Shown here: positions 1-64,000 of the stretch, in pieces
Layout: every line of letters begins with the position of its first letter
Position numbering within the stretch: the first letter of the stretch is position 1
Assembly (NCBI GenBank): GCA_030603445.1
Contig: JAUVXU010000001.1
Span: forward strand, 62,001 to 126,000
Length of the DNA: 64,000 nucleotides
Origin: Methanomicrobia archaeon
GTDB taxonomy: Archaea > Methanobacteriota_B > Thermococci > Methanofastidiosales > NM3
Direction of reading: 5' to 3'
Position numbers and translations under genes: made by a program
Notes under the pieces: generated by a model
What the model saw: only the letters and a program-made list of their open reading frames with translations
Database searches by the model: none
What the model was told of the DNA's origin: nothing

Positions 1-224
1 TCCAATATTGCCCTTGATATCATATCCCCGGAACTTCCCATAGAAACGATGTTGACTTTAACGCCATGCTTTTCCTCAAACATAGGTATGACCATTGGGC
101 CTGGGCCCCAATCAGATACAAAACTGTCGTAAGTGTAGATAGTAAGCTCGGAGCTATCATCTCCTGTTATACATCCGCATAGAAGTACAACGCATATTAA
201 CGGAATAGCTAACAACTTTTTCAT
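1..224 (-). CDS. Thiamine-binding ABC transporter lipoprotein (5' part only)
   Basis: Runs off the left edge; only about 74 N-terminal residues are present. The start is the ATG at 222-224, preceded by GGTGATATT. A hydrophobic signal of about 16 residues ends in a lipobox (VLLCGC), so the mature protein should be lipid-anchored outside the cell. After a short acidic linker it reads LTIYTYDSF, DWGPGP and FEEKHGVKV, which is the N-terminal signature of the thiamine-binding proteins of the ThiB/TbpA family. Its inferred role is to capture thiamine or a phosphate ester for an ABC importer whose other genes would lie to the left. No TPP riboswitch is visible in the leader. A binding protein for another substrate is possible. 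Confidence 0.8.
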   Translation of the reverse strand, partial: MKKLLAIPLICVVLLCGCITGDDSSELTIYTYDSFVSDWGPGPMVIPMFEEKHGVKVNIVSMGSSGDMISRAIL

Positions 225-463
225 AATATCACCATTACCCATTTATAAAATAAATAATCCATTTATAAATCTTGTGATTAATATGCTATCAAATAGAAAA
301 ATATAATTTAAAATAAAGGGCAAATAAGCAAAATATCCACATCCGGGTGTTGTTTCAAATCTTAAGCATTTTAAGAGATGCTAGTAAATACGTGCAAAAC
401 TCTTTCATTGATTTACTTACTTTTTTCGAAAAAATATTAACTGCAGATAAAGCGGACTATCGT

Positions 464-1702
464 TTAGCTTAGTCTTTCATTAATGGTTTTTAAGTTATAA
501 AGAATAATTAATTGAAGCACTTGATTTAAGCTATTATCATTTCTTTTTTTTGCACCTTTTGTTGAATCAAGATATTGTTCTAGAAGCCCTAAGGGAATAT
601 CAAAAATAGGGACACCTTGGGTCCTTAACAAATGAAACGTGATTAATCTTGTTGTCCTGCTGTTTCCATCTTCAAAAGGATGAATCTGCTGAAACTCATT
701 ATGAAAATATGCTACAAAGTCAAGAATTTTTGTTAATGTGTTTTTCTTTACTCTAAACTCATTATATTTTTTTATTAAAATATTTAGTTTAGGTTCTATT
801 TCTTCGACTTTTGCAACTTTAAAATAAGGTTTGCCTTTTATATAAACAGGAAGATCCCTTATTTTTCCTGCAATATCATCTCTATGTTGCATTGCCAAAT
901 AATGATAACTAGTTATAGCATTTTTTGTAAGTGGCATGTTGTTTAATGCATCCTGAAGCATTTTTTGCATAGCTTTCTGATAATTTTTTACTTCTTCAAT
1001 ACTTTCAACACTTAAATTTTTAGGAACAATATAATCTCTGAGAAGTTTAATTGTGTCTGGAAGGGTGATGGGGTTTCCTTCAAGAGTTAAACTATGATGA
1101 ATAAAACTTATTTCAAACTCATCTATGATTTTTCTATAAACTATAGCATTTCTATCTTTTAACCTATTAAATTTTTTCAGTTCTCTTTCAATTTCACTGA
1201 AATATTCATTTTCTTTGTGTTTTACAACCAATACTTTATGACTGAAATATGCAACTAAATTTTTTAGAAACGAATTATAAGGTATAATACCTATCAAGGG
1301 CTTTCTAGATATGATTATTAATAAGCCATTTTTTGCAAGAATATTTACATACTTTGAATACGTTCTTGGATGAATGTCAAAATCATTTATACCAAAATTC
1401 TTCTTTAAAAATCCCTTACTAATAAATGCAGTAATATTCTCATCTAATAGCTCATTATAATTAATTTTGTTTGATACACAAAATTGAATCATCTGATACA
1501 AGAGATCATTTTTTTTGTTTCTTATAACTTCAAACCCATGTTCCGACTTAGAAACCTGCTTCATTTCAGCCAGATCTGTCATTAACCTGTAAATGAATTT
1601 ATAGTCCTTATCCAGCTTTTTAAAATAAGTGGCAACTTCTTTTGGTTGTATGATGCTGCCCTTGGAATACATAAACTCAAAAACATCGTATTTTGTTACC
1701 AT
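464..1702 (-). CDS. Fic-domain protein (putative AMPylase) with N-terminal winged-helix region
   Basis: The Fic core motif HPFEDGNSR sits at about residues 341-349, giving the catalytic His and the phosphate-binding loop. The usual second glycine (GNGR) is Ser here. At about residue 205 the protein reads SLTLEGN, matching the autoinhibitory (S/T)xxxE(G/N) helix, so this looks like a class II Fic protein with its inhibitor built in. The first ~150 residues contain repeated short helices typical of winged-helix domains. Fic enzymes usually transfer AMP from ATP to a hydroxyl on a target protein; the target here is unknown. The start is the ATG at 1702. No antitoxin-sized partner is adjacent, consistent with intramolecular inhibition. 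The AT content is high, and horizontal acquisition is possible. Confidence 0.85.
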   Translation of the reverse strand: MVTKYDVFEFMYSKGSIIQPKEVATYFKKLDKDYKFIYRLMTDLAEMKQVSKSEHGFEVIRNKKNDLLYQMIQFCVSNKINYNELLDENITAFISKGFLKKNFGINDFDIHPRTYSKYVNILAKNGLLIIISRKPLIGIIPYNSFLKNLVAYFSHKVLVVKHKENEYFSEIERELKKFNRLKDRNAIVYRKIIDEFEISFIHHSLTLEGNPITLPDTIKLLRDYIVPKNLSVESIEEVKNYQKAMQKMLQDALNNMPLTKNAITSYHYLAMQHRDDIAGKIRDLPVYIKGKPYFKVAKVEEIEPKLNILIKKYNEFRVKKNTLTKILDFVAYFHNEFQQIHPFEDGNSRTTRLITFHLLRTQGVPIFDIPLGLLEQYLDSTKGAKKRNDNSLNQVLQLIILYNLKTINERLS

Positions 1703-1832
1703 GTACTACTTATAAGTGTTTTTTATTAATAAATTTTTCTATTTAGCACTAAAAAAAGATAAAATATCACTTTTTAATGCCATATGTAACTTATAGAATT
1801 TTTTGATTATCCTACCTCTATCCCTGGAGCGT

Positions 1833-2384
1833 TCACTTAATTATCCTGTGTATCATCTTAAACTCATCATTATTTGAAAGCTCTATGAAAGAGAATAGTG
1901 CTCCTTCCGTGCTTTCGATAATTGCTCCAGCCGTTTTCATGCGCTCAATCGCAATGTCTTTGTTTGAAAGCGTGCGTGATGTTACTGCATCAGCAACTAC
2001 AAATACGTCGTATCCTTCCTCTAAAGCGTCAAGCACTGTCTTTGAAACGCATATATGGGCCTCAATGCCCACAACTAATAGTTGTCTCTTTCCCAGAGAC
2101 TTGATCTTTTTCTTGAACGCCTCGTCCTTGAAGCAGGAAAATGCATCTTTCTCAAAATACGAATAAGATACCAAGGAATCCATTATCTCTGGGACTGTTT
2201 TGCCTACCCCCTTTGGATGCTGCTCCGTTAGGATTGTTGGAATATCAAGCACAGCGGTCCCATTAGCCAGTTTTACTATATTTTGAACTACCTCTTTTGG
2301 GGCGTCCAGTACTGGCATAAAGCGCTCCTGAACATCAATAATCACAAATACACAATCATCTCTTCTTAATTTTTTCACCATCAT
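1833..2384 (-). CDS. Isochorismatase-like cysteine hydrolase
   Basis: 183 residues of the isochorismatase/nicotinamidase alpha-beta hydrolase fold. The catalytic triad is readable: Asp17 in IIDVQERF, a Lys near residue 58 in QHPKGVGK, and Cys112 in VGIEAHICVSKT. The alcohol-binding cis-peptide region precedes the cysteine. The metal-ligand pattern of true nicotinamidases (DxHxxxH) is absent, so the substrate is open; the family includes YcaC-like hydrolases of unknown substrate. The ATG directly follows the TAA of the upstream yjbQ gene with no gap, so the two are translationally coupled. Two tandem ATGs start the protein and the first was taken. Confidence 0.85.
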   Translation of the reverse strand: MMVKKLRRDDCVFVIIDVQERFMPVLDAPKEVVQNIVKLANGTAVLDIPTILTEQHPKGVGKTVPEIMDSLVSYSYFEKDAFSCFKDEAFKKKIKSLGKRQLLVVGIEAHICVSKTVLDALEEGYDVFVVADAVTSRTLSNKDIAIERMKTAGAIIESTEGALFSFIELSNNDEFKMIHRIIK

Positions 2385-2804
2385 TTACTCACCATTTACT
2401 GTTATTATAATCTCTCTTGTGCGCGGCTTGTTGTCAAGTTCTATGAAAACTATCTGTTGCCACGTTCCAAGAGCCATTCTCCCCTTATTTAACGGGAGGG
2501 TAATTGATGGGCCCAAAAGCGATGCACGAATGTGGGAATGCCCATTATCGTCGTGCCACATCTTGTGGTGTTCGTACTCTGCGTTGCGTGGCGCTATGCG
2601 CTCTAACGCGGCTTTCATATCTATTACGAGGCCTGGTTCATACTCCATAGTAGTCACGCCTGCAGTAGAACCTATGACAAACACATTTACAATTCCTTCT
2701 TTTATACCAGAACGATCTACTTCAAGCCTCACAATATCTGTAACATTAAGTATATCAAGCTCCCCGGTCTTTGATAAAACAACTTTCGTACTATATACGC
2801 TCAA
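2385..2804 (-). CDS. YjbQ/UPF0047 family protein
   Basis: 139 residues, the usual length for UPF0047. Family motifs are GSTAGVTTMEYEPGL, HDDNGHSHIRASLLG and GTWQQIVFIELDN, which carry the His/Asp cluster of the presumed active site. Members have a weak thiamine-phosphate synthase activity and are sometimes named secondary thiamine-phosphate synthase; their physiological role is unsettled. The start is a TTG at 2802-2804 with a GGTGG ribosome-binding site four bases upstream. The gene heads a two-gene operon with the isochorismatase-like hydrolase. The thiamine-binding lipoprotein 2 kb to the left may be a coincidence. Confidence 0.88.
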   Translation of the reverse strand: MSVYSTKVVLSKTGELDILNVTDIVRLEVDRSGIKEGIVNVFVIGSTAGVTTMEYEPGLVIDMKAALERIAPRNAEYEHHKMWHDDNGHSHIRASLLGPSITLPLNKGRMALGTWQQIVFIELDNKPRTREIIITVNGE

Positions 2805-2895
2805 CTTACCACCAAAAATCTCTCACGCGAAGGGAATAAAAAGTTTTTTAACATGGCGCTTAATGGCATATGAAACGGATGATAAGTTAAAATGC

Positions 2896-3048
2896 CTAAA
2901 TAAGGTCTTTCTCGCTTCTGAGTTTTTCTATTACTGCTTGGTAAAGAAAATCAGATTTCGTCTTGTAGTACCCCTTTTTTACGAGTACCTCAATCTGTTT
3001 TTCAATTTCAGGAGGAACGCTTGTTCCTAAAGTTCTGTTTACTCTCAT
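2896..3048 (-). CDS. Small ribbon-helix-helix (CopG-type) protein
   Basis: 50 residues. The start ATG at 3046-3048 is preceded by GGTG. The sequence opens MRVNRTLGTSVPPEIEKQI, followed by a helix and YYKTKSDFLYQAVIEKL. The short beta strand, amphipathic helix, GxxxxxS turn and second helix are the classic ribbon-helix-helix DNA-binding pattern. Such proteins dimerise and usually repress their own operon or act as antitoxin. No toxin gene is adjacent; the closest neighbour on the same strand is the small winged-helix gene upstream. No other function can be assigned. Confidence 0.72.
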   Translation of the reverse strand: MRVNRTLGTSVPPEIEKQIEVLVKKGYYKTKSDFLYQAVIEKLRSEKDLI

Positions 3049-3181
3049 ACAAACACCAATATATAATAACATATGTTCTATCTTAAATATTTTTTCTAAA
3101 AAACAGGGTTATGTTAACATATATTTCCCAATAAATAATAAAATATCATGAAAAAAGAAAAAAGAGAGGTGTGTGAAATGC

Positions 3182-3436
3182 TCAATATGAAAGCATGTTG
3201 TGCATTACTGCACTGTGGCCTGTGTTAGTAAGTTTCGTTATGAAACAAGAAGACAAGCCTTCTAATTTATCCACATAACCTCTTTTTTCGAGTAGTTCGA
3301 TGTAGGGCCTAAGTTCTTCGGTTGCCATATCTAGTCTTGCTCTTAGTATGCTTGACCCAACAAAGTAGGCAGGTTCTTTCTTATATTGTTCTTCTAACAA
3401 CATAAGAATTTTTTCTAATCTTATATCTTTTTTCAT
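3182..3436 (-). CDS. Small winged-helix-like protein
   Basis: 84 residues from the ATG at 3434-3436, chosen over an ATG ten codons upstream because GGTG lies at the right distance before it. Two helices are followed by YVDKLEG and FITKLTNTG, which looks like helix-turn-helix plus wing. It is probably a small DNA-binding regulator, but there is no clear family match. It lies between the ribbon-helix-helix gene and polymerase D, with AT-rich spacers on both sides, so it is probably its own transcription unit. Confidence 0.55.
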   Translation of the reverse strand: MKKDIRLEKILMLLEEQYKKEPAYFVGSSILRARLDMATEELRPYIELLEKRGYVDKLEGLSSCFITKLTNTGHSAVMHNMLSY

Positions 3437-3595
3437 AGATACACCTAAATATAATATAATATTCATATTATTTAAATTTATTCCATATATAATCCTATAA
3501 AATAGAAATATAAGAATAATATTCCTATACTACAAAACATTATACAATATAACACCCAATAAAAATAATAAGTAAAATTATGTGCAATCAAGTGC

Positions 3596-6500
3596 CTAAG
3601 GCCCGAAATCTGCAAGAGTCATCTGCGTTACCTTCTCCTTGAAAACAGATTCAAGCTCTTTTTCGATTATATCAATGCGCTGCGCTATGTATGGATCAAT
3701 TTTATAATTCCTAATAATGTCCTTGCTAACCTGCAAATACTTCTCAACAGATCCTTTCGATACTGTGAGCACCAAGCGTCCACCATAACATTTGCTGCAC
3801 TTTCCAGATAGGGGTATACGCCGATATATAGTATTACAGCTAACACAGCGAAAAGTCTGCTTTGAAAAGGAGCGCAAATTCCCTATAATGTCTGGTATGA
3901 AATGTGAAACTATGACCCGTTGCGCCGTATCATCTAGATCCACAGCACGTATCTTGCGTGCAAGCTCCAGCTGCGCATCTATTTTTTCTGCCATAGATCC
4001 GAGTGTCTTGTATGCCGAGACGCTTGGGCCATCAGCTATATCACGTGTTGGGAGCGTGTAATGCAAATTGTAAAGTGCCTTTTCACTTCCTAAATGGTCA
4101 GCAACTGTTGGCAAAGAACACTTTGAGGGGTGGATGTACTGCTGCGTCTGTTCATAAAATGACACTGGATAACGCCTTGAGGTATCTATATTATATGCCT
4201 CCTTATCAATTTCCTCGGGGTCTATTCTGGTAGTTAACACAAGAGGGGCATCCATCTTTCCTCCCCTATGCACAGGTAAGTAGTGTCGTGAAAAATTTAA
4301 CAATGCATCTAACAAAAGAATGATTGCATCCTCATCTCCATCACAATTGCGCCGCTTGGATGCGTGGAAGAATGGATGGGCATAGCCCACCTTTGCGCAA
4401 GTGTATCCTATTATGCGCCCTAATACTCCTGCAGATGTGTGTGGAGCAAGCCCTATTACAAGATGCCCTACTAGATCTTCTCGATTTTCTGTATTGTAAA
4501 ATCGTGGGAGTTTGTATACTCGCTCCAGTAAATCGTCAATAAAAGAACAGCATTTTAAGAGATAATCTGCGCCATTGTCCGAAACTATGATATCTTGCAC
4601 CTTTAGCTCCACTACCTGTTCTTCACTTGAAAGTGGTTTACCTGCTTCATCAACAGTATACCCCAATTCGCGCATCTTGTTAACTGATGTACTTATCTCC
4701 TGAGGGGTAACGTGAGTAACAGGGACATCCGTGGCATCAAATCTCATGGTCCCGTCCTTGAACACATAAACATGATTATGTGCGCGTAGTATCGCCTTTT
4801 CTATGGGTTCCGGGAACTTTTCACCAGACATCATGCCAATTACGCCCTTGACCTCTTTTGGCATTGCAATACTTAGGCCCGTGATAGCCTGATTCATCTC
4901 AGTCTTGATGTCGATGTTTTGGTAGGAATAATCGGACATATTTCTGCCGCAAGAAGGGCATTGTTCTATCTTGGTGTCAAATATCTTGCTCTTTCCCATA
5001 TTGCAATGTTTATTGTTGCATGCTGCGAACGGAATTGTTTCTTCGCCGCAAGAGGGACATATAAGCTTCGGTATTATTTTCTTGCATGATGGGCACTGCC
5101 TGTTTGACACTTCAACGCGTACATAGTTATTTTCCCTTGCCTTTATAAGTGAACGTGTCTTGCCGCCAGCATGCCCGACAGGTATCAGGCCATGTACTGG
5201 AGGAGACATTGTTCGCTCCTTTGCTTTCTCCGGGCGCCCCATTCTCCCGCCGACTGTTATAGGGCATTTTGAGCGCATCATTATTCCCAGTGTCTTGCCG
5301 ATTGCTTCAATCACTATCTCGCTCTCTGACTTCCCCTCAAGGGATATTAGTGGTATAATATCATCAAATTTCTCTTTGTTGACGCATCTTCTGAAAGTCT
5401 CTGATTCTATTGTTATGCCATCTTTTGTTACAATATGCGGCAGACATATTTTTTCAAGCAGTTCCTTTTCCTTGGACAGAGGGAGCAATAGATTTTCGTT
5501 CTTTACAACGCCTTTAGAACACCAATCGATCAGTTCTCTAAGCTCCTCTAAATTAACATCTTCCCAATGGTATGTGAACCGAGGGTGTAAAGGTATCCCT
5601 AACTCCTCAGATATCTTCAACGCATCCTTCTCACCAATATCAAATGGATTGTCTATGTATCTCTGATACTTTCTTGAGGCATCGGCTTCTTCAAGTTCCT
5701 GCACCCACCACTCCTCCACATACCCTGAAGGCACTAGTACGTGGTTATTCTCCAAAAACTCGCCATACCCTATGAGGGCGTCCCCAAGAAACAGTATCTC
5801 GTCCACCTTGTCGCATATTTCCTGTGCCTGTTTTGAGGTCTCTACCCTAAGAACGCTGCCGTTTCTTAACTTTACGATCGGGCCCTCTATGGAGTCGACC
5901 GGGGCCGTGACGTTGGCCTTACCTGGTCTTTCGGTCTTCATCTGCGTCCCTATGGCAAGAAAAGAGTCCACTAAGTACATAGTTGCAGGATGTATGCCCC
6001 ATCCTGCAAAACCAGTGTTTCGCGAACGCCCATATCTGATGCGCATCCCCTCTCTAGCCATTGGGTGTGAAAATACGGGTCTGCCGGCAATGATATCCTT
6101 TAGATATGTCCAGTTTTCAGAAACGCCCCCAACTTCTGCCTTTTTGGACTTCTTACTAGTGCCTACATCCTTGAGCCAGTCCCATCCAACTATAGATACC
6201 TTGGACGTTATCTTTAGAACCTTAGCCGACTTTTGCAATATGCCCTCACAAAGTGCGAGCATTGCCCCTCCACGAAGGCAGTTTGTTTCAATGCGGGGCA
6301 GGTCCCTGTGTCCTGTTGCTTCAATGTTATCGGTCTTCTCGCCAGTTATCTCAACCCCAATGTTCTCAAGAGCCATCTTCACGTCCTCGCTAGGTGGTTT
6401 ATACTGCAGGTGAACGCTCCTGTTATACAACTCGACCTCTTCAATGAAACGTTCTACTTCGTCCTGAGTTACCTTATATGGATCTAGGTGTAGTTTCTGG

Positions 6501-6985
6501 CGCACGTAATCAGCTATTAGCACCGCCATAGCAGCTGCAGTTCCGCCAGCAGAACGTATTGGGCCAGCAAAGTATATGGCAAGGTACTTTGAATTATCTG
6601 AGTTCTCCTTTATCCTTACGCTGGCTATTCCCTCAAGCGGGGCTGACACTATCCCCTCGGTAAGTATTGCTAGAGCTGTGCGTACTGCCTGCTCTGCTGC
6701 TTTTTCTATTGGAAGTGAATCAAATTCTCCCTGGCAGATGCGGCCAGCAACCTTAAACGACACCTCCTCACGGGAGATGCCACTGTTGTCAAGTTCTCTA
6801 ATTAATGCCGCAACGTCGCTTGGCCCTACAAGACTCTCCACTCGGCTTGCCATATCTTTTGCAACAGGGATCTCGACTTCAAACGATGGATCGCGCCCTT
6901 TTTTACGTGCATCTCTGGCTACTTTATAAAGGATCTCAGCCTCATGTTCTAGCAAAGAAAAATAAGATTCATACGACATTCCCAT
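3596..6985 (-). CDS. polC: DNA polymerase D large subunit DP2
   Basis: Catalytic subunit of the archaeal replicative polymerase PolD, an RNA-polymerase-like two-barrel enzyme. About 1,129 residues, uninterrupted. A zinc-binding cysteine cluster lies at about residues 630-685 (CPSCKK, CPSCGEE, CNNKHC, CPSCGRN). The catalytic motif NCDGDED is near residue 880, followed by HRGGKMDAPLVLTT. A C-terminal zinc finger (CVSCNTIY, CSKCYGG) is near residue 1055, and the extreme C terminus (LADFG) resembles a PCNA-binding tail. No intein interrupts the active-site motifs, although inteins are common here in other archaea. The start is the ATG at 6985, preceded by GGTGA, not the longer TTG option. It follows DP1 by one base, so the subunits are co-translated. 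Confidence 0.97.
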   Translation of the reverse strand: MGMSYESYFSLLEHEAEILYKVARDARKKGRDPSFEVEIPVAKDMASRVESLVGPSDVAALIRELDNSGISREEVSFKVAGRICQGEFDSLPIEKAAEQAVRTALAILTEGIVSAPLEGIASVRIKENSDNSKYLAIYFAGPIRSAGGTAAAMAVLIADYVRQKLHLDPYKVTQDEVERFIEEVELYNRSVHLQYKPPSEDVKMALENIGVEITGEKTDNIEATGHRDLPRIETNCLRGGAMLALCEGILQKSAKVLKITSKVSIVGWDWLKDVGTSKKSKKAEVGGVSENWTYLKDIIAGRPVFSHPMAREGMRIRYGRSRNTGFAGWGIHPATMYLVDSFLAIGTQMKTERPGKANVTAPVDSIEGPIVKLRNGSVLRVETSKQAQEICDKVDEILFLGDALIGYGEFLENNHVLVPSGYVEEWWVQELEEADASRKYQRYIDNPFDIGEKDALKISEELGIPLHPRFTYHWEDVNLEELRELIDWCSKGVVKNENLLLPLSKEKELLEKICLPHIVTKDGITIESETFRRCVNKEKFDDIIPLISLEGKSESEIVIEAIGKTLGIMMRSKCPITVGGRMGRPEKAKERTMSPPVHGLIPVGHAGGKTRSLIKARENNYVRVEVSNRQCPSCKKIIPKLICPSCGEETIPFAACNNKHCNMGKSKIFDTKIEQCPSCGRNMSDYSYQNIDIKTEMNQAITGLSIAMPKEVKGVIGMMSGEKFPEPIEKAILRAHNHVYVFKDGTMRFDATDVPVTHVTPQEISTSVNKMRELGYTVDEAGKPLSSEEQVVELKVQDIIVSDNGADYLLKCCSFIDDLLERVYKLPRFYNTENREDLVGHLVIGLAPHTSAGVLGRIIGYTCAKVGYAHPFFHASKRRNCDGDEDAIILLLDALLNFSRHYLPVHRGGKMDAPLVLTTRIDPEEIDKEAYNIDTSRRYPVSFYEQTQQYIHPSKCSLPTVADHLGSEKALYNLHYTLPTRDIADGPSVSAYKTLGSMAEKIDAQLELARKIRAVDLDDTAQRVIVSHFIPDIIGNLRSFSKQTFRCVSCNTIYRRIPLSGKCSKCYGGRLVLTVSKGSVEKYLQVSKDIIRNYKIDPYIAQRIDIIEKELESVFKEKVTQMTLADFGP

Positions 6986-6986
6986 A

Positions 6987-8543
6987 TCAGTCACCAAAGT
7001 TCATTAAGACAAGGTTGTGTGTTTGTAAATTTATTATGGGGACCTTGGCCACATCAGGCGTTATGTTTCTCATCTTCTGAAAGCTCGTCTGTGACTGCCA
7101 ACCACCAGAATTTATAAGAGTAACGCCGCGATACACCCCATTTCCATTCATGTGGGTATGTCCTGTCTGAAAGATGTCTGGTGTTTCATCTATGCAAAGA
7201 TAATCGCTGGTCTCAGGAATTATCTGCGTCCCTTTCCCATATACAGGCGCAAGATGCCTCTTTCGCAGCATCTCTATCATGGGGGGGATAGGCTTGTTAA
7301 TCTCGAAACCCGGGACTTGTGAAAGAAAGTCAAATATCGAGTCGCCATGGTACGCAAGACACTTTACGCCGTGTAGCGAGAAAAAAGAAGGATTAGACAC
7401 CATATGTATGTTATCCATATCGTAAAGGTCGTAGGCAAACGCTTTTGGGATAGGTATTTGGGGATTCCCGCTTCTTGTGGCATCGTGATTTCCTGGCGAT
7501 ACTATAACTTCTATCCAATCGGGGAGATACGATAGCAGCTGTGCCGTTTTCTCATACTGTTTGTATATGTCAGTAATGCAGAGCTCCTTATCCTGATTGG
7601 GGTATATGCCAACCCCATCAACAACGTCGCCGCAGATAACTATATACTTTATCTTTGATGCTATCTCTTGCTGTTTCTCGTTGCCTGTCTCTAGGCGCAG
7701 CCATTTGATGAAGCGCAAAAAAGATTTTTCCATAAAATTATTGCTTCCAACATGCACATCTGAAGTGAACACCGCACCAATGTCATAAGGGGATACATTA
7801 CGATTCCTGCCAAGTGCAATATCTGGGAATTCGAAGTTATTTGAAAATATTATATCTTCCCCCAACGCCCCAGAAACACCTATAACCTCATCGCACACAA
7901 TGTACTTTGCACGTTCTAATAAGCGTTCCTTCTTCGTAGAAACAAGAACTTTTATCGTACCGGAAAGATCCTCAAGCTCCAACATTACGTTTCCGTTCTT
8001 AGTTGTCTTCTTACTTCGCACAATACCGACTATCTTCACCTGCGATTTTAGTTCATTGGCCTTTGCATTTTTGATACTGACGAAATCGCGAAGTTCTCTG
8101 TGTTGCTTGAATATCTTAGATATTCGTGTGTAACGATCCTTAAAAAGAGAGAGAAAATCCTCAAATTTTCCTTCAGAATCATCTTTTCCCGACACATCCT
8201 TAATAATCTTAATATCCTTATCTACGTCCTTTGAAGGTATATGCTTTACTTTTATAGATTTTCTCTTTTTCTCGCTTTTGGGGACCTCGTCGGGAAGTTC
8301 TGCTCTTTGTTCCACTGATTCTTTTTGCTGTCCTGATTCTATACGTGGATAGAAATAATCCTCATAAACGTCTTTTGTAACAATAAATATATTATTTTTC
8401 TTCAAATGTGTCATGAATTCTAGAATAATATCTTCATTTGCTGCATCCTCAAGAAATTTAGCATATGCCTCTTCATTAAGAAGTACACCTTCGTCAAGGA
8501 ACATGCCTGGTATGTTAATTTTACAACTTTGTGTTGATGCCAT
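6987..8543 (-). CDS. polB: DNA polymerase D small subunit DP1 (3'-5' exonuclease)
   Basis: Proofreading subunit of PolD, about 518 residues. A Lys/Glu-rich linker follows the N-terminal region, then an OB fold (about 170-250) and a calcineurin-like phosphoesterase domain. All metal-binding signatures are intact: SDVHVG near residue 261, GDVVDG near 305, PGNHD near 351, YHGDS near 400 and GHTH near 461. The nuclease is therefore predicted active, unlike the inactivated eukaryotic homologues. The ATG at 8543 with GAGGG upstream is preferred; a GTG overlapping the orc1 stop codon by one base is the alternative. It lies between orc1 and DP2 in one operon. Confidence 0.97.
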   Translation of the reverse strand: MASTQSCKINIPGMFLDEGVLLNEEAYAKFLEDAANEDIILEFMTHLKKNNIFIVTKDVYEDYFYPRIESGQQKESVEQRAELPDEVPKSEKKRKSIKVKHIPSKDVDKDIKIIKDVSGKDDSEGKFEDFLSLFKDRYTRISKIFKQHRELRDFVSIKNAKANELKSQVKIVGIVRSKKTTKNGNVMLELEDLSGTIKVLVSTKKERLLERAKYIVCDEVIGVSGALGEDIIFSNNFEFPDIALGRNRNVSPYDIGAVFTSDVHVGSNNFMEKSFLRFIKWLRLETGNEKQQEIASKIKYIVICGDVVDGVGIYPNQDKELCITDIYKQYEKTAQLLSYLPDWIEVIVSPGNHDATRSGNPQIPIPKAFAYDLYDMDNIHMVSNPSFFSLHGVKCLAYHGDSIFDFLSQVPGFEINKPIPPMIEMLRKRHLAPVYGKGTQIIPETSDYLCIDETPDIFQTGHTHMNGNGVYRGVTLINSGGWQSQTSFQKMRNITPDVAKVPIINLQTHNLVLMNFGD

Positions 8544-8557
8544 AAGCCCTCTGCCCA

Positions 8558-9859
8558 CTAAAGTTTATGCTGTATCGGGGGCACGTATGTAGCAACACGC
8601 TCTATTTTTCTGTCAAGCTCTAGAACACGTTTGGCTTGGGTGACCGGAACGCCCATACGTATTTCTTTAGTGCGGCCGTAGCGCCCTTTACTAACAACTT
8701 TTGCATTTAATATGCCTAGCATATCTAGCTCGGATATAATATCAGATATTCTTCGCTGCGTCAATATCTCGCTTGAAGAAAGCTTACACAAGTCACGATA
8801 GACTGTATAGACCTCCCCAGTAGAAATTCCAGAAGGTTCATATTTTTCTAGTAATATACAGGAGTATAAAACAAGCTTTGATTGTATCGGCAGCGTTTTA
8901 ACGACTTCTACTATTCTGTCCTGTTCTATATGGTCCTTTGCCTCACGTACATGTTTCTCGGTGATCCTTTTGCTTTTCTCGCGCTCTGCCAGTTCTCCTG
9001 CAACCCTGAAAAGATCAAGTGCACGTCTAGCATCTCCATGCTCCTGGGCAGCATATGCAGAGCATAACGGTACTACACCAGTATCTATTAAATTAATTGA
9101 CCTGCAAGACATCTTCGCACGTTGTGTGAGTATGTCCTGAAGCTGTATGGCGTCGTATGGCGGAAACACTATCTCCTCTTCCCCAAGCGAGCTTCGTACA
9201 CGAGGATCCAGAAATTCTATGAAGTTGAGGTCGTTTGTTATACCGATAATGCTAACGCGCGCGTTAACAAGATCAGAGTTTACGCGTGTAAGGTTATATA
9301 ATACTTCATCGCTCCCCTTTCGAAGCAATCTATCGATCTCATCGAGAACTATTATGACCAGGCGCTTTTCGCGATCCAGTGTTGAAAAGAACGTGTCATA
9401 CACCTTATCCGTGGGCCACCCTGTTAAGGGTATGGACTGCCCAAAATATTCACCCAACTTCGCCAAAAGACGGTATTGTGTATCAACTATTTCACAGTTC
9501 ATATAAATAAACCAGACTGGATAATCATTATCAGTAACAGCAGAGTAGTCGGGAACTATATTATTGTCTCGAAAAGTCTTTGAAAAGAATTTCCCGCCGA
9601 TCTTTTTGACAAGTGCTTTGCCAATATGTTTAACAACAGCTGTTTTTCCAGTACCTGTCTTTCCATACACAAATATATTAGAAGGCGTTTCTCCCTTGAA
9701 AACGGATACTAGTATAGCTGCTACCTCTTCTATTTGACGCTGTCTATGAGGTAGTTGATCAGGCGTATAAGAATGACGTAAAACCTCTTTATTAATAAAA
9801 ATGCGTTCATTGCTTAAAAGTTCATCAAATAAACAGTCTAGACTCTTTTGGTTGTTCAT
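8558..9859 (-). CDS. orc1: Orc1/Cdc6 origin-recognition ATPase
   Basis: Replication initiator that binds origin recognition boxes and loads MCM. About 433 residues. AAA+ signatures are Walker A GKTGTGKT near residue 68, Walker B VIIVLDEIDRLL near 173, and the sensor-2 region HGDARRALDLFR near 275. The C-terminal third is a winged helix that reads the origin DNA. The start was placed at the ATG at 9857-9859 with AGGTG five bases upstream; an adjacent ATG and an upstream GTG are alternatives. It heads the orc1-DP1-DP2 operon. Its TATA box (about 9890-9902) abuts an origin recognition box, and a degenerate box lies over the likely transcription start, so self-regulation is plausible. Confidence 0.96.
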   Translation of the reverse strand: MNNQKSLDCLFDELLSNERIFINKEVLRHSYTPDQLPHRQRQIEEVAAILVSVFKGETPSNIFVYGKTGTGKTAVVKHIGKALVKKIGGKFFSKTFRDNNIVPDYSAVTDNDYPVWFIYMNCEIVDTQYRLLAKLGEYFGQSIPLTGWPTDKVYDTFFSTLDREKRLVIIVLDEIDRLLRKGSDEVLYNLTRVNSDLVNARVSIIGITNDLNFIEFLDPRVRSSLGEEEIVFPPYDAIQLQDILTQRAKMSCRSINLIDTGVVPLCSAYAAQEHGDARRALDLFRVAGELAEREKSKRITEKHVREAKDHIEQDRIVEVVKTLPIQSKLVLYSCILLEKYEPSGISTGEVYTVYRDLCKLSSSEILTQRRISDIISELDMLGILNAKVVSKGRYGRTKEIRMGVPVTQAKRVLELDRKIERVATYVPPIQHKL

Positions 9860-9903
9860 CATTGCACCTGGTTCCACTAGAAACGGTCCTTTTTATATAT
9901 TTC

Positions 9904-9929
9904 CTCTACCCCTTTGTTTCCAATGGAAA
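9904..9929 (-). promoter_or_regulatory. Origin recognition box (full, minus orientation)
   Basis: Read on the minus strand it contains CCATTGGAAACAAAGGGG followed by TAGAG. This matches the archaeal ORB plan of a TTCCAxTGGAAA dyad followed by an AA-GGGG tract. It lies directly upstream of the TATA box of orc1, so bound Orc1 could also affect its own transcription. Confidence 0.85.
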
Positions 9930-9992
9930 ATTATAATAGAACACCATATTATAAGATATTTTAAGATATTATTAAATGAGGCAGTCCTTCAT

Positions 9993-10003
9993 TTCCAGTG
10001 GAA
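9993..10003. promoter_or_regulatory. Mini-ORB dyad
   Basis: Perfect 11-base dyad TTCCAGTGGAA inside the candidate origin, without a following G-tract. It matches the core of the two full boxes either side and is probably a weaker Orc1 site. Confidence 0.6.
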
Positions 10004-10140
10004 CATTTTTTACGAAATTTGGTTGATTTGCGCTTCAGAAAATGTAATTGCGAAAACTATTTATAGATAGAATGAAATAAGCTTTTAGAACCTTTTTTTA
10101 TTACAATAATAAAGCATTAAAAAATCTTTTTATTATTCTA

Positions 10141-10166
10141 CTCCACTGGAAACGAAGGGGTAGGGG
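10141..10166 (+). promoter_or_regulatory. Origin recognition box (full, plus orientation)
   Basis: Contains TCCACTGGAAACGAAGGGG then TAGGGG. It is nearly the same sequence as the box at 9904-9929 but inverted, so the pair brackets the AT-rich core with G-tracts outward. Confidence 0.87.
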
Positions 10167-10215
10167 TCAAGCATAATTTAAAAAGGTTTATTAACTAAAA
10201 TATATTATAAATCGT

Positions 10216-10866
10216 ATGGACAATTTGTCGGAGAAAAAATCCCTCAATCATTTTCTTCTTGTTCCACACGGCATTAAGTTATATTCTGGGAAGATAGGTT
10301 GTTCGAATATAGATGCATACGATGCTACGTCTATCATATTTAAAAATATTTTAAAATGGATTTTTGTGGATTATAATATAAAGGAATTCTCATTTATTGG
10401 GTTAACATTAAATGCGATGCAGACTAGAAGTGCGGAAGAATTAACACCAATTATGGAAGTCGAGTCCACAACATATGAAGATCCTGATTTAGTATCGTTT
10501 CTAATGGAGAATCAAATTAAGGTAACGTTCAAAGGAAACTTCTCTAAACTTCCAAAATATTATAGACGTGCCATGAAGAATATTACAAAGCTCACGGAAA
10601 ATCACATGGCCCACAAGCTCAATATTTTAGTTGGATATGGCCTTGGCAAAAAAAGTCTTTTTTCAAAGATAAAAAAGAAGCTTTTTAGGGATATTTTTAC
10701 AAGCGACCCTCCCGACCTAATGGTAAGCACTGCAGGTAGAGATTTTAGTATTATTTTGGAGAAAATTCCCAAGACTACAAAGACGCTAGTAGTTGATACT
10801 ATTTTTCCAGAGCTAACGCAGCAGAATATAAAATCTTTTGTTGATTATTATTTTGCTACACCCTAA
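10216..10866 (+). CDS. Divergent cis-prenyltransferase-like protein, probably non-catalytic
   Basis: 216 residues that align by pattern with undecaprenyl diphosphate synthase. FSFIGLTLNAMQTR corresponds to the YAFSTENWxR strand, KGNFSKLPKYYRRAMKNI to the GDxxxLP helix, LNILVGYG to the LNIAxxYGGR strand, and PPDLMVSTAGRD to PDLLIRTSGE. The catalytic signatures are missing: the MDGNGRWA region reads VPHGIKLYS, lacking the catalytic Asp, and RTSGE has become STAGR. It is therefore probably a non-catalytic partner, as NgBR/NUS1 is in eukaryotic dolichol synthesis. A TATA-like ATTTAAAAA at 10176-10185 implies a very short leader. It is transcribed outward from the candidate origin. Confidence 0.6.
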   Translation: MDNLSEKKSLNHFLLVPHGIKLYSGKIGCSNIDAYDATSIIFKNILKWIFVDYNIKEFSFIGLTLNAMQTRSAEELTPIMEVESTTYEDPDLVSFLMENQIKVTFKGNFSKLPKYYRRAMKNITKLTENHMAHKLNILVGYGLGKKSLFSKIKKKLFRDIFTSDPPDLMVSTAGRDFSIILEKIPKTTKTLVVDTIFPELTQQNIKSFVDYYFATP

Positions 10867-10951
10867 GCACGCAGGATTTATGCAGGGGCTTTTCGAGTTA
10901 ACGCTTGCTAAATTAAGTAGTAGCCATACGCTGAAATAGGAAGTCGTTCAT

Positions 10952-12211
10952 CTACTTAGTTGGGAGTAGTTCATTATTTACTATTTCTTTTATTTTTTTA
11001 AGATACTTCTTATATTCGTAATGTAACGTTTGTGATTTAAAATCAAAGTAAGGCTCTTCAAGTGAGATGCTTTGCTCAAAATAATACCGCATACGGGGAG
11101 CACGAGATTTCCTGCTTTCGTGGTATGAGATGGACCATACGTTGTATCGTATCTTTGAGTTAATAAAAGGGGTGTTTAGCAGTCCCATTATTCTTTCTTT
11201 ATATAGGGGATGGCATCTTATGTGTACACACCAGTGATATTTACCGTAATCATTTTCATTTAGAGATTTGACGAAGGCGCCAGCTTTTAATGTGCGGGCG
11301 CATGCACCAACACTTGCGGCAATCTTTTTCGTGTCATCGTAGTTTTTTCCTGTGAGCATTAGGAAGAAATGGGAGCATTTGTCCTTTGGCATTGGATAAA
11401 CTGTGTAGAATTTGCGTACTATTCCTGCGTTTTTTAGTTTCTCATAAGAATATCGCCATGCATTATATCCAAATATGTAAGGGTTATTCCCTTCCTTGTC
11501 TATTATTTGTGCATCGTGCTTCATTAGTCTAGATAAGTCTCCATTATAATATCCTGATTGTAGGTACATTATAAGGCGCGTATCTAGCAGCGATAGACGC
11601 AGGCGTTTTTCTTTAGTTGCCTCGAAAGCGGGTTTGAATGTTTTGTCAAAGTTTATTTTATCGACAACTAATGGCGTCTCACAAATGTTGTTAGGATTTT
11701 TCGTAAGATGGTATGGATTGTATATATCCAGTAATCCTTCTAGTTCAAATGCGGTGTAATAAAACAAGACCCCTTCGTCTTTTAGATAGTCCATAATTCG
11801 AATTATGGCTTTGGAGTCTGTGTTGTATACGGATACTAGCATCTCGTTGAATACGCCCTCTTCCAAAGGATAGAAGAAGCTCCAGCTATCAATAGTCTGC
11901 AGCAGCGAGATTAGGTAGTCATAAGTGTACTTCTTTGGGAACATTATGAAAAAGATTAACCTATTAACAGGATTCGTTGAGATCTTCGAAAGATCTATCC
12001 AATAGTTCGCTCCGGAAAGATAACCTCTCTTCTTTAGTATGGTATTTTTCACGGTTGATATATAGTTGTAGTATTTAAATCCCACAAGTTTGGCTATTTC
12101 CCTGTCAGTTAGATCCGGCTGATGTCCTAAGATATCTAGAATAGCCATTTGTGAATGGCTTAGCCTTTCATCTTTTTCTAACATTGTTATAGAATTTTCT
12201 AGAGATATCAT
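10952..12211 (-). CDS. HTH transcriptional regulator, unknown ligand
   Basis: About 419 residues from the ATG at 12209-12211; a GTG 36 codons upstream, overlapping the RPA32 stop, is a weaker alternative. Near the N terminus LSHSQMAILDILGHQPDLT and DREIAKLVGF form a helix-turn-helix of LuxR/AsnC type. The rest appears to hold two similar halves, with paired FFIMFPKKYTYD / FFLMLTGKNYDD segments that resemble tandem Lrp-type ligand-binding folds. A GGGAG lies 12 bases before the ATG, further than usual. It follows the RPA operon on the same strand and could be co-transcribed. Its targets are unknown. Confidence 0.6.
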   Translation of the reverse strand: MISLENSITMLEKDERLSHSQMAILDILGHQPDLTDREIAKLVGFKYYNYISTVKNTILKKRGYLSGANYWIDLSKISTNPVNRLIFFIMFPKKYTYDYLISLLQTIDSWSFFYPLEEGVFNEMLVSVYNTDSKAIIRIMDYLKDEGVLFYYTAFELEGLLDIYNPYHLTKNPNNICETPLVVDKINFDKTFKPAFEATKEKRLRLSLLDTRLIMYLQSGYYNGDLSRLMKHDAQIIDKEGNNPYIFGYNAWRYSYEKLKNAGIVRKFYTVYPMPKDKCSHFFLMLTGKNYDDTKKIAASVGACARTLKAGAFVKSLNENDYGKYHWCVHIRCHPLYKERIMGLLNTPFINSKIRYNVWSISYHESRKSRAPRMRYYFEQSISLEEPYFDFKSQTLHYEYKKYLKKIKEIVNNELLPTK

Positions 12212-12253
12212 ATATATAATGCGCTCCCTTGTGGTATAGATGGAGGTGATAAG

Positions 12254-12322
12254 TTGCGTGGATTTCCGCCAGGTTTTGGGCCAGGATTTACTGCACCATG
12301 CATTGATGGAGACCCCCACTAG
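12254..12322 (+). CDS. Candidate 22-residue microprotein
   Basis: A TTG start at 12254-12256 sits three bases after a full nine-base Shine-Dalgarno match, GGAGGTGAT (12242-12250), one of the strongest in the window. The peptide contains GFPPGFGPGF and ends CIDGDPH before TAG. An AT-rich TATA-like stretch at 12205-12219 is about 25 bases before the likely transcript start. It is divergent from the HTH gene, and its last bases overlap the stop codon of RPA32. It could be a leader peptide, a secreted microprotein or a chance match. Confidence 0.4.
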   Translation: MRGFPPGFGPGFTAPCIDGDPH

Positions 12323-13089
12323 GCTAACATATAGTGGCCTATGGCTGGTTCAAATATATCTCCAAGTGATAACAGTGATTTAAGTGCTTCCTCAATTTCT
12401 GCAGTAGTGAACTTAGAATCTAGTTCGGCTATAAGTACATCTAGCTCAACGCCTTTCTCATCGCTTTGGAGACTCACTATTTTTTCTAATATTTGTTTTT
12501 TTACTATTTCAAGATTTTGTACATTAACAGATTCGTCCCTTTCTTTTTCAAGGAGATAATCAAGTTCGTCAATCCCCTCTAATATCTCCGGGGCTATGTT
12601 TTCTTTACTTGCAAGTTCTAGGGCTTTTCTCATCGCTCCGGTAGTCTCCATCAACTCACGTGCACGAAAAGCTGTTTTCTTGAAATGCAGCACACGTGCT
12701 ACTGTTTCAGCACGCGCCAAAAGAAGGAATTCCGGTGATACAGAAGTTACTGCTTCTATAGTGAGCTGCTTGTTGTCCTGCCATTCCCTAGGTTTTGCAA
12801 TTAGTTGAACGAGCATGCCTCGCTCTAAAGGTTTTATAAGCTGGGCGCGCTCCCTAAACGCAGATCCCCACATCGTGGCAGTAGTATCATCAAGCAGTAT
12901 TCTTGCATAAGAGTCGTCGTCACTAAAATATGGCCCAGAAACTATTGTTGCAACGATTTTGGCACGGTGGATTTTTTCCCCATTTTTAGTAAGAATATAG
13001 TTTGGGTCAAAATCTCCCTCTTTTTCTACATAGTAGCCTGTTTGTAATTCTGATAGGTATACTCGTTTTGCTGGAAGTCGTTTCTTCAT
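12319..13089 (-). CDS. rpa32: RPA32-like subunit (OB fold plus winged helix)
   Basis: About 256 residues from the ATG at 13087-13089, preceded by GGAGG seven bases upstream; an ATG five codons earlier lies within that site. An OB fold spans about residues 40-125, including YARILLDDTTATMWG and RGMLVQLIAKPREW. A helical linker follows, then a C-terminal winged helix (about 195-256) of the type used for protein contacts. It matches the RPA-associated family that includes Pyrococcus RPA32. Its start overlaps the end of rpa14 by four bases, forming the operon rpa41-rpa14-rpa32. It should bind single-stranded DNA as part of the heterotrimer. Confidence 0.88.
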   Translation of the reverse strand: MKKRLPAKRVYLSELQTGYYVEKEGDFDPNYILTKNGEKIHRAKIVATIVSGPYFSDDDSYARILLDDTTATMWGSAFRERAQLIKPLERGMLVQLIAKPREWQDNKQLTIEAVTSVSPEFLLLARAETVARVLHFKKTAFRARELMETTGAMRKALELASKENIAPEILEGIDELDYLLEKERDESVNVQNLEIVKKQILEKIVSLQSDEKGVELDVLIAELDSKFTTAEIEEALKSLLSLGDIFEPAIGHYMLA

Positions 13090-13385
13090 ATACGTTCCTC
13101 CCATTTTTTGATCTTGTGGTATATATCCATATCCACAGAGGAGAAGTCTTGAATAACTTCTGCGTTTATGCCTTTTCCCATCTCAAAGGGCTTTCCGATG
13201 ACCCGTATGACAGTTCCTATTTCATAGAGTTTGTCTCCAAATATTGTTATTTGCCCTGTGCCATCGTCTATAATCATGGTGTAATCATTCGGGTTAGACC
13301 TAATTACAGTACCTATAACGGTAACATAATCGTCTTCCTCTTCTATCTCCACTATTTCTTTTTCAACAGCAGGATTTCTACTCAC
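13086..13385 (-). CDS. rpa14: RPA14-like small OB-fold subunit
   Basis: About 99 residues from a GTG at 13383-13385 that overlaps the end of rpa41; GGAG lies ten bases upstream. An open frame continues upstream, but that part lies inside rpa41 and is not conserved-looking. The sequence is one OB fold: VTVIGTVIRSNPNDYTMIIDD, GTGQITIFGD, IGTVIRVIGKPFE. Size, order and neighbours match RPA14 of the Pyrococcus heterotrimer. Four-base overlap with rpa32 implies coupled translation. Confidence 0.82.
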   Translation of the reverse strand: MSRNPAVEKEIVEIEEEDDYVTVIGTVIRSNPNDYTMIIDDGTGQITIFGDKLYEIGTVIRVIGKPFEMGKGINAEVIQDFSSVDMDIYHKIKKWEERI

Positions 13386-14412
13386 CGTAATCACACTCCA
13401 GAATAGATAGGACGTTTTGTGTCTCTTTGTTAAATTCCAGGGGCCTAATATCCTGAACATTGATATTTATCCCAGTATACTCATTTTCTGAGATAGACCC
13501 TATAAGCACTATCTCCTTTCCAAGAATATCTGGTTTTTTCTCTAGGATGTACTCAAGGCCAGCGCTCTTTCCTGTGTATCCTGCATCAAGGTAGCCTTGT
13601 AGATCACGTGCTATGTTATCTGGGGACTCTCCGAGGAGTTCTGATGCGCTGTCGCTAAACAAGACGGCCCGGATGTGGTTTGTTCCATCATCTATTCCTA
13701 TCTCAACTACCATGGCTTTCTTCGGAACAATGCGTATCTTGCAGTTATCACAAAAGAAGGAATCTTTTGATTTAATGGCCCGTTTATGACATGTAGGACA
13801 AGCATCATAGATAAGAAGACGGTATATATTGGATATAGTCGCCCTTATCTCTATCGAATGTTCTCCTGGGGATATGTCTATTAGTTTTTTTCTCACTACA
13901 TTTTGAGGGGATTTGTATGTAAGTTCTGGGAAATTGCTTTCATCCTCTACTATGATCCTGCCTTTGTAACCGAGGCGTAGTTGTGGGCCTGACGGCCCTT
14001 TTACAGATATGCAATTTATTAGGCGTATCACATTGCCATCATGAATTTTATTATATATGTCTAATTCTCTGTCCCATAAAGTCAAATATATCTTTCCTGT
14101 TGGGTCTCCAAGAAGGAATGATTGAAGCTGTTTTTTCTTCTTGTCTTCCTTGATGAATTCTTTTTTATCGAAAACTCGTAGCACACGAGTAATTAAATGT
14201 AGATTCATAAGCCCATCGGTTATTTTATCGATTGTGAGCTCTGGCGATTCAACTGTTTCTGTTATGCCATGTTCTGCAGCAATTAGGGAGATTATTCCCT
14301 CATCAGTTATGTGGGACCCAATAGACTCCTTTTTTTCATTTATCATACGTTCTATGGCGTCTTCTCCGAATCCTTTTTCTTTAAGTAATACGACGAGTTC
14401 ATCTATTCCCAT
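13378..14412 (-). CDS. rpa41: RPA41-like large subunit of the RPA heterotrimer
   Basis: Main single-stranded-DNA-binding subunit, about 344 residues. The start is the ATG at 14410-14412, with AAGGTGA just upstream; a GTG three codons earlier falls in that site. An N-terminal helical region (about 1-55) is followed by an OB fold (LITRVLRVFDKKEF, KIYLTLWDRE). The second OB fold holds a zinc ribbon, CPTC with FFCDNC, at about residues 204-225. It is first in the rpa41-14-32 operon. The divergent neighbour is the THUMP-Nudix fusion, about 100 bases away across a shared AT-rich promoter region. Confidence 0.9.
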   Translation of the reverse strand: MGIDELVVLLKEKGFGEDAIERMINEKKESIGSHITDEGIISLIAAEHGITETVESPELTIDKITDGLMNLHLITRVLRVFDKKEFIKEDKKKKQLQSFLLGDPTGKIYLTLWDRELDIYNKIHDGNVIRLINCISVKGPSGPQLRLGYKGRIIVEDESNFPELTYKSPQNVVRKKLIDISPGEHSIEIRATISNIYRLLIYDACPTCHKRAIKSKDSFFCDNCKIRIVPKKAMVVEIGIDDGTNHIRAVLFSDSASELLGESPDNIARDLQGYLDAGYTGKSAGLEYILEKKPDILGKEIVLIGSISENEYTGININVQDIRPLEFNKETQNVLSILECDYGE

Positions 14413-14461
14413 CTTTTTCACCTTAACACGTTATATCAATGATATTTTAGATGCTTTTTCC

Positions 14462-14493
14462 CTTATATAAATATATAGCAAATCTTTAAATGT
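14462..14493. promoter_or_regulatory. Divergent promoter region (rpa41 / THUMP-Nudix)
   Basis: TTATATAAATATATA at 14463-14477 is suitably placed as a minus-strand TATA box for rpa41. CTTTAAATG at 14484-14492 is about 25 bases before the GTG start of the rightward gene, implying a leaderless or nearly leaderless transcript for the latter. Confidence 0.5.
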
Positions 14494-14513
14494 AACAATG
14501 CAAAAAATATAGT

Positions 14514-15794
14514 GTGAATTGTTATTTAATTCGTTATGCGGAGATTGGAATAAAATCCTCCCAGATACGAAATAAGTGGTTACACCAATTAAGGCAGAAT
14601 ATAGAAAGATGCCTTTTTTGGAACGCCGTATCATTTGGCCGCGTTGTTATAGTTCAAGGTAGGCTTATAGTATATTCTAATGACAAAAAGGCGGCCGACG
14701 CTATGCACCATGTTATGGGGATATCCTCAATATCTCCTGCCACAGAAATTGATTTGGATATGGGGGAGCTAAAAAACGTTGCATTAAGGATTTATCACGA
14801 AAGGAATCCAAAGACATTTAGAATATCCACTCAGCGCGTTACAAAAGATTACCAACTTACCTCCCAAGAGATCAATGAACAGATCGGCGAGGCCGTTTAT
14901 GAGGCCGGCGGGACAGTAAGCCTAACAAAGCATGAGCTTAACATATCTTTTGAAATTATCAATGACAAAGCATACGTCTTTACCGAAGTCAACAGAGGAG
15001 TCGGTGGCCTTCCACTCGGTGTGCAAAATGTTGGCTGTGCTGTCGTAAAAACACTTCGCGATTTAGTGGCCTGTTGGTTATTTATGAGGCGGGGATGCCC
15101 TGTTGAGGTCGTAGCATATAACACTAATCACACGAGCATTTACATTGACATATTGCAGTCATTTGCCTGTAGCGGCCTGAGAATACAACTTATCAATAGC
15201 ACAGATGATCTAAAGGAAGTTCTGCCTTCGTATCTTAAGCGTGATATCGAGGTAGTTGTCAGTGGCACACAAATCGATGCCCCGGAAGGCATGGTAAACT
15301 TATGCCCATGTGAACTTTTCACTACCATTCAGTTAAATGACACGCTTCGTATGGCCGGAATAGTTCTTCCACACCCTATCGAAAATCATATGCTCTCTGC
15401 AGGAGGGATCGTCTACAAAGACAATAAAATTTTTCTTTTTAGGCGAAAGGATGAAAGGACATGGCTGCTCCCAAAAGGTGGGGCGGATAACAAGGAGCAT
15501 CTTAGAGAGGCGGCATTGCGTGAAATATGTGAGGAAACTGGTCTGTGCAATGTAGATATTGGTGATATGGTTGGAAAGGCGCAGTACTCATTTGTTAGGG
15601 AAGGCATAAAATACACCAAAGATGTTTACTATTATCTGTGCACTACTTGCGACGAGCTAGTTACTTTAGAACCACTCTTTGACGATCATGCTTTCTTAAG
15701 TCCGAATGATGCGGAAAAACGTGCCACATTCGTGAACGACAAAAGAATGATAAGGTGTTCGCAACGGCTCCGCGACGCACGCAGACGTTCATAA
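14514..15794 (+). CDS. ThiI-like THUMP / degenerate PP-loop / Nudix fusion
   Basis: 426 residues, GTG start. The first ~175 residues follow ThiI: LIRYAEIGIKS, the NFLD/THUMP region (FRISTQRVTKDYQ, EINEQIGEAV) and GGLPLG. Where ThiI has the PP-loop ATP site SGGxDS, this protein reads CAVVKTLRDLVACWLF, so the nucleotide site is lost, although the following MRRGCPVEVVAYN strand is kept. From about residue 300 a complete Nudix domain is fused on, with box GGADNKE...REICEETGL near residue 320. THUMP should bind tRNA; Nudix enzymes hydrolyse nucleoside diphosphate derivatives. The function is not known. It is transcribed away from the RPA operon. Confidence 0.8.
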   Translation: MNCYLIRYAEIGIKSSQIRNKWLHQLRQNIERCLFWNAVSFGRVVIVQGRLIVYSNDKKAADAMHHVMGISSISPATEIDLDMGELKNVALRIYHERNPKTFRISTQRVTKDYQLTSQEINEQIGEAVYEAGGTVSLTKHELNISFEIINDKAYVFTEVNRGVGGLPLGVQNVGCAVVKTLRDLVACWLFMRRGCPVEVVAYNTNHTSIYIDILQSFACSGLRIQLINSTDDLKEVLPSYLKRDIEVVVSGTQIDAPEGMVNLCPCELFTTIQLNDTLRMAGIVLPHPIENHMLSAGGIVYKDNKIFLFRRKDERTWLLPKGGADNKEHLREAALREICEETGLCNVDIGDMVGKAQYSFVREGIKYTKDVYYYLCTTCDELVTLEPLFDDHAFLSPNDAEKRATFVNDKRMIRCSQRLRDARRRS

Positions 15795-15859
15795 TGCATG
15801 CACAATGAGAAAAGCTTTTTAAACAAACGGAAATTATCTTCTTTATTAGCGTGATTTAT

Positions 15860-15991
15860 ATGAAAAAAGAAAAGTGGAAAGAAATCATTGAGCAGCTAGA
15901 AAATGGAGAGATAAGCGAAGAGAGTGCACACGAGGAGATAATGCGAAATTACGGCATACCCGATCAGGAGCGCATACGCCAGTGCAATTAG
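15860..15991 (+). CDS. Small acidic helical protein, unknown
   Basis: 43 residues, ATG at 15860-15862 with GTGAT nearby and a TATA-like CTTTTTAAACA at about 15814-15824. It is highly charged: EKWKEIIEQLENGEISEE followed by a short helix. The GEISEE turn recalls SHOCT-like mini-domains. No function can be assigned. A T-rich terminator follows. Confidence 0.5.
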   Translation: MKKEKWKEIIEQLENGEISEESAHEEIMRNYGIPDQERIRQCN

Positions 15992-15995
15992 GGAA

Positions 15996-16029
15996 TTCTT
16001 TCACTCTTTTTTATTATAGATTTTTTTGA
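15996..16029 (+). terminator. T-rich transcription terminator
   Basis: Successive T-tracts (TTCTTTCACTCTTTTTT and GATTTTTTTGA) directly after the 43-residue gene; oligo-T is the usual archaeal termination signal. Confidence 0.45.
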
Positions 16030-16125
16030 TTAACCTACTTCTTTCAGTTAGGTTTGCATGCTTTGATTTTCAGGGTGGTTTTTGACAGCAATCTTTTAAT
16101 ATATAGGTATTAACATTTAAGTATT

Positions 16126-17517
16126 ATGAAACGCCAATCTAATGCTATTGTTGCATCTTTTTTTATCCTTGCTATTATTGGATTATCAGTATTCTCTGGT
16201 TGTATAAATGGCGATATAAACATCACGTCCGAGCCAAAAGTTGTGGATTCGGATGGCGACGGCATTCAGGATGTCTACGATAAGTGCCCATTTATCTATG
16301 GCCCCATATCAAACGATGGTTGTCCTGTTGAGGACTTGGATACCCCAGACTTGGATACCCCACCTCCAACTACCACAGTTGCACCCACCACACAGCCACC
16401 AACGACCACTTCTCCCCCAACATCGCCACCGGCATCAACCCTTCCACCAACAACAGCTCCTCCAACACCCCTCCCTTCCCTAAAAAATTCTGATTGGCCG
16501 ATGAGGGGATATGATATTGAAGCTACGGGATACACTCAAAGTTCTGGCATAGTAGTTCAGGCAACACAATGGACTTATCCTCTACTAAACTATGTTTCCT
16601 CCGTTCCTTCAGTAGGGTATGGGAACGTGTATGTGGGGGACGTGGACGGGAATTTTTACTGCATGGACCAGACAACCGGGGGGCTTAAGTGGACATACAA
16701 GGCGCGAGATCAGATTATTTCCACACCAGCACTTTACAAGGGAAAAGTGTACTTTGGTTCTTACGATAGATATGTTTATTGTTTGGATGCCGTTACTGGC
16801 GATCTTGTCTGGAAATACAGGACGGGGGATGCTGTGTATTCCTCTGCATTCGTGTACAGGGATAAGGCATATATAGGGTCATGGGACGGAAAGATGTATT
16901 GCTTTGATGCAGGTACGGGCGAAGTTATATGGGATTTTGACACAGGTGCCCTTATACTATCCTCACCTTCCTATTCCAATGGCAGCGTTGTGTTTGGAAA
17001 CGATAATGGAAATATGTACTGCCTTAATTATCTTGACGGATCCCTTATATGGGCAACGAATATACCCCATTGCACGATATATGCTACCCCCGCCATTTAT
17101 GAAGAAAGGATATTTATCACAATGTCATCGCGCGACGTTATTTGTCTGGATGAAAAAACAGGAAATCAATTGTGGACATATACTACAAAAGATATCATTC
17201 ATACCTCTGTGGCAGTTCATGACGGCATGGTCTATGCAACATCATTCGATTCTTTTATATACTGTCTAGATGCTTATTCTGGCACACTGTTGTGGCTGCA
17301 TAAGACATCAGATACCGCTTCCACCCCAACAATTTCCAATGGGGTTGTGTATTTGTTGGAAAGTGACGGTCTTGTTTGCTTGAATGCAACAACAGGGATG
17401 GCGGAGTCCAGGTATCCTGCGTCCGGATTCAAGGGGTTATCAGCGATACTAGCAGATTCCCTTCTTTACTTCACTTCGGGAAATACGTTGTACTGCCTTG
17501 GGTATATCACAAATTAG
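16126..17517 (+). CDS. Surface lipoprotein: calcium-binding repeat, Pro/Thr stalk, PQQ-type beta-propeller
   Basis: 463 residues. The signal peptide ends in a lipobox (FSGC at about 22-25), so the mature protein is anchored outside the membrane. Next is a thrombospondin-3-like calcium loop, DSDGDGIQDVYDKCP, then a Pro/Thr-rich stalk (about 70-120) that could be glycosylated. From about 125 to the end there are seven or eight repeats with GxVYxGxxDGxxYCLD and TGxxxWxY, the PQQ-like (BamB-like) propeller pattern. The propeller probably binds proteins or a ligand; PQQ itself is not implied. A TATA-like TTTAATATATAGG at about 16094-16106 implies a short leader. Confidence 0.85.
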   Translation: MKRQSNAIVASFFILAIIGLSVFSGCINGDINITSEPKVVDSDGDGIQDVYDKCPFIYGPISNDGCPVEDLDTPDLDTPPPTTTVAPTTQPPTTTSPPTSPPASTLPPTTAPPTPLPSLKNSDWPMRGYDIEATGYTQSSGIVVQATQWTYPLLNYVSSVPSVGYGNVYVGDVDGNFYCMDQTTGGLKWTYKARDQIISTPALYKGKVYFGSYDRYVYCLDAVTGDLVWKYRTGDAVYSSAFVYRDKAYIGSWDGKMYCFDAGTGEVIWDFDTGALILSSPSYSNGSVVFGNDNGNMYCLNYLDGSLIWATNIPHCTIYATPAIYEERIFITMSSRDVICLDEKTGNQLWTYTTKDIIHTSVAVHDGMVYATSFDSFIYCLDAYSGTLLWLHKTSDTASTPTISNGVVYLLESDGLVCLNATTGMAESRYPASGFKGLSAILADSLLYFTSGNTLYCLGYITN

Positions 17518-17726
17518 GTATATTTTTGCGTCATGTTTTCAGTGACCCATATTTTAATAGTCTTATTTATGTATGTGATTTGATTATAGAATTATCCATT
17601 CAGTCATCCTCTTTATTGAAAAGAATATTAATCATAATTCTCTATATATTAACATATTTAAAGTCTATTTTTGTATCAAGTTTCTAAAGACAAAAGTGTT
17701 TAATACACTATAGTCTTAGTGGATGC

Positions 17727-18203
17727 ATGGAGTCGGTAATCGTATCTATTGAAAAGGAAGCCGGTGTGGAGTGTATCATCGGCCAGGGGAATTTTTCAAT
17801 ATTCACTGTGGATAATTTAGCAACAACCCTAAAGACGTCTGTTCCATCCATTTCATTTGGGCTCTCGATGAACGAGGCTAAACCCAAGCTGGTGCGCGTG
17901 GAAGGAAATGATAAAGTGCTCAAGGCAGCAAGCGCCAAGGCTTGCCTGGAAATTGGTGCCGGACACGTATTTGTCATAATGATGAAGGGGACATTTCCAA
18001 TAAACGTTCTAAATGCCATTAAAGCGCATCCTGCAGTATGTACAATTTACGGTGCATCGGAAAATCCATTGGAAGTTGTAGTTGGGATAACTGAGTTAGG
18101 GAGATGCGTACTAGGCATCGTTGATGGCTTTGCTGCCACTTCTATCGAGAGCGAGAAACAAAAGAAGGAACGAAAGGATTTGCTGGCAATGATTGGTTAT
18201 TAA
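17727..18203 (+). CDS. Adenosine-specific kinase (COG1839) family protein
   Basis: 158 residues with the family signatures SFGLSMNEAKPKLVRVEGND, IGAGHVFVIMM, FPINVLNAIK, VCTIYGASENPLEVVV and GVLGIVDG-like VLGIVDGF. Members bind adenosine and have been described as adenosine kinases in archaea; the biological role is poorly established. The start ATG at 17727 follows GGATG. It stands alone between the PQQ lipoprotein and iorA, with AT-rich spacers on both sides. Confidence 0.85.
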   Translation: MESVIVSIEKEAGVECIIGQGNFSIFTVDNLATTLKTSVPSISFGLSMNEAKPKLVRVEGNDKVLKAASAKACLEIGAGHVFVIMMKGTFPINVLNAIKAHPAVCTIYGASENPLEVVVGITELGRCVLGIVDGFAATSIESEKQKKERKDLLAMIGY

Positions 18204-18283
18204 TAAATATTGTTCACATTCCTCAAGGAAAGCTTTATCAAAAGGTTTATATTTTTTTGAAAATAACATTTTAAGGTGTTTTA

Positions 18284-20080
18284 ATGAAGTTACTTATGAT
18301 GGGCAACGAGGCCATTGGACGCGGTGCAATAGAAGCTGGCGCAAGCGTTGTTTGTGCCTATCCAGGAACACCCTCTTCGGAGATACCTGCGTATGTGGCG
18401 CATCATGCTCACAATCACGGGATGTATGTTGAGTATTCCACCAACGAGAAGGTAGCACTTGAGGTAGCTATAGGTACTAGCTGGTCTGGGTTGAGGGCGA
18501 TGGTGACCATGAAGCATGTAGGTGTGAACGTAGCTTCTGATGCACTTTTGTCTTTGACGTATACAGGCGTTGAAGGCGGTCTTGTTCTGGTGTCAGCTGA
18601 CGATCCTACCTGTCACTCATCACAAAACGAGCAGGACAGCCGATATTATGCATTGTTGGCAAACATCCCTGCTATGGAACCATCATCACCACAGGAAGCA
18701 TTGGAGATGACCAAGGTTGCGTTTGATATATCAGAGGATATAGGGCTCCCAATAATGATGCGCCCAACAACTCGTTTGTGTCATTGCAGGGCGGATGTTG
18801 CCATAGGTGTGATACGTGAGAAGAACGATGGACCAGATTTCAAGAGGGATATTAGTCACAAGGTAACGATACCCTCACACGCACGCCTCTTACATCCCGA
18901 ACTTCTAGAAAAGATAGAGAAGACGAGGGAACTATTTGAAAATAGTCAGTTCAATTGGATCGAAGGAAAAGGAAAGCTTGGCGTCATAGGTTCTGGCATT
19001 GCATACACCTACGTTGTCGAGGCTGCTGCTTTACTCAAAGCTGAAGTGTCAATTCTAAAACTTGGAACTCTGCACCCCCTTCCTAAAGGTGTATTACTTG
19101 ACTTCTTACGCGACAAGGACATAGTCGTAGTTGTAGAGGAGATGGAACCAATAGTTGAGCAATATGTGAAAGAGATTGCTTACGACAATGGGTTAACATT
19201 AAAAATAAGAGGAAAAGACGTTATACCAAAGGTAGGAGAACTGAATACCAAAATTGTCCGAAATGGACTTTCTGAAGCATTTTCGTACGCATATGAAGAA
19301 ACTATGGCATGTGGAGTACCAGAAAATACCTTATTACCACCACGCCCGCCCACACTGTGTCCAGGATGCCCCCACAGGGCCACGTTTTACTGTATCAACA
19401 AGATGGCAAAAAAGTCTATAAAGACCAGCGATATAGGGTGTTATACTCTAGGTGTAGTCCCGCCATTATCTGCTGTTGACACGACATTATGTATGGGAGC
19501 AAGCATAGGTATCGCTTGTGGTCTTTCCGCTGCAGGAAATGAAAAGATAATAGCCACGATAGGCGACTCTACATTTTTCCATACGGGAATGCCAGGATTA
19601 GTGAATGCAGTATATAATAATCATAATATACTAATGGTCATCCTTGATAACAGGACAACTGCCATGACAGGCCATCAACCCCATCCAGGAACAGGCAAAA
19701 CTGCCATGGGTGAGCGCGTGCCAATAATAGATATAAGGAAGATATGCGAAGCGGTCGGTGCATATACCCAAGAGGTAGACCCGTTCGACCTCAAAGACAC
19801 CATAGAATGCATGAAGCGCGCATTTGAGCATGAAGGCGCATCTGTGATAATTTCGAAGCGTCCATGTACTTTGCTATTAGGCCCTATCGAACGAGAGGCA
19901 GAGAATTTTGAGGTGGACAAAGATACGTGCAATGGATGCAAACTATGCATAAAACAGCTTGGCTGTCCTGCGCTTTTGTTTGAAGAAGAGAGTAAAAAGG
20001 CGGAGATAGACAATCTATTGTGCACGAACTGTGGCGTTTGTGCACAAGTGTGTCCGTTCGATGCTATAAGGAGTAAGTGA
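18284..20080 (+). CDS. iorA: Indolepyruvate:ferredoxin oxidoreductase alpha subunit
   Basis: 598 residues. It oxidatively decarboxylates arylpyruvates from aromatic amino acids to aryl-CoA and reduces ferredoxin. The N-terminal pyrimidine-binding domain starts GNEAIGRGAIEAGASVVCAYPGTPSSE. The TPP-binding domain includes TLCPGCPHR and GDSTFFHTGMPGL. A C-terminal two-cluster ferredoxin domain spans about 549-598 (CNGCKLCIKQLGCP, CTNCGVCAQVCP). AAGGTG lies five bases before the ATG, with TATA-like GGTTTATATTTTT at 18245-18257. The beta subunit gene iorB, often adjacent, is not in this window. The four-OB RPA follows after four bases. Confidence 0.95.
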   Translation: MKLLMMGNEAIGRGAIEAGASVVCAYPGTPSSEIPAYVAHHAHNHGMYVEYSTNEKVALEVAIGTSWSGLRAMVTMKHVGVNVASDALLSLTYTGVEGGLVLVSADDPTCHSSQNEQDSRYYALLANIPAMEPSSPQEALEMTKVAFDISEDIGLPIMMRPTTRLCHCRADVAIGVIREKNDGPDFKRDISHKVTIPSHARLLHPELLEKIEKTRELFENSQFNWIEGKGKLGVIGSGIAYTYVVEAAALLKAEVSILKLGTLHPLPKGVLLDFLRDKDIVVVVEEMEPIVEQYVKEIAYDNGLTLKIRGKDVIPKVGELNTKIVRNGLSEAFSYAYEETMACGVPENTLLPPRPPTLCPGCPHRATFYCINKMAKKSIKTSDIGCYTLGVVPPLSAVDTTLCMGASIGIACGLSAAGNEKIIATIGDSTFFHTGMPGLVNAVYNNHNILMVILDNRTTAMTGHQPHPGTGKTAMGERVPIIDIRKICEAVGAYTQEVDPFDLKDTIECMKRAFEHEGASVIISKRPCTLLLGPIEREAENFEVDKDTCNGCKLCIKQLGCPALLFEEESKKAEIDNLLCTNCGVCAQVCPFDAIRSK

Positions 20081-20084
20081 TATT

Positions 20085-21761
20085 ATGTCAGAGGATTTCG
20101 AGCGATTCAAGGGGAAGATATCTAAAGAGGATTTCGAGTGCAGAGTAGCTGAGAAGATAAAGGAATTTCAAGGACTACTGACCAAGGAAGGCGCAATATC
20201 TATTATAGCATCAGAGCTTGGAGTTGAACAAGCGCAACCAGCAGATATATCGATTAAAGTGAGCGACATTGTAGAAGGCATGACAAACATAGATATTGTT
20301 GGGCGCGTGACACGAATATCCTCTGTTAAAGAATTTATACGAAAGACAACAGGAGACACAGGAAAGGTTCTTAGTTTTGTATTGGCAGATGAAACTGATT
20401 CTATACGCGTTGTCTTGTGGGATGATATTGCAGATAGCGCACGCATGTTTAGTGTTGGTGATGTGGTAAGGGTAACTGGCGGTTTCGCTAAGAAAGGTTT
20501 CAACGATTATTTGGAGATATCCCTCTCAAGGAGAGGAAAAGTGCGTGCATCCACAGCAGAGGTAGATATACCGGTGGTAAATTTTGAGCGTGTTGATATT
20601 GGCGATTTGTCGGAGGCCATGGCAAACATCATGTTGGTTGGGGTAGTTGCAGGAATCTCGGATGTTAAAGAACATGAGCGCAATGGCAGGACGTTTAAAG
20701 TATGTTCGATGTATCTTAAAGATAACACAGGGCAAACACGCATTTCGTTGTGGAACAATCACGCGGAACTTACTAGAAATTTTTCTATTGGGGATATTAT
20801 ACAGCTAAAAGGTTGTTATACCAAGGCAGGATTCAATGGCATAGAGGTCCAAACAAATTCGTATACAGAGATCGAGACAAATCCTGTCATTGAGGGTCTT
20901 GCTCTACCGACAATAGATCATGAGCTGCAGCTGGCAGATATTACGTCAGACCACCAGTTCTTTACTGTCAGAGGAACAATAAAACAAGTTTTTGAAAAAC
21001 GAACATTCGCACGTGATGATGGTACCCAAAGTTCAGTAGGGACCATGGAGATACAAGACGAGTCAGGCACGTGTAAGGTAGCGCTGTGGGAGGATAAGGC
21101 AGATCTTGTCACATTACTGGCGCCAGGGACTTGCATCACGATAGAAGGATGCAAAGCACGCGAAGGCCTCGATGGAGTAGAAATTAGTGTTGGAAGATCC
21201 GGAAGGGTGGTGCCGCACCTGCCTGATACACTTGACGTAGGCTTGATGCCAGAAGGCTTGGCAAGGATAATCGAAATAAAGGATGGGACCATCAAGGCGA
21301 TTAGCAAAGAATCTCAGTTCCTTATAAAAACAGAGTCCCAGGACTTTAAGGCAGGAGACCTGATAATTTATAAGGGGCGCCTGGAAGGAGATATTGTAGT
21401 AGCAGATTCTGTACATGCAGCTTCAGACGACTATCCAACTATTGATGATCTTCTTTCGCCCCCATATAAATTTATAAAGGATATTCAATGCGACGAGGTC
21501 GTAAGGCTACAGGGCATAGTTCGTTCTGTGGCAAAGATCAAAGACCACACGCTACTTCATCTTGACGATGGAAGCGGGAACATCACAGGGTATATAAAAG
21601 ACAATGGAGTTGCTGCAGGGAGTGAGTACTTTTTTGTTGCTAGGATATTCAATAATGGATTTGGGCCCGAATTTGTCTCACACACCAGTGGACCAGTAGA
21701 TATGGAGAAGGAAGCATACCAGTTATTAGAACTTATAGGTGAGGAAGGTAAAGATGAGTGA
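20085..21761 (+). CDS. Single-chain RPA with four OB folds
   Basis: 558 residues, a second single-stranded-DNA-binding protein distinct from the rpa41/14/32 set. After an N-terminal helical segment, four OB folds are readable: [13 protein letters not shown] (about 65-150), [13 protein letters not shown] (about 180-265), [12 protein letters not shown] (about 285-370) and [11 protein letters not shown] (about 470-530). Each of the first three has the RPA-type xVxLWDD/WNN/WED strand. No zinc finger is seen. It starts four bases after iorA and its last eight bases overlap the radA start, which suggests a recombination role. Confidence 0.88.
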
Positions 21762-22704
21762 TATTATAAAAGAGATTGAGGACCTGCCTGGAGTAGGACC
21801 TATAACAGCCGAAAAGTTACGGGGCGGAGGATTTTCAACTTTGGAGGCTATAGCAGTGTCATCTCCCCTTGAGCTTCATGAGATAGCCGATATAACGGAA
21901 GCCACTGCAGCAAAAGTGATTTTGGCAGCACGAAATGCTGCAGATGTAGGGGGATTTATCTCTGGTGAGGAATTATATGAGCGAAGACAGACCATAGGCC
22001 GGATAACCTCTGGCAGCAGTCGCCTCGATGAGCTTATTGGCGGGGGTTTTGAGACACAGGCCATAATAGAGGCTTTTGGTGAGTTTGGAAGTGGCAAATC
22101 TCAAATTGCGCACCAGCTTATAGCGGCCGTACAGCTGCCAATTGAGAAGGGTGGGCTTGATTCGGGCGCTGTTTATATAGATACTGAAAACACATTTCGC
22201 CCAGAGCGCACAATGTCTATAGCAAAACATTTGGGCCAGGACCCACATGAGGCGTTACGAAATATTCATGTTGCCCGAGCCTTCAATTCAAGCCACCAGA
22301 TACTCCTTGCAGAGCGTGCTGAGGAAATCTTCGAGAAAGGAGACGCGCGGCTACTTGTAGTTGACTCTCTAACAGCGATGTTTAGAGCAGAGTATATTGG
22401 GCGGGGCACGCTTGCCGAAAGGCAACAAAAATTAGGGATGCATCTACGCCAACTACACAAGATTGCAAATGTATATGATGCATGCGTTTATGTTACAAAC
22501 CAGGTTTCAGCAAAACCAGATGCTTTCTTTGGGGATCCAACACGCCCTATTGGCGGCCATGTTCTTGGACATTCTGCAACACTTAGGCTTTATTTAAGAA
22601 AAAGTAAGCAAGGGCAGCGCATAGCAAGACTTGTAGACTCCCCGTCACTACCCGAGGGTGAGGCACTCTTCATGCTTACCGAAAACGGCATTGAGGATAA
22701 GTAG
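21754..22704 (+). CDS. radA: DNA recombinase RadA
   Basis: Archaeal RecA/Rad51 recombinase, about 316 residues. The N-terminal helix-hairpin-helix DNA-binding domain ([15 protein letters not shown]) covers about 1-60. Walker [10 protein letters not shown] is near residue 108 and Walker [16 protein letters not shown] near 205; the L2 loop [13 protein letters not shown] follows. The ATG at 21754 overlaps the stop of the upstream RPA gene and is preferred over an earlier GTG. No intein is present. Co-translation with the four-OB RPA fits presynaptic filament formation on RPA-coated DNA. Confidence 0.97.
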
Positions 22705-22719
22705 AGCCCGGAAAATTGA

Positions 22720-22836
22720 GGGAATATATTTGGCACTGATATTATCGGTGCAAAGAACCATGGGCTTAAGGTAGTACTTACCATGACAGGAGTAGCAAGG
22801 CCACAAGACTTTGTAAGTAGTCAAGTCTTTGAATAA
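22720..22836 (+). pseudogene. Remnant of a HAD-IIA (NagD-like) phosphatase C terminus
   Basis: An open frame with no usable start, bounded by TGA at 22717 and TAA at 22834. It reads GTDIIGAKNHGLKVVLT then TGVARPQDF. This closely matches the C-terminal TDIxGAxNxGxxxxLVLTGVxxxxD signature of HAD-IIA phosphatases such as phosphoglycolate phosphatase. The rest of the gene is missing. Most likely it is a decayed gene fragment left between radA and rnhB. Confidence 0.5.
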
Positions 22837-22856
22837 TATATTCTTGGGCGATCCAT

Positions 22857-23504
22857 ATGATAGGCATTGATGAGGCAGGGCGTGGAGCGGTATTGGGTCC
22901 ACTAGTTGTTGGGGCCGTCCAGGTAGCGGATGAACAACTGTTTTTAGATATGGGAGTTAGGGACTCAAAACAGCTTTCAAGAAAGAGGCGCGTAATTATC
23001 GATACGAAGATACGTGCTTGCTCGAAAGTTTCATTAACAAGCGTAAGCGCAAAGGAAATCGATACCTTCAGGCAACAAGTATCGCTAAACATTATAGAGG
23101 AGCGCCTATTCATTCAAGCATTAACTAGGCTTCCATGCAAAGGAGAGGTCGTATATATAGATAGCTTTGATACTGTGGAGGGAAGGATAGGAGACAAAGT
23201 GTCATCTAAAGTCGGAGGCGTAACCGTCTTTTCCAAACACAAGGCAGACGAGAATTATCCTTGCGTTGCAGCAGCATCAATAGTTGCAAAAGTGGCCCGG
23301 GATGCGGCTATAACAAATATTGATGAATTGGCAGTGAGAACATGGGGGTTGCATATAGGGAGCGGTTATCCAAGCGACCCGACAACATGTGCATTTTTGA
23401 GGCATATCGCAGATAAGGGGGAAAAGTTTCCGGGCTTTGTAAGACAGTCATGGAAAACTGTGCAGCGCTTGTCACAACTAACGCTTGATGCCTACAACAA
23501 ATGA
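22857..23504 (+). CDS. rnhB: Ribonuclease HII
   Basis: 215 residues. It removes ribonucleotides and RNA primers from DNA. Active-site motifs are GIDEAGRGAVLGP at the very N terminus, DSKQLS near residue 40, Asp in IDSFDT near 103, and AAASIVAKVARDAA near 140; HxGSGYPSDPTT follows. All four acidic residues are therefore present. An AATAATATATTC box at about 22832-22843 is a candidate promoter, giving a nearly leaderless message. The 3' end overlaps the fibrillarin gene on the other strand by 27 bases. Confidence 0.96.
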   Translation: MIGIDEAGRGAVLGPLVVGAVQVADEQLFLDMGVRDSKQLSRKRRVIIDTKIRACSKVSLTSVSAKEIDTFRQQVSLNIIEERLFIQALTRLPCKGEVVYIDSFDTVEGRIGDKVSSKVGGVTVFSKHKADENYPCVAAASIVAKVARDAAITNIDELAVRTWGLHIGSGYPSDPTTCAFLRHIADKGEKFPGFVRQSWKTVQRLSQLTLDAYNK

Positions 23505-24128
23505 ATGGTCCTTCTCATATTGCCCTATGTCTATTATCTCAACAATATCCACTGCCTGGCTTAGTGTTTCTATTTCTTTTTTGAACATCTCATTAGGGTC
23601 TTTTGTCACATCTATGCTGCGTGCCTTTATGCAAAGCATAATATGGCCGCCTTTCTTTAGGAAAGGGAGATTTCGCAACACTATCTCTGCCTGTTCAACC
23701 TGAGCAATGTCTTGGTATATGACATCGACCGTTTCTAATAAGGGGGCATATTCAATAGGTTGTTTCGCATCTGCGAGAATTGGCACTAGGTTGTTTCGCA
23801 TCTTGGCGTTGCCAATGAAGTCACGCATAGAGCGGGGTGAAAATTCTACACAGTATATCATCCCTTCTGAAACAATATCTGAAATATGGGACACTGTGGT
23901 GCCTGTTGCAGACCCCAAGTATAATACTTTGGATGAGGGTGTAAATGGAATTATTGTTAGCCCAAGCATGAGGGCAGAGGCGAGCTTTGATCGATTTGGA
24001 TTCCATGCTCTGTATTCTTCCTCATTATAGGTAACTAATTTTTCGCCGTAGACGCGAATACCAGGAACAAGATTTTTTGTCAGGAATCCTATGTCGTCAT
24101 AATATACGTTGCTAAACTTCTCTTTCAT
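23478..24128 (-). CDS. flpA: Fibrillarin, rRNA/tRNA 2'-O-methyltransferase
   Basis: 216 residues. Catalytic subunit of box C/D sRNPs, which methylate ribose 2'-OH at guide-selected sites. Seen: YRAWNPNRSKLASAL, the SAM-binding loop VLYLGSATGTTVSHISDI near residue 80, YCVEFSPRS, and IYQDIAQVEQ. The ATG overlaps the nop5 stop (ATGA), so both proteins are made together, as is typical of archaea. Confidence 0.97.
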   Translation of the reverse strand: MKEKFSNVYYDDIGFLTKNLVPGIRVYGEKLVTYNEEEYRAWNPNRSKLASALMLGLTIIPFTPSSKVLYLGSATGTTVSHISDIVSEGMIYCVEFSPRSMRDFIGNAKMRNNLVPILADAKQPIEYAPLLETVDVIYQDIAQVEQAEIVLRNLPFLKKGGHIMLCIKARSIDVTKDPNEMFKKEIETLSQAVDIVEIIDIGQYEKDHSFVVGIKR

Positions 24129-25228
24129 AGTTTTCTCCCTCTTCCCTTGTTCTTTTTCCTTGGAGGGTATTGATTCTTTTTCCTGATTTCATTAACTCGT
24201 GCTTCTAGTTTATCAATAAGACCCTGAGCCATCATCTCCCCAGAAAAATAGTCTATTCTCGCAGCTATGGAAAGCTCAGCTGCCATCGTACGCGCTATTT
24301 TCCCCCGTTGCCAGTATTTTGCATTGTGCACTAACGGATGTTGGAATATGATGCCGTGCTTTGGTGGCTTTGCCCCTGTTTTAAGATGCCTGAAAAGAGC
24401 CTTTTCTGCACCAAGCATCTGCATGGTAGAAGCTGGTTTTTTGGATAGATTCTTTAGTCCGCCTGCAAGCGCTATCAAGCGTGCAGTTATGAGCGGCCCC
24501 ACAAGGGCGGTCATGTTCGGTGCCACAGCACTGACACCTTCTTCAATATAAGATGTATAGGACTCACGTATTTTTCCAAGATCTACTACTTGTTTTGCAA
24601 GGCATTGTATGATATGCATATCTTTCCCAGAGATTTGCACCCCCATGCTAGTTTTTGCAGCAGCAGATATCCTATCATCTTTGAAGTCATCTCTCCATCC
24701 AATTTGTGCAATCATTGTACAGTACTGCACGTTGTCGCCAACAAGTTTTTCAAGTTCTGGAAAGTGAAGTCCATACCATTCGTTTAATCGTTCTGTGAAA
24801 AGATTGATGGTCTGATCTAATTCGTCAATGGCATTAATTGCTTGAGATATGGAAAGGTCTTTGGAGGATGCTGCAACCTTAAGTTGCTTTTCAACAAGCA
24901 GAAATGATACTTCGCGACGAAGCAGGCTCAACTCTTCTGAGCTAGTTTGGGTGTAAGCCATTATCTGGCTTTCTATCATGGAATAGTATGTTGTCCTTTC
25001 CTCAAGCGGCAGCTGCCTACAAGAAAGATGGTCCGCGATCGTTGGGTCGTCACATAGATTTATGTCCAGTTCTTCTAGCGTTTGTAAATCTGAGGGAAAA
25101 ATGCCTTGCCTCAACGACAATAACATCTCTGCTATGGTTGTAGCATTTTTCTCAAAAGGGATTACCTTTTCTACGGCCGCCTCGAAGTTAAGCAGAGCAA
25201 AACCCATGAGCGAAGTTATAAGTATCAT
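24125..25228 (-). CDS. nop5: Nop5/Nop56-type C/D box RNP protein
   Basis: About 367 residues. Scaffold of the C/D sRNP: the N-terminal domain binds fibrillarin, a central coiled coil dimerises, and the Nop domain binds L7Ae-RNA. The Nop domain is visible in the segments MTALVGPLITARLIALAG, LSKKPASTMQMLGAEKA and PPKHGIIFQHPLV. The tail is Lys/Arg-rich. The ATG at 25228 is preferred over a GTG three codons earlier. It overlaps flpA by four bases and is first in the pair. Confidence 0.95.
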   Translation of the reverse strand: MILITSLMGFALLNFEAAVEKVIPFEKNATTIAEMLLSLRQGIFPSDLQTLEELDINLCDDPTIADHLSCRQLPLEERTTYYSMIESQIMAYTQTSSEELSLLRREVSFLLVEKQLKVAASSKDLSISQAINAIDELDQTINLFTERLNEWYGLHFPELEKLVGDNVQYCTMIAQIGWRDDFKDDRISAAAKTSMGVQISGKDMHIIQCLAKQVVDLGKIRESYTSYIEEGVSAVAPNMTALVGPLITARLIALAGGLKNLSKKPASTMQMLGAEKALFRHLKTGAKPPKHGIIFQHPLVHNAKYWQRGKIARTMAAELSIAARIDYFSGEMMAQGLIDKLEARVNEIRKKNQYPPRKKNKGRGRKL

Positions 25229-25325
25229 TCGAATCACATTATAGTTACAAAAAACTATTTAAATAGCTATTGTTTTTGAAAAGACTTATAAAGCTATATT
25301 TATTAACTACTAAATAAGAGGGATC

Positions 25326-26072
25326 TTGTTGTCAAAACTTTCAATCTCACAAATATATTCATTATCTGGAAGCGTATATAAGGAGAATTTCTTCAAGCTA
25401 CTTTTACCAGCCATTATACCGACAATACTGCTCATTGGAGTTTCCCTTATATTTTATTTAACAACTCTCCCTACGCTTATGATCGATGATATATCCCAAT
25501 ACTATTCTTTTTCCACGTATCAGGCCTTGGAGAGGATACTTGGGACGTGGTATGATATATTTTTTGCATCACTCATAATATATGGAATTATGATGCTGTA
25601 TTCTATATCTTCAATCACGGGTGTTATTAGCGATGGGCTTGCATCCGGGTCGTTGTCGTTGGATAAAGGGGCCCGCAAAGGCAGACGAGGGTTTTTAAAT
25701 TCTGTGATACCTTTGTCAGTATTTGTTGTATTGGCATATTTTTTATTGATTAATTATGGCCGTTATTCTTTTGTAATAATATTTATTATCGCCTATTTTC
25801 TGAATTATGTGATATCTTCAAGTGTAGTTGATGGTGCGATATTTGGGAAAAATATTGCAATGAGCATATCAAAGGTTGTTAGGGCGCCAATATTCTCTAT
25901 GGTGGTGTTTACAGTGCCTTTGGCGTTGATATTATTTGTAGGAGGCGTGGCTTTTATGACGTCGTTATTATACGCCCCATCACTTATTTTTGTCATCACG
26001 CCATTTGTTATAATGTTTCTTATACCTTATGCGGCTATCGTAAATGCGGTTGCTTATCTCTCACTTAAATAG
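25326..26072 (+). CDS. Multi-pass membrane protein, unknown
   Basis: 248 residues with about six hydrophobic segments (roughly 27-47, 80-100, 125-145, 148-165, 190-215, 220-245). A Gly/Arg/Lys-rich cytoplasmic loop (KGARKGRRG) is near residue 115. The start is TTG at 25326 (a second TTG follows), with GAGGGA upstream. No family was recognised; the layout resembles archaeal integral membrane proteins of the DUF7847/glycerophosphodiester-associated type, but this is weak. Elp3 starts ten bases after its stop. Confidence 0.6.
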   Translation: MLSKLSISQIYSLSGSVYKENFFKLLLPAIIPTILLIGVSLIFYLTTLPTLMIDDISQYYSFSTYQALERILGTWYDIFFASLIIYGIMMLYSISSITGVISDGLASGSLSLDKGARKGRRGFLNSVIPLSVFVVLAYFLLINYGRYSFVIIFIIAYFLNYVISSSVVDGAIFGKNIAMSISKVVRAPIFSMVVFTVPLALILFVGGVAFMTSLLYAPSLIFVITPFVIMFLIPYAAIVNAVAYLSLK

Positions 26073-26081
26073 TTGAGCGCG

Positions 26082-27752
26082 ATGGATCAAGAAAACGAAG
26101 CACTACAAGAAATTTGTAGGAAAATAGACGATGGAACAATTAAAAATAGAAAAGACCTCTCTAGTGCAAAGCGCATGGTAGCGATAAAGTATAAGCTGAA
26201 AAGAATTGTTAAGAATTCTGATATTATTTTCTTTTATGGCAAGTCTGTAGATTTTCTCCAGCGAAAACCCACGCGCACAATGTCCGGTGTTGCAATTGTT
26301 GCAGTCATGGCGCGCCCAGCTAATTGTCCTCATGGCAAATGCACTTTTTGTCCCGGGGGTCCAGAAAACGATAGCCCGCAATCATACACGGGGCATGAAC
26401 CAGCAGCTATGAGGGCTATACAGAATAAATACCATCCATTCTTACAAACATACAAGCGAATAGAGCAGTTAAGGGCAATTGGTCATCCGACCGACAAGAT
26501 AGAGCTTATAATCATGGGAGGAACATTCCCCTCACAAGACTTGGATTACCAGGAGTACTTTGTACGTGAATGCCTTTCTGCCATGAACTTCTATAGCTCC
26601 GACGTATTAGCATCATCTATTGAGAATTGTCTTTTCTTCCCTTCAACAGATGTCTCTTTAAAGGAGGCACGATTGCTGCTCTCAAAGCGCCCGCTACTGT
26701 TAGAAAAAGCCCAGAAGCTAAATGAAAAAGCACAAAATCGCTGTGTGGGCATGACCTTTGAAACACGTCCGGATTGGGCATTCGAACCACAGATAAAGCG
26801 CATGCTAGCTTATGGGGGAACAAGGGTGGAGCTTGGTGTTCAGACGGTATACGACTTCATATATTCAAAAATAAAAAGAGGGCACACCACGCGTGATACA
26901 AAACATGCAACAGCTCTTCTTAAAGATCAGGGATTTAAGATAAACTATCATATGATGCCTGGGCTCCCTGGATCAAATCAGGGGCGTGACTTACGTATGT
27001 TTGAACGTATTTTCACAGATCCAGATTATTGTCCTGATATGGTAAAGATTTATACCTGTCTTGTGATGGAAAGAACACCACTTCATGACAAGTATCTTGC
27101 AGGGGAATTTGTTCCATATACAACAGAACAGACCGTTGATTTTATTATAAAGGCAAAATTGTCAATGCCACCATGGGTGCGTACTATGCGTATTCAGCGT
27201 GATATACCAACAACACTAGTTGCTGCCGGGGGCGATAAATCAAACATAGGGCAGATTGTGGAAGAAGAGATGAAGCGTAGGCATATCTCATGCAAATGCA
27301 TACGTTGCAGGGAGATGGGACTTAAGGTATACAAAGAAGGCATCATACCACGGGAACAGGACATAAAGTTAGTGAAGCGAAAGTATAATGCTTCAGGTGG
27401 CAAGGAAATATTTTTGAGCTATGAGGATACCAAAAACGATGCCATCATAGGATTTTTACGTATGAGGATCCCTGGAGGGAACGTCTTTAAGAAAGAGATC
27501 ACAGATGCCACCGCCCTTGTAAGGGAGCTGCATGTTTATGGGCCACTGACACCAATAGGGGACACAAAAAAAACATGGTGGCAGCACAAAGGATATGGGA
27601 ACAAGCTATTGAAAGCTGCAGAGGACATGGCACGTGAAAAGTATGATAAGGATAAGATGGTCATTATATCGGGCATAGGGGTGCGCGAGTACTATAGGCG
27701 ATTTGGTTATAAAAAAGATGGGCCGTACGTATCAAAGAACTTAAAATTATAA
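26082..27752 (+). CDS. elp3: Elp3, tRNA U34 carboxymethyl-forming radical SAM acetyltransferase
   Basis: About 556 residues. Modifies the wobble uridine of tRNAs using a radical SAM and a GNAT acetyltransferase domain. The Fe-S motif CPHGKCTFCPGG (C-x4-C-x2-C, the archaeal spacing) is near residue 82, followed by SYTGHEPAAMRA. The GNAT domain is at about 455-556, with RELHVYG, the acetyl-CoA loop HKGYGNKLL and YYRRFGYKKDGPYV. The ATG at 26082 is preferred over an upstream TTG. It stands alone as in other archaea, without other Elongator subunits. Confidence 0.96.
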   Translation: MDQENEALQEICRKIDDGTIKNRKDLSSAKRMVAIKYKLKRIVKNSDIIFFYGKSVDFLQRKPTRTMSGVAIVAVMARPANCPHGKCTFCPGGPENDSPQSYTGHEPAAMRAIQNKYHPFLQTYKRIEQLRAIGHPTDKIELIIMGGTFPSQDLDYQEYFVRECLSAMNFYSSDVLASSIENCLFFPSTDVSLKEARLLLSKRPLLLEKAQKLNEKAQNRCVGMTFETRPDWAFEPQIKRMLAYGGTRVELGVQTVYDFIYSKIKRGHTTRDTKHATALLKDQGFKINYHMMPGLPGSNQGRDLRMFERIFTDPDYCPDMVKIYTCLVMERTPLHDKYLAGEFVPYTTEQTVDFIIKAKLSMPPWVRTMRIQRDIPTTLVAAGGDKSNIGQIVEEEMKRRHISCKCIRCREMGLKVYKEGIIPREQDIKLVKRKYNASGGKEIFLSYEDTKNDAIIGFLRMRIPGGNVFKKEITDATALVRELHVYGPLTPIGDTKKTWWQHKGYGNKLLKAAEDMAREKYDKDKMVIISGIGVREYYRRFGYKKDGPYVSKNLKL

Positions 27753-27789
27753 CTTCAATAAGAATTGAACCTTATCAAAAACAATATAT

Positions 27790-27818
27790 ATCACTAAAGT
27801 AACATTATTTATAGTGAT
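27790..27818. promoter_or_regulatory. Palindrome in the promoter/leader of the DUF4349 gene
   Basis: Seven-base inverted repeat ATCACTA / TAGTGAT with a 15-base spacer, just after a TATA-like CAATATATATC (27782-27792) and immediately before the ATG at 27822. Position suggests an operator over the transcription start. Confidence 0.35.
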
Positions 27819-27821
27819 TAT

Positions 27822-28652
27822 ATGATAAAATTAAAACGTACATATATTGGAATAGCTTTTTTAGTTTTAATGATTTCAGCTGTGGGTGCAGCATCTTTCT
27901 GGCCTTCAGAAAATGGTAATGATAATGATATACATTATATGGACGAGCCCTCTGGTGGATATGATAATTTTGAAGGGACAAAAGAATTCACGCAAACCCC
28001 CACAAGCGTTACTGACAGAAAAGTGATACGTTCTGGATATTTTGTAATTGAAGTAGAAAACTTCGATAGCTCATATGCGGCCGTCTTTGCAGTAGCACAA
28101 GGCACTGGCGGATGGATAGAAAGCTCCAACGTATATAAAGATAAAGACGGAAGGAGAATAGGTTACATCACATTAAGGGTGCCTAGCGATAATTTTGATG
28201 CCGTATTCAATGAGATAAAACAGTATGGTGACGTAAAGAGTGAACAGACTTCAAATATGGATGTTACAGAGGAATTCATTGATCTAAGCGCACGACTAGA
28301 CGTTCTTTATGCCCAGGAAGTAAGATATATGGAACTATTGGGAAAGGCAGAGACCGTTGAGGATATCCTAAGCATAGAAGTGCAGCTTGAGCGCATCAGG
28401 TCAAACATAGAATCGCTTGAGGGAAGAATAACATACCTTTCAAGCCAGATAGACATGGCCCGCATAAATGTAACATTACAAGAACCTGAAAAAGGAGAGG
28501 AGTTTCCCCTCGTCAGTGCATTTAAAAGAGCCGCAAGCGCGTTTGTTGATGCATTTGTTTGGATAATTATCCTTATCGGATATGCTATACCAATAGCAAT
28601 AGTCGGAACATTAGGTTATTTTGGAGTAAAAAGGATTAGAAGGAAGAAATAG
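27822..28652 (+). CDS. DUF4349 membrane-anchored protein
   Basis: 276 residues. N-terminal signal/anchor (about 7-24), a Gly/Asp/Asn-rich linker, then the DUF4349 core: VIRSGYFVIEVENFD, GGWIESS, GYITLRVPSDNFDAVFNEI and MDVTEEFIDLSARL. A long coiled coil (LSIEVQLERIRSNIESLEG) precedes a C-terminal transmembrane helix (about 245-265) and a basic tail. The domain is outside the cell; its function is unknown. It converges with the ModE-like gene, overlapping by 17 bases. Confidence 0.8.
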   Translation: MIKLKRTYIGIAFLVLMISAVGAASFWPSENGNDNDIHYMDEPSGGYDNFEGTKEFTQTPTSVTDRKVIRSGYFVIEVENFDSSYAAVFAVAQGTGGWIESSNVYKDKDGRRIGYITLRVPSDNFDAVFNEIKQYGDVKSEQTSNMDVTEEFIDLSARLDVLYAQEVRYMELLGKAETVEDILSIEVQLERIRSNIESLEGRITYLSSQIDMARINVTLQEPEKGEEFPLVSAFKRAASAFVDAFVWIIILIGYAIPIAIVGTLGYFGVKRIRRKK

Positions 28653-28956
28653 TATTCTCAATCTTTTTCTCTATTTTTTTATATTTTTCTAAAAGGTCTT
28701 TTCCTTTTTGGGATAATAAGGAGCTTCCCCCGCCTGTGCCCCCACGAGTCTTTTCAACTATGGTTGCGCCAAAATGAGCTTCCATTTTTCTTATTTTTTT
28801 CCATGCATGCGCATAGGAAATCTCGCTCTTCTTGGCCGCTTCTGAAAGGGATCCCGTATTTTCTATATTTTCAAGTAGTTTGCACATGCCCTCTCCAATT
28901 ACAAAGGTCCCATCCTCGTTTTCTAGCCATAATTTAAATTTTGGGCGTATTTCCAT
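28636..28956 (-). CDS. ModE-type winged-helix regulator
   Basis: 106 residues, equal to the N-terminal DNA-binding domain of ModE: FVIGEGMCKLLENI, TGSLSEAAKKSEISYAHAWKKI and KTRGGTGGGSSLLSQKG. The molybdate-binding TOBE domains of full ModE are absent, as in many archaeal short forms, so a metal or oxyanion signal is not proven. No molybdate transport genes are in the window. ATG start at 28954-28956. Confidence 0.85.
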   Translation of the reverse strand: MEIRPKFKLWLENEDGTFVIGEGMCKLLENIENTGSLSEAAKKSEISYAHAWKKIRKMEAHFGATIVEKTRGGTGGGSSLLSQKGKDLLEKYKKIEKKIENTISSF

Positions 28957-29015
28957 AAGTTACGTTTGCAGTGCATTTATAAAATTCTTTTGCAAAGATT
29001 TTTGCTGCATTATTT

Positions 29016-30029
29016 TTAATACTCATAGGTATCTGCTTCTTCTATTATTGCAACTAGTAGATCTATAAGGGATTTGATATCATTGATATCAATTATCTCA
29101 TTGCCAGTATGCATGTACCTTAATGGAATGAGAAGTGCAACAGTTGGTATACCGCCGTTTGCAGTATGTATTGGGGACGCATCCGTTCCACCTTTTGAGA
29201 TGTCATATTGTAGAGTGATTTTATGGGATTTTGCAATACCTTCTATAAATTCGCGCATTTTAGGTGAAAGAATATACTTATCATCTTTTAGAGTCATTGC
29301 AGGCCCGCCGCCAAGCACGGTGTTAATATCCCTTGCTTCTTTTTTTTGCGGAGTGTCATAAGCGAAGGTGACATCAACTGCAATGGCAATATCTGGCTTT
29401 TGCATTTGTGCTGCTACCTTTGCTCCCCTGGTGCCTACTTCCTCTTGGCTGGATGCGACCGCTATTAGTGTTCCAGGAAAAGATATCACTTTCTGGAATG
29501 CTTCAAGCATTGCACAAAGCCCTGCCCTGTTGTCAAATGATTTAGACACGTAACGAGATCCAAGCAGCTTTTCAAAAGAGGGCATCCTCGTTATTGGGCT
29601 CCCTATTTTTATATTAAGGTCTTCGAGATCCTCTTTGTTCTTTGCCCCAACGTCTATGTAAAGGTCCTTTAATTCTAGTTTTTCGTTTTTTGGAATGTCC
29701 CTTATTTGTATTATTCCAGTAACAGATGGGCCAATGTGCACCCTTGAACCTAAGAGCTCGCTTGGGGATTGATGTCCTATGCTATCAAAGAAGATGAATC
29801 CTTTTTCATCAATATAGCGCACCATTCCGCCAACTTCGTCCATGTGGGCACTAATTAGCATTGTAGGGCCGGGACGAGTTCCTTTCTTTGTCATCATAAC
29901 GTTTCCTATAGAATCGCTTTCTATGGAATCTGCCACGCCTTTCATCTCTTTTTTTATTAAGGATGCCACATTAGACTCATTACCTGAAACACCCTTTGCA
30001 TTACATAATTTTCTTAATAGTTGTTCCAT
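29016..30029 (-). CDS. M42 (TET) aminopeptidase, third of three
   Basis: About 337 residues from the ATG at 30027-30029, which overlaps the previous gene's TAA (TAATG); GGAGGGG lies upstream. Metal and catalytic motifs are complete: SAHMDEVGG, SFDNRAGL, SSQEEVGTRGA, AVDVTFAYDTP, GGTDASPIH and RYMHTGNEI. M42 enzymes form 12-subunit tetrahedra that trim peptides from the proteasome and other proteases. This copy has the most typical active site of the three. Confidence 0.92.
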   Translation of the reverse strand: MEQLLRKLCNAKGVSGNESNVASLIKKEMKGVADSIESDSIGNVMMTKKGTRPGPTMLISAHMDEVGGMVRYIDEKGFIFFDSIGHQSPSELLGSRVHIGPSVTGIIQIRDIPKNEKLELKDLYIDVGAKNKEDLEDLNIKIGSPITRMPSFEKLLGSRYVSKSFDNRAGLCAMLEAFQKVISFPGTLIAVASSQEEVGTRGAKVAAQMQKPDIAIAVDVTFAYDTPQKKEARDINTVLGGGPAMTLKDDKYILSPKMREFIEGIAKSHKITLQYDISKGGTDASPIHTANGGIPTVALLIPLRYMHTGNEIIDINDIKSLIDLLVAIIEEADTYEY

Positions 30030-31021
30030 TATATCCCCTCCACTAGACGCAATGATGCTGCCATTATAAGTTTTGAAGTGTAATTTATGTCTTTTTTGCT
30101 TGCTACAGCGCATGGCGAATGAATATACCTGCAAGCTGTTGCGATAACGCCGCTTGGAGTGCCGTTTTCAAGATGAAAGGCACCGGCATCAGTACCGCCG
30201 GCAAAAGGTTTTTTGTATTGGTAGGGAATATCGTTTTCATATGCAGCAGCTTCAATGGATTCACGTAACAGTTTGTCAGCTATAAGAGTATTATCGGAGA
30301 TTGTTATAGCAGGGCCGTTTCCCATAACAGGCATACGTTCTTCCTTGGCCAACCCTGGAAAATCCAAAGCAAAGGTTCCCTCACACGCAATTGCATAGTC
30401 ACAATTTACTTTTGTTCGTGCAACCATGGCACCTCTTGTCCCTATTTCTTCTTGAACAGTAAAGATGCAGGTAATAGGAATTCCAAGCTGTGCTTTTAAC
30501 ATTTCTATAAGACATACGCACCCTATGCGGTCATCAAAGGCTTTTCCCATATATATATCGCCCTGCGACCTGAACGATGTTTCGAATGTTATCATATCAC
30601 CTATTTGAACGTCTTCTGGGCCGATATCGCCACAATCTATGCGCAGCTCGCTCTTTTTTACTGGAGAATCTTTCTTTTCCTTTGATTGTAGATGTAAAGG
30701 AGGGAACCCCACCACCCCAGACAAGCGTTTTTCTCCAATAGATACTACAGCCCCAGGAAGAAGATCATCCCTTATACCGCCGACCGTATCGAAGTCTATT
30801 ATTCCATTTTCTTCAATGGCCGTTGCCATCATACCCACCTCGTCCATGTGGGCAAGGAGGCATATGGATGGGCCACTTCCTGATTGTGTGGCATAGAGAT
30901 TTCCCATGGCGTCGGTACGCATTTTGTCACAGTAATCCAATATATTGTCTTTTATTATGGAGCGCACATCGTTTTCGTATCCTGCTATGCCGCGGGCATT
31001 GGAAAGTTCTTTTAGTAGCAA
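30029..31021 (-). CDS. M42 (TET) aminopeptidase, second of three
   Basis: 330 residues. TTG start at 31021 with GGAGGA upstream; the start lies inside the end of the preceding paralogue. Motifs: LAHMDEVGM, KAFDDRIGC, TVQEEIGTRGA, ACEGTFALDFPG, GGTDAGAFH and CRYIHSPCAV. It has Glu in place of the usual Asp in the AxDVT metal ligand, a variant also found in glutamyl-type M42 enzymes. This suggests a substrate preference different from its neighbours. Confidence 0.92.
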   Translation of the reverse strand: MLLKELSNARGIAGYENDVRSIIKDNILDYCDKMRTDAMGNLYATQSGSGPSICLLAHMDEVGMMATAIEENGIIDFDTVGGIRDDLLPGAVVSIGEKRLSGVVGFPPLHLQSKEKKDSPVKKSELRIDCGDIGPEDVQIGDMITFETSFRSQGDIYMGKAFDDRIGCVCLIEMLKAQLGIPITCIFTVQEEIGTRGAMVARTKVNCDYAIACEGTFALDFPGLAKEERMPVMGNGPAITISDNTLIADKLLRESIEAAAYENDIPYQYKKPFAGGTDAGAFHLENGTPSGVIATACRYIHSPCAVASKKDINYTSKLIMAASLRLVEGI

Positions 31022-32034
31022 GAGAATTCCTCCAAAAAAGGTGCATCCAACGATGATATGAATGATTTTAACAACATGGCTGATGCCTCCATATCCCTAA
31101 TATCTGCCACTTCTGATGGAGTATGCATATAGCGCACAGGCAGGCTTAAAAGAGCACCCGGAACGCCAGATTCTTGAATTGTGCGTAGGTTGGTCGGGGT
31201 TGCGGCAGGGTATGCTTTTATGGTGTGGGAAATGTTTTTTCTTTCTGCAATTTTCCTTAACCTATCTGATATGGTATTGTGAATGTTAGGCCCCACTCCT
31301 ATTATTGGTCCACTCCCCAAAACGCGCGTCTTGTTCTTATCAACGCCCTTCATATCACCATGTGTGGCATCAATTGAAATGGCAAACACAGGAGAGCAGA
31401 GTGCAATAGCACTTTGTACCCCTCTTGCCCCGACTTCTTCTTGAGAAGAAAATAAGAAGGCAATATTGTACTGGCTATCAATTATTTTAGAAAGGTGGCA
31501 CAACACAGCACATCCTGCTCTATTGTCTAGCGCCTTGGAGCATATCTTGGTCCCGCCCAAGCTGCGCAAGGGGGAATGGAAGGTAACTGGGTCCCCTATA
31601 CGCACAAATCTCTCAAGTTCCTCTTTGGCCAAGCCAGTGTCTATTGGCAAATCTTGAAACTTAGGGATTTTATTTTCTTTGCATATGTGGGGAGGCGGGA
31701 CACCTATGGTGCCGATAAGTTCCTTCTTACCATTTATTAATGCCTGTTTTCCAGTCATGATTCGTGGGTCTATTTTGCATATGGGCTCAAGGAATATATA
31801 CCCATCATCGTCGATATGGCGCACAAGGCCGCCTATCTCATCCATATGGGCATCAAGCAGTATTGTTGGCGCGTTTTTGTCCGCTTCCTTAATACAAATA
31901 AGATTCCCCATCGGGTCCGTCATATGGGACGTAAAATCACAAATCTTTAGGATGGCGTCAGATACATTGTGTTCATGCCCTGGGACGCCTGATTGTTCGG
32001 TTAATATTTTTAAATATTCAAAAAGAGAGGTCAC
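31012..32034 (-). CDS. M42 (TET) aminopeptidase, first of three
   Basis: 340 residues, GTG start at 32034 without an evident ribosome-binding site. Motifs: DAHMDEIGG, KALDNRAGC, SSQEEVGARGV, SIDATHGDM and RYMHTPSEV. The GGTDA substrate-pocket motif present in the other two copies reads AATPTNL here, so the pocket may be altered. It is first in an overlapping three-gene M42 operon (ten-base and one-base overlaps). The intergenic region to the divergent gene at 32159 holds promoters for both directions. Confidence 0.9.
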   Translation of the reverse strand: MTSLFEYLKILTEQSGVPGHEHNVSDAILKICDFTSHMTDPMGNLICIKEADKNAPTILLDAHMDEIGGLVRHIDDDGYIFLEPICKIDPRIMTGKQALINGKKELIGTIGVPPPHICKENKIPKFQDLPIDTGLAKEELERFVRIGDPVTFHSPLRSLGGTKICSKALDNRAGCAVLCHLSKIIDSQYNIAFLFSSQEEVGARGVQSAIALCSPVFAISIDATHGDMKGVDKNKTRVLGSGPIIGVGPNIHNTISDRLRKIAERKNISHTIKAYPAATPTNLRTIQESGVPGALLSLPVRYMHTPSEVADIRDMEASAMLLKSFISSLDAPFLEEFSCY

Positions 32035-32158
32035 GTTATGATAGTAGGATGGTAAATTAAAAAATGTTTTGATGAACCTGTTTTATGGCAATTGATATTA
32101 TGAAATAAACCATTACATTTATAAATTAAAAAAAATCTACATCCCATAGGTGAAAACA

Positions 32159-32584
32159 ATGTCTATCATCGGAGTTAGAATTGATAAAATTGAAGCTTCA
32201 AGAAATAATCAGACAAAAGTGGATGGTCCAGTCAGAATAGGCTCAACGCCAAGGATATTATCACTTATAGAAACCCAGATCAACAGCGGGACAGGAAAGA
32301 TGAACGTCATTGAGGTCGGTTTTGAATATTTTACAAATTATGATCCTGCTCTTGGTTCAATACGCGTAAATGGCGTTGTTTGGGCACAGGAAAATGATGA
32401 TAAGAGGAAAAATATACTTTCCAAGTGGAAGAAAGATCATGCACTGCCGCCAGAGGTCTCTACCGAGCTGCTAACACATCTTACACAAAGGGCAATGCTT
32501 ATCACAATGCTGCTTGCTCGTGAACTTAGTTTGCCAAGCCCCCTTCCATTAAGGATAAACCAGTCTGAAGAACCTAAAAAGTAA
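32159..32584 (+). CDS. Conserved hypothetical protein, possibly SecB-like
   Basis: About 141 residues from the ATG at 32159 with GGTGA five bases upstream; TATA-like CATTTATAAATTA at 32115-32127. The pattern is a beta-rich first half (MNVIEVGFEYFTNY, SIRVNGVVWAQ) and a helical second half ending LPSPLPLRI. Length and beta-then-helix order recall archaeal SecB-fold proteins, but no defining motif is present, so this is a suggestion only. A T-rich terminator region follows. Confidence 0.55.
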   Translation: MSIIGVRIDKIEASRNNQTKVDGPVRIGSTPRILSLIETQINSGTGKMNVIEVGFEYFTNYDPALGSIRVNGVVWAQENDDKRKNILSKWKKDHALPPEVSTELLTHLTQRAMLITMLLARELSLPSPLPLRINQSEEPKK

Positions 32585-32605
32585 GACTGCGTTTACTTTT
32601 TCTTT

Positions 32606-33931
32606 TTATTTTTCTTTATTTACAAAATCTTCTAGTATTTTCTTTAAGTTAAGATTACCTATTTCTTCTAGATCATAGTGCACGCGCACGTAGGGTTTGT
32701 GAATTTTCATGATCCGTGTGAGGTCTATTGGCGTCCCCATAACGACCGCATCGCAGTTAGTCGCAGTAATGGTATCCTGCAGGTCACGAACTTGGGATTT
32801 GTTGTAGCCCATTGCCGGAACAACGTGTTCTAAGTGAGGATATTTTTCAAATGTTTCCTTAAGCGACCCCACTAGAAACGGCCTTGGATCAACAATTTCT
32901 TTCACCCCGTATTTTTGGGCAGCGATATATCCTGCACCATACCCCATCCCGCCATGGGTCACAGTAGGGCCATCCTCAATGACTAGCACCCGTTTTTCTT
33001 TGATAAGGTCCGGATTGTTGATAGTCACTGGAGATGCAGCTTCTATTATTTCTGCTCCCGGATTGATCATTGATATGTTCTTGCGCACCCTTCTTACCTC
33101 CTCCCCACATGCGGTGTCTATTTTATTTATTATGCATACGTCCGCCATGCGCACATTAGCCTCCCCGGGATAATAGGTAAGTTCATTACCGGAGCGCAGG
33201 GGGTCTAGCACAACGATATAAAGGTCTGAAACATAAAAAGAGAAATCATTGTTGCCACCATCCCACAGGATAATGTCTGCTTCCATTTCCGCCTCACGTA
33301 TTATCTTTTCATAGTTTACTCCGGCAAAAACAACAAAACCATTGTCTATGTGCGGCTCGTACTCTTCTCTTTCCTCTATTGTGGTGTTATATTTGTCGAG
33401 GTCTTTGTAAGTAGAAAAACGCTGGCATTCCTGTTCTTGGAGATTTCCATATGGCATTGGGTGGCGGATAACAACAACACGGTAACCCATCTCCTTTAGT
33501 TGCAGGGCTATTTTTCGTGTTACTTGGCTTTTTCCACTGCCTGTACGGGATGCGCATACAGAAATAAGGGGCTTGTTACATTTTATCATAGTAGTTTTTG
33601 GCCCCATTATCCAATAATCGGCACCAGCCGCCAGGACTCTTGAACCTAGCTGCATAACATGATCATATGGGAGGTCAGAATATGCCATTATCACTCTATC
33701 GATTTTATTTTTCTTTATCAGTTTCTCTAAATCCGCTTCTGGATATATGGGGATGCCTTCTGGATACAAGTCTCCAGTGAGTTTAGAAGGATATCTTCTT
33801 TTATCTATATCTGGTATCTGTGCAGCTGTGAAACACACGACATCATACTTGGAATTATCTTTGAAGTAAACGTTGAAGTTTTGAAAATCCCTTCCGGCAG
33901 CACCTAAAATAATTACTTTCGTTTTGTTCAT
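32606..33931 (-). CDS. Cyclic 2,3-diphosphoglycerate synthase-family P-loop protein
   Basis: 441 residues. The N-terminal Rossmann region begins VIILGAAGRDFQNFN. The P-loop SRTGSGKSQVTRK is near residue 130, followed by VVVIRHPMPYG, ILWDGGNNDFSFY and INKIDTACGEEV. These match cyclic 2,3-diphosphoglycerate synthase, which closes 2,3-DPG with ATP to make the cDPG stress solute of some methanogens. Homologues also occur in organisms without cDPG, so the reaction is not certain. Monocistronic, ATG start. Confidence 0.8.
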   Translation of the reverse strand: MNKTKVIILGAAGRDFQNFNVYFKDNSKYDVVCFTAAQIPDIDKRRYPSKLTGDLYPEGIPIYPEADLEKLIKKNKIDRVIMAYSDLPYDHVMQLGSRVLAAGADYWIMGPKTTMIKCNKPLISVCASRTGSGKSQVTRKIALQLKEMGYRVVVIRHPMPYGNLQEQECQRFSTYKDLDKYNTTIEEREEYEPHIDNGFVVFAGVNYEKIIREAEMEADIILWDGGNNDFSFYVSDLYIVVLDPLRSGNELTYYPGEANVRMADVCIINKIDTACGEEVRRVRKNISMINPGAEIIEAASPVTINNPDLIKEKRVLVIEDGPTVTHGGMGYGAGYIAAQKYGVKEIVDPRPFLVGSLKETFEKYPHLEHVVPAMGYNKSQVRDLQDTITATNCDAVVMGTPIDLTRIMKIHKPYVRVHYDLEEIGNLNLKKILEDFVNKEK

Positions 33932-34000
33932 AACCCTTCCACCATTTAATGTATTGAAAAATAAGTTTTATATATCTTATCCATTTACCACGCAAGTATT

Positions 34001-36259
34001 CTATTTTGCATATTGTTTTATGATAAAGAGCAAGGTCGCGAAGGTGGAGGGATGGAGATATGATGGTATTTTTTTGGAGTTCACGTATATTTCTGGCATC
34101 TTGCCTTCCCATTCTGTGATAAAGTACCGTAATTTTCCACCAGAATAAAACGATGCACGCAGCACATTGTTAATAATATCATTTGAGATATCAGAATCCT
34201 TTTTGAGAAACATTTCAATAGTGACAACAGGTAAGCGCCTTAGTTCTTGGATGTTTTTATCAGAAATTCCTCTTTTTGGAGTTTGTACCATGCTTCCGTG
34301 GTGCGCCCGGATTAGTGGGACATGGGCACCCTTCCCATACAATGCGAACAAGCCGTCATAGTGGCATGATGCAAGTATTGCCCCAGGAGATTTTGCATTA
34401 AACGATGACAAGGGATACTTTTCATTTGATTTAATGTCTAGAGTTCCAATTATATTACTACAAGTCTTTTGTTTACAAATGTTTGTGCATCGCTGGGCAT
34501 TGCATGAGATGTATATGTCATTGTATGTTTCCTCTACTCTGCGCACAAACTGCAAGAATGCATTTACATTATTAACAGGTCCAGTATATAGCTGGCCATT
34601 AGTGATTATAATTGGTGTTTCCACAAAACCACTGTACACTGCCTTATAGTAGTCGGCTGATTTTTCATCATAATATATGTTGTGTTTGTGCACAATATAG
34701 TCTGAGGAACCCTCAAGCCGCATTATGGGATTTGACAGTTCCGTATGTGATTTGTAGAATACATCAATATAAACCGGCCGTTTCCATATATGCACTCGAG
34801 GTGCATCTACTTTTGGGATAGGCGGTTTAGGGGCCGGCCTTGTAACAGTGGTAGTGAATTTATTTGTAGATTCTTGGATGCGGGGTTCTCTTTCACGTTT
34901 TATTTTTATTTTTGGAAGTTTAAATTGGGGGCGTGGCACACTAAATTGCGGTTTGTAATCAAATGAGATTGTAAGGGCGCCTGAAACTCTTTTGCATGCC
35001 TCAACACATTCACCACAAAGAGTACAGTTTGTCTGTTCTTTATTTATTGTGTCAAAAATTATATTGGGTATGGAGCGCTTCTCTTGTTGTTTTTTTAGAA
35101 ATAGTTCAGGGGATAGTTCCATAGGGCATGCTTTTTTGCATAGCCCACAAGAAATGCACCTGCTCTCATCTAGCTTTAATCGCAATAATGAAAAGCGATT
35201 GAAGTGTCCTGCAAGATGCCCCAATGGGCAGAAGAATCTGCACCAGAAGCGTGAAACAACTATAGCAATTAGAAGTAGTGATGTGAAAATTACCACACGC
35301 ATAACAAAGAGAGTGTCAGAGAACACGTTGTGGGACAATCTGTATGGAAGTGCAGCTTCAAGCAGGCCTGCTGGGCACAACTTGCAAAACATTGTGTCAA
35401 CAAACTCCCATGCAAACAAAATTAGGGCAATAAATACTATGGTGCGGGTTAAGTAAGTCAAGGCGCCCAAATGGTCTAAGCGAGGCCTTGCCGATTTTTT
35501 CGGCATGCCGGATATTTTTTTCCTAAGCAGTATGCATTTAATTCTGTAAAGATCATGGCTCAAATTTGTTCGGCTATACTTCACATTAGTTATTTTATCA
35601 ACAACGTCATGTAGGAATCCGAAAGGACAGGCCCAACCACAAAACGCCCGGCCAACTATTGCGAAGAGGGTAAGGAAGTAACCCAAAAGATAGTAAGGTA
35701 TCTCGCCCATAATGACCCAGTTCTGGAGTAGTCCAATAGGACAACCAGCAGTTGCCCACGGGCATGCATAACAGTGAAGACCGGGTGCTATTAGATGTTT
35801 TGCAACTATTCCCAGCGCCCCTAAATTGAACATTATGAGGGAGAATGTTTGGTAGATTTTTCTCCTGTTCGAAAGTGAGCTGTTTAGTTTTAGTATGATA
35901 TATGTAAATAATATTATTCCAATTGCAAGCAGTATCGTACCGGGCCAAATAGCAATATTTGTGGATTCTTTTGATCCAGTTATCTCATAGCGTACGAGAG
36001 CCAGACCATATAACGCGGTAGAGCTAAGAAAAATGGTTACAAAGAATACATACTTCTTATTAAGGATGTTTGATGCCCCTATACCCAAAAGAACTATACC
36101 ACAATATCCCATAGTAAGTGTCACTGCAGAATACCCTTTTGTCCCGAGTATTCCTGTGATCATGGATAGCAGGCTAACAAGCACTATTACTGTGCCTATG
36201 GTCACCATGATTTTCCAGGCGATATTTTGATCATTATTCGTTTTTTTCTGCTGTTCCAA
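34001..36259 (-). CDS. NapH-like membrane Fe-S protein with a C-terminal domain of unknown function
   Basis: 752 residues. About nine transmembrane helices in the first 360 residues enclose cysteine motifs HCYACPWATAGCP, FCGWACPFGFLHD, FCKLCPAG and CRFFCPLGH. Two [4Fe-4S] motifs follow, CISCGLCKKACP and CTLCGECVEACK (about 380-450). A Pro/Lys-rich linker leads to a C-terminal region of about 230 residues with CNAQRCTNICKQKTC, not recognised. NapH/CcdA-like family members carry electrons across membranes. The start is a TTG overlapping the thioredoxin-like gene; the ATG at 36208 is an alternative. Third gene of a redox cluster. Confidence 0.78.
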   Translation of the reverse strand: MEQQKKTNNDQNIAWKIMVTIGTVIVLVSLLSMITGILGTKGYSAVTLTMGYCGIVLLGIGASNILNKKYVFFVTIFLSSTALYGLALVRYEITGSKESTNIAIWPGTILLAIGIILFTYIILKLNSSLSNRRKIYQTFSLIMFNLGALGIVAKHLIAPGLHCYACPWATAGCPIGLLQNWVIMGEIPYYLLGYFLTLFAIVGRAFCGWACPFGFLHDVVDKITNVKYSRTNLSHDLYRIKCILLRKKISGMPKKSARPRLDHLGALTYLTRTIVFIALILFAWEFVDTMFCKLCPAGLLEAALPYRLSHNVFSDTLFVMRVVIFTSLLLIAIVVSRFWCRFFCPLGHLAGHFNRFSLLRLKLDESRCISCGLCKKACPMELSPELFLKKQQEKRSIPNIIFDTINKEQTNCTLCGECVEACKRVSGALTISFDYKPQFSVPRPQFKLPKIKIKREREPRIQESTNKFTTTVTRPAPKPPIPKVDAPRVHIWKRPVYIDVFYKSHTELSNPIMRLEGSSDYIVHKHNIYYDEKSADYYKAVYSGFVETPIIITNGQLYTGPVNNVNAFLQFVRRVEETYNDIYISCNAQRCTNICKQKTCSNIIGTLDIKSNEKYPLSSFNAKSPGAILASCHYDGLFALYGKGAHVPLIRAHHGSMVQTPKRGISDKNIQELRRLPVVTIEMFLKKDSDISNDIINNVLRASFYSGGKLRYFITEWEGKMPEIYVNSKKIPSYLHPSTFATLLFIIKQYAK

Positions 36260-36779
36260 GCTCTACCACCATATCAATAACTTGAATAATATACCGTATG
36301 TCGTCTGGCCTTGGGTAGTTGGTAATGTAAGACTCATAAAGCCAGCTTTTGTAGTCATTGTTTTCGTTGGTTACCACGACCCAGGGCACACCAACGCTCT
36401 CAGCACCTGAATCATACATGGCTGCAAGCTCACGAAATAGTTCGACATCGTTGTCATATTTTACCTCAATGGCGGTCACGTTTTCGGAGAATCTGGCAAG
36501 CTCTTGGCACATTGCAATGACACGAGGGCAAGATTTACAGGTTTCCGTAGAAAAGATGTATATGGTAATATCTTGTTCGAACTCCGTGTATTGTATTTTG
36601 GTCAAGTCATCTATTACTAAATAATCGCTTGTTGTATTTGTGATACCCAAACAAGAGAGGCATATCACAGAAGATATATTCCTGCTCCTGGTCACATCAT
36701 CGTATTGTGGGAGGACACCAATAATTAGAAAAATGATGCCAAGAATCAAAATAATATACGGAGCAAGTCTTTTTCTCAT
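36234..36779 (-). CDS. Membrane-anchored thioredoxin-like protein
   Basis: 181 residues. An N-terminal anchor (about 7-23) is followed by ICLSC near residue 40 and a thioredoxin fold with IYIFSTETCKSCPRV (CxxC) near 75, and cis-Pro in VGVPWVVV near 120. The domain should face outside the membrane, so a dithiol relay with the neighbouring Fe-S membrane protein is plausible. It overlaps DUF116 by four bases (ATGA) and the Fe-S protein by about 26. Confidence 0.75.
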   Translation of the reverse strand: MRKRLAPYIILILGIIFLIIGVLPQYDDVTRSRNISSVICLSCLGITNTTSDYLVIDDLTKIQYTEFEQDITIYIFSTETCKSCPRVIAMCQELARFSENVTAIEVKYDNDVELFRELAAMYDSGAESVGVPWVVVTNENNDYKSWLYESYITNYPRPDDIRYIIQVIDMVVELGTAEKNE

Positions 36780-37450
36780 ATCGTTCTACCTCTATTCACA
36801 CCCAAATAAAGCTTTTCATACAATTCATTCCAGTCTAATTTAGTCTCGATGCATCCAAGTGTTTCCAATAATACGCCCTGCACAGCGATACCGGCGTTTT
36901 GAACCGCCTTCATACCTTCTGCTAGGTCAGCAAAACAACCTACCCCAAGCACTGCTTTTGGATGCTCCATCTTAACGATCCTTTGCACGAAAGTTCCACC
37001 CGGAACAATAAATACTTTGTACCCCAATTGTTCAGCATTCAATTTGAAATCATCAATGGGGCATTTTTTGCATCCTGCACAGTTAATTCCATACTTCGAG
37101 GATAATTTAGCAGGGCAAGAAATAGAACGCAGGCATTGCGGTAAAACTACGATACGCTTTTTAAGATCCGTTTTTGAAAATTTATTTTCATTTATGCGAT
37201 TTTTTAATTGTATGTCTAGCAAGTCTATTGTATTAGGTTTTATTTTAAGAAGGATCATTATGCCTTTGAAGATGGGATGAAGTGTATCAATAAGGAAGGA
37301 TTGAAATGTGGGAAAAATAAATATTTTAGTGTGGATTGAAATAATAAATTGTAAAAGGCCAATTACAACAAGCAGGATAATTATGATGAGTAAATAAAAA
37401 ACTGCCTCCCCAATTATTTGAAACAACGATGTGTCAAGAGTTAAAATCAT
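36776..37450 (-). CDS. DUF116 protein
   Basis: 224 residues. Two hydrophobic segments near the N terminus, then the DUF116 core with conserved cysteines: VLPQCLRSISCPA, CAGCKKCPIDD, PGGTFVQRIV and GVGCFADLAEGM. The Cys pattern suggests a metal cluster. The function is unknown. It is first of a three-gene overlapping operon with the CxxC protein and the NapH-like protein, so a shared membrane redox job is inferred. Confidence 0.82.
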   Translation of the reverse strand: MILTLDTSLFQIIGEAVFYLLIIIILLVVIGLLQFIISIHTKIFIFPTFQSFLIDTLHPIFKGIMILLKIKPNTIDLLDIQLKNRINENKFSKTDLKKRIVVLPQCLRSISCPAKLSSKYGINCAGCKKCPIDDFKLNAEQLGYKVFIVPGGTFVQRIVKMEHPKAVLGVGCFADLAEGMKAVQNAGIAVQGVLLETLGCIETKLDWNELYEKLYLGVNRGRTI

Positions 37451-37571
37451 ATTATCTACCTTACTTATAAGAGATTGTTTTTAATATTATACTTAAATAT
37501 TTCTAGAAAACTTTCAAAATTCTCTAACAGTAAATTTATAAAAGTAATGGAAAAGATTAATAAAAGGACAA

Positions 37572-37583
37572 CCTTAGCTAAGG
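37572..37583. promoter_or_regulatory. Perfect 12-base palindrome abutting a start codon
   Basis: CCTTAGCTAAGG directly before the ATG at 37584. TATA-like TTTATAAAA at 37534-37542 places it just downstream of the likely transcript start. It could be an operator or an RNA hairpin covering the start. Confidence 0.4.
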
Positions 37584-37832
37584 ATGGTGAAAAAGGAAAT
37601 GGAAATGACACCTGAGGAAATAGAAGAAACAGATAGACAAAACATCAAACGTGTTTTCGAGGTTACAGGCCTATCGTTAAAAGACGACAAATGTGAAGAT
37701 ATCAGAAAGGCGATGCTTAAGGCTATTGCATTAAAACAAATCGCAGCAACGGCACTAGTTGACGGCGATGCAAAGGATCCTGACGTACTTGTAGCACTAT
37801 ATACTGTTGCATTATCTTCCCTTGTTAAGTGA
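37584..37832 (+). CDS. Small helical protein, unknown
   Basis: 82 residues, strongly helical: MTPEEIEETDRQNIKRVF, then a Lys/Asp-rich turn and KAIALKQIAATALVDG. No family was recognised. ATG at 37584; in-frame ATGs at codons 6 and 8 are alternatives, the former with AAAGGAA upstream. Its stop codon overlaps the next frame, so it is probably co-transcribed with the deacetylase. Confidence 0.55.
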   Translation: MVKKEMEMTPEEIEETDRQNIKRVFEVTGLSLKDDKCEDIRKAMLKAIALKQIAATALVDGDAKDPDVLVALYTVALSSLVK

Positions 37833-37837
37833 AAGTA

Positions 37838-38953
37838 ATGGTATTTCGAAAATATTATGCTCTGATAGTAGTGGTTGTTATATTTGGGGCTTTATTATTT
37901 AGCTTTAATATACAAAGATATTTTGCCCCCCTCTCTTCTTTTGAAGATCCCTTGCAACAGGACAATGATTATTTTTCTATAGGGAAATATCCCTTTGGTT
38001 ATAATGGGGCATGCATGGTTACTGTCGATGATGTTTCTTTTTGGACTTTGACAGAAGAGTTGCAATCATTACGAGAAATCACGCGATTGCATGGCGTGCA
38101 TGCAACATATTTTGTTATACCGGCGCATGGTGGAGCAGCATATCCCATTTCAAATAACATGGAAGTAGTGGAATTACTGCTTAAATGCATGGGAGAGGGA
38201 GATGAAGTGGCCCTACACGGATACACACATTCCCCCACCACCGAGCTTAAAGGAAAATCCAGGGCAGATCAAGAAGAGATAATACGCAAAGGATTAGCGG
38301 AACTGACAAATATATTTGGCCCAGTATATGGTTTTAGGCCGCCTGCATTTTGGAAAAATACAGCCACATATTCTGTGCTTGAGGAACTGGAGTTTTTGTA
38401 CTGTGCATCTGCTTGTGTGTTTAATGTGAATCCTTACCATCCTTTTGACACATTCTCTCCTTTCTTTGGAGAGGAGATCAACCTTATTGAGATCCCTTGT
38501 TTCCCTACCGATTATCTGGCAAACATAACATCCGAGAACTCTTCTGAACAACTATTCAAACTCAAAACGCGTTTTGATGGCTGTTATGAAAAAGGTGCGC
38601 CATTTGTGTTTTTTTCACATTTGGAGACTCTTTTATATATTGATAAATCTTCGGGACGCTATGAGGGATTAAGTGCTCTTGATAATTTCCTTAGTTATAC
38701 ACACTCGCTAAATATGTGGATGCCCACTATGTTAGAATATGCAAAATGGCAGATTTTTTTAGAAGACATTAAAATAAGCTATAATATCTCTTCAAATAAG
38801 ATTAATATTTCAATGATGTCGGATGATGTCATTGATGGCATTACAATATATATGAATCTCCCCGATGACATCAATGATGTTACAATATCTTTTAATAACG
38901 TAGTTTGTTACAAATGCGATACATGCTCCAAGAACGAGATTATTATTCTCTAA
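37838..38953 (+). CDS. Membrane-anchored polysaccharide deacetylase (NodB-like)
   Basis: About 371 residues. An N-terminal anchor (about 5-23) precedes a NodB-type domain with VTVDDV (metal Asp near 60), LHGYTHSP (HxxxH ligands near 130) and the RPPAF motif near 170. These enzymes remove N-acetyl groups from sugar polymers; here it would act outside the cell on surface glycans. The C-terminal 60 residues look like a beta domain rich in Asn and Ile. The ATG at 37838 is preferred to a GTG overlapping the upstream stop. It converges with the CCA enzyme, overlapping by four bases. Confidence 0.82.
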   Translation: MVFRKYYALIVVVVIFGALLFSFNIQRYFAPLSSFEDPLQQDNDYFSIGKYPFGYNGACMVTVDDVSFWTLTEELQSLREITRLHGVHATYFVIPAHGGAAYPISNNMEVVELLLKCMGEGDEVALHGYTHSPTTELKGKSRADQEEIIRKGLAELTNIFGPVYGFRPPAFWKNTATYSVLEELEFLYCASACVFNVNPYHPFDTFSPFFGEEINLIEIPCFPTDYLANITSENSSEQLFKLKTRFDGCYEKGAPFVFFSHLETLLYIDKSSGRYEGLSALDNFLSYTHSLNMWMPTMLEYAKWQIFLEDIKISYNISSNKINISMMSDDVIDGITIYMNLPDDINDVTISFNNVVCYKCDTCSKNEIIIL

Positions 38954-40191
38954 TAATATACTATTTTTTCTTTTATGTGTTCTATGGCCAAATGACCTTT
39001 GTATATTTTTTTCTCCGCTTTCTTGAGGTAAGTTCCCATGCCTCTTCCATTCTTGATAATATCTTCAATGAGGTCATTAACATCACAATACTTCCGTTTT
39101 CGAAATGAATATAGTTTTCCTTTTTCGACATAAGTTTTGGGATTGACGTGTTTAAATTTTGATACATTATCGTAGTTATCTATTGGGGGGCCAACATGTT
39201 TTTTAAATTCAGGAAGAGATTTTATCTCAACGTCAATTGCCACTCCTCTTTCATAAACCCCATGTTTATATATGGAAAATCCATAATGTTCACACTCTTG
39301 AACAGTAGACTCTACGAACCTCCTAGCTTGGGCATAGAATGTAGATTCATGTACGTCTGTATAAAGATCTATTAATATTAATAATCCACTATCTACAGAG
39401 TCATATCCTTTTTTAGGGCCAATAAACATCGTGTTGTCCTTTGTCTCTTCATAGGTGTGGCAGGCATCCATAAATAAGGAGAAAGAATTAAGAGATACAG
39501 CAGAGGCAACATTGCGTTTTGGGTCTACAGGGTCCACAACAATCAATGGGTCAGAGAATTCCTTTACTGGGTCTATGAAATTTATTTGGGTGCCTATTTT
39601 CCATTTTGTTGCATTAGCAACTAAATTGATAAACGTTCTATAGTGTATTATTAATAATTCACAAAGATATCCAGAAAATCCATTTGTCCTTGAATCTGCA
39701 CCATATATTTTCTGTGCTTTTAAGAATCGTTTGAGTAATCTAACTTCATCCCTTTGCTCAGGCTTTAAATTAGCTAAGACATATTCCAAGTGAAAAGGCG
39801 TTCTATCAACAGCAGAAATAATCTCGGGCGCTGTTTGCACGTTGTAGCATGGAACTAATTCAACAGAGAATTTATCGACAATTCCCGATACGTAAGGATG
39901 TTCAGCATAGGATATTTTATATTGAATTCCAAGATGTCTGAATACAGATTTACCTATTTCAATGCCTTCTTTTACTAATATTCTTATCGGCGTATTAGGT
40001 GGGAAAAAAATGAAAATGTCCAGATCTTTATCATTTTTTAGAAAAGTGTCTTTTGCTACCGATCCAACTAAAATTGATTCTTTGCCATAATCAGATTTTA
40101 TATAGGAATATATTTTTTTATATATCTCGATGGCATTATCCTTTTCTTCATCGGAGGGTCGGATATTGTTTTTTATAGTATCTAGGTTCAT
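38950..40191 (-). CDS. cca: CCA-adding enzyme (archaeal class I tRNA nucleotidyltransferase)
   Basis: 413 residues. Adds or repairs the 3' CCA of tRNAs without a nucleic-acid template. The nucleotidyltransferase motif GSVAKDTFLKNDKDLDIFI (GS, DxD) is near residue 43, with a third Asp/Glu in KFSVELVP near 110. TNGFSGYLCELLI is the class I central motif. The ATG overlaps the thpR stop by four bases. Last of a three-gene operon PRTase-thpR-cca. A working CCA enzyme is needed because tRNA-Lys in this window lacks an encoded CCA. Confidence 0.95.
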   Translation of the reverse strand: MNLDTIKNNIRPSDEEKDNAIEIYKKIYSYIKSDYGKESILVGSVAKDTFLKNDKDLDIFIFFPPNTPIRILVKEGIEIGKSVFRHLGIQYKISYAEHPYVSGIVDKFSVELVPCYNVQTAPEIISAVDRTPFHLEYVLANLKPEQRDEVRLLKRFLKAQKIYGADSRTNGFSGYLCELLIIHYRTFINLVANATKWKIGTQINFIDPVKEFSDPLIVVDPVDPKRNVASAVSLNSFSLFMDACHTYEETKDNTMFIGPKKGYDSVDSGLLILIDLYTDVHESTFYAQARRFVESTVQECEHYGFSIYKHGVYERGVAIDVEIKSLPEFKKHVGPPIDNYDNVSKFKHVNPKTYVEKGKLYSFRKRKYCDVNDLIEDIIKNGRGMGTYLKKAEKKIYKGHLAIEHIKEKIVYY

Positions 40192-40739
40192 AGCTTAAAC
40201 ACCTTTTCATCGGAATACATTGGTCCATTTGGCGTGAGAACACTTTTTTTCAAATAAATTTTATTTACTTTGTCTTTACCAAGAACAGTATCTTTTAATG
40301 ACACAATGATATCATTGGTCTTTTGTTTATTATAAACTTCCTTAACACGCGCAATCGTGATGTGAGGCGAAAATGGCCTTGTTTCCTTAGCAATACCTAT
40401 TGTAGCAAAATTTGTATCTATATTCTTGGATAATTCAAGCATACGGGGGCTGCTACAGCCCACCCATATTATTTTTGGATTTCGCGAATTCGGAAATGCA
40501 CCAACTTTTTTATAATCAATTTCAAATTGGGATATATCATTGCATGATTTATTTATAGCTTCAATGATGTCGTTGATGTCATCGTAAGGTTTTTCTCCAA
40601 TGAATTTCAACGTTATATGCATATTATTTTTGGTTGTAAATTTGGCTCGTAAAATAGAATCAGGAAAGTTATACTTCATTTTTTTTATCTTTTCTTTTAT
40701 TTCATCTGATAATTCTATTGAAACAAAGAGGCGTGTCAT
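40188..40739 (-). CDS. thpR: RNA 2',3'-cyclic phosphodiesterase
   Basis: 183 residues of the 2H phosphoesterase family. The two signatures are MHITLKFIG (His41) and SPHITIARV (His126). It opens 2',3'-cyclic phosphates on RNA ends and can also form 2'-5' links. The ATG at 40737-40739 overlaps the PRTase stop (ATGA), with GGAG upstream; a longer frame exists but lies inside the upstream gene. Placed between PRTase and cca, and often linked to cca in archaea, which suggests tRNA-end repair. Confidence 0.92.
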   Translation of the reverse strand: MTRLFVSIELSDEIKEKIKKMKYNFPDSILRAKFTTKNNMHITLKFIGEKPYDDINDIIEAINKSCNDISQFEIDYKKVGAFPNSRNPKIIWVGCSSPRMLELSKNIDTNFATIGIAKETRPFSPHITIARVKEVYNKQKTNDIIVSLKDTVLGKDKVNKIYLKKSVLTPNGPMYSDEKVFKL

Positions 40740-41212
40740 CTTATAACTCCATTTCCTCTTGATATTGGTATTTTTTCCCAAGGAAATATTATCCATTTGT
40801 CAGTTTCAAATACATAATAATCTGGATCTATAATACTATGTGATTTTTTTGCTATAACGGCTATTCTTATTTCTTTGGCGTTTTTATTACTCAAATGTTC
40901 TTTAATTGCCATAAGGGTTTTACCAGTATCAGCGACATCATCAACAATTAAAACGTTTAAATTATCTATTTTATCGGTCAAAGGAACCATAATATTGGGT
41001 TTTTCTCTTCTTTTTTCTACATCTTTATAAAATTTTACATCAACAACCCTCATAAGAATATTATTTGAGATATGAGATAATCTTACGGCAGGAATAAGTC
41101 CTCCTCTTGCTACACCTACAATCATGTCTGGCGTGAAGTCTTTTAGAATTTCATCTTTTAGAGTCCACACTGCTTCATCAATTTTTATCCAATCTAAATA
41201 TTCTTTGTTCAT
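40736..41212 (-). CDS. Purine-type phosphoribosyltransferase
   Basis: 158 residues. The PRPP-binding motif VLIVDDVADTGKTL is near residue 87, preceded by the PPi loop ARGGLIPAVRLS near 35 and the hood region KWIIFPWE near 140. It resembles xanthine/hypoxanthine phosphoribosyltransferases; the base specificity cannot be fixed from sequence. First gene of the operon PRTase-thpR-cca; it diverges from the HTH gene at 41327. Confidence 0.88.
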   Translation of the reverse strand: MNKEYLDWIKIDEAVWTLKDEILKDFTPDMIVGVARGGLIPAVRLSHISNNILMRVVDVKFYKDVEKRREKPNIMVPLTDKIDNLNVLIVDDVADTGKTLMAIKEHLSNKNAKEIRIAVIAKKSHSIIDPDYYVFETDKWIIFPWEKIPISRGNGVIR

Positions 41213-41267
41213 ATCTATATCACAAAATTACTCTAGTTTTCATTATATAAATATTGTCATAGCAAGG

Positions 41268-41279
41268 TTTATATATATT
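41268..41279 (+). promoter_or_regulatory. TATA box of the HTH gene
   Basis: TTTATATATATT, with AGCAAGG before it as a possible BRE. About 25 bases downstream lies a perfect palindrome over the expected transcript start. Confidence 0.55.
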
Positions 41280-41294
41280 TTTAAGTTATACTAT

Positions 41295-41314
41295 GTCAAG
41301 TAAAATGACTTGAC
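41295..41314. promoter_or_regulatory. Operator-like palindrome
   Basis: Perfect seven-base inverted repeat GTCAAGT / ACTTGAC with a six-base spacer, at the likely transcription start of the HTH gene that begins at 41327. Position fits self-repression by that HTH protein. Confidence 0.45.
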
Positions 41315-41326
41315 TTGGTGTTTGTT

Positions 41327-41728
41327 ATGAAATACTCTTTCAATTATGTGGAAAAATGGATAGATACAGATTATTTTGCTAATAAATTATTAGATATGAG
41401 TTATTTTACTAAAATTCAATTAAAAGATTACGTTTCTTACGTTTGGAACAAAGAATATGGAGATAATGTTACATATATCGAGTTAGCAAACAATAGAAAT
41501 GTATCAAAACAGGCGATTTCTGATAATATACGCCTTGCAAAAGATAATATTGACAAAGCAATCTCAACTTTTATTTTAGGTATTTACGCTAATCTCATCC
41601 CGTTGGAATCTATTGAAATATATACAGAATTTTTAGAGCTTTTGAAGGAAGCAAAAGAAAGCGAAAGTGAACGAGACTTTCAAAAAATGAGAAAAAGAAT
41701 GATAAATGTTTTGGATGAATTATTGTGA
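41327..41728 (+). CDS. Small HTH protein (sigma-region-4-like)
   Basis: 133 residues from the ATG at 41327, with TTGGTG ten bases before. The centre reads VTYIELANNRNVSKQAISDNI, a helix-turn-helix of the type in sigma-70 region 4 and YlxM-like regulators, followed by two long helices. Probably a DNA-binding regulator. AT-rich codons are favoured more than in neighbouring housekeeping genes. A palindrome covers its promoter. Confidence 0.6.
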   Translation: MKYSFNYVEKWIDTDYFANKLLDMSYFTKIQLKDYVSYVWNKEYGDNVTYIELANNRNVSKQAISDNIRLAKDNIDKAISTFILGIYANLIPLESIEIYTEFLELLKEAKESESERDFQKMRKRMINVLDELL

Positions 41729-41729
41729 T

Positions 41730-41767
41730 ATCAATGATGTCATAATGATGTTATTGATGTCATCGAT
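41730..41767. repeat. Repeated ATCAATGATGTCAT motif (3' intergenic cluster)
   Basis: ATCAATGATGTCAT at 41730-41743, ATGATGTTATTGAT at 41745-41758 (an 11/14 inverted copy) and ATTGATGTCATCGAT at 41753-41767, overlapping each other. They fill the gap between two convergent regulator genes. Could be binding sites or an imperfect hairpin terminator serving both genes. Confidence 0.5.
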
Positions 41768-41768
41768 A

Positions 41769-42380
41769 TTATAACTTGTTATAAATATATTCTTTCCCTT
41801 TTCGTTTTCTTGAGAGATATCCTTTTTTGTGCAGTGCTTTAAGTATTCTTGATATATGCCCTTTGGACATCTTTGTTTCTTCTACGATCATATCTGTGGT
41901 AATATTCGTTGAATACTTACTGAGTATTTCTTCTTCGAATTCTGTTAGTGTTTCCTCGTTTTGAATTATTTCTTTTTTAGAAACTATTGGTCTTTTATTT
42001 AAGGCGAAATCTATAAATTTTTCAGTTATTTTATTTTGGGACTCTTTTATGTCTTTTATTTCGTTTTGAACCATTTCTATTTCTTTTTTTGTTAAATTTA
42101 ATTCATCTTTATATACAACTTTTAACATTTCATTATCCGTTTCCATTATTTTCTCTGCCAATTTATTTAGTTTGAATTCGTGTTTATCGCTTACTGTGTT
42201 AATATCTTTTAATTCCAGTTTTATATCTTGTATCTCAGAAAATATGGTTCTTACGTCTGTTTTAAAGATTTGAAAGTCTTGGATATTTTGTTCTTCTAGC
42301 GTTGTCTTTATTATTTCAAGTTCTTTTTCTATTTTATTGTCTTCTTTCTTTTTTAATCCCAACAATGATAATAATCCCAT
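41769..42380 (-). CDS. Coiled-coil winged-helix regulator
   Basis: 203 residues. A hydrophobic/basic N terminus (MGLLSLLGLKKKEDN) is followed by a long coiled coil (about 15-130) and a C-terminal winged helix (about 145-203) with TTDMIVEETKMSKGHISRIL and KGYLSRKRKG. The MarR/TrmB-like winged helix should bind DNA; the coiled coil should oligomerise. Ligand unknown. A TATA-like box at about 42402-42414 (minus) lies directly beside one copy of the ATCAATGA motif, a candidate operator. Confidence 0.65.
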   Translation of the reverse strand: MGLLSLLGLKKKEDNKIEKELEIIKTTLEEQNIQDFQIFKTDVRTIFSEIQDIKLELKDINTVSDKHEFKLNKLAEKIMETDNEMLKVVYKDELNLTKKEIEMVQNEIKDIKESQNKITEKFIDFALNKRPIVSKKEIIQNEETLTEFEEEILSKYSTNITTDMIVEETKMSKGHISRILKALHKKGYLSRKRKGKEYIYNKL

Positions 42381-42417
42381 GAGTAAATAATTAATATTTT
42401 CCTATATATATCTTTCG

Positions 42418-42430
42418 ATGATGTCATTGA
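42418..42430. repeat. ATCAATGATGTCAT-type copy upstream of the winged-helix gene
   Basis: ATGATGTCATTGA, the reverse complement form of the motif, immediately upstream of the TATA box of the gene starting at 42380. This is a suitable place for an activator or repressor site. Confidence 0.4.
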
Positions 42431-42496
42431 AACTAGCATAATATTTGATATTTTTTTAATTAAAATGATATTTTTTAATTAAAACAATTCAATGAT

Positions 42497-42539
42497 ATCA
42501 ATGATGTAATTTAATATTATTTAACATCAATGATGTTAT
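42497..42539. repeat. Two direct copies of the ATCAATGATGT motif
   Basis: ATCAATGATGTAAT at 42497-42510 and ATCAATGATGTTAT at 42526-42539, 29 bases apart. The second lies in the last codons of rpiA, the first just after its stop. Confidence 0.4.
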
Positions 42540-43182
42540 CGTGTGCGATTATTATTTTGCATGGTCGTGTGAATATACCATTTTCTACTACGCCGGGTAT
42601 ATTGTTTAATTTTTGTTCTAATGTTGGTGGGTCATTAATCATAATCTTTAGATCTATTATGAAGTTTCCATTATCTGAGATCACAGGCCCGTCTTTAGCT
42701 TTTGCTTCTCTTAGTATTGGTTTTCCTATTTTTTCTAATTTATTCATAACGGTGGTTAAGCTCATGGGTATAATTTCTATTGGGAGTGCAAAATTCGTTC
42801 CTAGTGTGGCAACGAGTTTTGACTTATCAATAAGCACGTAGAATTCCTTTGCTGCATAATCTACGATTTTTTCTTGTGTTAGAGCTCCACCCCTCCCTTT
42901 TATTAGATGATTATGTGGATTGACCTCATCTGCCCCATCAAATGCTACTTCTGGTAGGTGCTCTGGTAAACTTGTGATTCGTAGGTTATTTTCTATGCAT
43001 AAATTATATGATTGGTAAGAGGTAGGTATAGCATAAAATTCCTCCCCTTGTTCTATGCGTTTTCTTAGAGCTTTAGCATAGAGTGCTATAGTACTGCCCG
43101 TACCTAACCCAATTACTTGCCCTTCTTTTGTTAAGTTTGCAGCATAATCAGCAACTTTCTGTTTCTGTTGTATTATATTCAT
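42517..43182 (-). CDS. rpiA: Ribose-5-phosphate isomerase A
   Basis: 221 residues. Interconverts ribose 5-phosphate and ribulose 5-phosphate, feeding PRPP and nucleotide synthesis. Motifs are VIGLGTGSTIALY near residue 23, FDGADEVNPHNHLIKGRGGALTQEKI (seen as FDGADEVN then IKGRGGA) near 80-100, and the late segment IPGVVENGIF. Catalytic Asp and Glu are present. ATG start at 43180-43182; it appears monocistronic, with an AT-rich promoter shared with the divergent thioredoxin-TPR gene. Confidence 0.96.
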   Translation of the reverse strand: MNIIQQKQKVADYAANLTKEGQVIGLGTGSTIALYAKALRKRIEQGEEFYAIPTSYQSYNLCIENNLRITSLPEHLPEVAFDGADEVNPHNHLIKGRGGALTQEKIVDYAAKEFYVLIDKSKLVATLGTNFALPIEIIPMSLTTVMNKLEKIGKPILREAKAKDGPVISDNGNFIIDLKIMINDPPTLEQKLNNIPGVVENGIFTRPCKIIIAHDNIIDVK

Positions 43183-43226
43183 ATTGGTAAAAACATTTTT
43201 ATTATTTTTATATATATCTTATATTG

Positions 43227-44855
43227 ATGCAACATATACGATATTTTTCATTGATATTTATTTTTTTATTGTTTTTTGAATCATTCTCTTTTTGTGCATC
43301 TCTTGAATCGAATGAAAATGTAGATTTAGCTTTGGATAGTGGAAAAATTGTAGTTTTATATTTTTGGCAATCTGATTGTTCTTCATGTGGTAGCGTAGAT
43401 GTTTCTATGACATCTATAGAAACAATGTATGGCGATAGTATTGTTCTTTTCAGGCTTAATTTAGATCAAGGGGAAATTGTGTTAGAAACACGTTATTCTG
43501 TCAGCGTTACCCCAACTGTTGTTATTTTTGATAGTTTAGGTAGAATTTTTGATACTTTGGCGGGTGCTAAAACCTTATCTTATTACATTGATCGCATTGA
43601 TGCAGCATTTGCTGCAGAGGGGGGATTTAGAGATGAGGCCAATAAATATTATGACAATGCTTTACTCTTTTTTAATATTGAAAAGTATTCCAATGCAAAA
43701 CAGTACTTTACGAAGGCACGTGAATTGTATTCAAAAATAGGCGATGTTACTAAGACCATATTATGTGACCAGTTTATTCAGAAATCCGATAAATATATGG
43801 ATGCAGCATTATATTTGGAACAGGCCGATGATAATTTTTTGGAAGAAGATTACCTACTTGCTAAATCTAATTATAATGTTGCTTTATCTTATTATTTGAA
43901 TTTAAACGATTTAGATAAGATGGATTATTGTAGTTTACAAATTGATAAATGTGATTTGTATCCCTCTCTTGAAGAGAATATGATTATTGCACAAAGGTAT
44001 GTGTATGAACATAAATATGCATCTGCAAAAGTAGCTTTAATAGAAATTCGCAATGGATATGAGCAGTTAGGTGAGACAGAGAAAGTTGTTGAAATAGAAA
44101 ATACTATCAAATTATGTAGCGACTATATCTTAGCAAACCAATATTTTTCAGATGCGACTGTAGCAATTAATAACAAAAATTACGAAGTTGCAATTTCTAA
44201 TTTTAATGAAGCAAAAAATATCTATATTTCTTATGGCGACGAGGAAAAAATAATGTTATGTGACCAAAACATTGCTATTGCAAATCAATTATTGGAATTG
44301 CAGGTATCAATTACGCCCCCCCCTGCTGGTTTAGGAACGGATTACAGTAAGTATTATCCTTATGTGGCATTCATAGTATTTTGTGTATTAATTATAGGCG
44401 GAATAATAATATATTATACTAAAAGAAAAAAGAATAAATCTGGTGTTTCATCTTCTTCAAAAGTCCCTGCAATTGACAGAATATCTAAACAGTTGGATAT
44501 TTCTTTTGATAAAAATACAATTGAAGAAGCAGAAATTCTAAGCGAAGAGGAGGATAAAGAACCGTCTTTTATACCCGAGGACCCGTTTAATTCTTATAAA
44601 AGTACTACTATTGAAGCAAAAAATGAGCTTCTTTCTAACTTTTTACAGTGGGCAGAAGAGCTTGTTAAAGAACTCGATAATGCAAATTCAAAGGATTATT
44701 TTATATATCGTGACAAATTGGATCAATTGTATTCTTTTTTCACACGTTCTTTTAGCTCGGATGAAGCATATCTTGACAAAGACCTACTTTCCTTGGTAAA
44801 TGAACGCATTCATATTTGTCAAACAAAGCTTACTGACTTGATAGACATAATATGA
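43227..44855 (+). CDS. Secreted/membrane thioredoxin-like and TPR protein
   Basis: About 542 residues. A signal sequence (about 5-24) is followed by a thioredoxin fold with VLYFWQSDCSSCGSVD (CSSC) and cis-Pro in SVTPTVVIF. Four or five TPR-like repeats span about 135-360 (YYDNALLFFNIEKYSNAKQ and similar). A transmembrane helix at about 375-397 and a cytoplasmic acidic C-terminal domain of about 140 residues follow. A redox-sensing or protein-folding adaptor is plausible. Its TPR and topology resemble the CARDB-TPR protein at 55.8 kb. Trm1 begins ten bases after its stop. Confidence 0.72.
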   Translation: MQHIRYFSLIFIFLLFFESFSFCASLESNENVDLALDSGKIVVLYFWQSDCSSCGSVDVSMTSIETMYGDSIVLFRLNLDQGEIVLETRYSVSVTPTVVIFDSLGRIFDTLAGAKTLSYYIDRIDAAFAAEGGFRDEANKYYDNALLFFNIEKYSNAKQYFTKARELYSKIGDVTKTILCDQFIQKSDKYMDAALYLEQADDNFLEEDYLLAKSNYNVALSYYLNLNDLDKMDYCSLQIDKCDLYPSLEENMIIAQRYVYEHKYASAKVALIEIRNGYEQLGETEKVVEIENTIKLCSDYILANQYFSDATVAINNKNYEVAISNFNEAKNIYISYGDEEKIMLCDQNIAIANQLLELQVSITPPPAGLGTDYSKYYPYVAFIVFCVLIIGGIIIYYTKRKKNKSGVSSSSKVPAIDRISKQLDISFDKNTIEEAEILSEEEDKEPSFIPEDPFNSYKSTTIEAKNELLSNFLQWAEELVKELDNANSKDYFIYRDKLDQLYSFFTRSFSSDEAYLDKDLLSLVNERIHICQTKLTDLIDII

Positions 44856-44865
44856 GGCCATAATA

Positions 44866-45966
44866 ATGTTAGAGTTCACTGAAGGTAAGGCAGTAATTTC
44901 TGTACCCAAATTTGACAAAATTACTTCACGCAATGCAGTTTTCTATAATCCCCTCATGTATTTTAATAGAGATATTTCTGTGCTATTTGTTGATGGCCTA
45001 TCTGATGATTATACTATCCTTTGTGGCATGGCAGGTACAGGTATTCGTCCTTTAAGATATTTTTTGGAATCACGAAAGCGTGTTTTTGCCAATGATATAA
45101 ATCCACGCGCTGCTGATATTATTAAGAAAAATGCAAAGAAAAACAATGTTATTTTGGAATATTTTAATGAGGATTTCAATGTATTAAAGGGCAAGTATGA
45201 TATTATTGATATAGACCCATTCGGATCACCGGCAAGATATATGTCTGCTGGCATGCGCATGCTGCGAAAAGAGGGATATATATTTGCAACTGCAACAGAT
45301 ACTGCAGCGCTTTGCGGCTCTTCCCAAAAATCATGCCTGCGTAAGTATGGTGCCCACCCCTTAAAAACACATTATTGTCATGAGACCGGACTTCGAATCC
45401 TTATAGGCACAATTGTGAGTGATGCGGCCAGGTGGGGATATGGTGCTACCCCACAACTTTGTTTTTATAAAGATCATTATATGCGGGTGCATGTTAAAAT
45501 GGTAAAAGGAAAGCGACGCGCTGTTACTTCTATGAAACAGCTTGGTTTTATTAATCATTGTTGGTCGTGTCTTGATAGGTCCTTTTCTACAAAACCGGTA
45601 AGTGTTTGCAAGTGTGGTAACAATTACGCACACGCATATCCTGTGTGGGGAGGCCCCATAAATGATAATGATGTAATTGAGCGCATGCTATCTGGAATTG
45701 AAAATTCATCAATTGATAATAAGGAACAAATAGAGAATTTTCTTTTAACCCTTAAATCTGAAGTTGATATACCCTTCCATTGGGACGCTCATGAGATTTC
45801 TTCATATTTGAAGATCCCTGCCCCAAAAATGGAGAAAATTCTTGAAGTTCTTGATAAAGAGGGGCACGAAAGCTCAAAAACACACTTTTCGCCTACAGCA
45901 TTCAAGACTCGGGCAACGATTCAGCAGCTGTCTCGTCTGTTTCGTGATGAAACCCTTTTCCGATAA
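44866..45966 (+). CDS. trm1: tRNA (guanine26-N2)-dimethyltransferase
   Basis: 366 residues. Forms N2,N2-dimethylguanosine at position 26. Motifs: EGKAVISVPKFDKITSRNAVFYN, the SAM loop GMAGTGIRPLRY, the catalytic DIDPFGSPARYM near residue 118, and a Cys cluster CWSCLDRSF / CKCGNNYAH near 230-255. The ATG follows AATA with no strong site. Its 3' end overlaps rlmE on the other strand by 65 bases. Confidence 0.95.
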   Translation: MLEFTEGKAVISVPKFDKITSRNAVFYNPLMYFNRDISVLFVDGLSDDYTILCGMAGTGIRPLRYFLESRKRVFANDINPRAADIIKKNAKKNNVILEYFNEDFNVLKGKYDIIDIDPFGSPARYMSAGMRMLRKEGYIFATATDTAALCGSSQKSCLRKYGAHPLKTHYCHETGLRILIGTIVSDAARWGYGATPQLCFYKDHYMRVHVKMVKGKRRAVTSMKQLGFINHCWSCLDRSFSTKPVSVCKCGNNYAHAYPVWGGPINDNDVIERMLSGIENSSIDNKEQIENFLLTLKSEVDIPFHWDAHEISSYLKIPAPKMEKILEVLDKEGHESSKTHFSPTAFKTRATIQQLSRLFRDETLFR

Positions 45967-46528
45967 AGTATATCTCCGCACTTCTTTTCCTTGTAGAAGG
46001 AGGACGGAAGCGCTTGGAGTAACCAAAAGAATTTTTTATATCCATAAACAGCTCTTCACTTTCTTGGCTTTGAAATACTTTGGTAAGAAAGTTACCCCCT
46101 GTTTTTAGTGTACCCCTTGCTATTTCGAGTGATTGCATAGATAAGATGGCCGAACGTGACCTATCCAGGTCCACAATCCCAGTAGTTTTAGGGGCGATAT
46201 CTGAAATGACACATCCCACATTTCCGGCCGTAGATAATATTAGGTCAACTGTTTTTTCGTCTGTAATGTCTCCTTGTAGTATTGTTATGTTCTTGTTGGC
46301 CAATGGTTTCATTTCTAAAATATCAACACTGATAACGCGCCCTTCAGGGCCTACAAGTTCTGATGCCACCTGGGACCAGCCCCCGGGTGCAGCGCCAATG
46401 TCTACAACAGTTGTCCCTTTCTTAATTATTTTAAATTTGTTATTTATCTGCTGCAGCTTGTAAGCTGATCTTGCCCGATACCCTTGTAATTTTGCTTCTT
46501 TATGATAATGATCTTTTTTTTCGTACAC
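45902..46528 (-). CDS. rlmE: RlmE/FtsJ-family 2'-O-methyltransferase
   Basis: 208 residues, GTG start with GGTGA four bases upstream. Methylates a ribose in 23S rRNA or a tRNA anticodon loop. Motifs: QGYRARSAYKLQQIN (catalytic Lys), the SAM loop VVDIGAAPGGWSQVA, ISDIAPKTTG (Asp) and GGNFLTKVFQ (Lys). The KDKE tetrad is complete. The last ~20 residues (ETDETAAESLPES) are acidic, unlike typical family ends, and are encoded antisense to the end of trm1. Confidence 0.93.
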   Translation of the reverse strand: MYEKKDHYHKEAKLQGYRARSAYKLQQINNKFKIIKKGTTVVDIGAAPGGWSQVASELVGPEGRVISVDILEMKPLANKNITILQGDITDEKTVDLILSTAGNVGCVISDIAPKTTGIVDLDRSRSAILSMQSLEIARGTLKTGGNFLTKVFQSQESEELFMDIKNSFGYSKRFRPPSTRKRSAEIYFIGKGFHHETDETAAESLPES

Positions 46529-46642
46529 ACTTTCACCTGTTCCTGCGGTCCTTTTATCATTTTCTATTATTATTTTATCTCAACCGAGTCTTCAATAAAC
46601 AAAATCGGCAGATATTTATGATAATATGAGCTAATAATATAG

Positions 46643-47206
46643 ATGCGCCTGAAAGCAGAAATAAGGATCCTTGGCATAGATGATGCTTTTTTTAACTCCA
46701 ATGATGACAATGTGCTTATTATTGGTGTTATTTTTCGTGGAGGATTCTGGATAGATGGCCTATTATCCACAACAATTGCAGTAGATGGCCTAGACGCCAC
46801 AGATAAGCTAATAGACATGGTCAACTACTCAAAATATAAGGATCTGCGCATAATCATGCTTTCGGGCGTTACATTTGGAGGTTTCAATGTTGTTGACATA
46901 GCGAGGCTTTCAGAAGAAACAGGATTACCTGTAATTGCAGTCACAGAGAGGCACCCTAATTTTGATAAAATATATTCTGCCGTACAAAATGTGTCAAAAC
47001 CACAAGAACGGATTGATATAATGAAACGCGCAGGAGACGTTTATCATGCCCATAATGAAGTATGTTTTCAAGTGCATGGCATAGATGTTGTAACTGCCAG
47101 GTCATTAATAAGAAAGACAAGCACACACTCCAATATTCCAGAACCATTGAGAGTGAGCCATATTATAGCTTCTGGATTGACGCGTGGCGAGGCTTCCAAG
47201 AGATAA
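46643..47206 (+). CDS. DUF99/UPF0215 family protein
   Basis: 187 residues. Family motifs: ILGIDDAFF at the N terminus, GVIFRGGFWIDGL, VDGLDAT, IIMLSGVTFGGFNVVDI and LPVIAVTERHP. The fold is related to endonuclease V, and the Asp in GIDD is the likely catalytic residue; some databases name the family endonuclease dU. A DNA-repair role is possible but not shown. First of a rightward run ending at 49759. Confidence 0.85.
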   Translation: MRLKAEIRILGIDDAFFNSNDDNVLIIGVIFRGGFWIDGLLSTTIAVDGLDATDKLIDMVNYSKYKDLRIIMLSGVTFGGFNVVDIARLSEETGLPVIAVTERHPNFDKIYSAVQNVSKPQERIDIMKRAGDVYHAHNEVCFQVHGIDVVTARSLIRKTSTHSNIPEPLRVSHIIASGLTRGEASKR

Positions 47207-47277
47207 GTTTAGGGCCAGTCCAGAGCATTAAAAGTAACCGAAAGTTTTTAATTAGTTAAGGATGGTTCGATATTATA

Positions 47278-47835
47278 ATGGCTAATGCTAAGAAAGAATT
47301 AAAAGAAGTGCTAAAAGGCATCCTCTTGGCAATTATCATATACTTTGTCATACAAGTTTCCCTTGTTGTTTCTACAGGTGTGGATAATCCTATTTCAGTT
47401 GTTATATCCGGGAGCATGGATCACAAGGGATATGATTTTGATCAGTGGTGGGACATAAAGGAAAGCGAATATCATAATTATGGTATAAATAAAGATATGT
47501 TCGAGTTATTTCCTTGCACCAATGGATTTTCTAAGGGAGACCTTCTTTTAATAAAAAGTATACACCCCACTAATATCAAGGTCGGCGATGTTATAGTATT
47601 CCAAAGGGAGAATGATTCTATTCCAATCGTACATAGGGTGGTGCATATCTCTATGTATCAAGACGTGTTGTATTTCCTTACTAAAGGAGATTATAATCCT
47701 GTGGCAGATAATTATTATAGTGGCAGCATTCAGGGCATAAACGAAGAGCATGTAATTGGCAAAGTTCGTAGCGTCTTTCCAGATATAGGCAACATAACAC
47801 TTTGGTTTAGAGGGGTTTTAGGACAAGATGCATAA
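47278..47835 (+). CDS. Archaeal signal peptidase I
   Basis: 185 residues. Removes signal peptides outside the membrane. An N-terminal transmembrane helix (about 13-31) is followed by VVISGSMDH (catalytic Ser46), DLLLIKS, VGDVIVFQ and IPIVHRVVHI (His replaces the bacterial Lys as in archaeal/ER enzymes), then TKGDYNP with the third catalytic Asp. ATG at 47278. Its end overlaps the next gene by eight bases. Confidence 0.93.
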   Translation: MANAKKELKEVLKGILLAIIIYFVIQVSLVVSTGVDNPISVVISGSMDHKGYDFDQWWDIKESEYHNYGINKDMFELFPCTNGFSKGDLLLIKSIHPTNIKVGDVIVFQRENDSIPIVHRVVHISMYQDVLYFLTKGDYNPVADNYYSGSIQGINEEHVIGKVRSVFPDIGNITLWFRGVLGQDA

Positions 47836-48262
47836 ACAAAAACGGCCTTCATTGGCAGTAGATGGTTTTTTGACCGACGGAAAATACATACTGCTCATAC
47901 GCCGTAAAAATCCGCCATACGAATCTTTCTGGGCTTTACCAGGCGGTTTTGTAGAATACGGGGAAACGGTCGAAAATGCCGTTATAAGGGAAATAAAGGA
48001 GGAAACAGGGCTTGTTATTTTTGCCCCAATTCTAATAGGGGTGTTCTCTAAGAAGAATAGAGATCCTCGTGGCCATGTGGTGTCATGCGCTTTTTTGTGC
48101 AATCATACCCTAGAGAACTTCTCACCAGGCAGCGATGCAGCAGATGCTAGAATATTTGAGCTTGGCAACATGCCAAAGAACATCGCATTTGATCATCAGG
48201 ACATAATCAAGCAAGGCAAAAAACTTTTAAATGGTTCTGGCTATTTTATGAATATAAAATAG
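47828..48262 (+). CDS. Nudix hydrolase
   Basis: 144 residues. A complete Nudix box, GGFVEYGETVENAV then REIKEETGL, is near residues 38-60. Preceding LLIRRKNPPYESFWALPGG is typical of ADP-ribose pyrophosphatases or MutT-like enzymes. Substrate not fixed. It overlaps the signal peptidase gene by eight bases and is followed closely by the lipid synthase. Confidence 0.9.
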   Translation: MHKQKRPSLAVDGFLTDGKYILLIRRKNPPYESFWALPGGFVEYGETVENAVIREIKEETGLVIFAPILIGVFSKKNRDPRGHVVSCAFLCNHTLENFSPGSDAADARIFELGNMPKNIAFDHQDIIKQGKKLLNGSGYFMNIK

Positions 48263-48278
48263 TTGGTCGTTTGTCAGC

Positions 48279-48857
48279 ATGTTAGCTCGGTATAGGGGAT
48301 CTTATCAAAGAATATTTTCTGGAATAGGCAGCTTAATGGCCAAAACAGGCCTTTCTCCAAACACATTCACGATACTGTCCCTAGTACCTGCAACAATAAT
48401 GGGATACTTTTTTTATACTGGAAATGTATGGTTGGGTCTTCTGTTTTTTATTGTAACATCTTTTGTGGATGTAATTGACGGCAGTGTTGCAAGGGCAACT
48501 GGCAAAGTGAGCGTTTTTGGAAAGGTGCTAGACCATACAATCGACCGTTACACCGAGTTTATTTTAATTGGCGGCATTGTCATGGGAGGACTTGCATCGT
48601 TCTTTTCAGGATGTTTTGCAATATCCGGGATGATAATGGCTTCGTATGTACGCGCAAAGGCCGAGTCTGAAGGCGCCAAGAATTGCGATATTGGTTTTAT
48701 GGACAGGGCTGAAAAGCTAATTATAATAATGATAGGATGCATTGTACTAAATTGGAATGATGCTTCGTTGGAGTATGCTTTGATAATTGTTGGCTTGCTT
48801 TCGCATGTCACCGTCGTCCAACGGTTATTATATACAAAAAAACAGTTTGAGGTTTAA
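48279..48857 (+). CDS. CDP-alcohol phosphatidyltransferase, probable archaetidylinositol phosphate synthase
   Basis: 192 residues, about five transmembrane segments. The family motif DVIDGSVARATGKVSVFGKVLD followed by D (DxxDGxxAR...GxxxDxxxD) is near residue 64. YVRAKAESEG, near 125, is shared with archaeal inositol-lipid synthases. Predicted to join CDP-archaeol and inositol 1-phosphate at the membrane; inositol-1-phosphate synthase is at 62 kb. Other head groups such as glycerol phosphate cannot be excluded. Confidence 0.82.
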   Translation: MLARYRGSYQRIFSGIGSLMAKTGLSPNTFTILSLVPATIMGYFFYTGNVWLGLLFFIVTSFVDVIDGSVARATGKVSVFGKVLDHTIDRYTEFILIGGIVMGGLASFFSGCFAISGMIMASYVRAKAESEGAKNCDIGFMDRAEKLIIIMIGCIVLNWNDASLEYALIIVGLLSHVTVVQRLLYTKKQFEV

Positions 48858-48859
48858 TT

Positions 48860-49759
48860 ATGATAGTCGCTGTAGGCAACCCAGTTTATGATAATATAAA
48901 TACCCCATATACTTCCACAGGAGGCAGGGTCCTGTCGGGATGTTCCACAAACACATGCATCATTGATTCCCTTTTGGGGATGAAATGTGCATTAACAGGA
49001 TGTGTAGGGGAGGACTTCAGGCACAGATTTGAGGAAGATCTTGCTTCATTTAAGATAGAACATGTAGTACAGCCTTCAGGTGAAACAGGCGGATTCGATT
49101 TGGATTATGATGTTTCAGGGGATAGAAAACTAAACTTGCTTGGCATAGCGGACCCTATCAAATACTTTCCTGAGAAATACCTTTCAGCAGATACCATAGT
49201 TATAGGCCCGATACTAGGGGAAGTATCCTATGAACTCCTAAGAGATATACGCGATAAGGCAGATGGATTAATATTTCTTGATCCCCAGGGTTTTGTAAGG
49301 CAGATAAGGGACAAGAAGGCAATACGCATAGAGAATCCACATATAAAAGAGATAGTCGCTTCAGTAGATATAGTGAAACCCAACGAGTATGAGGCAAAGA
49401 TAATGACAGGGTTTGACGCGCACAAGGAGACTAAAAAAATATGCGAGACGCTCTACTCATGGGGGGCAAATATTGCTATTGTCACCCTTGGTGAGGCAGG
49501 GTCCATGATATATGACGGCGACGAGTTTATCAAAATCCCCGCATACGAAACGTTTGCAAAGGATCCAACAGGTGCCGGAGATACTTATATGGGCGGATTT
49601 ATTTTTGAGTATTTCAATAAGAAAGACCTGCTTGACGTGGGGCTTTTTGCATCATGCACCTCTTCGATAGTAGTTGAGAACGTCGGCCCAAACTTTCCTA
49701 TAACAGAAGGAGAGATACGAAGACGCGTTGAAGTGCTAAAGGACAAATATAATCTTTGA
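48860..49759 (+). CDS. PfkB-family sugar/nucleoside kinase
   Basis: 299 residues. The ribokinase fold shows GGRVLSGCSTNTC and VGEDF in the first third, then VDIVKPNEYE, IVTLGEAGS and the catalytic DPTGAGDTYMGGF near residue 235. The substrate is unknown. It starts two bases after the lipid synthase stop and ends the rightward gene run. Confidence 0.88.
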   Translation: MIVAVGNPVYDNINTPYTSTGGRVLSGCSTNTCIIDSLLGMKCALTGCVGEDFRHRFEEDLASFKIEHVVQPSGETGGFDLDYDVSGDRKLNLLGIADPIKYFPEKYLSADTIVIGPILGEVSYELLRDIRDKADGLIFLDPQGFVRQIRDKKAIRIENPHIKEIVASVDIVKPNEYEAKIMTGFDAHKETKKICETLYSWGANIAIVTLGEAGSMIYDGDEFIKIPAYETFAKDPTGAGDTYMGGFIFEYFNKKDLLDVGLFASCTSSIVVENVGPNFPITEGEIRRRVEVLKDKYNL

Positions 49760-49846
49760 ATCTAAATAAATCCTAGAAAAGCATATATTTTTTTAATAGA
49801 AAAATTTAAATGTATTTTTAGGATAACTAATATGGGTTGATTTTCC

Positions 49847-50074
49847 ATGGTAGTAGCATTTGTGTTATGTGTGACTGAGGCAGGAACGGAAAGGGACGTA
49901 GTTGAAAGATTAGAGACGTTTGATGAAGTGGACGAGGCTTTCGTTGTTTATGGGGAATATGATGTTATTGCAAAAGTAAACGTCCAAGAAATCAAAATGT
50001 TAGATAAGTTCATAACGGAAAATATGCGCTCGATAAAAGAGATCCAGATGACATCAACAATGATATCTGTATGA
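49847..50074 (+). CDS. Standalone Lrp/AsnC-type RAM domain
   Basis: 75 residues, equal to the ligand-binding RAM domain of Lrp regulators without any HTH: MVVAFVLCVTEAGTERDVV, EAFVVYGEYDVIAKV and IQMTSTMISV. Such domains bind amino acids or interact with full-length Lrp proteins. ATG at 49847; TATA-like AAAAATTTAAATG at about 49800-49812. It lies 63 bases upstream of the PRPP synthase. Confidence 0.88.
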   Translation: MVVAFVLCVTEAGTERDVVERLETFDEVDEAFVVYGEYDVIAKVNVQEIKMLDKFITENMRSIKEIQMTSTMISV

Positions 50075-50102
50075 TAACCACATGATTTTTATATATCGCT
50101 CC

Positions 50103-50125
50103 TTAGGATGTTGTATGCATTCTAA
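50103..50125. promoter_or_regulatory. Inverted repeat at the PRPP synthase transcription start
   Basis: TTAGGATG / CATTCTAA, eight-base arms with one mismatch and a seven-base spacer. TATA-like TTTTTATATATC at 50086-50097 puts the expected transcript start in its middle. Outer CCTTAG...CTAAG half-sites resemble the palindrome at 37572. Confidence 0.4.
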
Positions 50126-50137
50126 GAGGAGATTTCA

Positions 50138-51094
50138 ATGAAAACATTTATTCTATGTTCAGGTGCAACACATTTAAAAGGGGCTTTTGATAAGGCGGGC
50201 GCAGAGACTTGTTATTCTTTCAACAACTATGATAATAAACGTTTTTTTATGAATTCGGACATATACAGCCGGCTTCCAGTTGATAAGTTCGAAGGAAAGG
50301 ATGTAGTTGTTGTGCAAAGCGCGACGCTCTCAAAGTCCGGAAACGAGTGGTATACGACCCAAGATAGAATATTTGAGCTTATGGAGTTTCTATCTATACT
50401 ACGCCGCCCCCAGGAAGTTTTGGCGACAGGGCATAAACAATATTCTTACAAGGATTTGGAACCACCTGCCTCTATTGAGGTTGTCTATACCTGCATGCCT
50501 TGTGCCAAGCAGGATCATGCATGTTTAACAGGAGAGGTAAATTCAGCAAAGCTTGCATTGGATCTTGCCTTGGGAATGGCAGAAAAGGTGCATATCATAG
50601 ATCCACATCCCCCACTGTCCATTGATTGGTTTGGCTCACTGGTAAATAAGGGAAAAATACAGACCATCTCTATTGTAAAAGAACTTTTGGCACAAGCCCA
50701 AAAAGAAATGCCGGACGCTATTATATTGGGCCCAGATGAGGGATCATCCGCACGTCTTGGGATAGAATCATTCTCAAAATCCCGCATCTCTTCTGTAGAA
50801 TCTACAATTTCAGGTTCATTTGATGTGAAAGGAAGCGATGTTATCATATTAGATGATATGGTCCTTTCAGGAGGAACGCTTCGAAGAACGCGTGAGAAAC
50901 TAAAGGAACTCGGTGCAAACAATATTGGGGCTGCCCTTACACACACAATGCCTGTATGGGGGGGAGAGGAAAATCTTCAGAAAATCAGGGATTCCTTTGG
51001 GAACAACCTCTTCGTATCTGATACTATTTATACAGAAACGTTCGAAGATATCGCGTTAAGCTGCGTAGGCGAGCTGCTAAGAAGCGTGAAGTAA
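50138..51094 (+). CDS. prs: Ribose-phosphate pyrophosphokinase (divergent)
   Basis: 318 residues. Makes PRPP from ribose 5-phosphate and ATP. The PRPP site VIILDDMVLSGGTL is near residue 232; MPCAKQDHACLTGE near 128 replaces the usual MPYARQDK; HIIDPHPP and ILGPDEGSSARLG also fit the family. ATG start with AAGAGGAG upstream. The divergence suggests an archaeal class III-like enzyme, or a related PRTase-fold protein. Confidence 0.85.
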   Translation: MKTFILCSGATHLKGAFDKAGAETCYSFNNYDNKRFFMNSDIYSRLPVDKFEGKDVVVVQSATLSKSGNEWYTTQDRIFELMEFLSILRRPQEVLATGHKQYSYKDLEPPASIEVVYTCMPCAKQDHACLTGEVNSAKLALDLALGMAEKVHIIDPHPPLSIDWFGSLVNKGKIQTISIVKELLAQAQKEMPDAIILGPDEGSSARLGIESFSKSRISSVESTISGSFDVKGSDVIILDDMVLSGGTLRRTREKLKELGANNIGAALTHTMPVWGGEENLQKIRDSFGNNLFVSDTIYTETFEDIALSCVGELLRSVK

Positions 51095-51125
51095 GGTCTT
51101 GGTATTCAAAAGCCCCGGCACTAAA

Positions 51126-51184
51126 AAGTCTTGTTTGGTGCATATATGGACATACTAATTTTGCAATGTTTCTTTCCAAGACTT
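51126..51184. other. Inverted repeat in the intergenic region
   Basis: AAGTCTTG (51126-51133) and CAAGACTT (51177-51184), perfect eight-base arms 43 bases apart, between the prs stop and the next promoter. Possible structured 3' end; weak. Confidence 0.25.
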
Positions 51185-51237
51185 AGGTAACATTTAAAAA
51201 GTAATATATTATTGAGTGAATATACTGAGGTTATTTT

Positions 51238-51594
51238 ATGAAAACATTGATTGTCACATTAGGTATTGGAAAAGGCACGTGGGGAAAGGTCAAACGTATC
51301 TGCAACGAAGAATGGGATAATATACTCATCCTTGGAAATCAATGGGCAAATGATACATTCAAGTCTGATAAGTCTTATGAATGGATAACACTTGACGACC
51401 AAAAGGATGTCTGCCAGCTCGTTGACGATATTTCCAAAGAGTTGGACAACAAAGAGTTGGGAGAAGTATATGTAAATATCTTGTCAGGAAGCGGAAGGGA
51501 ACACAATGCCGTACTATCCGCCCTTGTTAAGAAAAATGTAAATTACAAGATGGCTGTTGTATGTGATGATGGTCTTCACTATTACGGCGAATAA
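51238..51594 (+). CDS. Hypothetical Rossmann-like protein
   Basis: 118 residues. Opens MKTLIVTLGIGKGTWGKVKRI, then ILILGNQWAND, YVNILSGSGREHNAVLSAL and YKMAVVCDDGLHYYGE. Alternating strands and helices suggest a small Rossmann-like or CARF-like domain without an effector; no defining nucleotide motif. ATG at 51238, TATA-like ACATTTAAAAAG at 51190-51201. Followed by the basic 47-residue protein. Confidence 0.6.
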   Translation: MKTLIVTLGIGKGTWGKVKRICNEEWDNILILGNQWANDTFKSDKSYEWITLDDQKDVCQLVDDISKELDNKELGEVYVNILSGSGREHNAVLSALVKKNVNYKMAVVCDDGLHYYGE

Positions 51595-51608
51595 GTTGGT
51601 GATTACAC

Positions 51609-51752
51609 ATGATGAAACATCGGAAACATTTATCTAGGACACAAAAAAGACGCGACAAAACAGCGAACAAACGCGTTTTGAAAGGATTATCCACCTCCGT
51701 AAAGAAAGAAAAGAGAAAACTGGCAGCTAAAACATCTAGTGTGACAGATTAA
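51609..51752 (+). CDS. Very basic 47-residue protein
   Basis: ATG at 51609 (a second ATG follows) with GGTGAT about nine bases before it. About 17 of 47 residues are Lys or Arg: MMKHRKHLSRTQKRRD, then KRVLKGLS and KKEKRKLAAK. No Cys. Likely binds nucleic acid or the ribosome. It lies between the 118-residue gene and trpS, with 19 bases to the latter. Confidence 0.55.
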   Translation: MMKHRKHLSRTQKRRDKTANKRVLKGLSTSVKKEKRKLAAKTSSVTD

Positions 51753-51771
51753 TTAGGTCACATGATGCGGG

Positions 51772-52896
51772 ATGCATATGACAGAGTTCAAAGTTACCCC
51801 CTGGAATGTTGAAGGCGACATTGATTATAATAAACTTATAGAGCAGTTTGGGACCCAACCAATTGATGATAAGCTTATTGATAGAGTAAAATCTCTTACA
51901 GGTGAAGTGCACCCTTTATTGAGACGGAAAATATTCTTCTCTCATCGGGATTTTGACTGGATACTTTCAAAATACGAGAAGGGCGAAGAGTTCGCCTTAT
52001 ATACAGGAAGAGGCCCATCTGGCCATACTCATCTGGGCCACATACTTCCGTGGATATTTACAAAATACTTGCAAGATGCTTTCGGATGCGAGCTTTGGTT
52101 CCAGCTAACTGATGATGAGAAGTTTGTATTGTCCCCGCAGCTTTCCATAGAAGATACTATAAAATATTCTTACGAAAATGCCCTTGACATCATTGCACTA
52201 GGTTTCGATCCCAAGAAAACAAGGATTTTTTCAGATATATCTTACGCAAAGACCATGTACAAACATGCGCTTCAAGTTGCTAAGAAGGTAACGTTTTCTA
52301 CAGCCAAGGCCGTGTTTGGATTTGATAATTCAACTAACATAGGTTTGATATTCTTTACATCTATGCAGTCAGTGCCTGCTTTTCTTCCTTCTATAATGCA
52401 TAAGAAAAAGATCCCAGTGCTTATACCAAGCGCAATCGATCAGGACCCTCATTTTAGGATAACGCGCGATGTTGCAGAAAAGATGGGCTACTACAAACCA
52501 GCACTTATCCAAAGCATGTTCTTGCCGTCACTTGAAGGACCAAATTCAAAAATGTCTGCTTCAAAACAGAATTCTGCAATATTTACTGTGGACACGCCTA
52601 AACAGGCACGCAAGAAGATAATGAATGCTTTTACCGGAGGGTGCAGCACCCTTGAAGAGCAAAGGGTGAAAGGAGGGGACCCGACCGTATGTACTATCTA
52701 TCAGTATCTATATATTCTCTTTGAGCATGATGACGAGAAGTTAAATGAGATTAAGAGGCGGTGCATGAGTGGCGAGGAGATGTGTGGAAACTGTAAGAAA
52801 TATCTTGCAGAAAAGGTCGTTACATTCCTAAAGGCACACCAAGAGCGTCGAGAAGCTGCAAAAGACAGGTTAGACGAGTTCATGATTTCTGATTAG
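51772..52896 (+). CDS. trpS: Tryptophanyl-tRNA synthetase
   Basis: 374 residues, archaeal/eukaryotic type. Class I signatures GPSGHTHLGH (HIGH) near residue 81 and KMSAS (KMSKS) near 260 are present. AIDQDPHFRITRDVA and GGDPTVCTIYQYL are typical. ATG at 51772, or at 51778, with GCGGG upstream. The 3' end overlaps the primase gene on the other strand by 17 bases. Confidence 0.96.
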   Translation: MHMTEFKVTPWNVEGDIDYNKLIEQFGTQPIDDKLIDRVKSLTGEVHPLLRRKIFFSHRDFDWILSKYEKGEEFALYTGRGPSGHTHLGHILPWIFTKYLQDAFGCELWFQLTDDEKFVLSPQLSIEDTIKYSYENALDIIALGFDPKKTRIFSDISYAKTMYKHALQVAKKVTFSTAKAVFGFDNSTNIGLIFFTSMQSVPAFLPSIMHKKKIPVLIPSAIDQDPHFRITRDVAEKMGYYKPALIQSMFLPSLEGPNSKMSASKQNSAIFTVDTPKQARKKIMNAFTGGCSTLEEQRVKGGDPTVCTIYQYLYILFEHDDEKLNEIKRRCMSGEEMCGNCKKYLAEKVVTFLKAHQERREAAKDRLDEFMISD

Positions 52897-54262
52897 ATGC
52901 CCTTTTTTTACGAATGTAATATATTATTGGGTTTGTTATTTTCCTCTTCCTCACTAGCTTGTTTTTTGTCAGTGTTCCAAGCACAAAAGAGAGCTCTTTT
53001 TCATCAGACCCCAGTGTTTCAGAGAGTTCCTTTAAGGTCTTTGGACTCTTAAATAATATTTTCAGAACATCCTCCCCCAAGGCGGTCTTGTCCTTCTCAG
53101 CTACTTTTTTTAGAATGCCATCTACTTTTTCCCAGTCTACGATGCCCCAAGTTACCTCTTTACAAAATTCATCGGGCTGACAGAGTTGTGGCGCGTTTTC
53201 AGATATCTTGGAGCAGGATGGCGGAAGATACCATTTTGATTTACCATAGTCTGTAACATTGGGATGATTTGTCATGCCAAATCCAAGATGGTAAAATATG
53301 TTAAGTTTCTCTAACGAGTGTTCCTTAAAAAGAGGGGGTTCGCATCTGTTTCCCGCTTCTATTATAGTTGGGATGACATCATTTATTAGAAGTTCAACAT
53401 CATTTTGGGATAGAGTAAAAGAAGAATCACGATCAAATATCTTTGTTGAGGGCATAAGGCGGGCGTAGGATAGAAATGATGTCAGGAGAATCGTTATGGC
53501 ATAGTTTCGTTGTCCTGAGGATACACCGCCCAAGGCTATTTTCACACAAGGCGGGAAGAGTCCCTCTGAAAGGTTTCCTGGAGCGTGTTCTATTGTCGTT
53601 CGAACTTTAATAAGGGACCTTACCATAGAAGATATTTGTTCATACACTGGATGGGATATTTCCTCCATTTTAATAGAGGTTTTCTTCATATACTCCTTGC
53701 ACCGTTTTTTTAGTGTCTTTGAATACAGGTCGATTAGCTCCCACTTAGTAACAAACATATAGGAGCCTATGATATATTGTTTTGTAATATTAGTGACATC
53801 ATAAACATCACTCCACAGGACCATGTAGTTTACCTCGCCTCGTTTTTTGTCCTTGAGCCTGAAGAGGTCTTCTCTTGGCACTATAATACCTAGTGATGGG
53901 AAGTCTATTGCCTTTAAGGGACGGGCCCTGTCAGCGTGCTCATCTATATCATAGATGTTTATCAGCGTCTTCATCTCATCGATAACTTCTTGGGAGAAGT
54001 AAGTGGTTATTCTTTCTTTCATAAGATTTTCAAAAGCATTAAGTGCAACCAACACTTCAGGCGCATATGGGGTCTTGGATAAGCTTTGTAGGAGGAGAAA
54101 GAGCGAAATTATGTCTTTATCATCATCCAGATCTATATATTTTTCATTGTTATTCTCGTTTGATCGAGCTATTGCTAACCTGATTAGGGACTTGTCAATC
54201 TTGTTAATATCTATATTTAGATAGTGTCTGGACTCTTGTGAAAAAGGATTAACAACTACCAT
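52880..54262 (-). CDS. priL: DNA primase large-subunit-like protein with C-terminal winged helix
   Basis: 460 residues. The Fe-S domain cysteines of PriL are recognisable: FPPCVKIAL near residue 240, PPSCSK near 349, then QLC and EFC near 360-366. GQRNYAITILLTSFL and HLGFGM fit the helical core of that domain. The N-terminal half is weakly conserved. The last ~75 residues form a winged helix (LFKSPKTLKELSETLG, LTKNKLVRKRK) not usual in PriL. Its partner PriS is not in this window. Large-subunit primases assist primer start and length. The identification rests on the Cys pattern. Confidence 0.68.
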   Translation of the reverse strand: MVVVNPFSQESRHYLNIDINKIDKSLIRLAIARSNENNNEKYIDLDDDKDIISLFLLLQSLSKTPYAPEVLVALNAFENLMKERITTYFSQEVIDEMKTLINIYDIDEHADRARPLKAIDFPSLGIIVPREDLFRLKDKKRGEVNYMVLWSDVYDVTNITKQYIIGSYMFVTKWELIDLYSKTLKKRCKEYMKKTSIKMEEISHPVYEQISSMVRSLIKVRTTIEHAPGNLSEGLFPPCVKIALGGVSSGQRNYAITILLTSFLSYARLMPSTKIFDRDSSFTLSQNDVELLINDVIPTIIEAGNRCEPPLFKEHSLEKLNIFYHLGFGMTNHPNVTDYGKSKWYLPPSCSKISENAPQLCQPDEFCKEVTWGIVDWEKVDGILKKVAEKDKTALGEDVLKILFKSPKTLKELSETLGSDEKELSFVLGTLTKNKLVRKRKITNPIIYYIRKKRASNQKS

Positions 54263-54564
54263 TATTTTCCCTTTCTTTTTTAGTTATTAATTGTTTCTAA
54301 AGATAAACACATAAAGTACCCAATTGAACATAAAGTATCAGAAAATGAACGTAAGTTCACTTTACCCTTGTTCTCTTTCCATAGGCTTTTATTGCCATTA
54401 GTTCAATGTTAATTCAAATGTATGTCACACATATACTGTCATACAAAAGGCATTCCCCAAAACTTTCGCAGAGGGGATAGAGGATGTCAGCTTGCATCCA
54501 GCACGCATGACAATGTGATCTGTGTGCGAATGAACATAAACTTTCGATAGTTTATGTGCAAAGC
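54263..54564. other. 302-base intergenic region with repeated TGAAC(A/G)TAA motif and hairpin
   Basis: Contains TGAACATAA at about 54327 and 54531 and TGAACGTAA at about 54349, the last inside TGAACGTAAGTTCA, an inverted repeat. At 54534-54557 a perfect nine-base hairpin ACATAAACT / AGTTTATGT with a six-base loop lies just after the stop of the TctA-like gene. No coding potential was seen. Confidence 0.4.
54534..54557 (-). terminator. Hairpin after the TctA-like gene
   Basis: Perfect nine-base stem and six-base loop eight bases beyond the stop of the leftward permease gene; possible terminator or mRNA 3'-end structure. No long T-run follows immediately. Confidence 0.35.
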
Positions 54565-55779
54565 CTAAAGATATGTGAGCAAAACGGGCATGAGAAGAAA
54601 TGCCATAAGCGTCGTCCTGTTAACATTTAATAGGGGGGGCATGATTCCAATGCAAAATGCAATCGTGCATAGCAACAACCCAGTCGGTCCGGAAAGAATG
54701 GCAATTATAATGAGTTGCACTCCCACACCAACTAACGTCACTACACTATATTTTATTGAAGAAATCCTCTTTAGAAGTATTTGTGAGAGCTGCAGCAATA
54801 CAACAAACGACAGGCCGGAAGCACACAGCATTATGGCAAATAAAATGGAGAACTCGCTCTTTGAAAGGGTGTCTAAAAGTGACTGCACGTGGAGCAGGGC
54901 GCCGTTTCGTGCCTTCCCGAAGAGATAAAGCACAATAAGTGCGAATATGGCATTTGCGGTGTTTATTGAGCAACAGGTAGCAATAAACTGCCGTTCCCCT
55001 ATTCCTTCTTCATTTGAGGATGCAACATTTGAAACGATTGTTGCCTGGCTTGCCCCAACCCCTGGGATCGTGGCAACAAGCATGCCGGCAAGCGACCCTT
55101 TCAAGCAGGAACTAAAAATCGCTCTTCTCCCCATAAGGATAGTCCCATCTGGGTTTTGGACGGGAATGGAGGTTGAGCTCTTCATACTTAATATTAGGGT
55201 GCTTATACCGAAAAATCCTGAAAATATCGGGAACAGCGGATCCGGCGATATCCAGGGATTGAATAAAACAACGCACCCATAACAACCGCTTATGAAAAAT
55301 ATAACGATTGCCCACAGTTTGGTATTTATTGTCTTGTTGGCATTTATTGTTATTATTGAAAATATTATAAGAAGCAAAGGAATCGTCTTGGTTATTAGTG
55401 GATAGAGCGTATTTATCATTAAGATAATTATGGGAAGCAGGATAAGGATCGTAATTACAGAAAAAAGGCTTGCTATGCCGGAGAGGCGTATGGCCTCAAA
55501 CCCCCTGCCGCTTAACACCATCTTATGGGCAGGGAGAACTGCAAGCGCAGTTTCTGCTTCAGGAACTCCAAGAAGTGTTGCAGGTATGAAGTCTATGAAA
55601 GTGTGTGTCACTGACATTGCACATATAAACGACGACGCAGCTAGCACGTCTATCCCTGCATAACTTACCATAGAAGCTGCCAACGGGGAGGCAGTGTTTA
55701 CATGGATTCCAGGCATAAGACCTGTTAATATGCCACAGCACATGCCCAAAATTCCAAGAAGTAGCACATGCGAAAACAC
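54565..55779 (-). CDS. TctA-family (DUF112) membrane permease
   Basis: 404 residues, about ten transmembrane helices. The N-terminal TctA signature GLMPGIHVNTASPL and a second GIPG-like AGMLVATIPGVGASQ half-way show the internal repeat of this family. In bacteria TctA is the large permease of a tripartite tricarboxylate transporter; the archaeal standalone form has no known substrate, and no TctB/TctC partner is here. GTG start with GGAGATCTT upstream. Confidence 0.82.
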   Translation of the reverse strand: MFSHVLLLGILGMCCGILTGLMPGIHVNTASPLAASMVSYAGIDVLAASSFICAMSVTHTFIDFIPATLLGVPEAETALAVLPAHKMVLSGRGFEAIRLSGIASLFSVITILILLPIIILMINTLYPLITKTIPLLLIIFSIITINANKTINTKLWAIVIFFISGCYGCVVLFNPWISPDPLFPIFSGFFGISTLILSMKSSTSIPVQNPDGTILMGRRAIFSSCLKGSLAGMLVATIPGVGASQATIVSNVASSNEEGIGERQFIATCCSINTANAIFALIVLYLFGKARNGALLHVQSLLDTLSKSEFSILFAIMLCASGLSFVVLLQLSQILLKRISSIKYSVVTLVGVGVQLIIIAILSGPTGLLLCTIAFCIGIMPPLLNVNRTTLMAFLLMPVLLTYL

Positions 55780-55843
55780 AAGATCTCCTTATTTATAAAG
55801 GATATATAGAATATGCGAAAAGAAAAGTATAATGTTATTAGGC

Positions 55844-57277
55844 CTAGTTGTTGAAAAGTCGTTTCTTCCACTTTTCTGTGAGATTTTTATAAGTTTCCTC
55901 GCTAATTTCTCCGTCTGCGTATTTTTTTTCAAGATCGTTAAATATGAACGCATAACGGTCATTTGTGTCATCTTGTCGTGCCACAAACTTTTCCTTGTTC
56001 GTTAATCCTATATATATTGCAATGGCCCCCAAAGGAATGGCAAACGCGTACCATGGGTAGGTTGACATGGCGTTTTCATCTTCTTTACATAAAATAAGAA
56101 GCTTATTAAAACATGAATTTATCATATCCCTATCTTCAAGTTCAGTGTAGATTGCTTCTGCAGCTTTGAACTTTTCCTTTGCCAGTTCAAAGTTCCCTTC
56201 AGCTTCGGCAGCCAATCCTTCGTTATATAGGTCTTGAGCTTTTATGTAGTTATTACATAGCCCAATATACAATTGAGCAAGCGAGGCGTTGAAGGCATCA
56301 CCTTTAGCTTCAAATGCCATTTTTGACATCTCAAATGAATTTAAGGCCTCATTCCACTCCATTGCCCCAAAGTGTGCCATGCCTTCATTATAATATTCTT
56401 CACCAAAGTTACGCTCAATATCTGGTGGCCCAACTTCAAGGGACAGGAAGTAAAAATTATTAGAGACTATTTTTTCATGAGGGGGTGATGAAATGAAGAA
56501 CTTCAGTTCGTAAATTCCTTCAAGCGAAGCCCATTGCACATCGACATTTCCTGTTTCTCCCGCATCAAGAGAGAATATACTGTAAGCGATCCTTTCGTTT
56601 GTATGCTTGTCATACACTGCACACATCACGTCTCCTGTGCCAGTAGTGCCATTGTTTGTTACAGATGCCTGAAAAGTTACGACCTCTCCTTCATTTGGCG
56701 CGTCTGATAAAATGCTGACTTCATTTAAAATCATGTCAATATATTCCAAAACAGTTGCAGTGACCTCTACAGTTGCATAATGCCCGGAGTTTGACCGTAG
56801 GTGAATGGGGATTTTGTATTCTCCAGGAATAATATCTTGGGATGCGTACACCTCGACACTCACATGCTCTTCTTCGTTGAACACGGCGTTAAGTTCGGAC
56901 CGGGAGAATTTGACAGTAAAGCCTTCTGGCGGATTGCTTGTTAGCATAAGACGAGACGTTGTTAGCATAGGTCTGATATGCGAGGGCATTGAGAGATTGT
57001 AGCTTCTACTTACATTTAGTAAATTATCTGGTGGTGGTGGCGGATCAGGGCCTGTTGTTGTAGTTGGTGGTGGAGAGTAGGTGTTAGGGGGCGAAGTACT
57101 TGTTTGCGTATCCTCCCCATTAGAAATAACTGTTATATCAAAGGTTTCGGTCTGCCCGGGGTACAATGTTATCGATGATATCGATATATTTAGTTGTACA
57201 TCGTTTTCCGATGCGCTTATTGTTGCCATCGAACCAAGGATTAATAGCAAGAAAATGGAGGCACTGATTCTTTTCAT
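55844..57277 (-). CDS. Extracellular CARDB/TPR membrane protein with SHOCT-like tail
   Basis: 477 residues. Signal peptide (about 5-22), a Thr/Pro-rich stretch (about 58-85), two beta-sandwich domains (the second, about 180-285, matches CARDB: GEVVTFQASVTNNGTTG), TPR-like helices (about 300-390), a transmembrane helix near 407-425, and a cytoplasmic tail ending EKKYADGEISEETYKNL, a SHOCT-like motif. Probably a surface adhesin or scaffold. Architecture resembles the thioredoxin-TPR protein at 43.2 kb. Confidence 0.72.
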   Translation of the reverse strand: MKRISASIFLLLILGSMATISASENDVQLNISISSITLYPGQTETFDITVISNGEDTQTSTSPPNTYSPPPTTTTGPDPPPPPDNLLNVSRSYNLSMPSHIRPMLTTSRLMLTSNPPEGFTVKFSRSELNAVFNEEEHVSVEVYASQDIIPGEYKIPIHLRSNSGHYATVEVTATVLEYIDMILNEVSILSDAPNEGEVVTFQASVTNNGTTGTGDVMCAVYDKHTNERIAYSIFSLDAGETGNVDVQWASLEGIYELKFFISSPPHEKIVSNNFYFLSLEVGPPDIERNFGEEYYNEGMAHFGAMEWNEALNSFEMSKMAFEAKGDAFNASLAQLYIGLCNNYIKAQDLYNEGLAAEAEGNFELAKEKFKAAEAIYTELEDRDMINSCFNKLLILCKEDENAMSTYPWYAFAIPLGAIAIYIGLTNKEKFVARQDDTNDRYAFIFNDLEKKYADGEISEETYKNLTEKWKKRLFNN

Positions 57278-57331
57278 TACACAATAACGATGAGCAATAC
57301 TTAAAAAGTTTTCTTATAGGGAAAATAGGGC

Positions 57332-57466
57332 TCACTCAGTAGAAAGCTTTCTGAAAATACCACGCTTCTCTTCTTCTTTCATGTGTTTTTTCGCATGTTT
57401 CATAAGGACTGGGAGGAATTCTTTTGAAAGTTTATTTTGTTTTTTTTTCAGAGTAGTAGCCCTCAT
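57332..57466 (-). CDS. Small basic protein, tentative
   Basis: 44 residues from the ATG at 57464-57466: MRATTLKKKQNKLSKEF, then HAKKHMKEEEKRGIF. Rich in Lys and His; no ribosome-binding site is evident. It sits between two leftward genes and may be carried on the mRNA of the gene upstream. Could be chance. Confidence 0.35.
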   Translation of the reverse strand: MRATTLKKKQNKLSKEFLPVLMKHAKKHMKEEEKRGIFRKLSTE

Positions 57467-57491
57467 TGCTTTAATTATTATGTTGGGTTTC

Positions 57492-58670
57492 CTATTTAAT
57501 TATTTGTATTTCCCATAGTTCAAAGTCGATGATCTTTGCATCAGGCAGTTTGCAATCTGTGATAATCTCTAAACACACAAGAATAGTGCATCCGGTTTTT
57601 AGGGATGTTGCATCCTTTCCCCTCTTTAGAAGGTCCTTTTTTTCAGTAGCATAAATATGGGCTTGAATAATGCCAAAGGGCGCATCTAACTTTAGTATCT
57701 GGTGATTTCCCTTGAAGTAGATGTCATCTACTGTTGCCATAACAACCACTTTTTTCCCTTTTTCTAGCACAATATCATTATCTGGTCCCCTTGTTCTTTG
57801 CACCCCTATGGGTGCAGACGATGGAACATACAGCACAGTTTGATGGTAGTATTGCCTATACAATCCCCTGGCCGTTATAGTGTCATTTGGAAATACGTCT
57901 AGCCCGTTGGTACTGTATACACACTTTGTTGCCGTGCCGTCATCTACCTCAAGCAAAATTCCTTTATAATATGATTTTACGGACTTAACAGTTCCTTGTA
58001 TGAGATATGGCGTTCCTTCGTGCTGTACCTTGGATAGCGGAGTGATATCTGCTTCATGGATTGTAAGTTTTAGGGGTATGTTGGATATTTTTCCATGATC
58101 TTCCACAATCAGAACGAAACCTTCTACCATATCACCTATTTTTGGGGACAAGGTCGTTTCCAATTCTAAGTCGCCTACAGCTACTCCATTAGGGAGCATT
58201 GCCGTAACTTTACCGTTTACTTGCAACACACTGCCAGCCTCATTTACAGTATAATAGGTTGCACGAGGCAGTGAATCATAGTCGCATGGGAGTATTTCTA
58301 TATGATCACATTTTTCAATATCGAGGAAAAAGTGAGGCCAGTATTGGCGTAGATATTCTTGTTTCACACTGGAGAGGATGCCTTGGGCATATACCCAGTC
58401 TCCAAGTTCAGGGACTTGCGAAAGACATTCCTTAAGCCCGTAAAATAGAGGTATCTCAACTTCGTGATCCCCTTTTATTACTAAAAATAGATTGCCTTTA
58501 GACTCCAATTTTCTGGATACTACACCCTCCACAGACACGTAAGAACCCACATACGGAGCTAAAGGGCCCCGTGGTTTTATTGGCACGGTATTATCTGCTT
58601 CGAAGAAAAGGAATCCGACCCCTGCAATGGAAAGTAGAATACTTAAAACAATTATTTTCCTGTCTTTCAT
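57492..58670 (-). CDS. Membrane-anchored multi-OB-fold protein
   Basis: 392 residues. An N-terminal anchor (about 5-23) precedes three or four repeats of OB-like strands: YVGSYVSVEGVVSRKLE, GSVLQVNGKVTAMLP, YLIQGTVKSVKSYYKGILLEV and KKVVVMATVDDIYFKG. The second and third resemble the tRNA_anti/RPA OB type. The domains should face outside the cell, where DNA or glycans could be bound. Function unknown. ATG at 58668-58670. Confidence 0.65.
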   Translation of the reverse strand: MKDRKIIVLSILLSIAGVGFLFFEADNTVPIKPRGPLAPYVGSYVSVEGVVSRKLESKGNLFLVIKGDHEVEIPLFYGLKECLSQVPELGDWVYAQGILSSVKQEYLRQYWPHFFLDIEKCDHIEILPCDYDSLPRATYYTVNEAGSVLQVNGKVTAMLPNGVAVGDLELETTLSPKIGDMVEGFVLIVEDHGKISNIPLKLTIHEADITPLSKVQHEGTPYLIQGTVKSVKSYYKGILLEVDDGTATKCVYSTNGLDVFPNDTITARGLYRQYYHQTVLYVPSSAPIGVQRTRGPDNDIVLEKGKKVVVMATVDDIYFKGNHQILKLDAPFGIIQAHIYATEKKDLLKRGKDATSLKTGCTILVCLEIITDCKLPDAKIIDFELWEIQIIK

Positions 58671-58758
58671 AAATATAGGTCATTTGGCAGTAATAAAAAT
58701 AAACGCTGATACAAATTATATAATAAATGGAAAAATTTATAAAGTGCATTTTCCCAAA

Positions 58759-59454
58759 ATGGGTATGGTATCCACGTTATCTAAGATGACGCATAACGTA
58801 ATTGATGAGGCAAAAGAGTTCTTATCACATAATAAAAATAGAACCTATGTCATATTTACGACTATTTTTCTTATAGGATACCAGTCACTGCAATTCTTCA
58901 TAGAACATCCAAAATGGTACATTACATTTTCTCCTGACCTTACCATTTGGCTGCAAAAGACATTCTCGACCCAGGCACTAGATCATATACTATCTTTTTA
59001 TTATCCTGTGGGATTTATTCTTTGCCTGATACTTTTGAATTATATGGTAATTAAGGAGGGCAAAAATGGATGGAAGTGGGGATATGCAATTCTTTGCTGC
59101 TGGATTGCACATTTTATCATAGAGATGGTATATCCCGTCGCGCCGCCATTACGCTGGGATTCTGGGGCTCGGCCCATACGTCTTGAAGTGTTTCCTCTTT
59201 CTGATATATTAGTCAGCGTAAAATATGGTGGTCTACCCTCAGGCCACTTCGGGTACACATTTATCGGTTTCCTAATAGCACGCTATAAGTTCTTGCAAAC
59301 GAAATCTAGTGCATATAGGAAGTATATGCTATTCTTTTTAGTTAATCTCATACTCACAACTTTTGTTGTATTGTATCTTGGCGAGCACACGTGGGAGGAC
59401 CTTGTAGCATCAGTATTGATATTTGGTGGAATATTTTGGATATTCTCGCGATAA
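58759..59454 (+). CDS. PAP2-family membrane phosphatase/phosphotransferase
   Basis: About 232 residues from the ATG at 58759 (or 58765). TATA-like ATTTATAAAG at 58736-58745 implies a leaderless message, so a longer open frame reaching into the divergent gene is unlikely. Six transmembrane helices. Active-site motifs are GLPSGHFGYTF (PSGH) and YLGEHTWEDLVAS (HxxxD). This PSGH/GEHTWxD form resembles inositol phosphotransferases (Aur1/Ipt1) as well as lipid phosphatases. A role in inositol-lipid metabolism is possible. Confidence 0.82.
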   Translation: MGMVSTLSKMTHNVIDEAKEFLSHNKNRTYVIFTTIFLIGYQSLQFFIEHPKWYITFSPDLTIWLQKTFSTQALDHILSFYYPVGFILCLILLNYMVIKEGKNGWKWGYAILCCWIAHFIIEMVYPVAPPLRWDSGARPIRLEVFPLSDILVSVKYGGLPSGHFGYTFIGFLIARYKFLQTKSSAYRKYMLFFLVNLILTTFVVLYLGEHTWEDLVASVLIFGGIFWIFSR

Positions 59455-59486
59455 CTTTCAGAAGAGATTAGGCAATGCTCATAGTT

Positions 59487-59960
59487 TTACGGGTTGTAAC
59501 GTTCTGCGATAGCTGTTGCAAAAGAGCGCTTTTTATATATTGCAGTCTTTTCTGATTTTATATAGTTCAATGCATCAGTTGGGCAGATGCTGCAACATTT
59601 TGGATCGCCGTCGCACAAATCGCATTTGAATATCTTATGGGTGTCCTTATCATATCCAATACATCCATAGGGACATGCAATCATACACATTTTACACCCT
59701 ATGCAGTTGTCTTCAATAACAAGTATCCCTCCTGTGGCAGGATCTCGCCACAAGGCTTCGAATTTGCAGGCAACCATACAAGGAGCATCATCGCAATGGC
59801 TGCATACCACTGGCACGCTAACACCCTCTTCTGCCCATATGATGGCGTGTATGCGCGATTTAGAAGGATTGCAACACTTTTCGTGGTGCAAAGAGCACGC
59901 CAACTCACACAGCCTGCACCCGGTGCACTTCTCCACGTTAATTACAATGAGCTTATCCAT
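59487..59960 (-). CDS. Four-cluster ferredoxin (HycB/CooF-like)
   Basis: 157 residues with sixteen cysteines in four [4Fe-4S] motifs: CTGCRLCELAC, CSHCDDAPCMVAC, CIGCKMCMIAC and CDLCDGDPKCCSIC. Such proteins pass electrons between membrane or soluble oxidoreductases. Its ATG overlaps the end of the FrhB-like gene by eight bases, so the two probably form a complex. Confidence 0.92.
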   Translation of the reverse strand: MDKLIVINVEKCTGCRLCELACSLHHEKCCNPSKSRIHAIIWAEEGVSVPVVCSHCDDAPCMVACKFEALWRDPATGGILVIEDNCIGCKMCMIACPYGCIGYDKDTHKIFKCDLCDGDPKCCSICPTDALNYIKSEKTAIYKKRSFATAIAERYNP

Positions 59961-60927
59961 CCTTATTCCTCATGACCTTTTTTTCCTGCATAAAAAGAAT
60001 ATCCTTTAACACTACTTTTTCATCTGCTACTATAAAATGTTTTTCTACTGCAGATTTAAACAGCGTCTCTGCTTCCTTGGTCCTTGCAATAACAGTAGTA
60101 TACCCTTTCCCCGTTCCAACAGATCCAAATACAATATCACTCTTAAATGCACAAAAGTCCATACAGTAGTCACACCCCGGCACAACACATCCTTTCAATG
60201 ATGAGAGTGATATTTTTCGTTTCTCTCCGTTATCAAGGGTAAGTGTGAATCTTTTTGATATTTCCATTTTTTTTATCTCATCCATCTTGATGCCCCTTGC
60301 TTCAATAATGTCACGCAGCGGCTCAAAGATGAAGTTCTTTGTACAAAAGAGCCCTACTTTGAGAGTTATTTCTGGCAAAAGGCCGTGTTTTTGTGCACTA
60401 GTGATGCCAGACATCTGGCATGGAAGACCTACAAATGCGATTTTATTGTGACGAAAGGGCAGAATGGATAGGGAGGATGTGGCGCTATATTTCGAACCTG
60501 CGGCAGTACGGGGTTCTTTTCCAAAAACGACATCTGGACGCCACTGTTTATCCCTAACATTTACTATACTATGTTTTGTGAGCGATTCAAGAAAAGCTGT
60601 GCACGCCCCTCCATCCTGGCAATCCTGGCGCAGCGAATCATCTACAGCGCGGGCACGCCACACAGCAACTATATTTCCAATACCATCGTTTTTCTCCTGG
60701 TCCTGGATTGGGCAGGTATCAAGGCAAAGATTGCACACTTCGTCTGAATGGGTCTTCACGCCCAGGGAGTTAAGTGAAGCAGCCATAAGGGGATTGTAAG
60801 AGCGGCGTTCTCTGTTCTTAGGGCATACGGCAGCACACGTTCCACAACGGCAGCATTTGTTAGTGTCAACAATTTCTTTTTTAAGCCCCTGTTCATAGCC
60901 ACATTGTGACAATCCAACGCCATCCAT
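59953..60927 (-). CDS. FrhB/FpoF-like F420-dependent flavoprotein
   Basis: 324 residues. N-terminal Fe-S ligands CCRCGTCAAVCPKN and CNLCLDTCPIQ; then the FrhB-type domain with VGLPCQMSGI, GLFCTKNF, KGCVVPGCDYCMDF and a SVGTGKGYTTV loop. The family uses FAD to exchange hydride with coenzyme F420 and passes electrons to Fe-S partners. Paired with the four-cluster ferredoxin. The electron donor or acceptor is unknown; no hydrogenase subunits are nearby. Confidence 0.88.
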   Translation of the reverse strand: MDGVGLSQCGYEQGLKKEIVDTNKCCRCGTCAAVCPKNRERRSYNPLMAASLNSLGVKTHSDEVCNLCLDTCPIQDQEKNDGIGNIVAVWRARAVDDSLRQDCQDGGACTAFLESLTKHSIVNVRDKQWRPDVVFGKEPRTAAGSKYSATSSLSILPFRHNKIAFVGLPCQMSGITSAQKHGLLPEITLKVGLFCTKNFIFEPLRDIIEARGIKMDEIKKMEISKRFTLTLDNGEKRKISLSSLKGCVVPGCDYCMDFCAFKSDIVFGSVGTGKGYTTVIARTKEAETLFKSAVEKHFIVADEKVVLKDILFMQEKKVMRNKDG

Positions 60928-60951
60928 AACAAACCACTGTTAATTATTAGT

Positions 60952-61671
60952 TTATACCCGAACTAAACGCAGCTCCAGTCTTTTTCTTCCTCTTCCTTTG
61001 TTGATAGTTTTAAATATCTCTATCTTGCCTATTTCTTGGGTGTTATGCACATGCGTTCCGCCGCAGGCATCAATGTCAACACCCCCAACTTCTACCAAAC
61101 GTATGTTTTTGATAGAAGGAGGTATAAGGTCAAGACGCGTTATTTTTGGGTCAACTATTGCTATAGCATCTTCTCGTGTAACTTCCCGAACAGTAACTGC
61201 CATATTTTTTTCTATATGACTGTTAGTGTCCTCTTCTATCTTTTTTACAACCTCTTTATCGAGTCCTTCAAGCGTCAGGTCGATACGTGCCTTTTCCTGT
61301 GTTATCTGATTTCCAGTTATTGTTGCACCATACGTAGAATATGCCACTTTTGAGAGGATGTGAAGGGCGGTGTGGTATTTCATGTGGGTGTAGCGCCGCT
61401 CCCAGTCAAGTTTAAGCTTCACTTTGTCGCCTTCATGGATTTCTGATGTCCCTTCTTCTAGGAAGTGAACAATGTTTTCCCCTTCTTTTTTTACACTTTT
61501 CACAGTATATGACGTCCCCTGTAGATTAATTGTCCCTGTGTCCGTATCCTGCCCGCCGCCAAGCGGGTAAAATATGGTCTTGTCAAGCACGACGCCTTCT
61601 GGAAAGACTTTAGTTACATAGACATCTGCTTTGGTCATATACGCATCCTTTAAGAAAAGCAGTTTGGTCAT
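60952..61671 (-). CDS. alaX: Alanyl-tRNA editing protein AlaX
   Basis: 239 residues. Removes serine or glycine wrongly attached to tRNA-Ala. Zinc motifs HTALHILSKV (HxxxH) near residue 99 and CGGTHVHN (CxxxH) near 202 are intact, with FYPLGGGQDTDTG at the N terminus. Length fits the AlaX-M type. It lies 24 bases upstream of the FrhB-like gene's end region, on the same strand, but is probably independent. Confidence 0.93.
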   Translation of the reverse strand: MTKLLFLKDAYMTKADVYVTKVFPEGVVLDKTIFYPLGGGQDTDTGTINLQGTSYTVKSVKKEGENIVHFLEEGTSEIHEGDKVKLKLDWERRYTHMKYHTALHILSKVAYSTYGATITGNQITQEKARIDLTLEGLDKEVVKKIEEDTNSHIEKNMAVTVREVTREDAIAIVDPKITRLDLIPPSIKNIRLVEVGGVDIDACGGTHVHNTQEIGKIEIFKTINKGRGRKRLELRLVRV

Positions 61672-61766
61672 ATATTTAGGGAATCTTTTCTATCATTTAA
61701 GTTTTTGGCATAAAAATACAATTATAGACAACAATTATATATTTGGTAATTATATTCTGTGGTCAT

Positions 61767-62036
61767 ATGATTATCACAGTTTCATTCTTGGCACAATTAA
61801 GGGAAATTATTGGAAATAACAAGGTGGTACTGAATATGGATTCAGCCACAATAAGCGATGTAATTGCCTTGCTCGAAATAAAATATGGTAGTAAGATAGT
61901 TAATGAAATACTTGAAGATGGGAAATTAAGTGAACTTGTAGTTGTAATGCACAATGGCGATATAACATACGACTTAAAAGAAAAATTAGAGGATGGGGAC
62001 GAAGTAACCTTCCTTCCCCCTGCTTTTGGCGGTTGA
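61767..62036 (+). CDS. Ubiquitin-like SAMP/MoaD-family protein
   Basis: 89 residues from the ATG at 61767. MoaD/ThiS beta-grasp pattern: ITVSFLAQLREIIGNN, VIALLEIKYG, VVVMHNGDI and EVTFLPPAFGG, ending in the diglycine needed for activation by an E1-like enzyme. It may be a sulfur carrier for molybdopterin or thiolated tRNA, or a protein modifier. Its TGA is immediately followed by the stop codon of the convergent inositol-phosphate synthase, with no spacer. Confidence 0.85.
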   Translation: MIITVSFLAQLREIIGNNKVVLNMDSATISDVIALLEIKYGSKIVNEILEDGKLSELVVVMHNGDITYDLKEKLEDGDEVTFLPPAFGG

Positions 62037-63113
62037 TTACCTTTCCCTTTCTCCGCGGATAAACTCTTCTACCATATCTTTGCACACATCGTCTGGGAAT
62101 TGTTGTGGTGGATGTTTGAAAGAGTATGATGATATTGATATTAATTGGCCGGCAATGCCGCGATCAATACCAATTTTTGTTGCACGAACAGCATCAATCA
62201 TTACACCTGCGGAGTTTGGAGAGTCCTCAACGGACAGCTTGAGGTCAAGCTCAAAATTCACATCCCCAAACTTCTTTCCAGTCATCTTTATGTAACACAC
62301 TTTATTGTCTTTTAGGAATGAGACATAGTCTGATGGACCAATTCTTAGCGGCACTTTGTATGGAACAAGGGATTGGACCGCTTCTGTTTTAGATATTCTC
62401 TTTGAGACTAGGCGCTCTTCTTCTTGCATGTTGTAAAAGTCGGTGTTGCCGCCTATGTTAAGCTGGTAGGAATCAACGATCTCAGCTCCCCTGTCAATGA
62501 AAAGCCGTGAGAGCACGCGATGAAGGATAGTTGCACCTACCTGTGACTTTATATCGTCACCTGCACACGGGATCCCTGCTTTCTTGAATTTGTTTGCCCA
62601 TTCATCTGTTGAGCAGATGAACTCTGGCATTGCGTTTATGAATGCGGTCCCTGATTTGATGCACTCACTTGCATAGAACCTGGCTGCATCTGCAGAACCT
62701 ACTGGCATATACGACAGCAAAACGTCAGCGTTTGCGTCTTCTAGAGTCTTGGCTACATCCACTGTTTTTGCGCTCTTGTCAACGGGTATAACCTCTGAGA
62801 GCCTTTTCCCTATGCCATCTAGAACAGGGGCCCGTTCAACAGTTATATTGGTTTTCGGGCCGTCTGAAAACTTCTTTGTACAGTTTTCGCCAGCAAATAT
62901 TGCCTCCTCAAGCGGAAGGCCTATCTTTCTATTATCAACATCAAAAGCGGCTACAAGCTCTATATCTGATATTTTATAGTCGCCAAATACATTATGCATC
63001 AGTCCCGGAACGAGTTTATCTTTCTCATCTACGTCTTTGTAATATTCTAAACCCTGAATAAGTGAAGATGCACAGTTACCGATACCTGCAATAGCAAGCC
63101 TTATTTTACTCAT
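62037..63113 (-). CDS. ino1: Inositol-1-phosphate synthase
   Basis: 358 residues, the archaeal/bacterial length. Converts glucose 6-phosphate to L-myo-inositol 1-phosphate with NAD. Motifs: AGIGNCASSLIQGLEYY (NAD-binding) at the N terminus, DVLLSYMPVGS, GDDIKSQVGAT near 190, NIGGNTDFYNM near 235, and a late SxNSAGVMIDAVR. ATG at 63111-63113; a TATA-like TTATTTATATATTTT at about 63143-63157 (minus use) and the palindrome GTTCATGAAC at 63172-63181 lie upstream. Feeds archaetidylinositol synthesis (gene at 48.3 kb). Confidence 0.95.
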   Translation of the reverse strand: MSKIRLAIAGIGNCASSLIQGLEYYKDVDEKDKLVPGLMHNVFGDYKISDIELVAAFDVDNRKIGLPLEEAIFAGENCTKKFSDGPKTNITVERAPVLDGIGKRLSEVIPVDKSAKTVDVAKTLEDANADVLLSYMPVGSADAARFYASECIKSGTAFINAMPEFICSTDEWANKFKKAGIPCAGDDIKSQVGATILHRVLSRLFIDRGAEIVDSYQLNIGGNTDFYNMQEEERLVSKRISKTEAVQSLVPYKVPLRIGPSDYVSFLKDNKVCYIKMTGKKFGDVNFELDLKLSVEDSPNSAGVMIDAVRATKIGIDRGIAGQLISISSYSFKHPPQQFPDDVCKDMVEEFIRGERER

Positions 63114-63264
63114 ACCATCACCTCTTTCTTTTTCAAGCTAAGTTATTTATATATTTTATGGTTATAAAATAGTTCATGAACGATTATTTCATGTGTACTG
63201 GCTTTTGCGGCTTATAGGATGAGGTAAGTACACGGGCATTGTTCCCCCCCTACTTAAAAGGCAA

Positions 63265-63294
63265 AAACCATAAACTTTAAAAGCATATCATTTG
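63265..63294 (+). promoter_or_regulatory. tRNA-His promoter
   Basis: AAACCATAAACTTTAAAAG followed by CATATCATTTG. Shares 25 or so of 30 bases with the promoter of tRNA-Lys; TTTAAAA (63276-63282) is the TATA box. Confidence 0.75.
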
Positions 63295-63313
63295 TTGTAG
63301 GTACTGTTTTAAT

Positions 63314-63391
63314 GGCCGGGGTAGGGTAGCATGGTTATCCTAAAGGACTGTGGATCCTTTGACTCGGGTTCAAATCTCGGCCCTGGCCCCA
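63314..63391 (+). tRNA. tRNA-His (GTG)
   Basis: Acceptor stem GCCGGGG / CCCTGGC (63315-63321 with 63381-63387). Anticodon arm AAGGA-CTGTGGA-TCCTT with anticodon GTG. T-loop TTCAAAT. The tRNA-His-specific G(-1) at 63314 is encoded and faces C73 (63388), followed by an encoded CCA (63389-63391). No intron. Confidence 0.97.
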
Positions 63392-63452
63392 TTATTCTTA
63401 CTAAGTTTATTTTATCATAGTGGCGCCTTGTTTTAATTTATATTAATAATCT

Positions 63453-63482
63453 AAACCATAAACTTTAAAAGGAAAACATTTG
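63453..63482 (+). promoter_or_regulatory. tRNA-Lys promoter
   Basis: AAACCATAAACTTTAAAAG followed by GAAAACATTTG; TATA TTTAAAA at 63464-63470, 23 bases before the tRNA. Confidence 0.78.
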
Positions 63483-63492
63483 AAGGAAAAAC

Positions 63493-63566
63493 GGGCCGTT
63501 GGCTTAGTCTGGTAGAGCAATGGACTCTTAATCCATCGGTCGGGGGTTCGAATCCCTCACGGCCCG
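63493..63566 (+). tRNA. tRNA-Lys (CTT)
   Basis: Acceptor GGGCCGT / ACGGCCC (63493-63499 with 63559-63565), anticodon arm ATGGA-CTCTTAA-TCCAT with anticodon CTT, T-loop TTCGAAT, discriminator G. CCA is not encoded, so it must be added by the CCA enzyme. No intron. Confidence 0.97.
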
Positions 63567-63635
63567 CTTTAATAATTTCTTAATATGCTTATATTTCCAA
63601 AAGGTTTATTTTCTTCAACACACCTACTTTTTTTC

Positions 63636-64000
63636 ATGGAAGATAAGCATGTAATCGAAACTATGGGTATGACAAGAGTTGTCATTAAGAATGGTAGAGT
63701 GGTTTCGGTTGGCGAACCAAAGCTTAGATATTGTCCTCTTTTCCACAAGCATCGTGGCATTAAGAGAATAGATAAGGGCTCTGTTAAGAAGAACATAGAG
63801 CAACGAATCCGTGAATTTGGACTATTTACTGCCGACAGGGACATTGAACAGGAAGCTTTTGTTGGGTTTGGGGCATCTGAGGTATTCATGACAGCATTGC
63901 GATGCAACATGTTAGATTCTGTTGTGAGCGTATGTGACGGGGCAGGTACCGTTGTTACTTCCAATCCTGCGCTAGTACAAGGCATTGGGGCGCGCCTCTC
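63636..64000 (+). CDS. Methanogenesis marker protein 8 (DUF2099), 5' part
   Basis: Open to the right edge; 121 residues visible. MEDKHVIETMGMTRVVIKNG, VGEPKLRYCPLFHKHRG, IREFGLFTADRDI, FGASEVFMTAL and VCDGAGTVV then NPALVQGIGARLS match DUF2099, known as methanogenesis marker 8 because of its near restriction to methanogens and relatives. Function unknown. TATA-like AAAAGGTTTATTTT at about 63597-63610 suggests a leaderless message. Confidence 0.85.
   Translation, partial: MEDKHVIETMGMTRVVIKNGRVVSVGEPKLRYCPLFHKHRGIKRIDKGSVKKNIEQRIREFGLFTADRDIEQEAFVGFGASEVFMTALRCNMLDSVVSVCDGAGTVVTSNPALVQGIGARL

Follow-up and report, generated by a model that had tools for sequence, protein, structure and literature searches.

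The window, that is, the whole stretch of 64,000 nucleotides that was analysed, contains a gene encoding an N-terminal ferredoxin-like domain (NFLD) of the ThiI type, a THUMP domain, a degenerate PP-loop region and a Nudix domain in a single chain (Table 1). In all three species in which this fusion was found, the gene is located between an RPA operon on the minus strand (window 10952-14421) and iorBA on the plus strand. The divergent orientation relative to the RPA operon, pointed out in an earlier sequence-only reading, is thus kept in all three. A gene for a beta-propeller-like lipoprotein, recognised by eye, was observed between the fusion gene and iorB (window 16126-17517); the other two species lack it. 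Beyond iorBA, downstream of iorA, the related loci L041 and L042 contain in conserved order the genes for a 555-aa multi-OB RPA-like protein, RadA and RNase HII (assigned by eye).

Table 1. Features of the fusion locus (positions in the window).
Feature	Position	Strand	Remarks
Fusion gene, NFLD + THUMP + degenerate PP-loop + Nudix	14514..15794	+	426 aa, GTG start; fusion common to three species
ThiI N-terminal ferredoxin-like domain (ThiI_fer)	14523..14735	+	residues 4-74; Pfam PF22025, 1.2e-10
THUMP domain	14760..14984	+	residues 83-157; PF02926, 8.7e-11
Shortened degenerate PP-loop region	15000..15377	+	residues ~163-288; aligned to intact, dead and stand-alone relatives
Nudix domain with complete Nudix box	15390..15737	+	residues 293-408; PF00293, 8.8e-16
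Divergent neighbour, RPA-like OB-fold protein	13381..14421	-	synteny with the fusion conserved; no functional link claimed

The ThiI-like character of the N-terminal half, proposed in the sequence-only reading, was confirmed by Pfam, which detected both ThiI_fer and THUMP above cut-off. The match to the ThiI model TIGR00342 covers residues 5-205 only, and its score of 116.5 bits is below the cut-off of 264.5. In the alignment with Thermotoga maritima ThiI (4KR6), Lys104, Asn122 and Gly126 of the latter correspond to R103, N121 and G125, which are invariant across the three fusion proteins; the residues at the positions of Tyr119 and Ser123 are changed. No PP-loop family was detected by Pfam in the 426-aa protein. 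The reported loss of the ATP-binding motif is borne out by comparison with intact relatives, which have SGGIDSP or SSGIDSP where the fusion has KTL-RDLV. In the alignment to relatives, the catalytic CxxC with the third cysteine and the GQVASQT loop are also absent from the PP-loop region. Profile comparisons of this remnant with dead and intact relatives support 29-57 columns, and its homology is firm for about the first 30-60 residues only. The AlphaFold model, built from a three-row alignment, is poor, with a mean pLDDT of 59, a pTM of 0.38 and the lowest values across the PP-loop remnant.

The Nudix box, GGADNKEHLREAALREICEETGL, fits the consensus GX5EX7REUXEEXGU, in agreement with the complete box noted earlier at the C terminus. 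Across the three species no change is seen at the G/E/R/E/E/E/G positions; in one homologue the last U is alanine. The domain scores 58.6 bits with PF00293, above the cut-off of 21.1. Its best match of solved structure is the Ap4A hydrolase of Aquifex (3I7U, 1.5e-12, residues 4-131 of 136), and the next ones include Ndx1 and another diadenosine tetraphosphate hydrolase. Within the order, the closest relatives are stand-alone family f3 Nudix proteins of 140-155 aa with about 30% identity. The domain is an addition specific to this lineage and most similar to Ap4A hydrolases. An active enzyme of this kind is expected, with Ap4A-type dinucleotides as its probable substrates. A PADLOC match to PDC-S07 (27.8 bits, Nudix part only) was dismissed as generic Nudix similarity.

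The identical architecture was observed in two more species, in proteins of about 420 residues encoded on contigs DSAJ01000010 (a MAG labelled Methanomicrobia) and JAFGGT010000031 (Candidatus Methanofastidiosia), with 53% and 47% identity to the window protein over the full length. The fusion is therefore not unique to one assembly, the case that the sequence-only reading named as a refutation, and full-length homologues in two independent MAGs exclude a frame-joining or assembly error. Both of these records come from MAGs, and 48 contigs make up the assembly of the window genome, which is what could be said for an artefact of assembly or annotation or for a decaying gene. However, the three species come from three independent assemblies, and their genes have no stops, are 47-54% identical at the protein level over the whole length, and share the invariant Nudix residues and the synteny. 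We consider an artefact or a decaying gene extremely improbable. In one species, a second, separate Nudix gene (184 aa) is located directly downstream of the fusion (L041 1827-2378).

No complete fusion beyond these three was found among 115 genomes of the phylum, and a search of an 85k-species contig collection with two short peptide patterns returned the same two homologues only. The fusion was not seen in G001 and G003, two further relatives of the family, but their contigs start a short way downstream of the site and lack the specific RPA neighbour as well. The locus lies outside these contigs, so the observation is uninformative and real absence cannot be claimed. As far as seen, the fusion is a feature of one Methanofastidiosales family.

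The best relative of solved structure is PH1313 of Pyrococcus horikoshii (1VBK), with 1.4e-29 over residues 1-198. This ThiI-like protein lacks conserved residues, has a shortened PP-loop domain and has no known activity (PMC9957541). It is encoded by G041, a Pyrococcus genome from one of the sister lineages in the class. We use the term PH1313 type for NFLD-THUMP proteins with a shortened PP-loop lacking the motif, for which no formal family model was found. Two further families of the order have such proteins without a Nudix domain, and so do Pyrococcus and some Thermococcus-like genomes. Judged from these relatives, the dead PP-loop is a trait of the PH1313 type and not an oddity of the fusion alone.

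No intact full-length ThiI was found in the window genome. Its contig C34 encodes a 202-aa stand-alone PP-loop protein (L033 716-1321) that matches positions 173-370 of TIGR00342 and retains SDGIDSP, CVLC with the third cysteine, and GENLGQVASQT. Its score with PRK08349/NF006222, a model of stand-alone PP-loop proteins named "hypothetical protein", is 195.7 bits, below the cut-off of 251. Stand-alone PP-loop ThiI domains of this kind (about 200 aa, without THUMP) were found in 18 of the 19 genomes with a dead-PP-loop THUMP protein. Where the dead form is the only THUMP-ThiI (16 genomes), the stand-alone domain is present in 15, the exception being G004, a MAG with 84% completeness. On the other hand, all ten sister-family genomes having only an intact 367-aa ThiI lack it. 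These genomes are related, and thus the counts do not represent independent events. The reverse relationship fails: an intact ThiI is accompanied by a stand-alone gene in many Thermococcus genomes and unaccompanied in some. All 13 aligned stand-alone proteins retain the motifs S-x-GIDSP, CxxC and GQVASQT; the catalytic motif of the window's genus is SDGIDSP instead of SGGIDSP.

A stop/start overlap joins the dead THUMP gene to the catalytic gene in three Thermococcaceae genomes, G058, G079 and G084. The overlapping pairs are found at L127 272-1794, L128 31-1553 and L121 1188-2710. An intact ThiI gene and a stand-alone gene are located in one cluster in G045. In the window's genus, the stand-alone catalytic gene is directly downstream of the gene for SepCysS (TIGR02539, 479.7 bits, cut-off 365), another tRNA-directed sulfur enzyme; these pairs are at L033 22-1321, L034 1489-3246 and L035 1489-3245. 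In P. horikoshii, the PH1313 gene (L118 140-1066, minus strand) and that of its candidate partner, a PP-loop ThiI domain (L111 584-1186, plus strand), are located apart. The gene order supports a joint role of the dead THUMP genes and the catalytic genes. In the tree of THUMP parts, the dead form of G058 groups with an intact ThiI (97/96), apart from the dead forms of Pyrococcus. This suggests that the PP-loop was lost more than once; horizontal transfer is possible.

Dead-PP-loop THUMP proteins are thus common without the Nudix domain and nearly always accompanied by a separate PP-loop domain, which points to s4U8 synthesis split over two chains. The earlier suggestion of a tRNA-linked reaction new to ThiI is not upheld by this pattern. 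Starting from the observed domains, dead and intact motifs, conservation, co-occurrence and gene neighbourhoods, we propose that the archaeal 4-thiouridine synthase (ThiI/TtuI) is split here and that the fusion, with its added Nudix domain, is the subunit that binds tRNA but does not catalyse; we give this model about an even chance. The acceptor stem and the CCA end of the tRNA would be gripped by the NFLD and THUMP domains, the PP-loop remnant would serve for docking to the separate 202-aa protein, and the latter would adenylate and thiolate U8 in trans. Such a heterodimer, in which the chain with the inactive PP-loop remnant holds the tRNA and a chain lacking THUMP does the catalysis, would then retain one functional site. 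The Nudix domain would clear Ap4A-type dinucleotides, possibly arising from attack of ATP on the adenylated intermediate. In this model we infer the formation of the complex, s4U8 as its product and the substrate of the Nudix domain.

The two-chain geometry is permitted by the trans presentation in the ThiI dimer: in T. maritima ThiI, one subunit binds the RNA with its NFLD and THUMP domains and offers it to the PP-loop site of its counterpart, and the subunits dimerise mainly through their PP-loop domains (PMC4041423). Several observations speak against the split synthase. The remnant aligns over about 30-60 residues only and may no longer offer a docking surface. The genes of the fusion and of the partner presumed for it are on different contigs, and the catalytic motif of that partner in the window's genus, SDGIDSP, deviates from SGGIDSP. 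The stand-alone genes found beside intact ThiI in most Thermococcus may mean that the stand-alone proteins have another job.

One alternative is that dead-PP-loop THUMP proteins act by themselves, as tRNA chaperones or regulators with no relation to s4U8, and that the Nudix domain is just the Ap4A hydrolase of the cell joined to a protein that binds tRNA, perhaps as a sensor of stalled aminoacylation. The single other Nudix protein of the window genome (window 47852-48211) is of another kind, so that the fused domain is the only Ap4A-hydrolase-like one in this genome. Stand-alone relatives of the domain occur in the sister family, and aminoacyl-tRNA synthetases are a major source of Ap4A (PMC10148737). 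The strong co-occurrence of dead THUMP proteins with the stand-alone ThiI catalytic domain, and the overlap of their genes, speak against this explanation, which we consider unlikely.

For the split synthase, a possible origin of the dinucleotide can be named. ThiI adenylates U8. Adenylate-forming enzymes, RNA ligases included, yield Ap4A when ATP attacks the adenylate (PMC10148737). Taken together, these properties mean that a tethered Ap4A hydrolase could clear the by-product, and our hypothesis, by analogy, is that the Ap4A cleared by the Nudix domain possibly stems from U8 adenylation.

Another possibility is tRNA end processing guided by THUMP, with thiolation irrelevant. Here the substrate of the Nudix domain would be the tRNA 5' end, adjacent to the CCA held by THUMP, and the candidate targets would be a triphosphate, an Np4 or NAD-type cap, or some other pyrophosphate-linked adduct. 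The Nudix box is intact, the Nudix group in question includes RNA pyrophosphohydrolases, and the CCA-binding residues are partly retained. THUMP is, moreover, combined with many catalytic domains, as in ThiI, Trm14/TrmN, CDAT8 and TrmTS (PMC9957541, PMC12255305). RppH models indeed match the fusion at 1e-7, but the best score, 30.9 bits, is far below the NCBIfam equivalog cut-off of 116-118. Leaderless or triphosphorylated tRNA was rejected as a target, as 13 of the 14 genomes tested, the window's included, encode RNase P RNA, and tRNA 5' ends are thus normally made. Thg1-made 5'-adenylated tRNA was rejected likewise: Thg1, which could leave adenylated or triphosphorylated tRNA, was found in none of the 14. 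End processing also leaves the link between dead THUMP proteins and separate PP-loop proteins unexplained. Action on tRNA 5' ends is unsupported and, in our view, unlikely. Of the cap removal suggested in the sequence-only reading, the intact box and the placement in the Ap4A-hydrolase/RppH-like group stand; no tie to a tRNA substrate was found, with RNase P present and Thg1 absent.

The two ideas can be combined: within a split synthase, a THUMP-guided Nudix domain might remove a pyrophosphate-linked group (a 5' cap, an Np4 end or an adenylated by-product of thiolation) from tRNA as clean-up or proofreading. This appears rather improbable. If true, this would give THUMP proteins a Nudix activity directed at tRNA, of which no example is known among them.

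Compared with known systems, the fusion shares with PH1313 the NFLD, the THUMP domain and a PP-loop domain without the motif and the C-terminal part; PH1313 differs by having no Nudix domain and a less diverged PP-loop remnant. ThiI/TtuI (TIGR00342; 2C5S, 4KR6) has the same NFLD, THUMP and domain order, but also the PP-loop motif, the catalytic cysteines and the dimer-interface loop, which in the window genome are on the separate 202-aa protein. The Nudix part resembles the Ap4A hydrolases of A. aeolicus (3I7U) and T. thermophilus (Ndx1) over the whole domain, including W..PKG, the Nudix box and K.V.YY. Unlike them, it is joined to a THUMP protein, and its Ap4A activity is a prediction from sequence. 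TrmTS (TK1257), an NFLD-THUMP-SPOUT methyltransferase, also combines THUMP with an unexpected catalytic domain (PMC12255305), but this is SPOUT instead of Nudix, and there is no PP-loop remnant.

In the literature searched for THUMP paired with Nudix, no THUMP-Nudix protein is described, nor is a split ThiI described in the literature found, which does not cover the main archaeal TtuI study. What is likely new here is the addition of a Nudix domain to a PH1313-type protein, together with a likely role for this type. PH1313, whose structure has been available for about twenty years, was deposited with no function assigned to it. Co-occurrence and overlapping genes now point to a concrete and testable role: it would present tRNA within a 4-thiouridine synthase of two chains, the catalytic one being annotated as "hypothetical protein". 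If this is true, the presentation of tRNA in trans, as in the ThiI dimer, can turn during evolution into a real division of tasks between two proteins. The Nudix fusion raises the question of whether adenylate-forming tRNA enzymes need dinucleotide clean-up.
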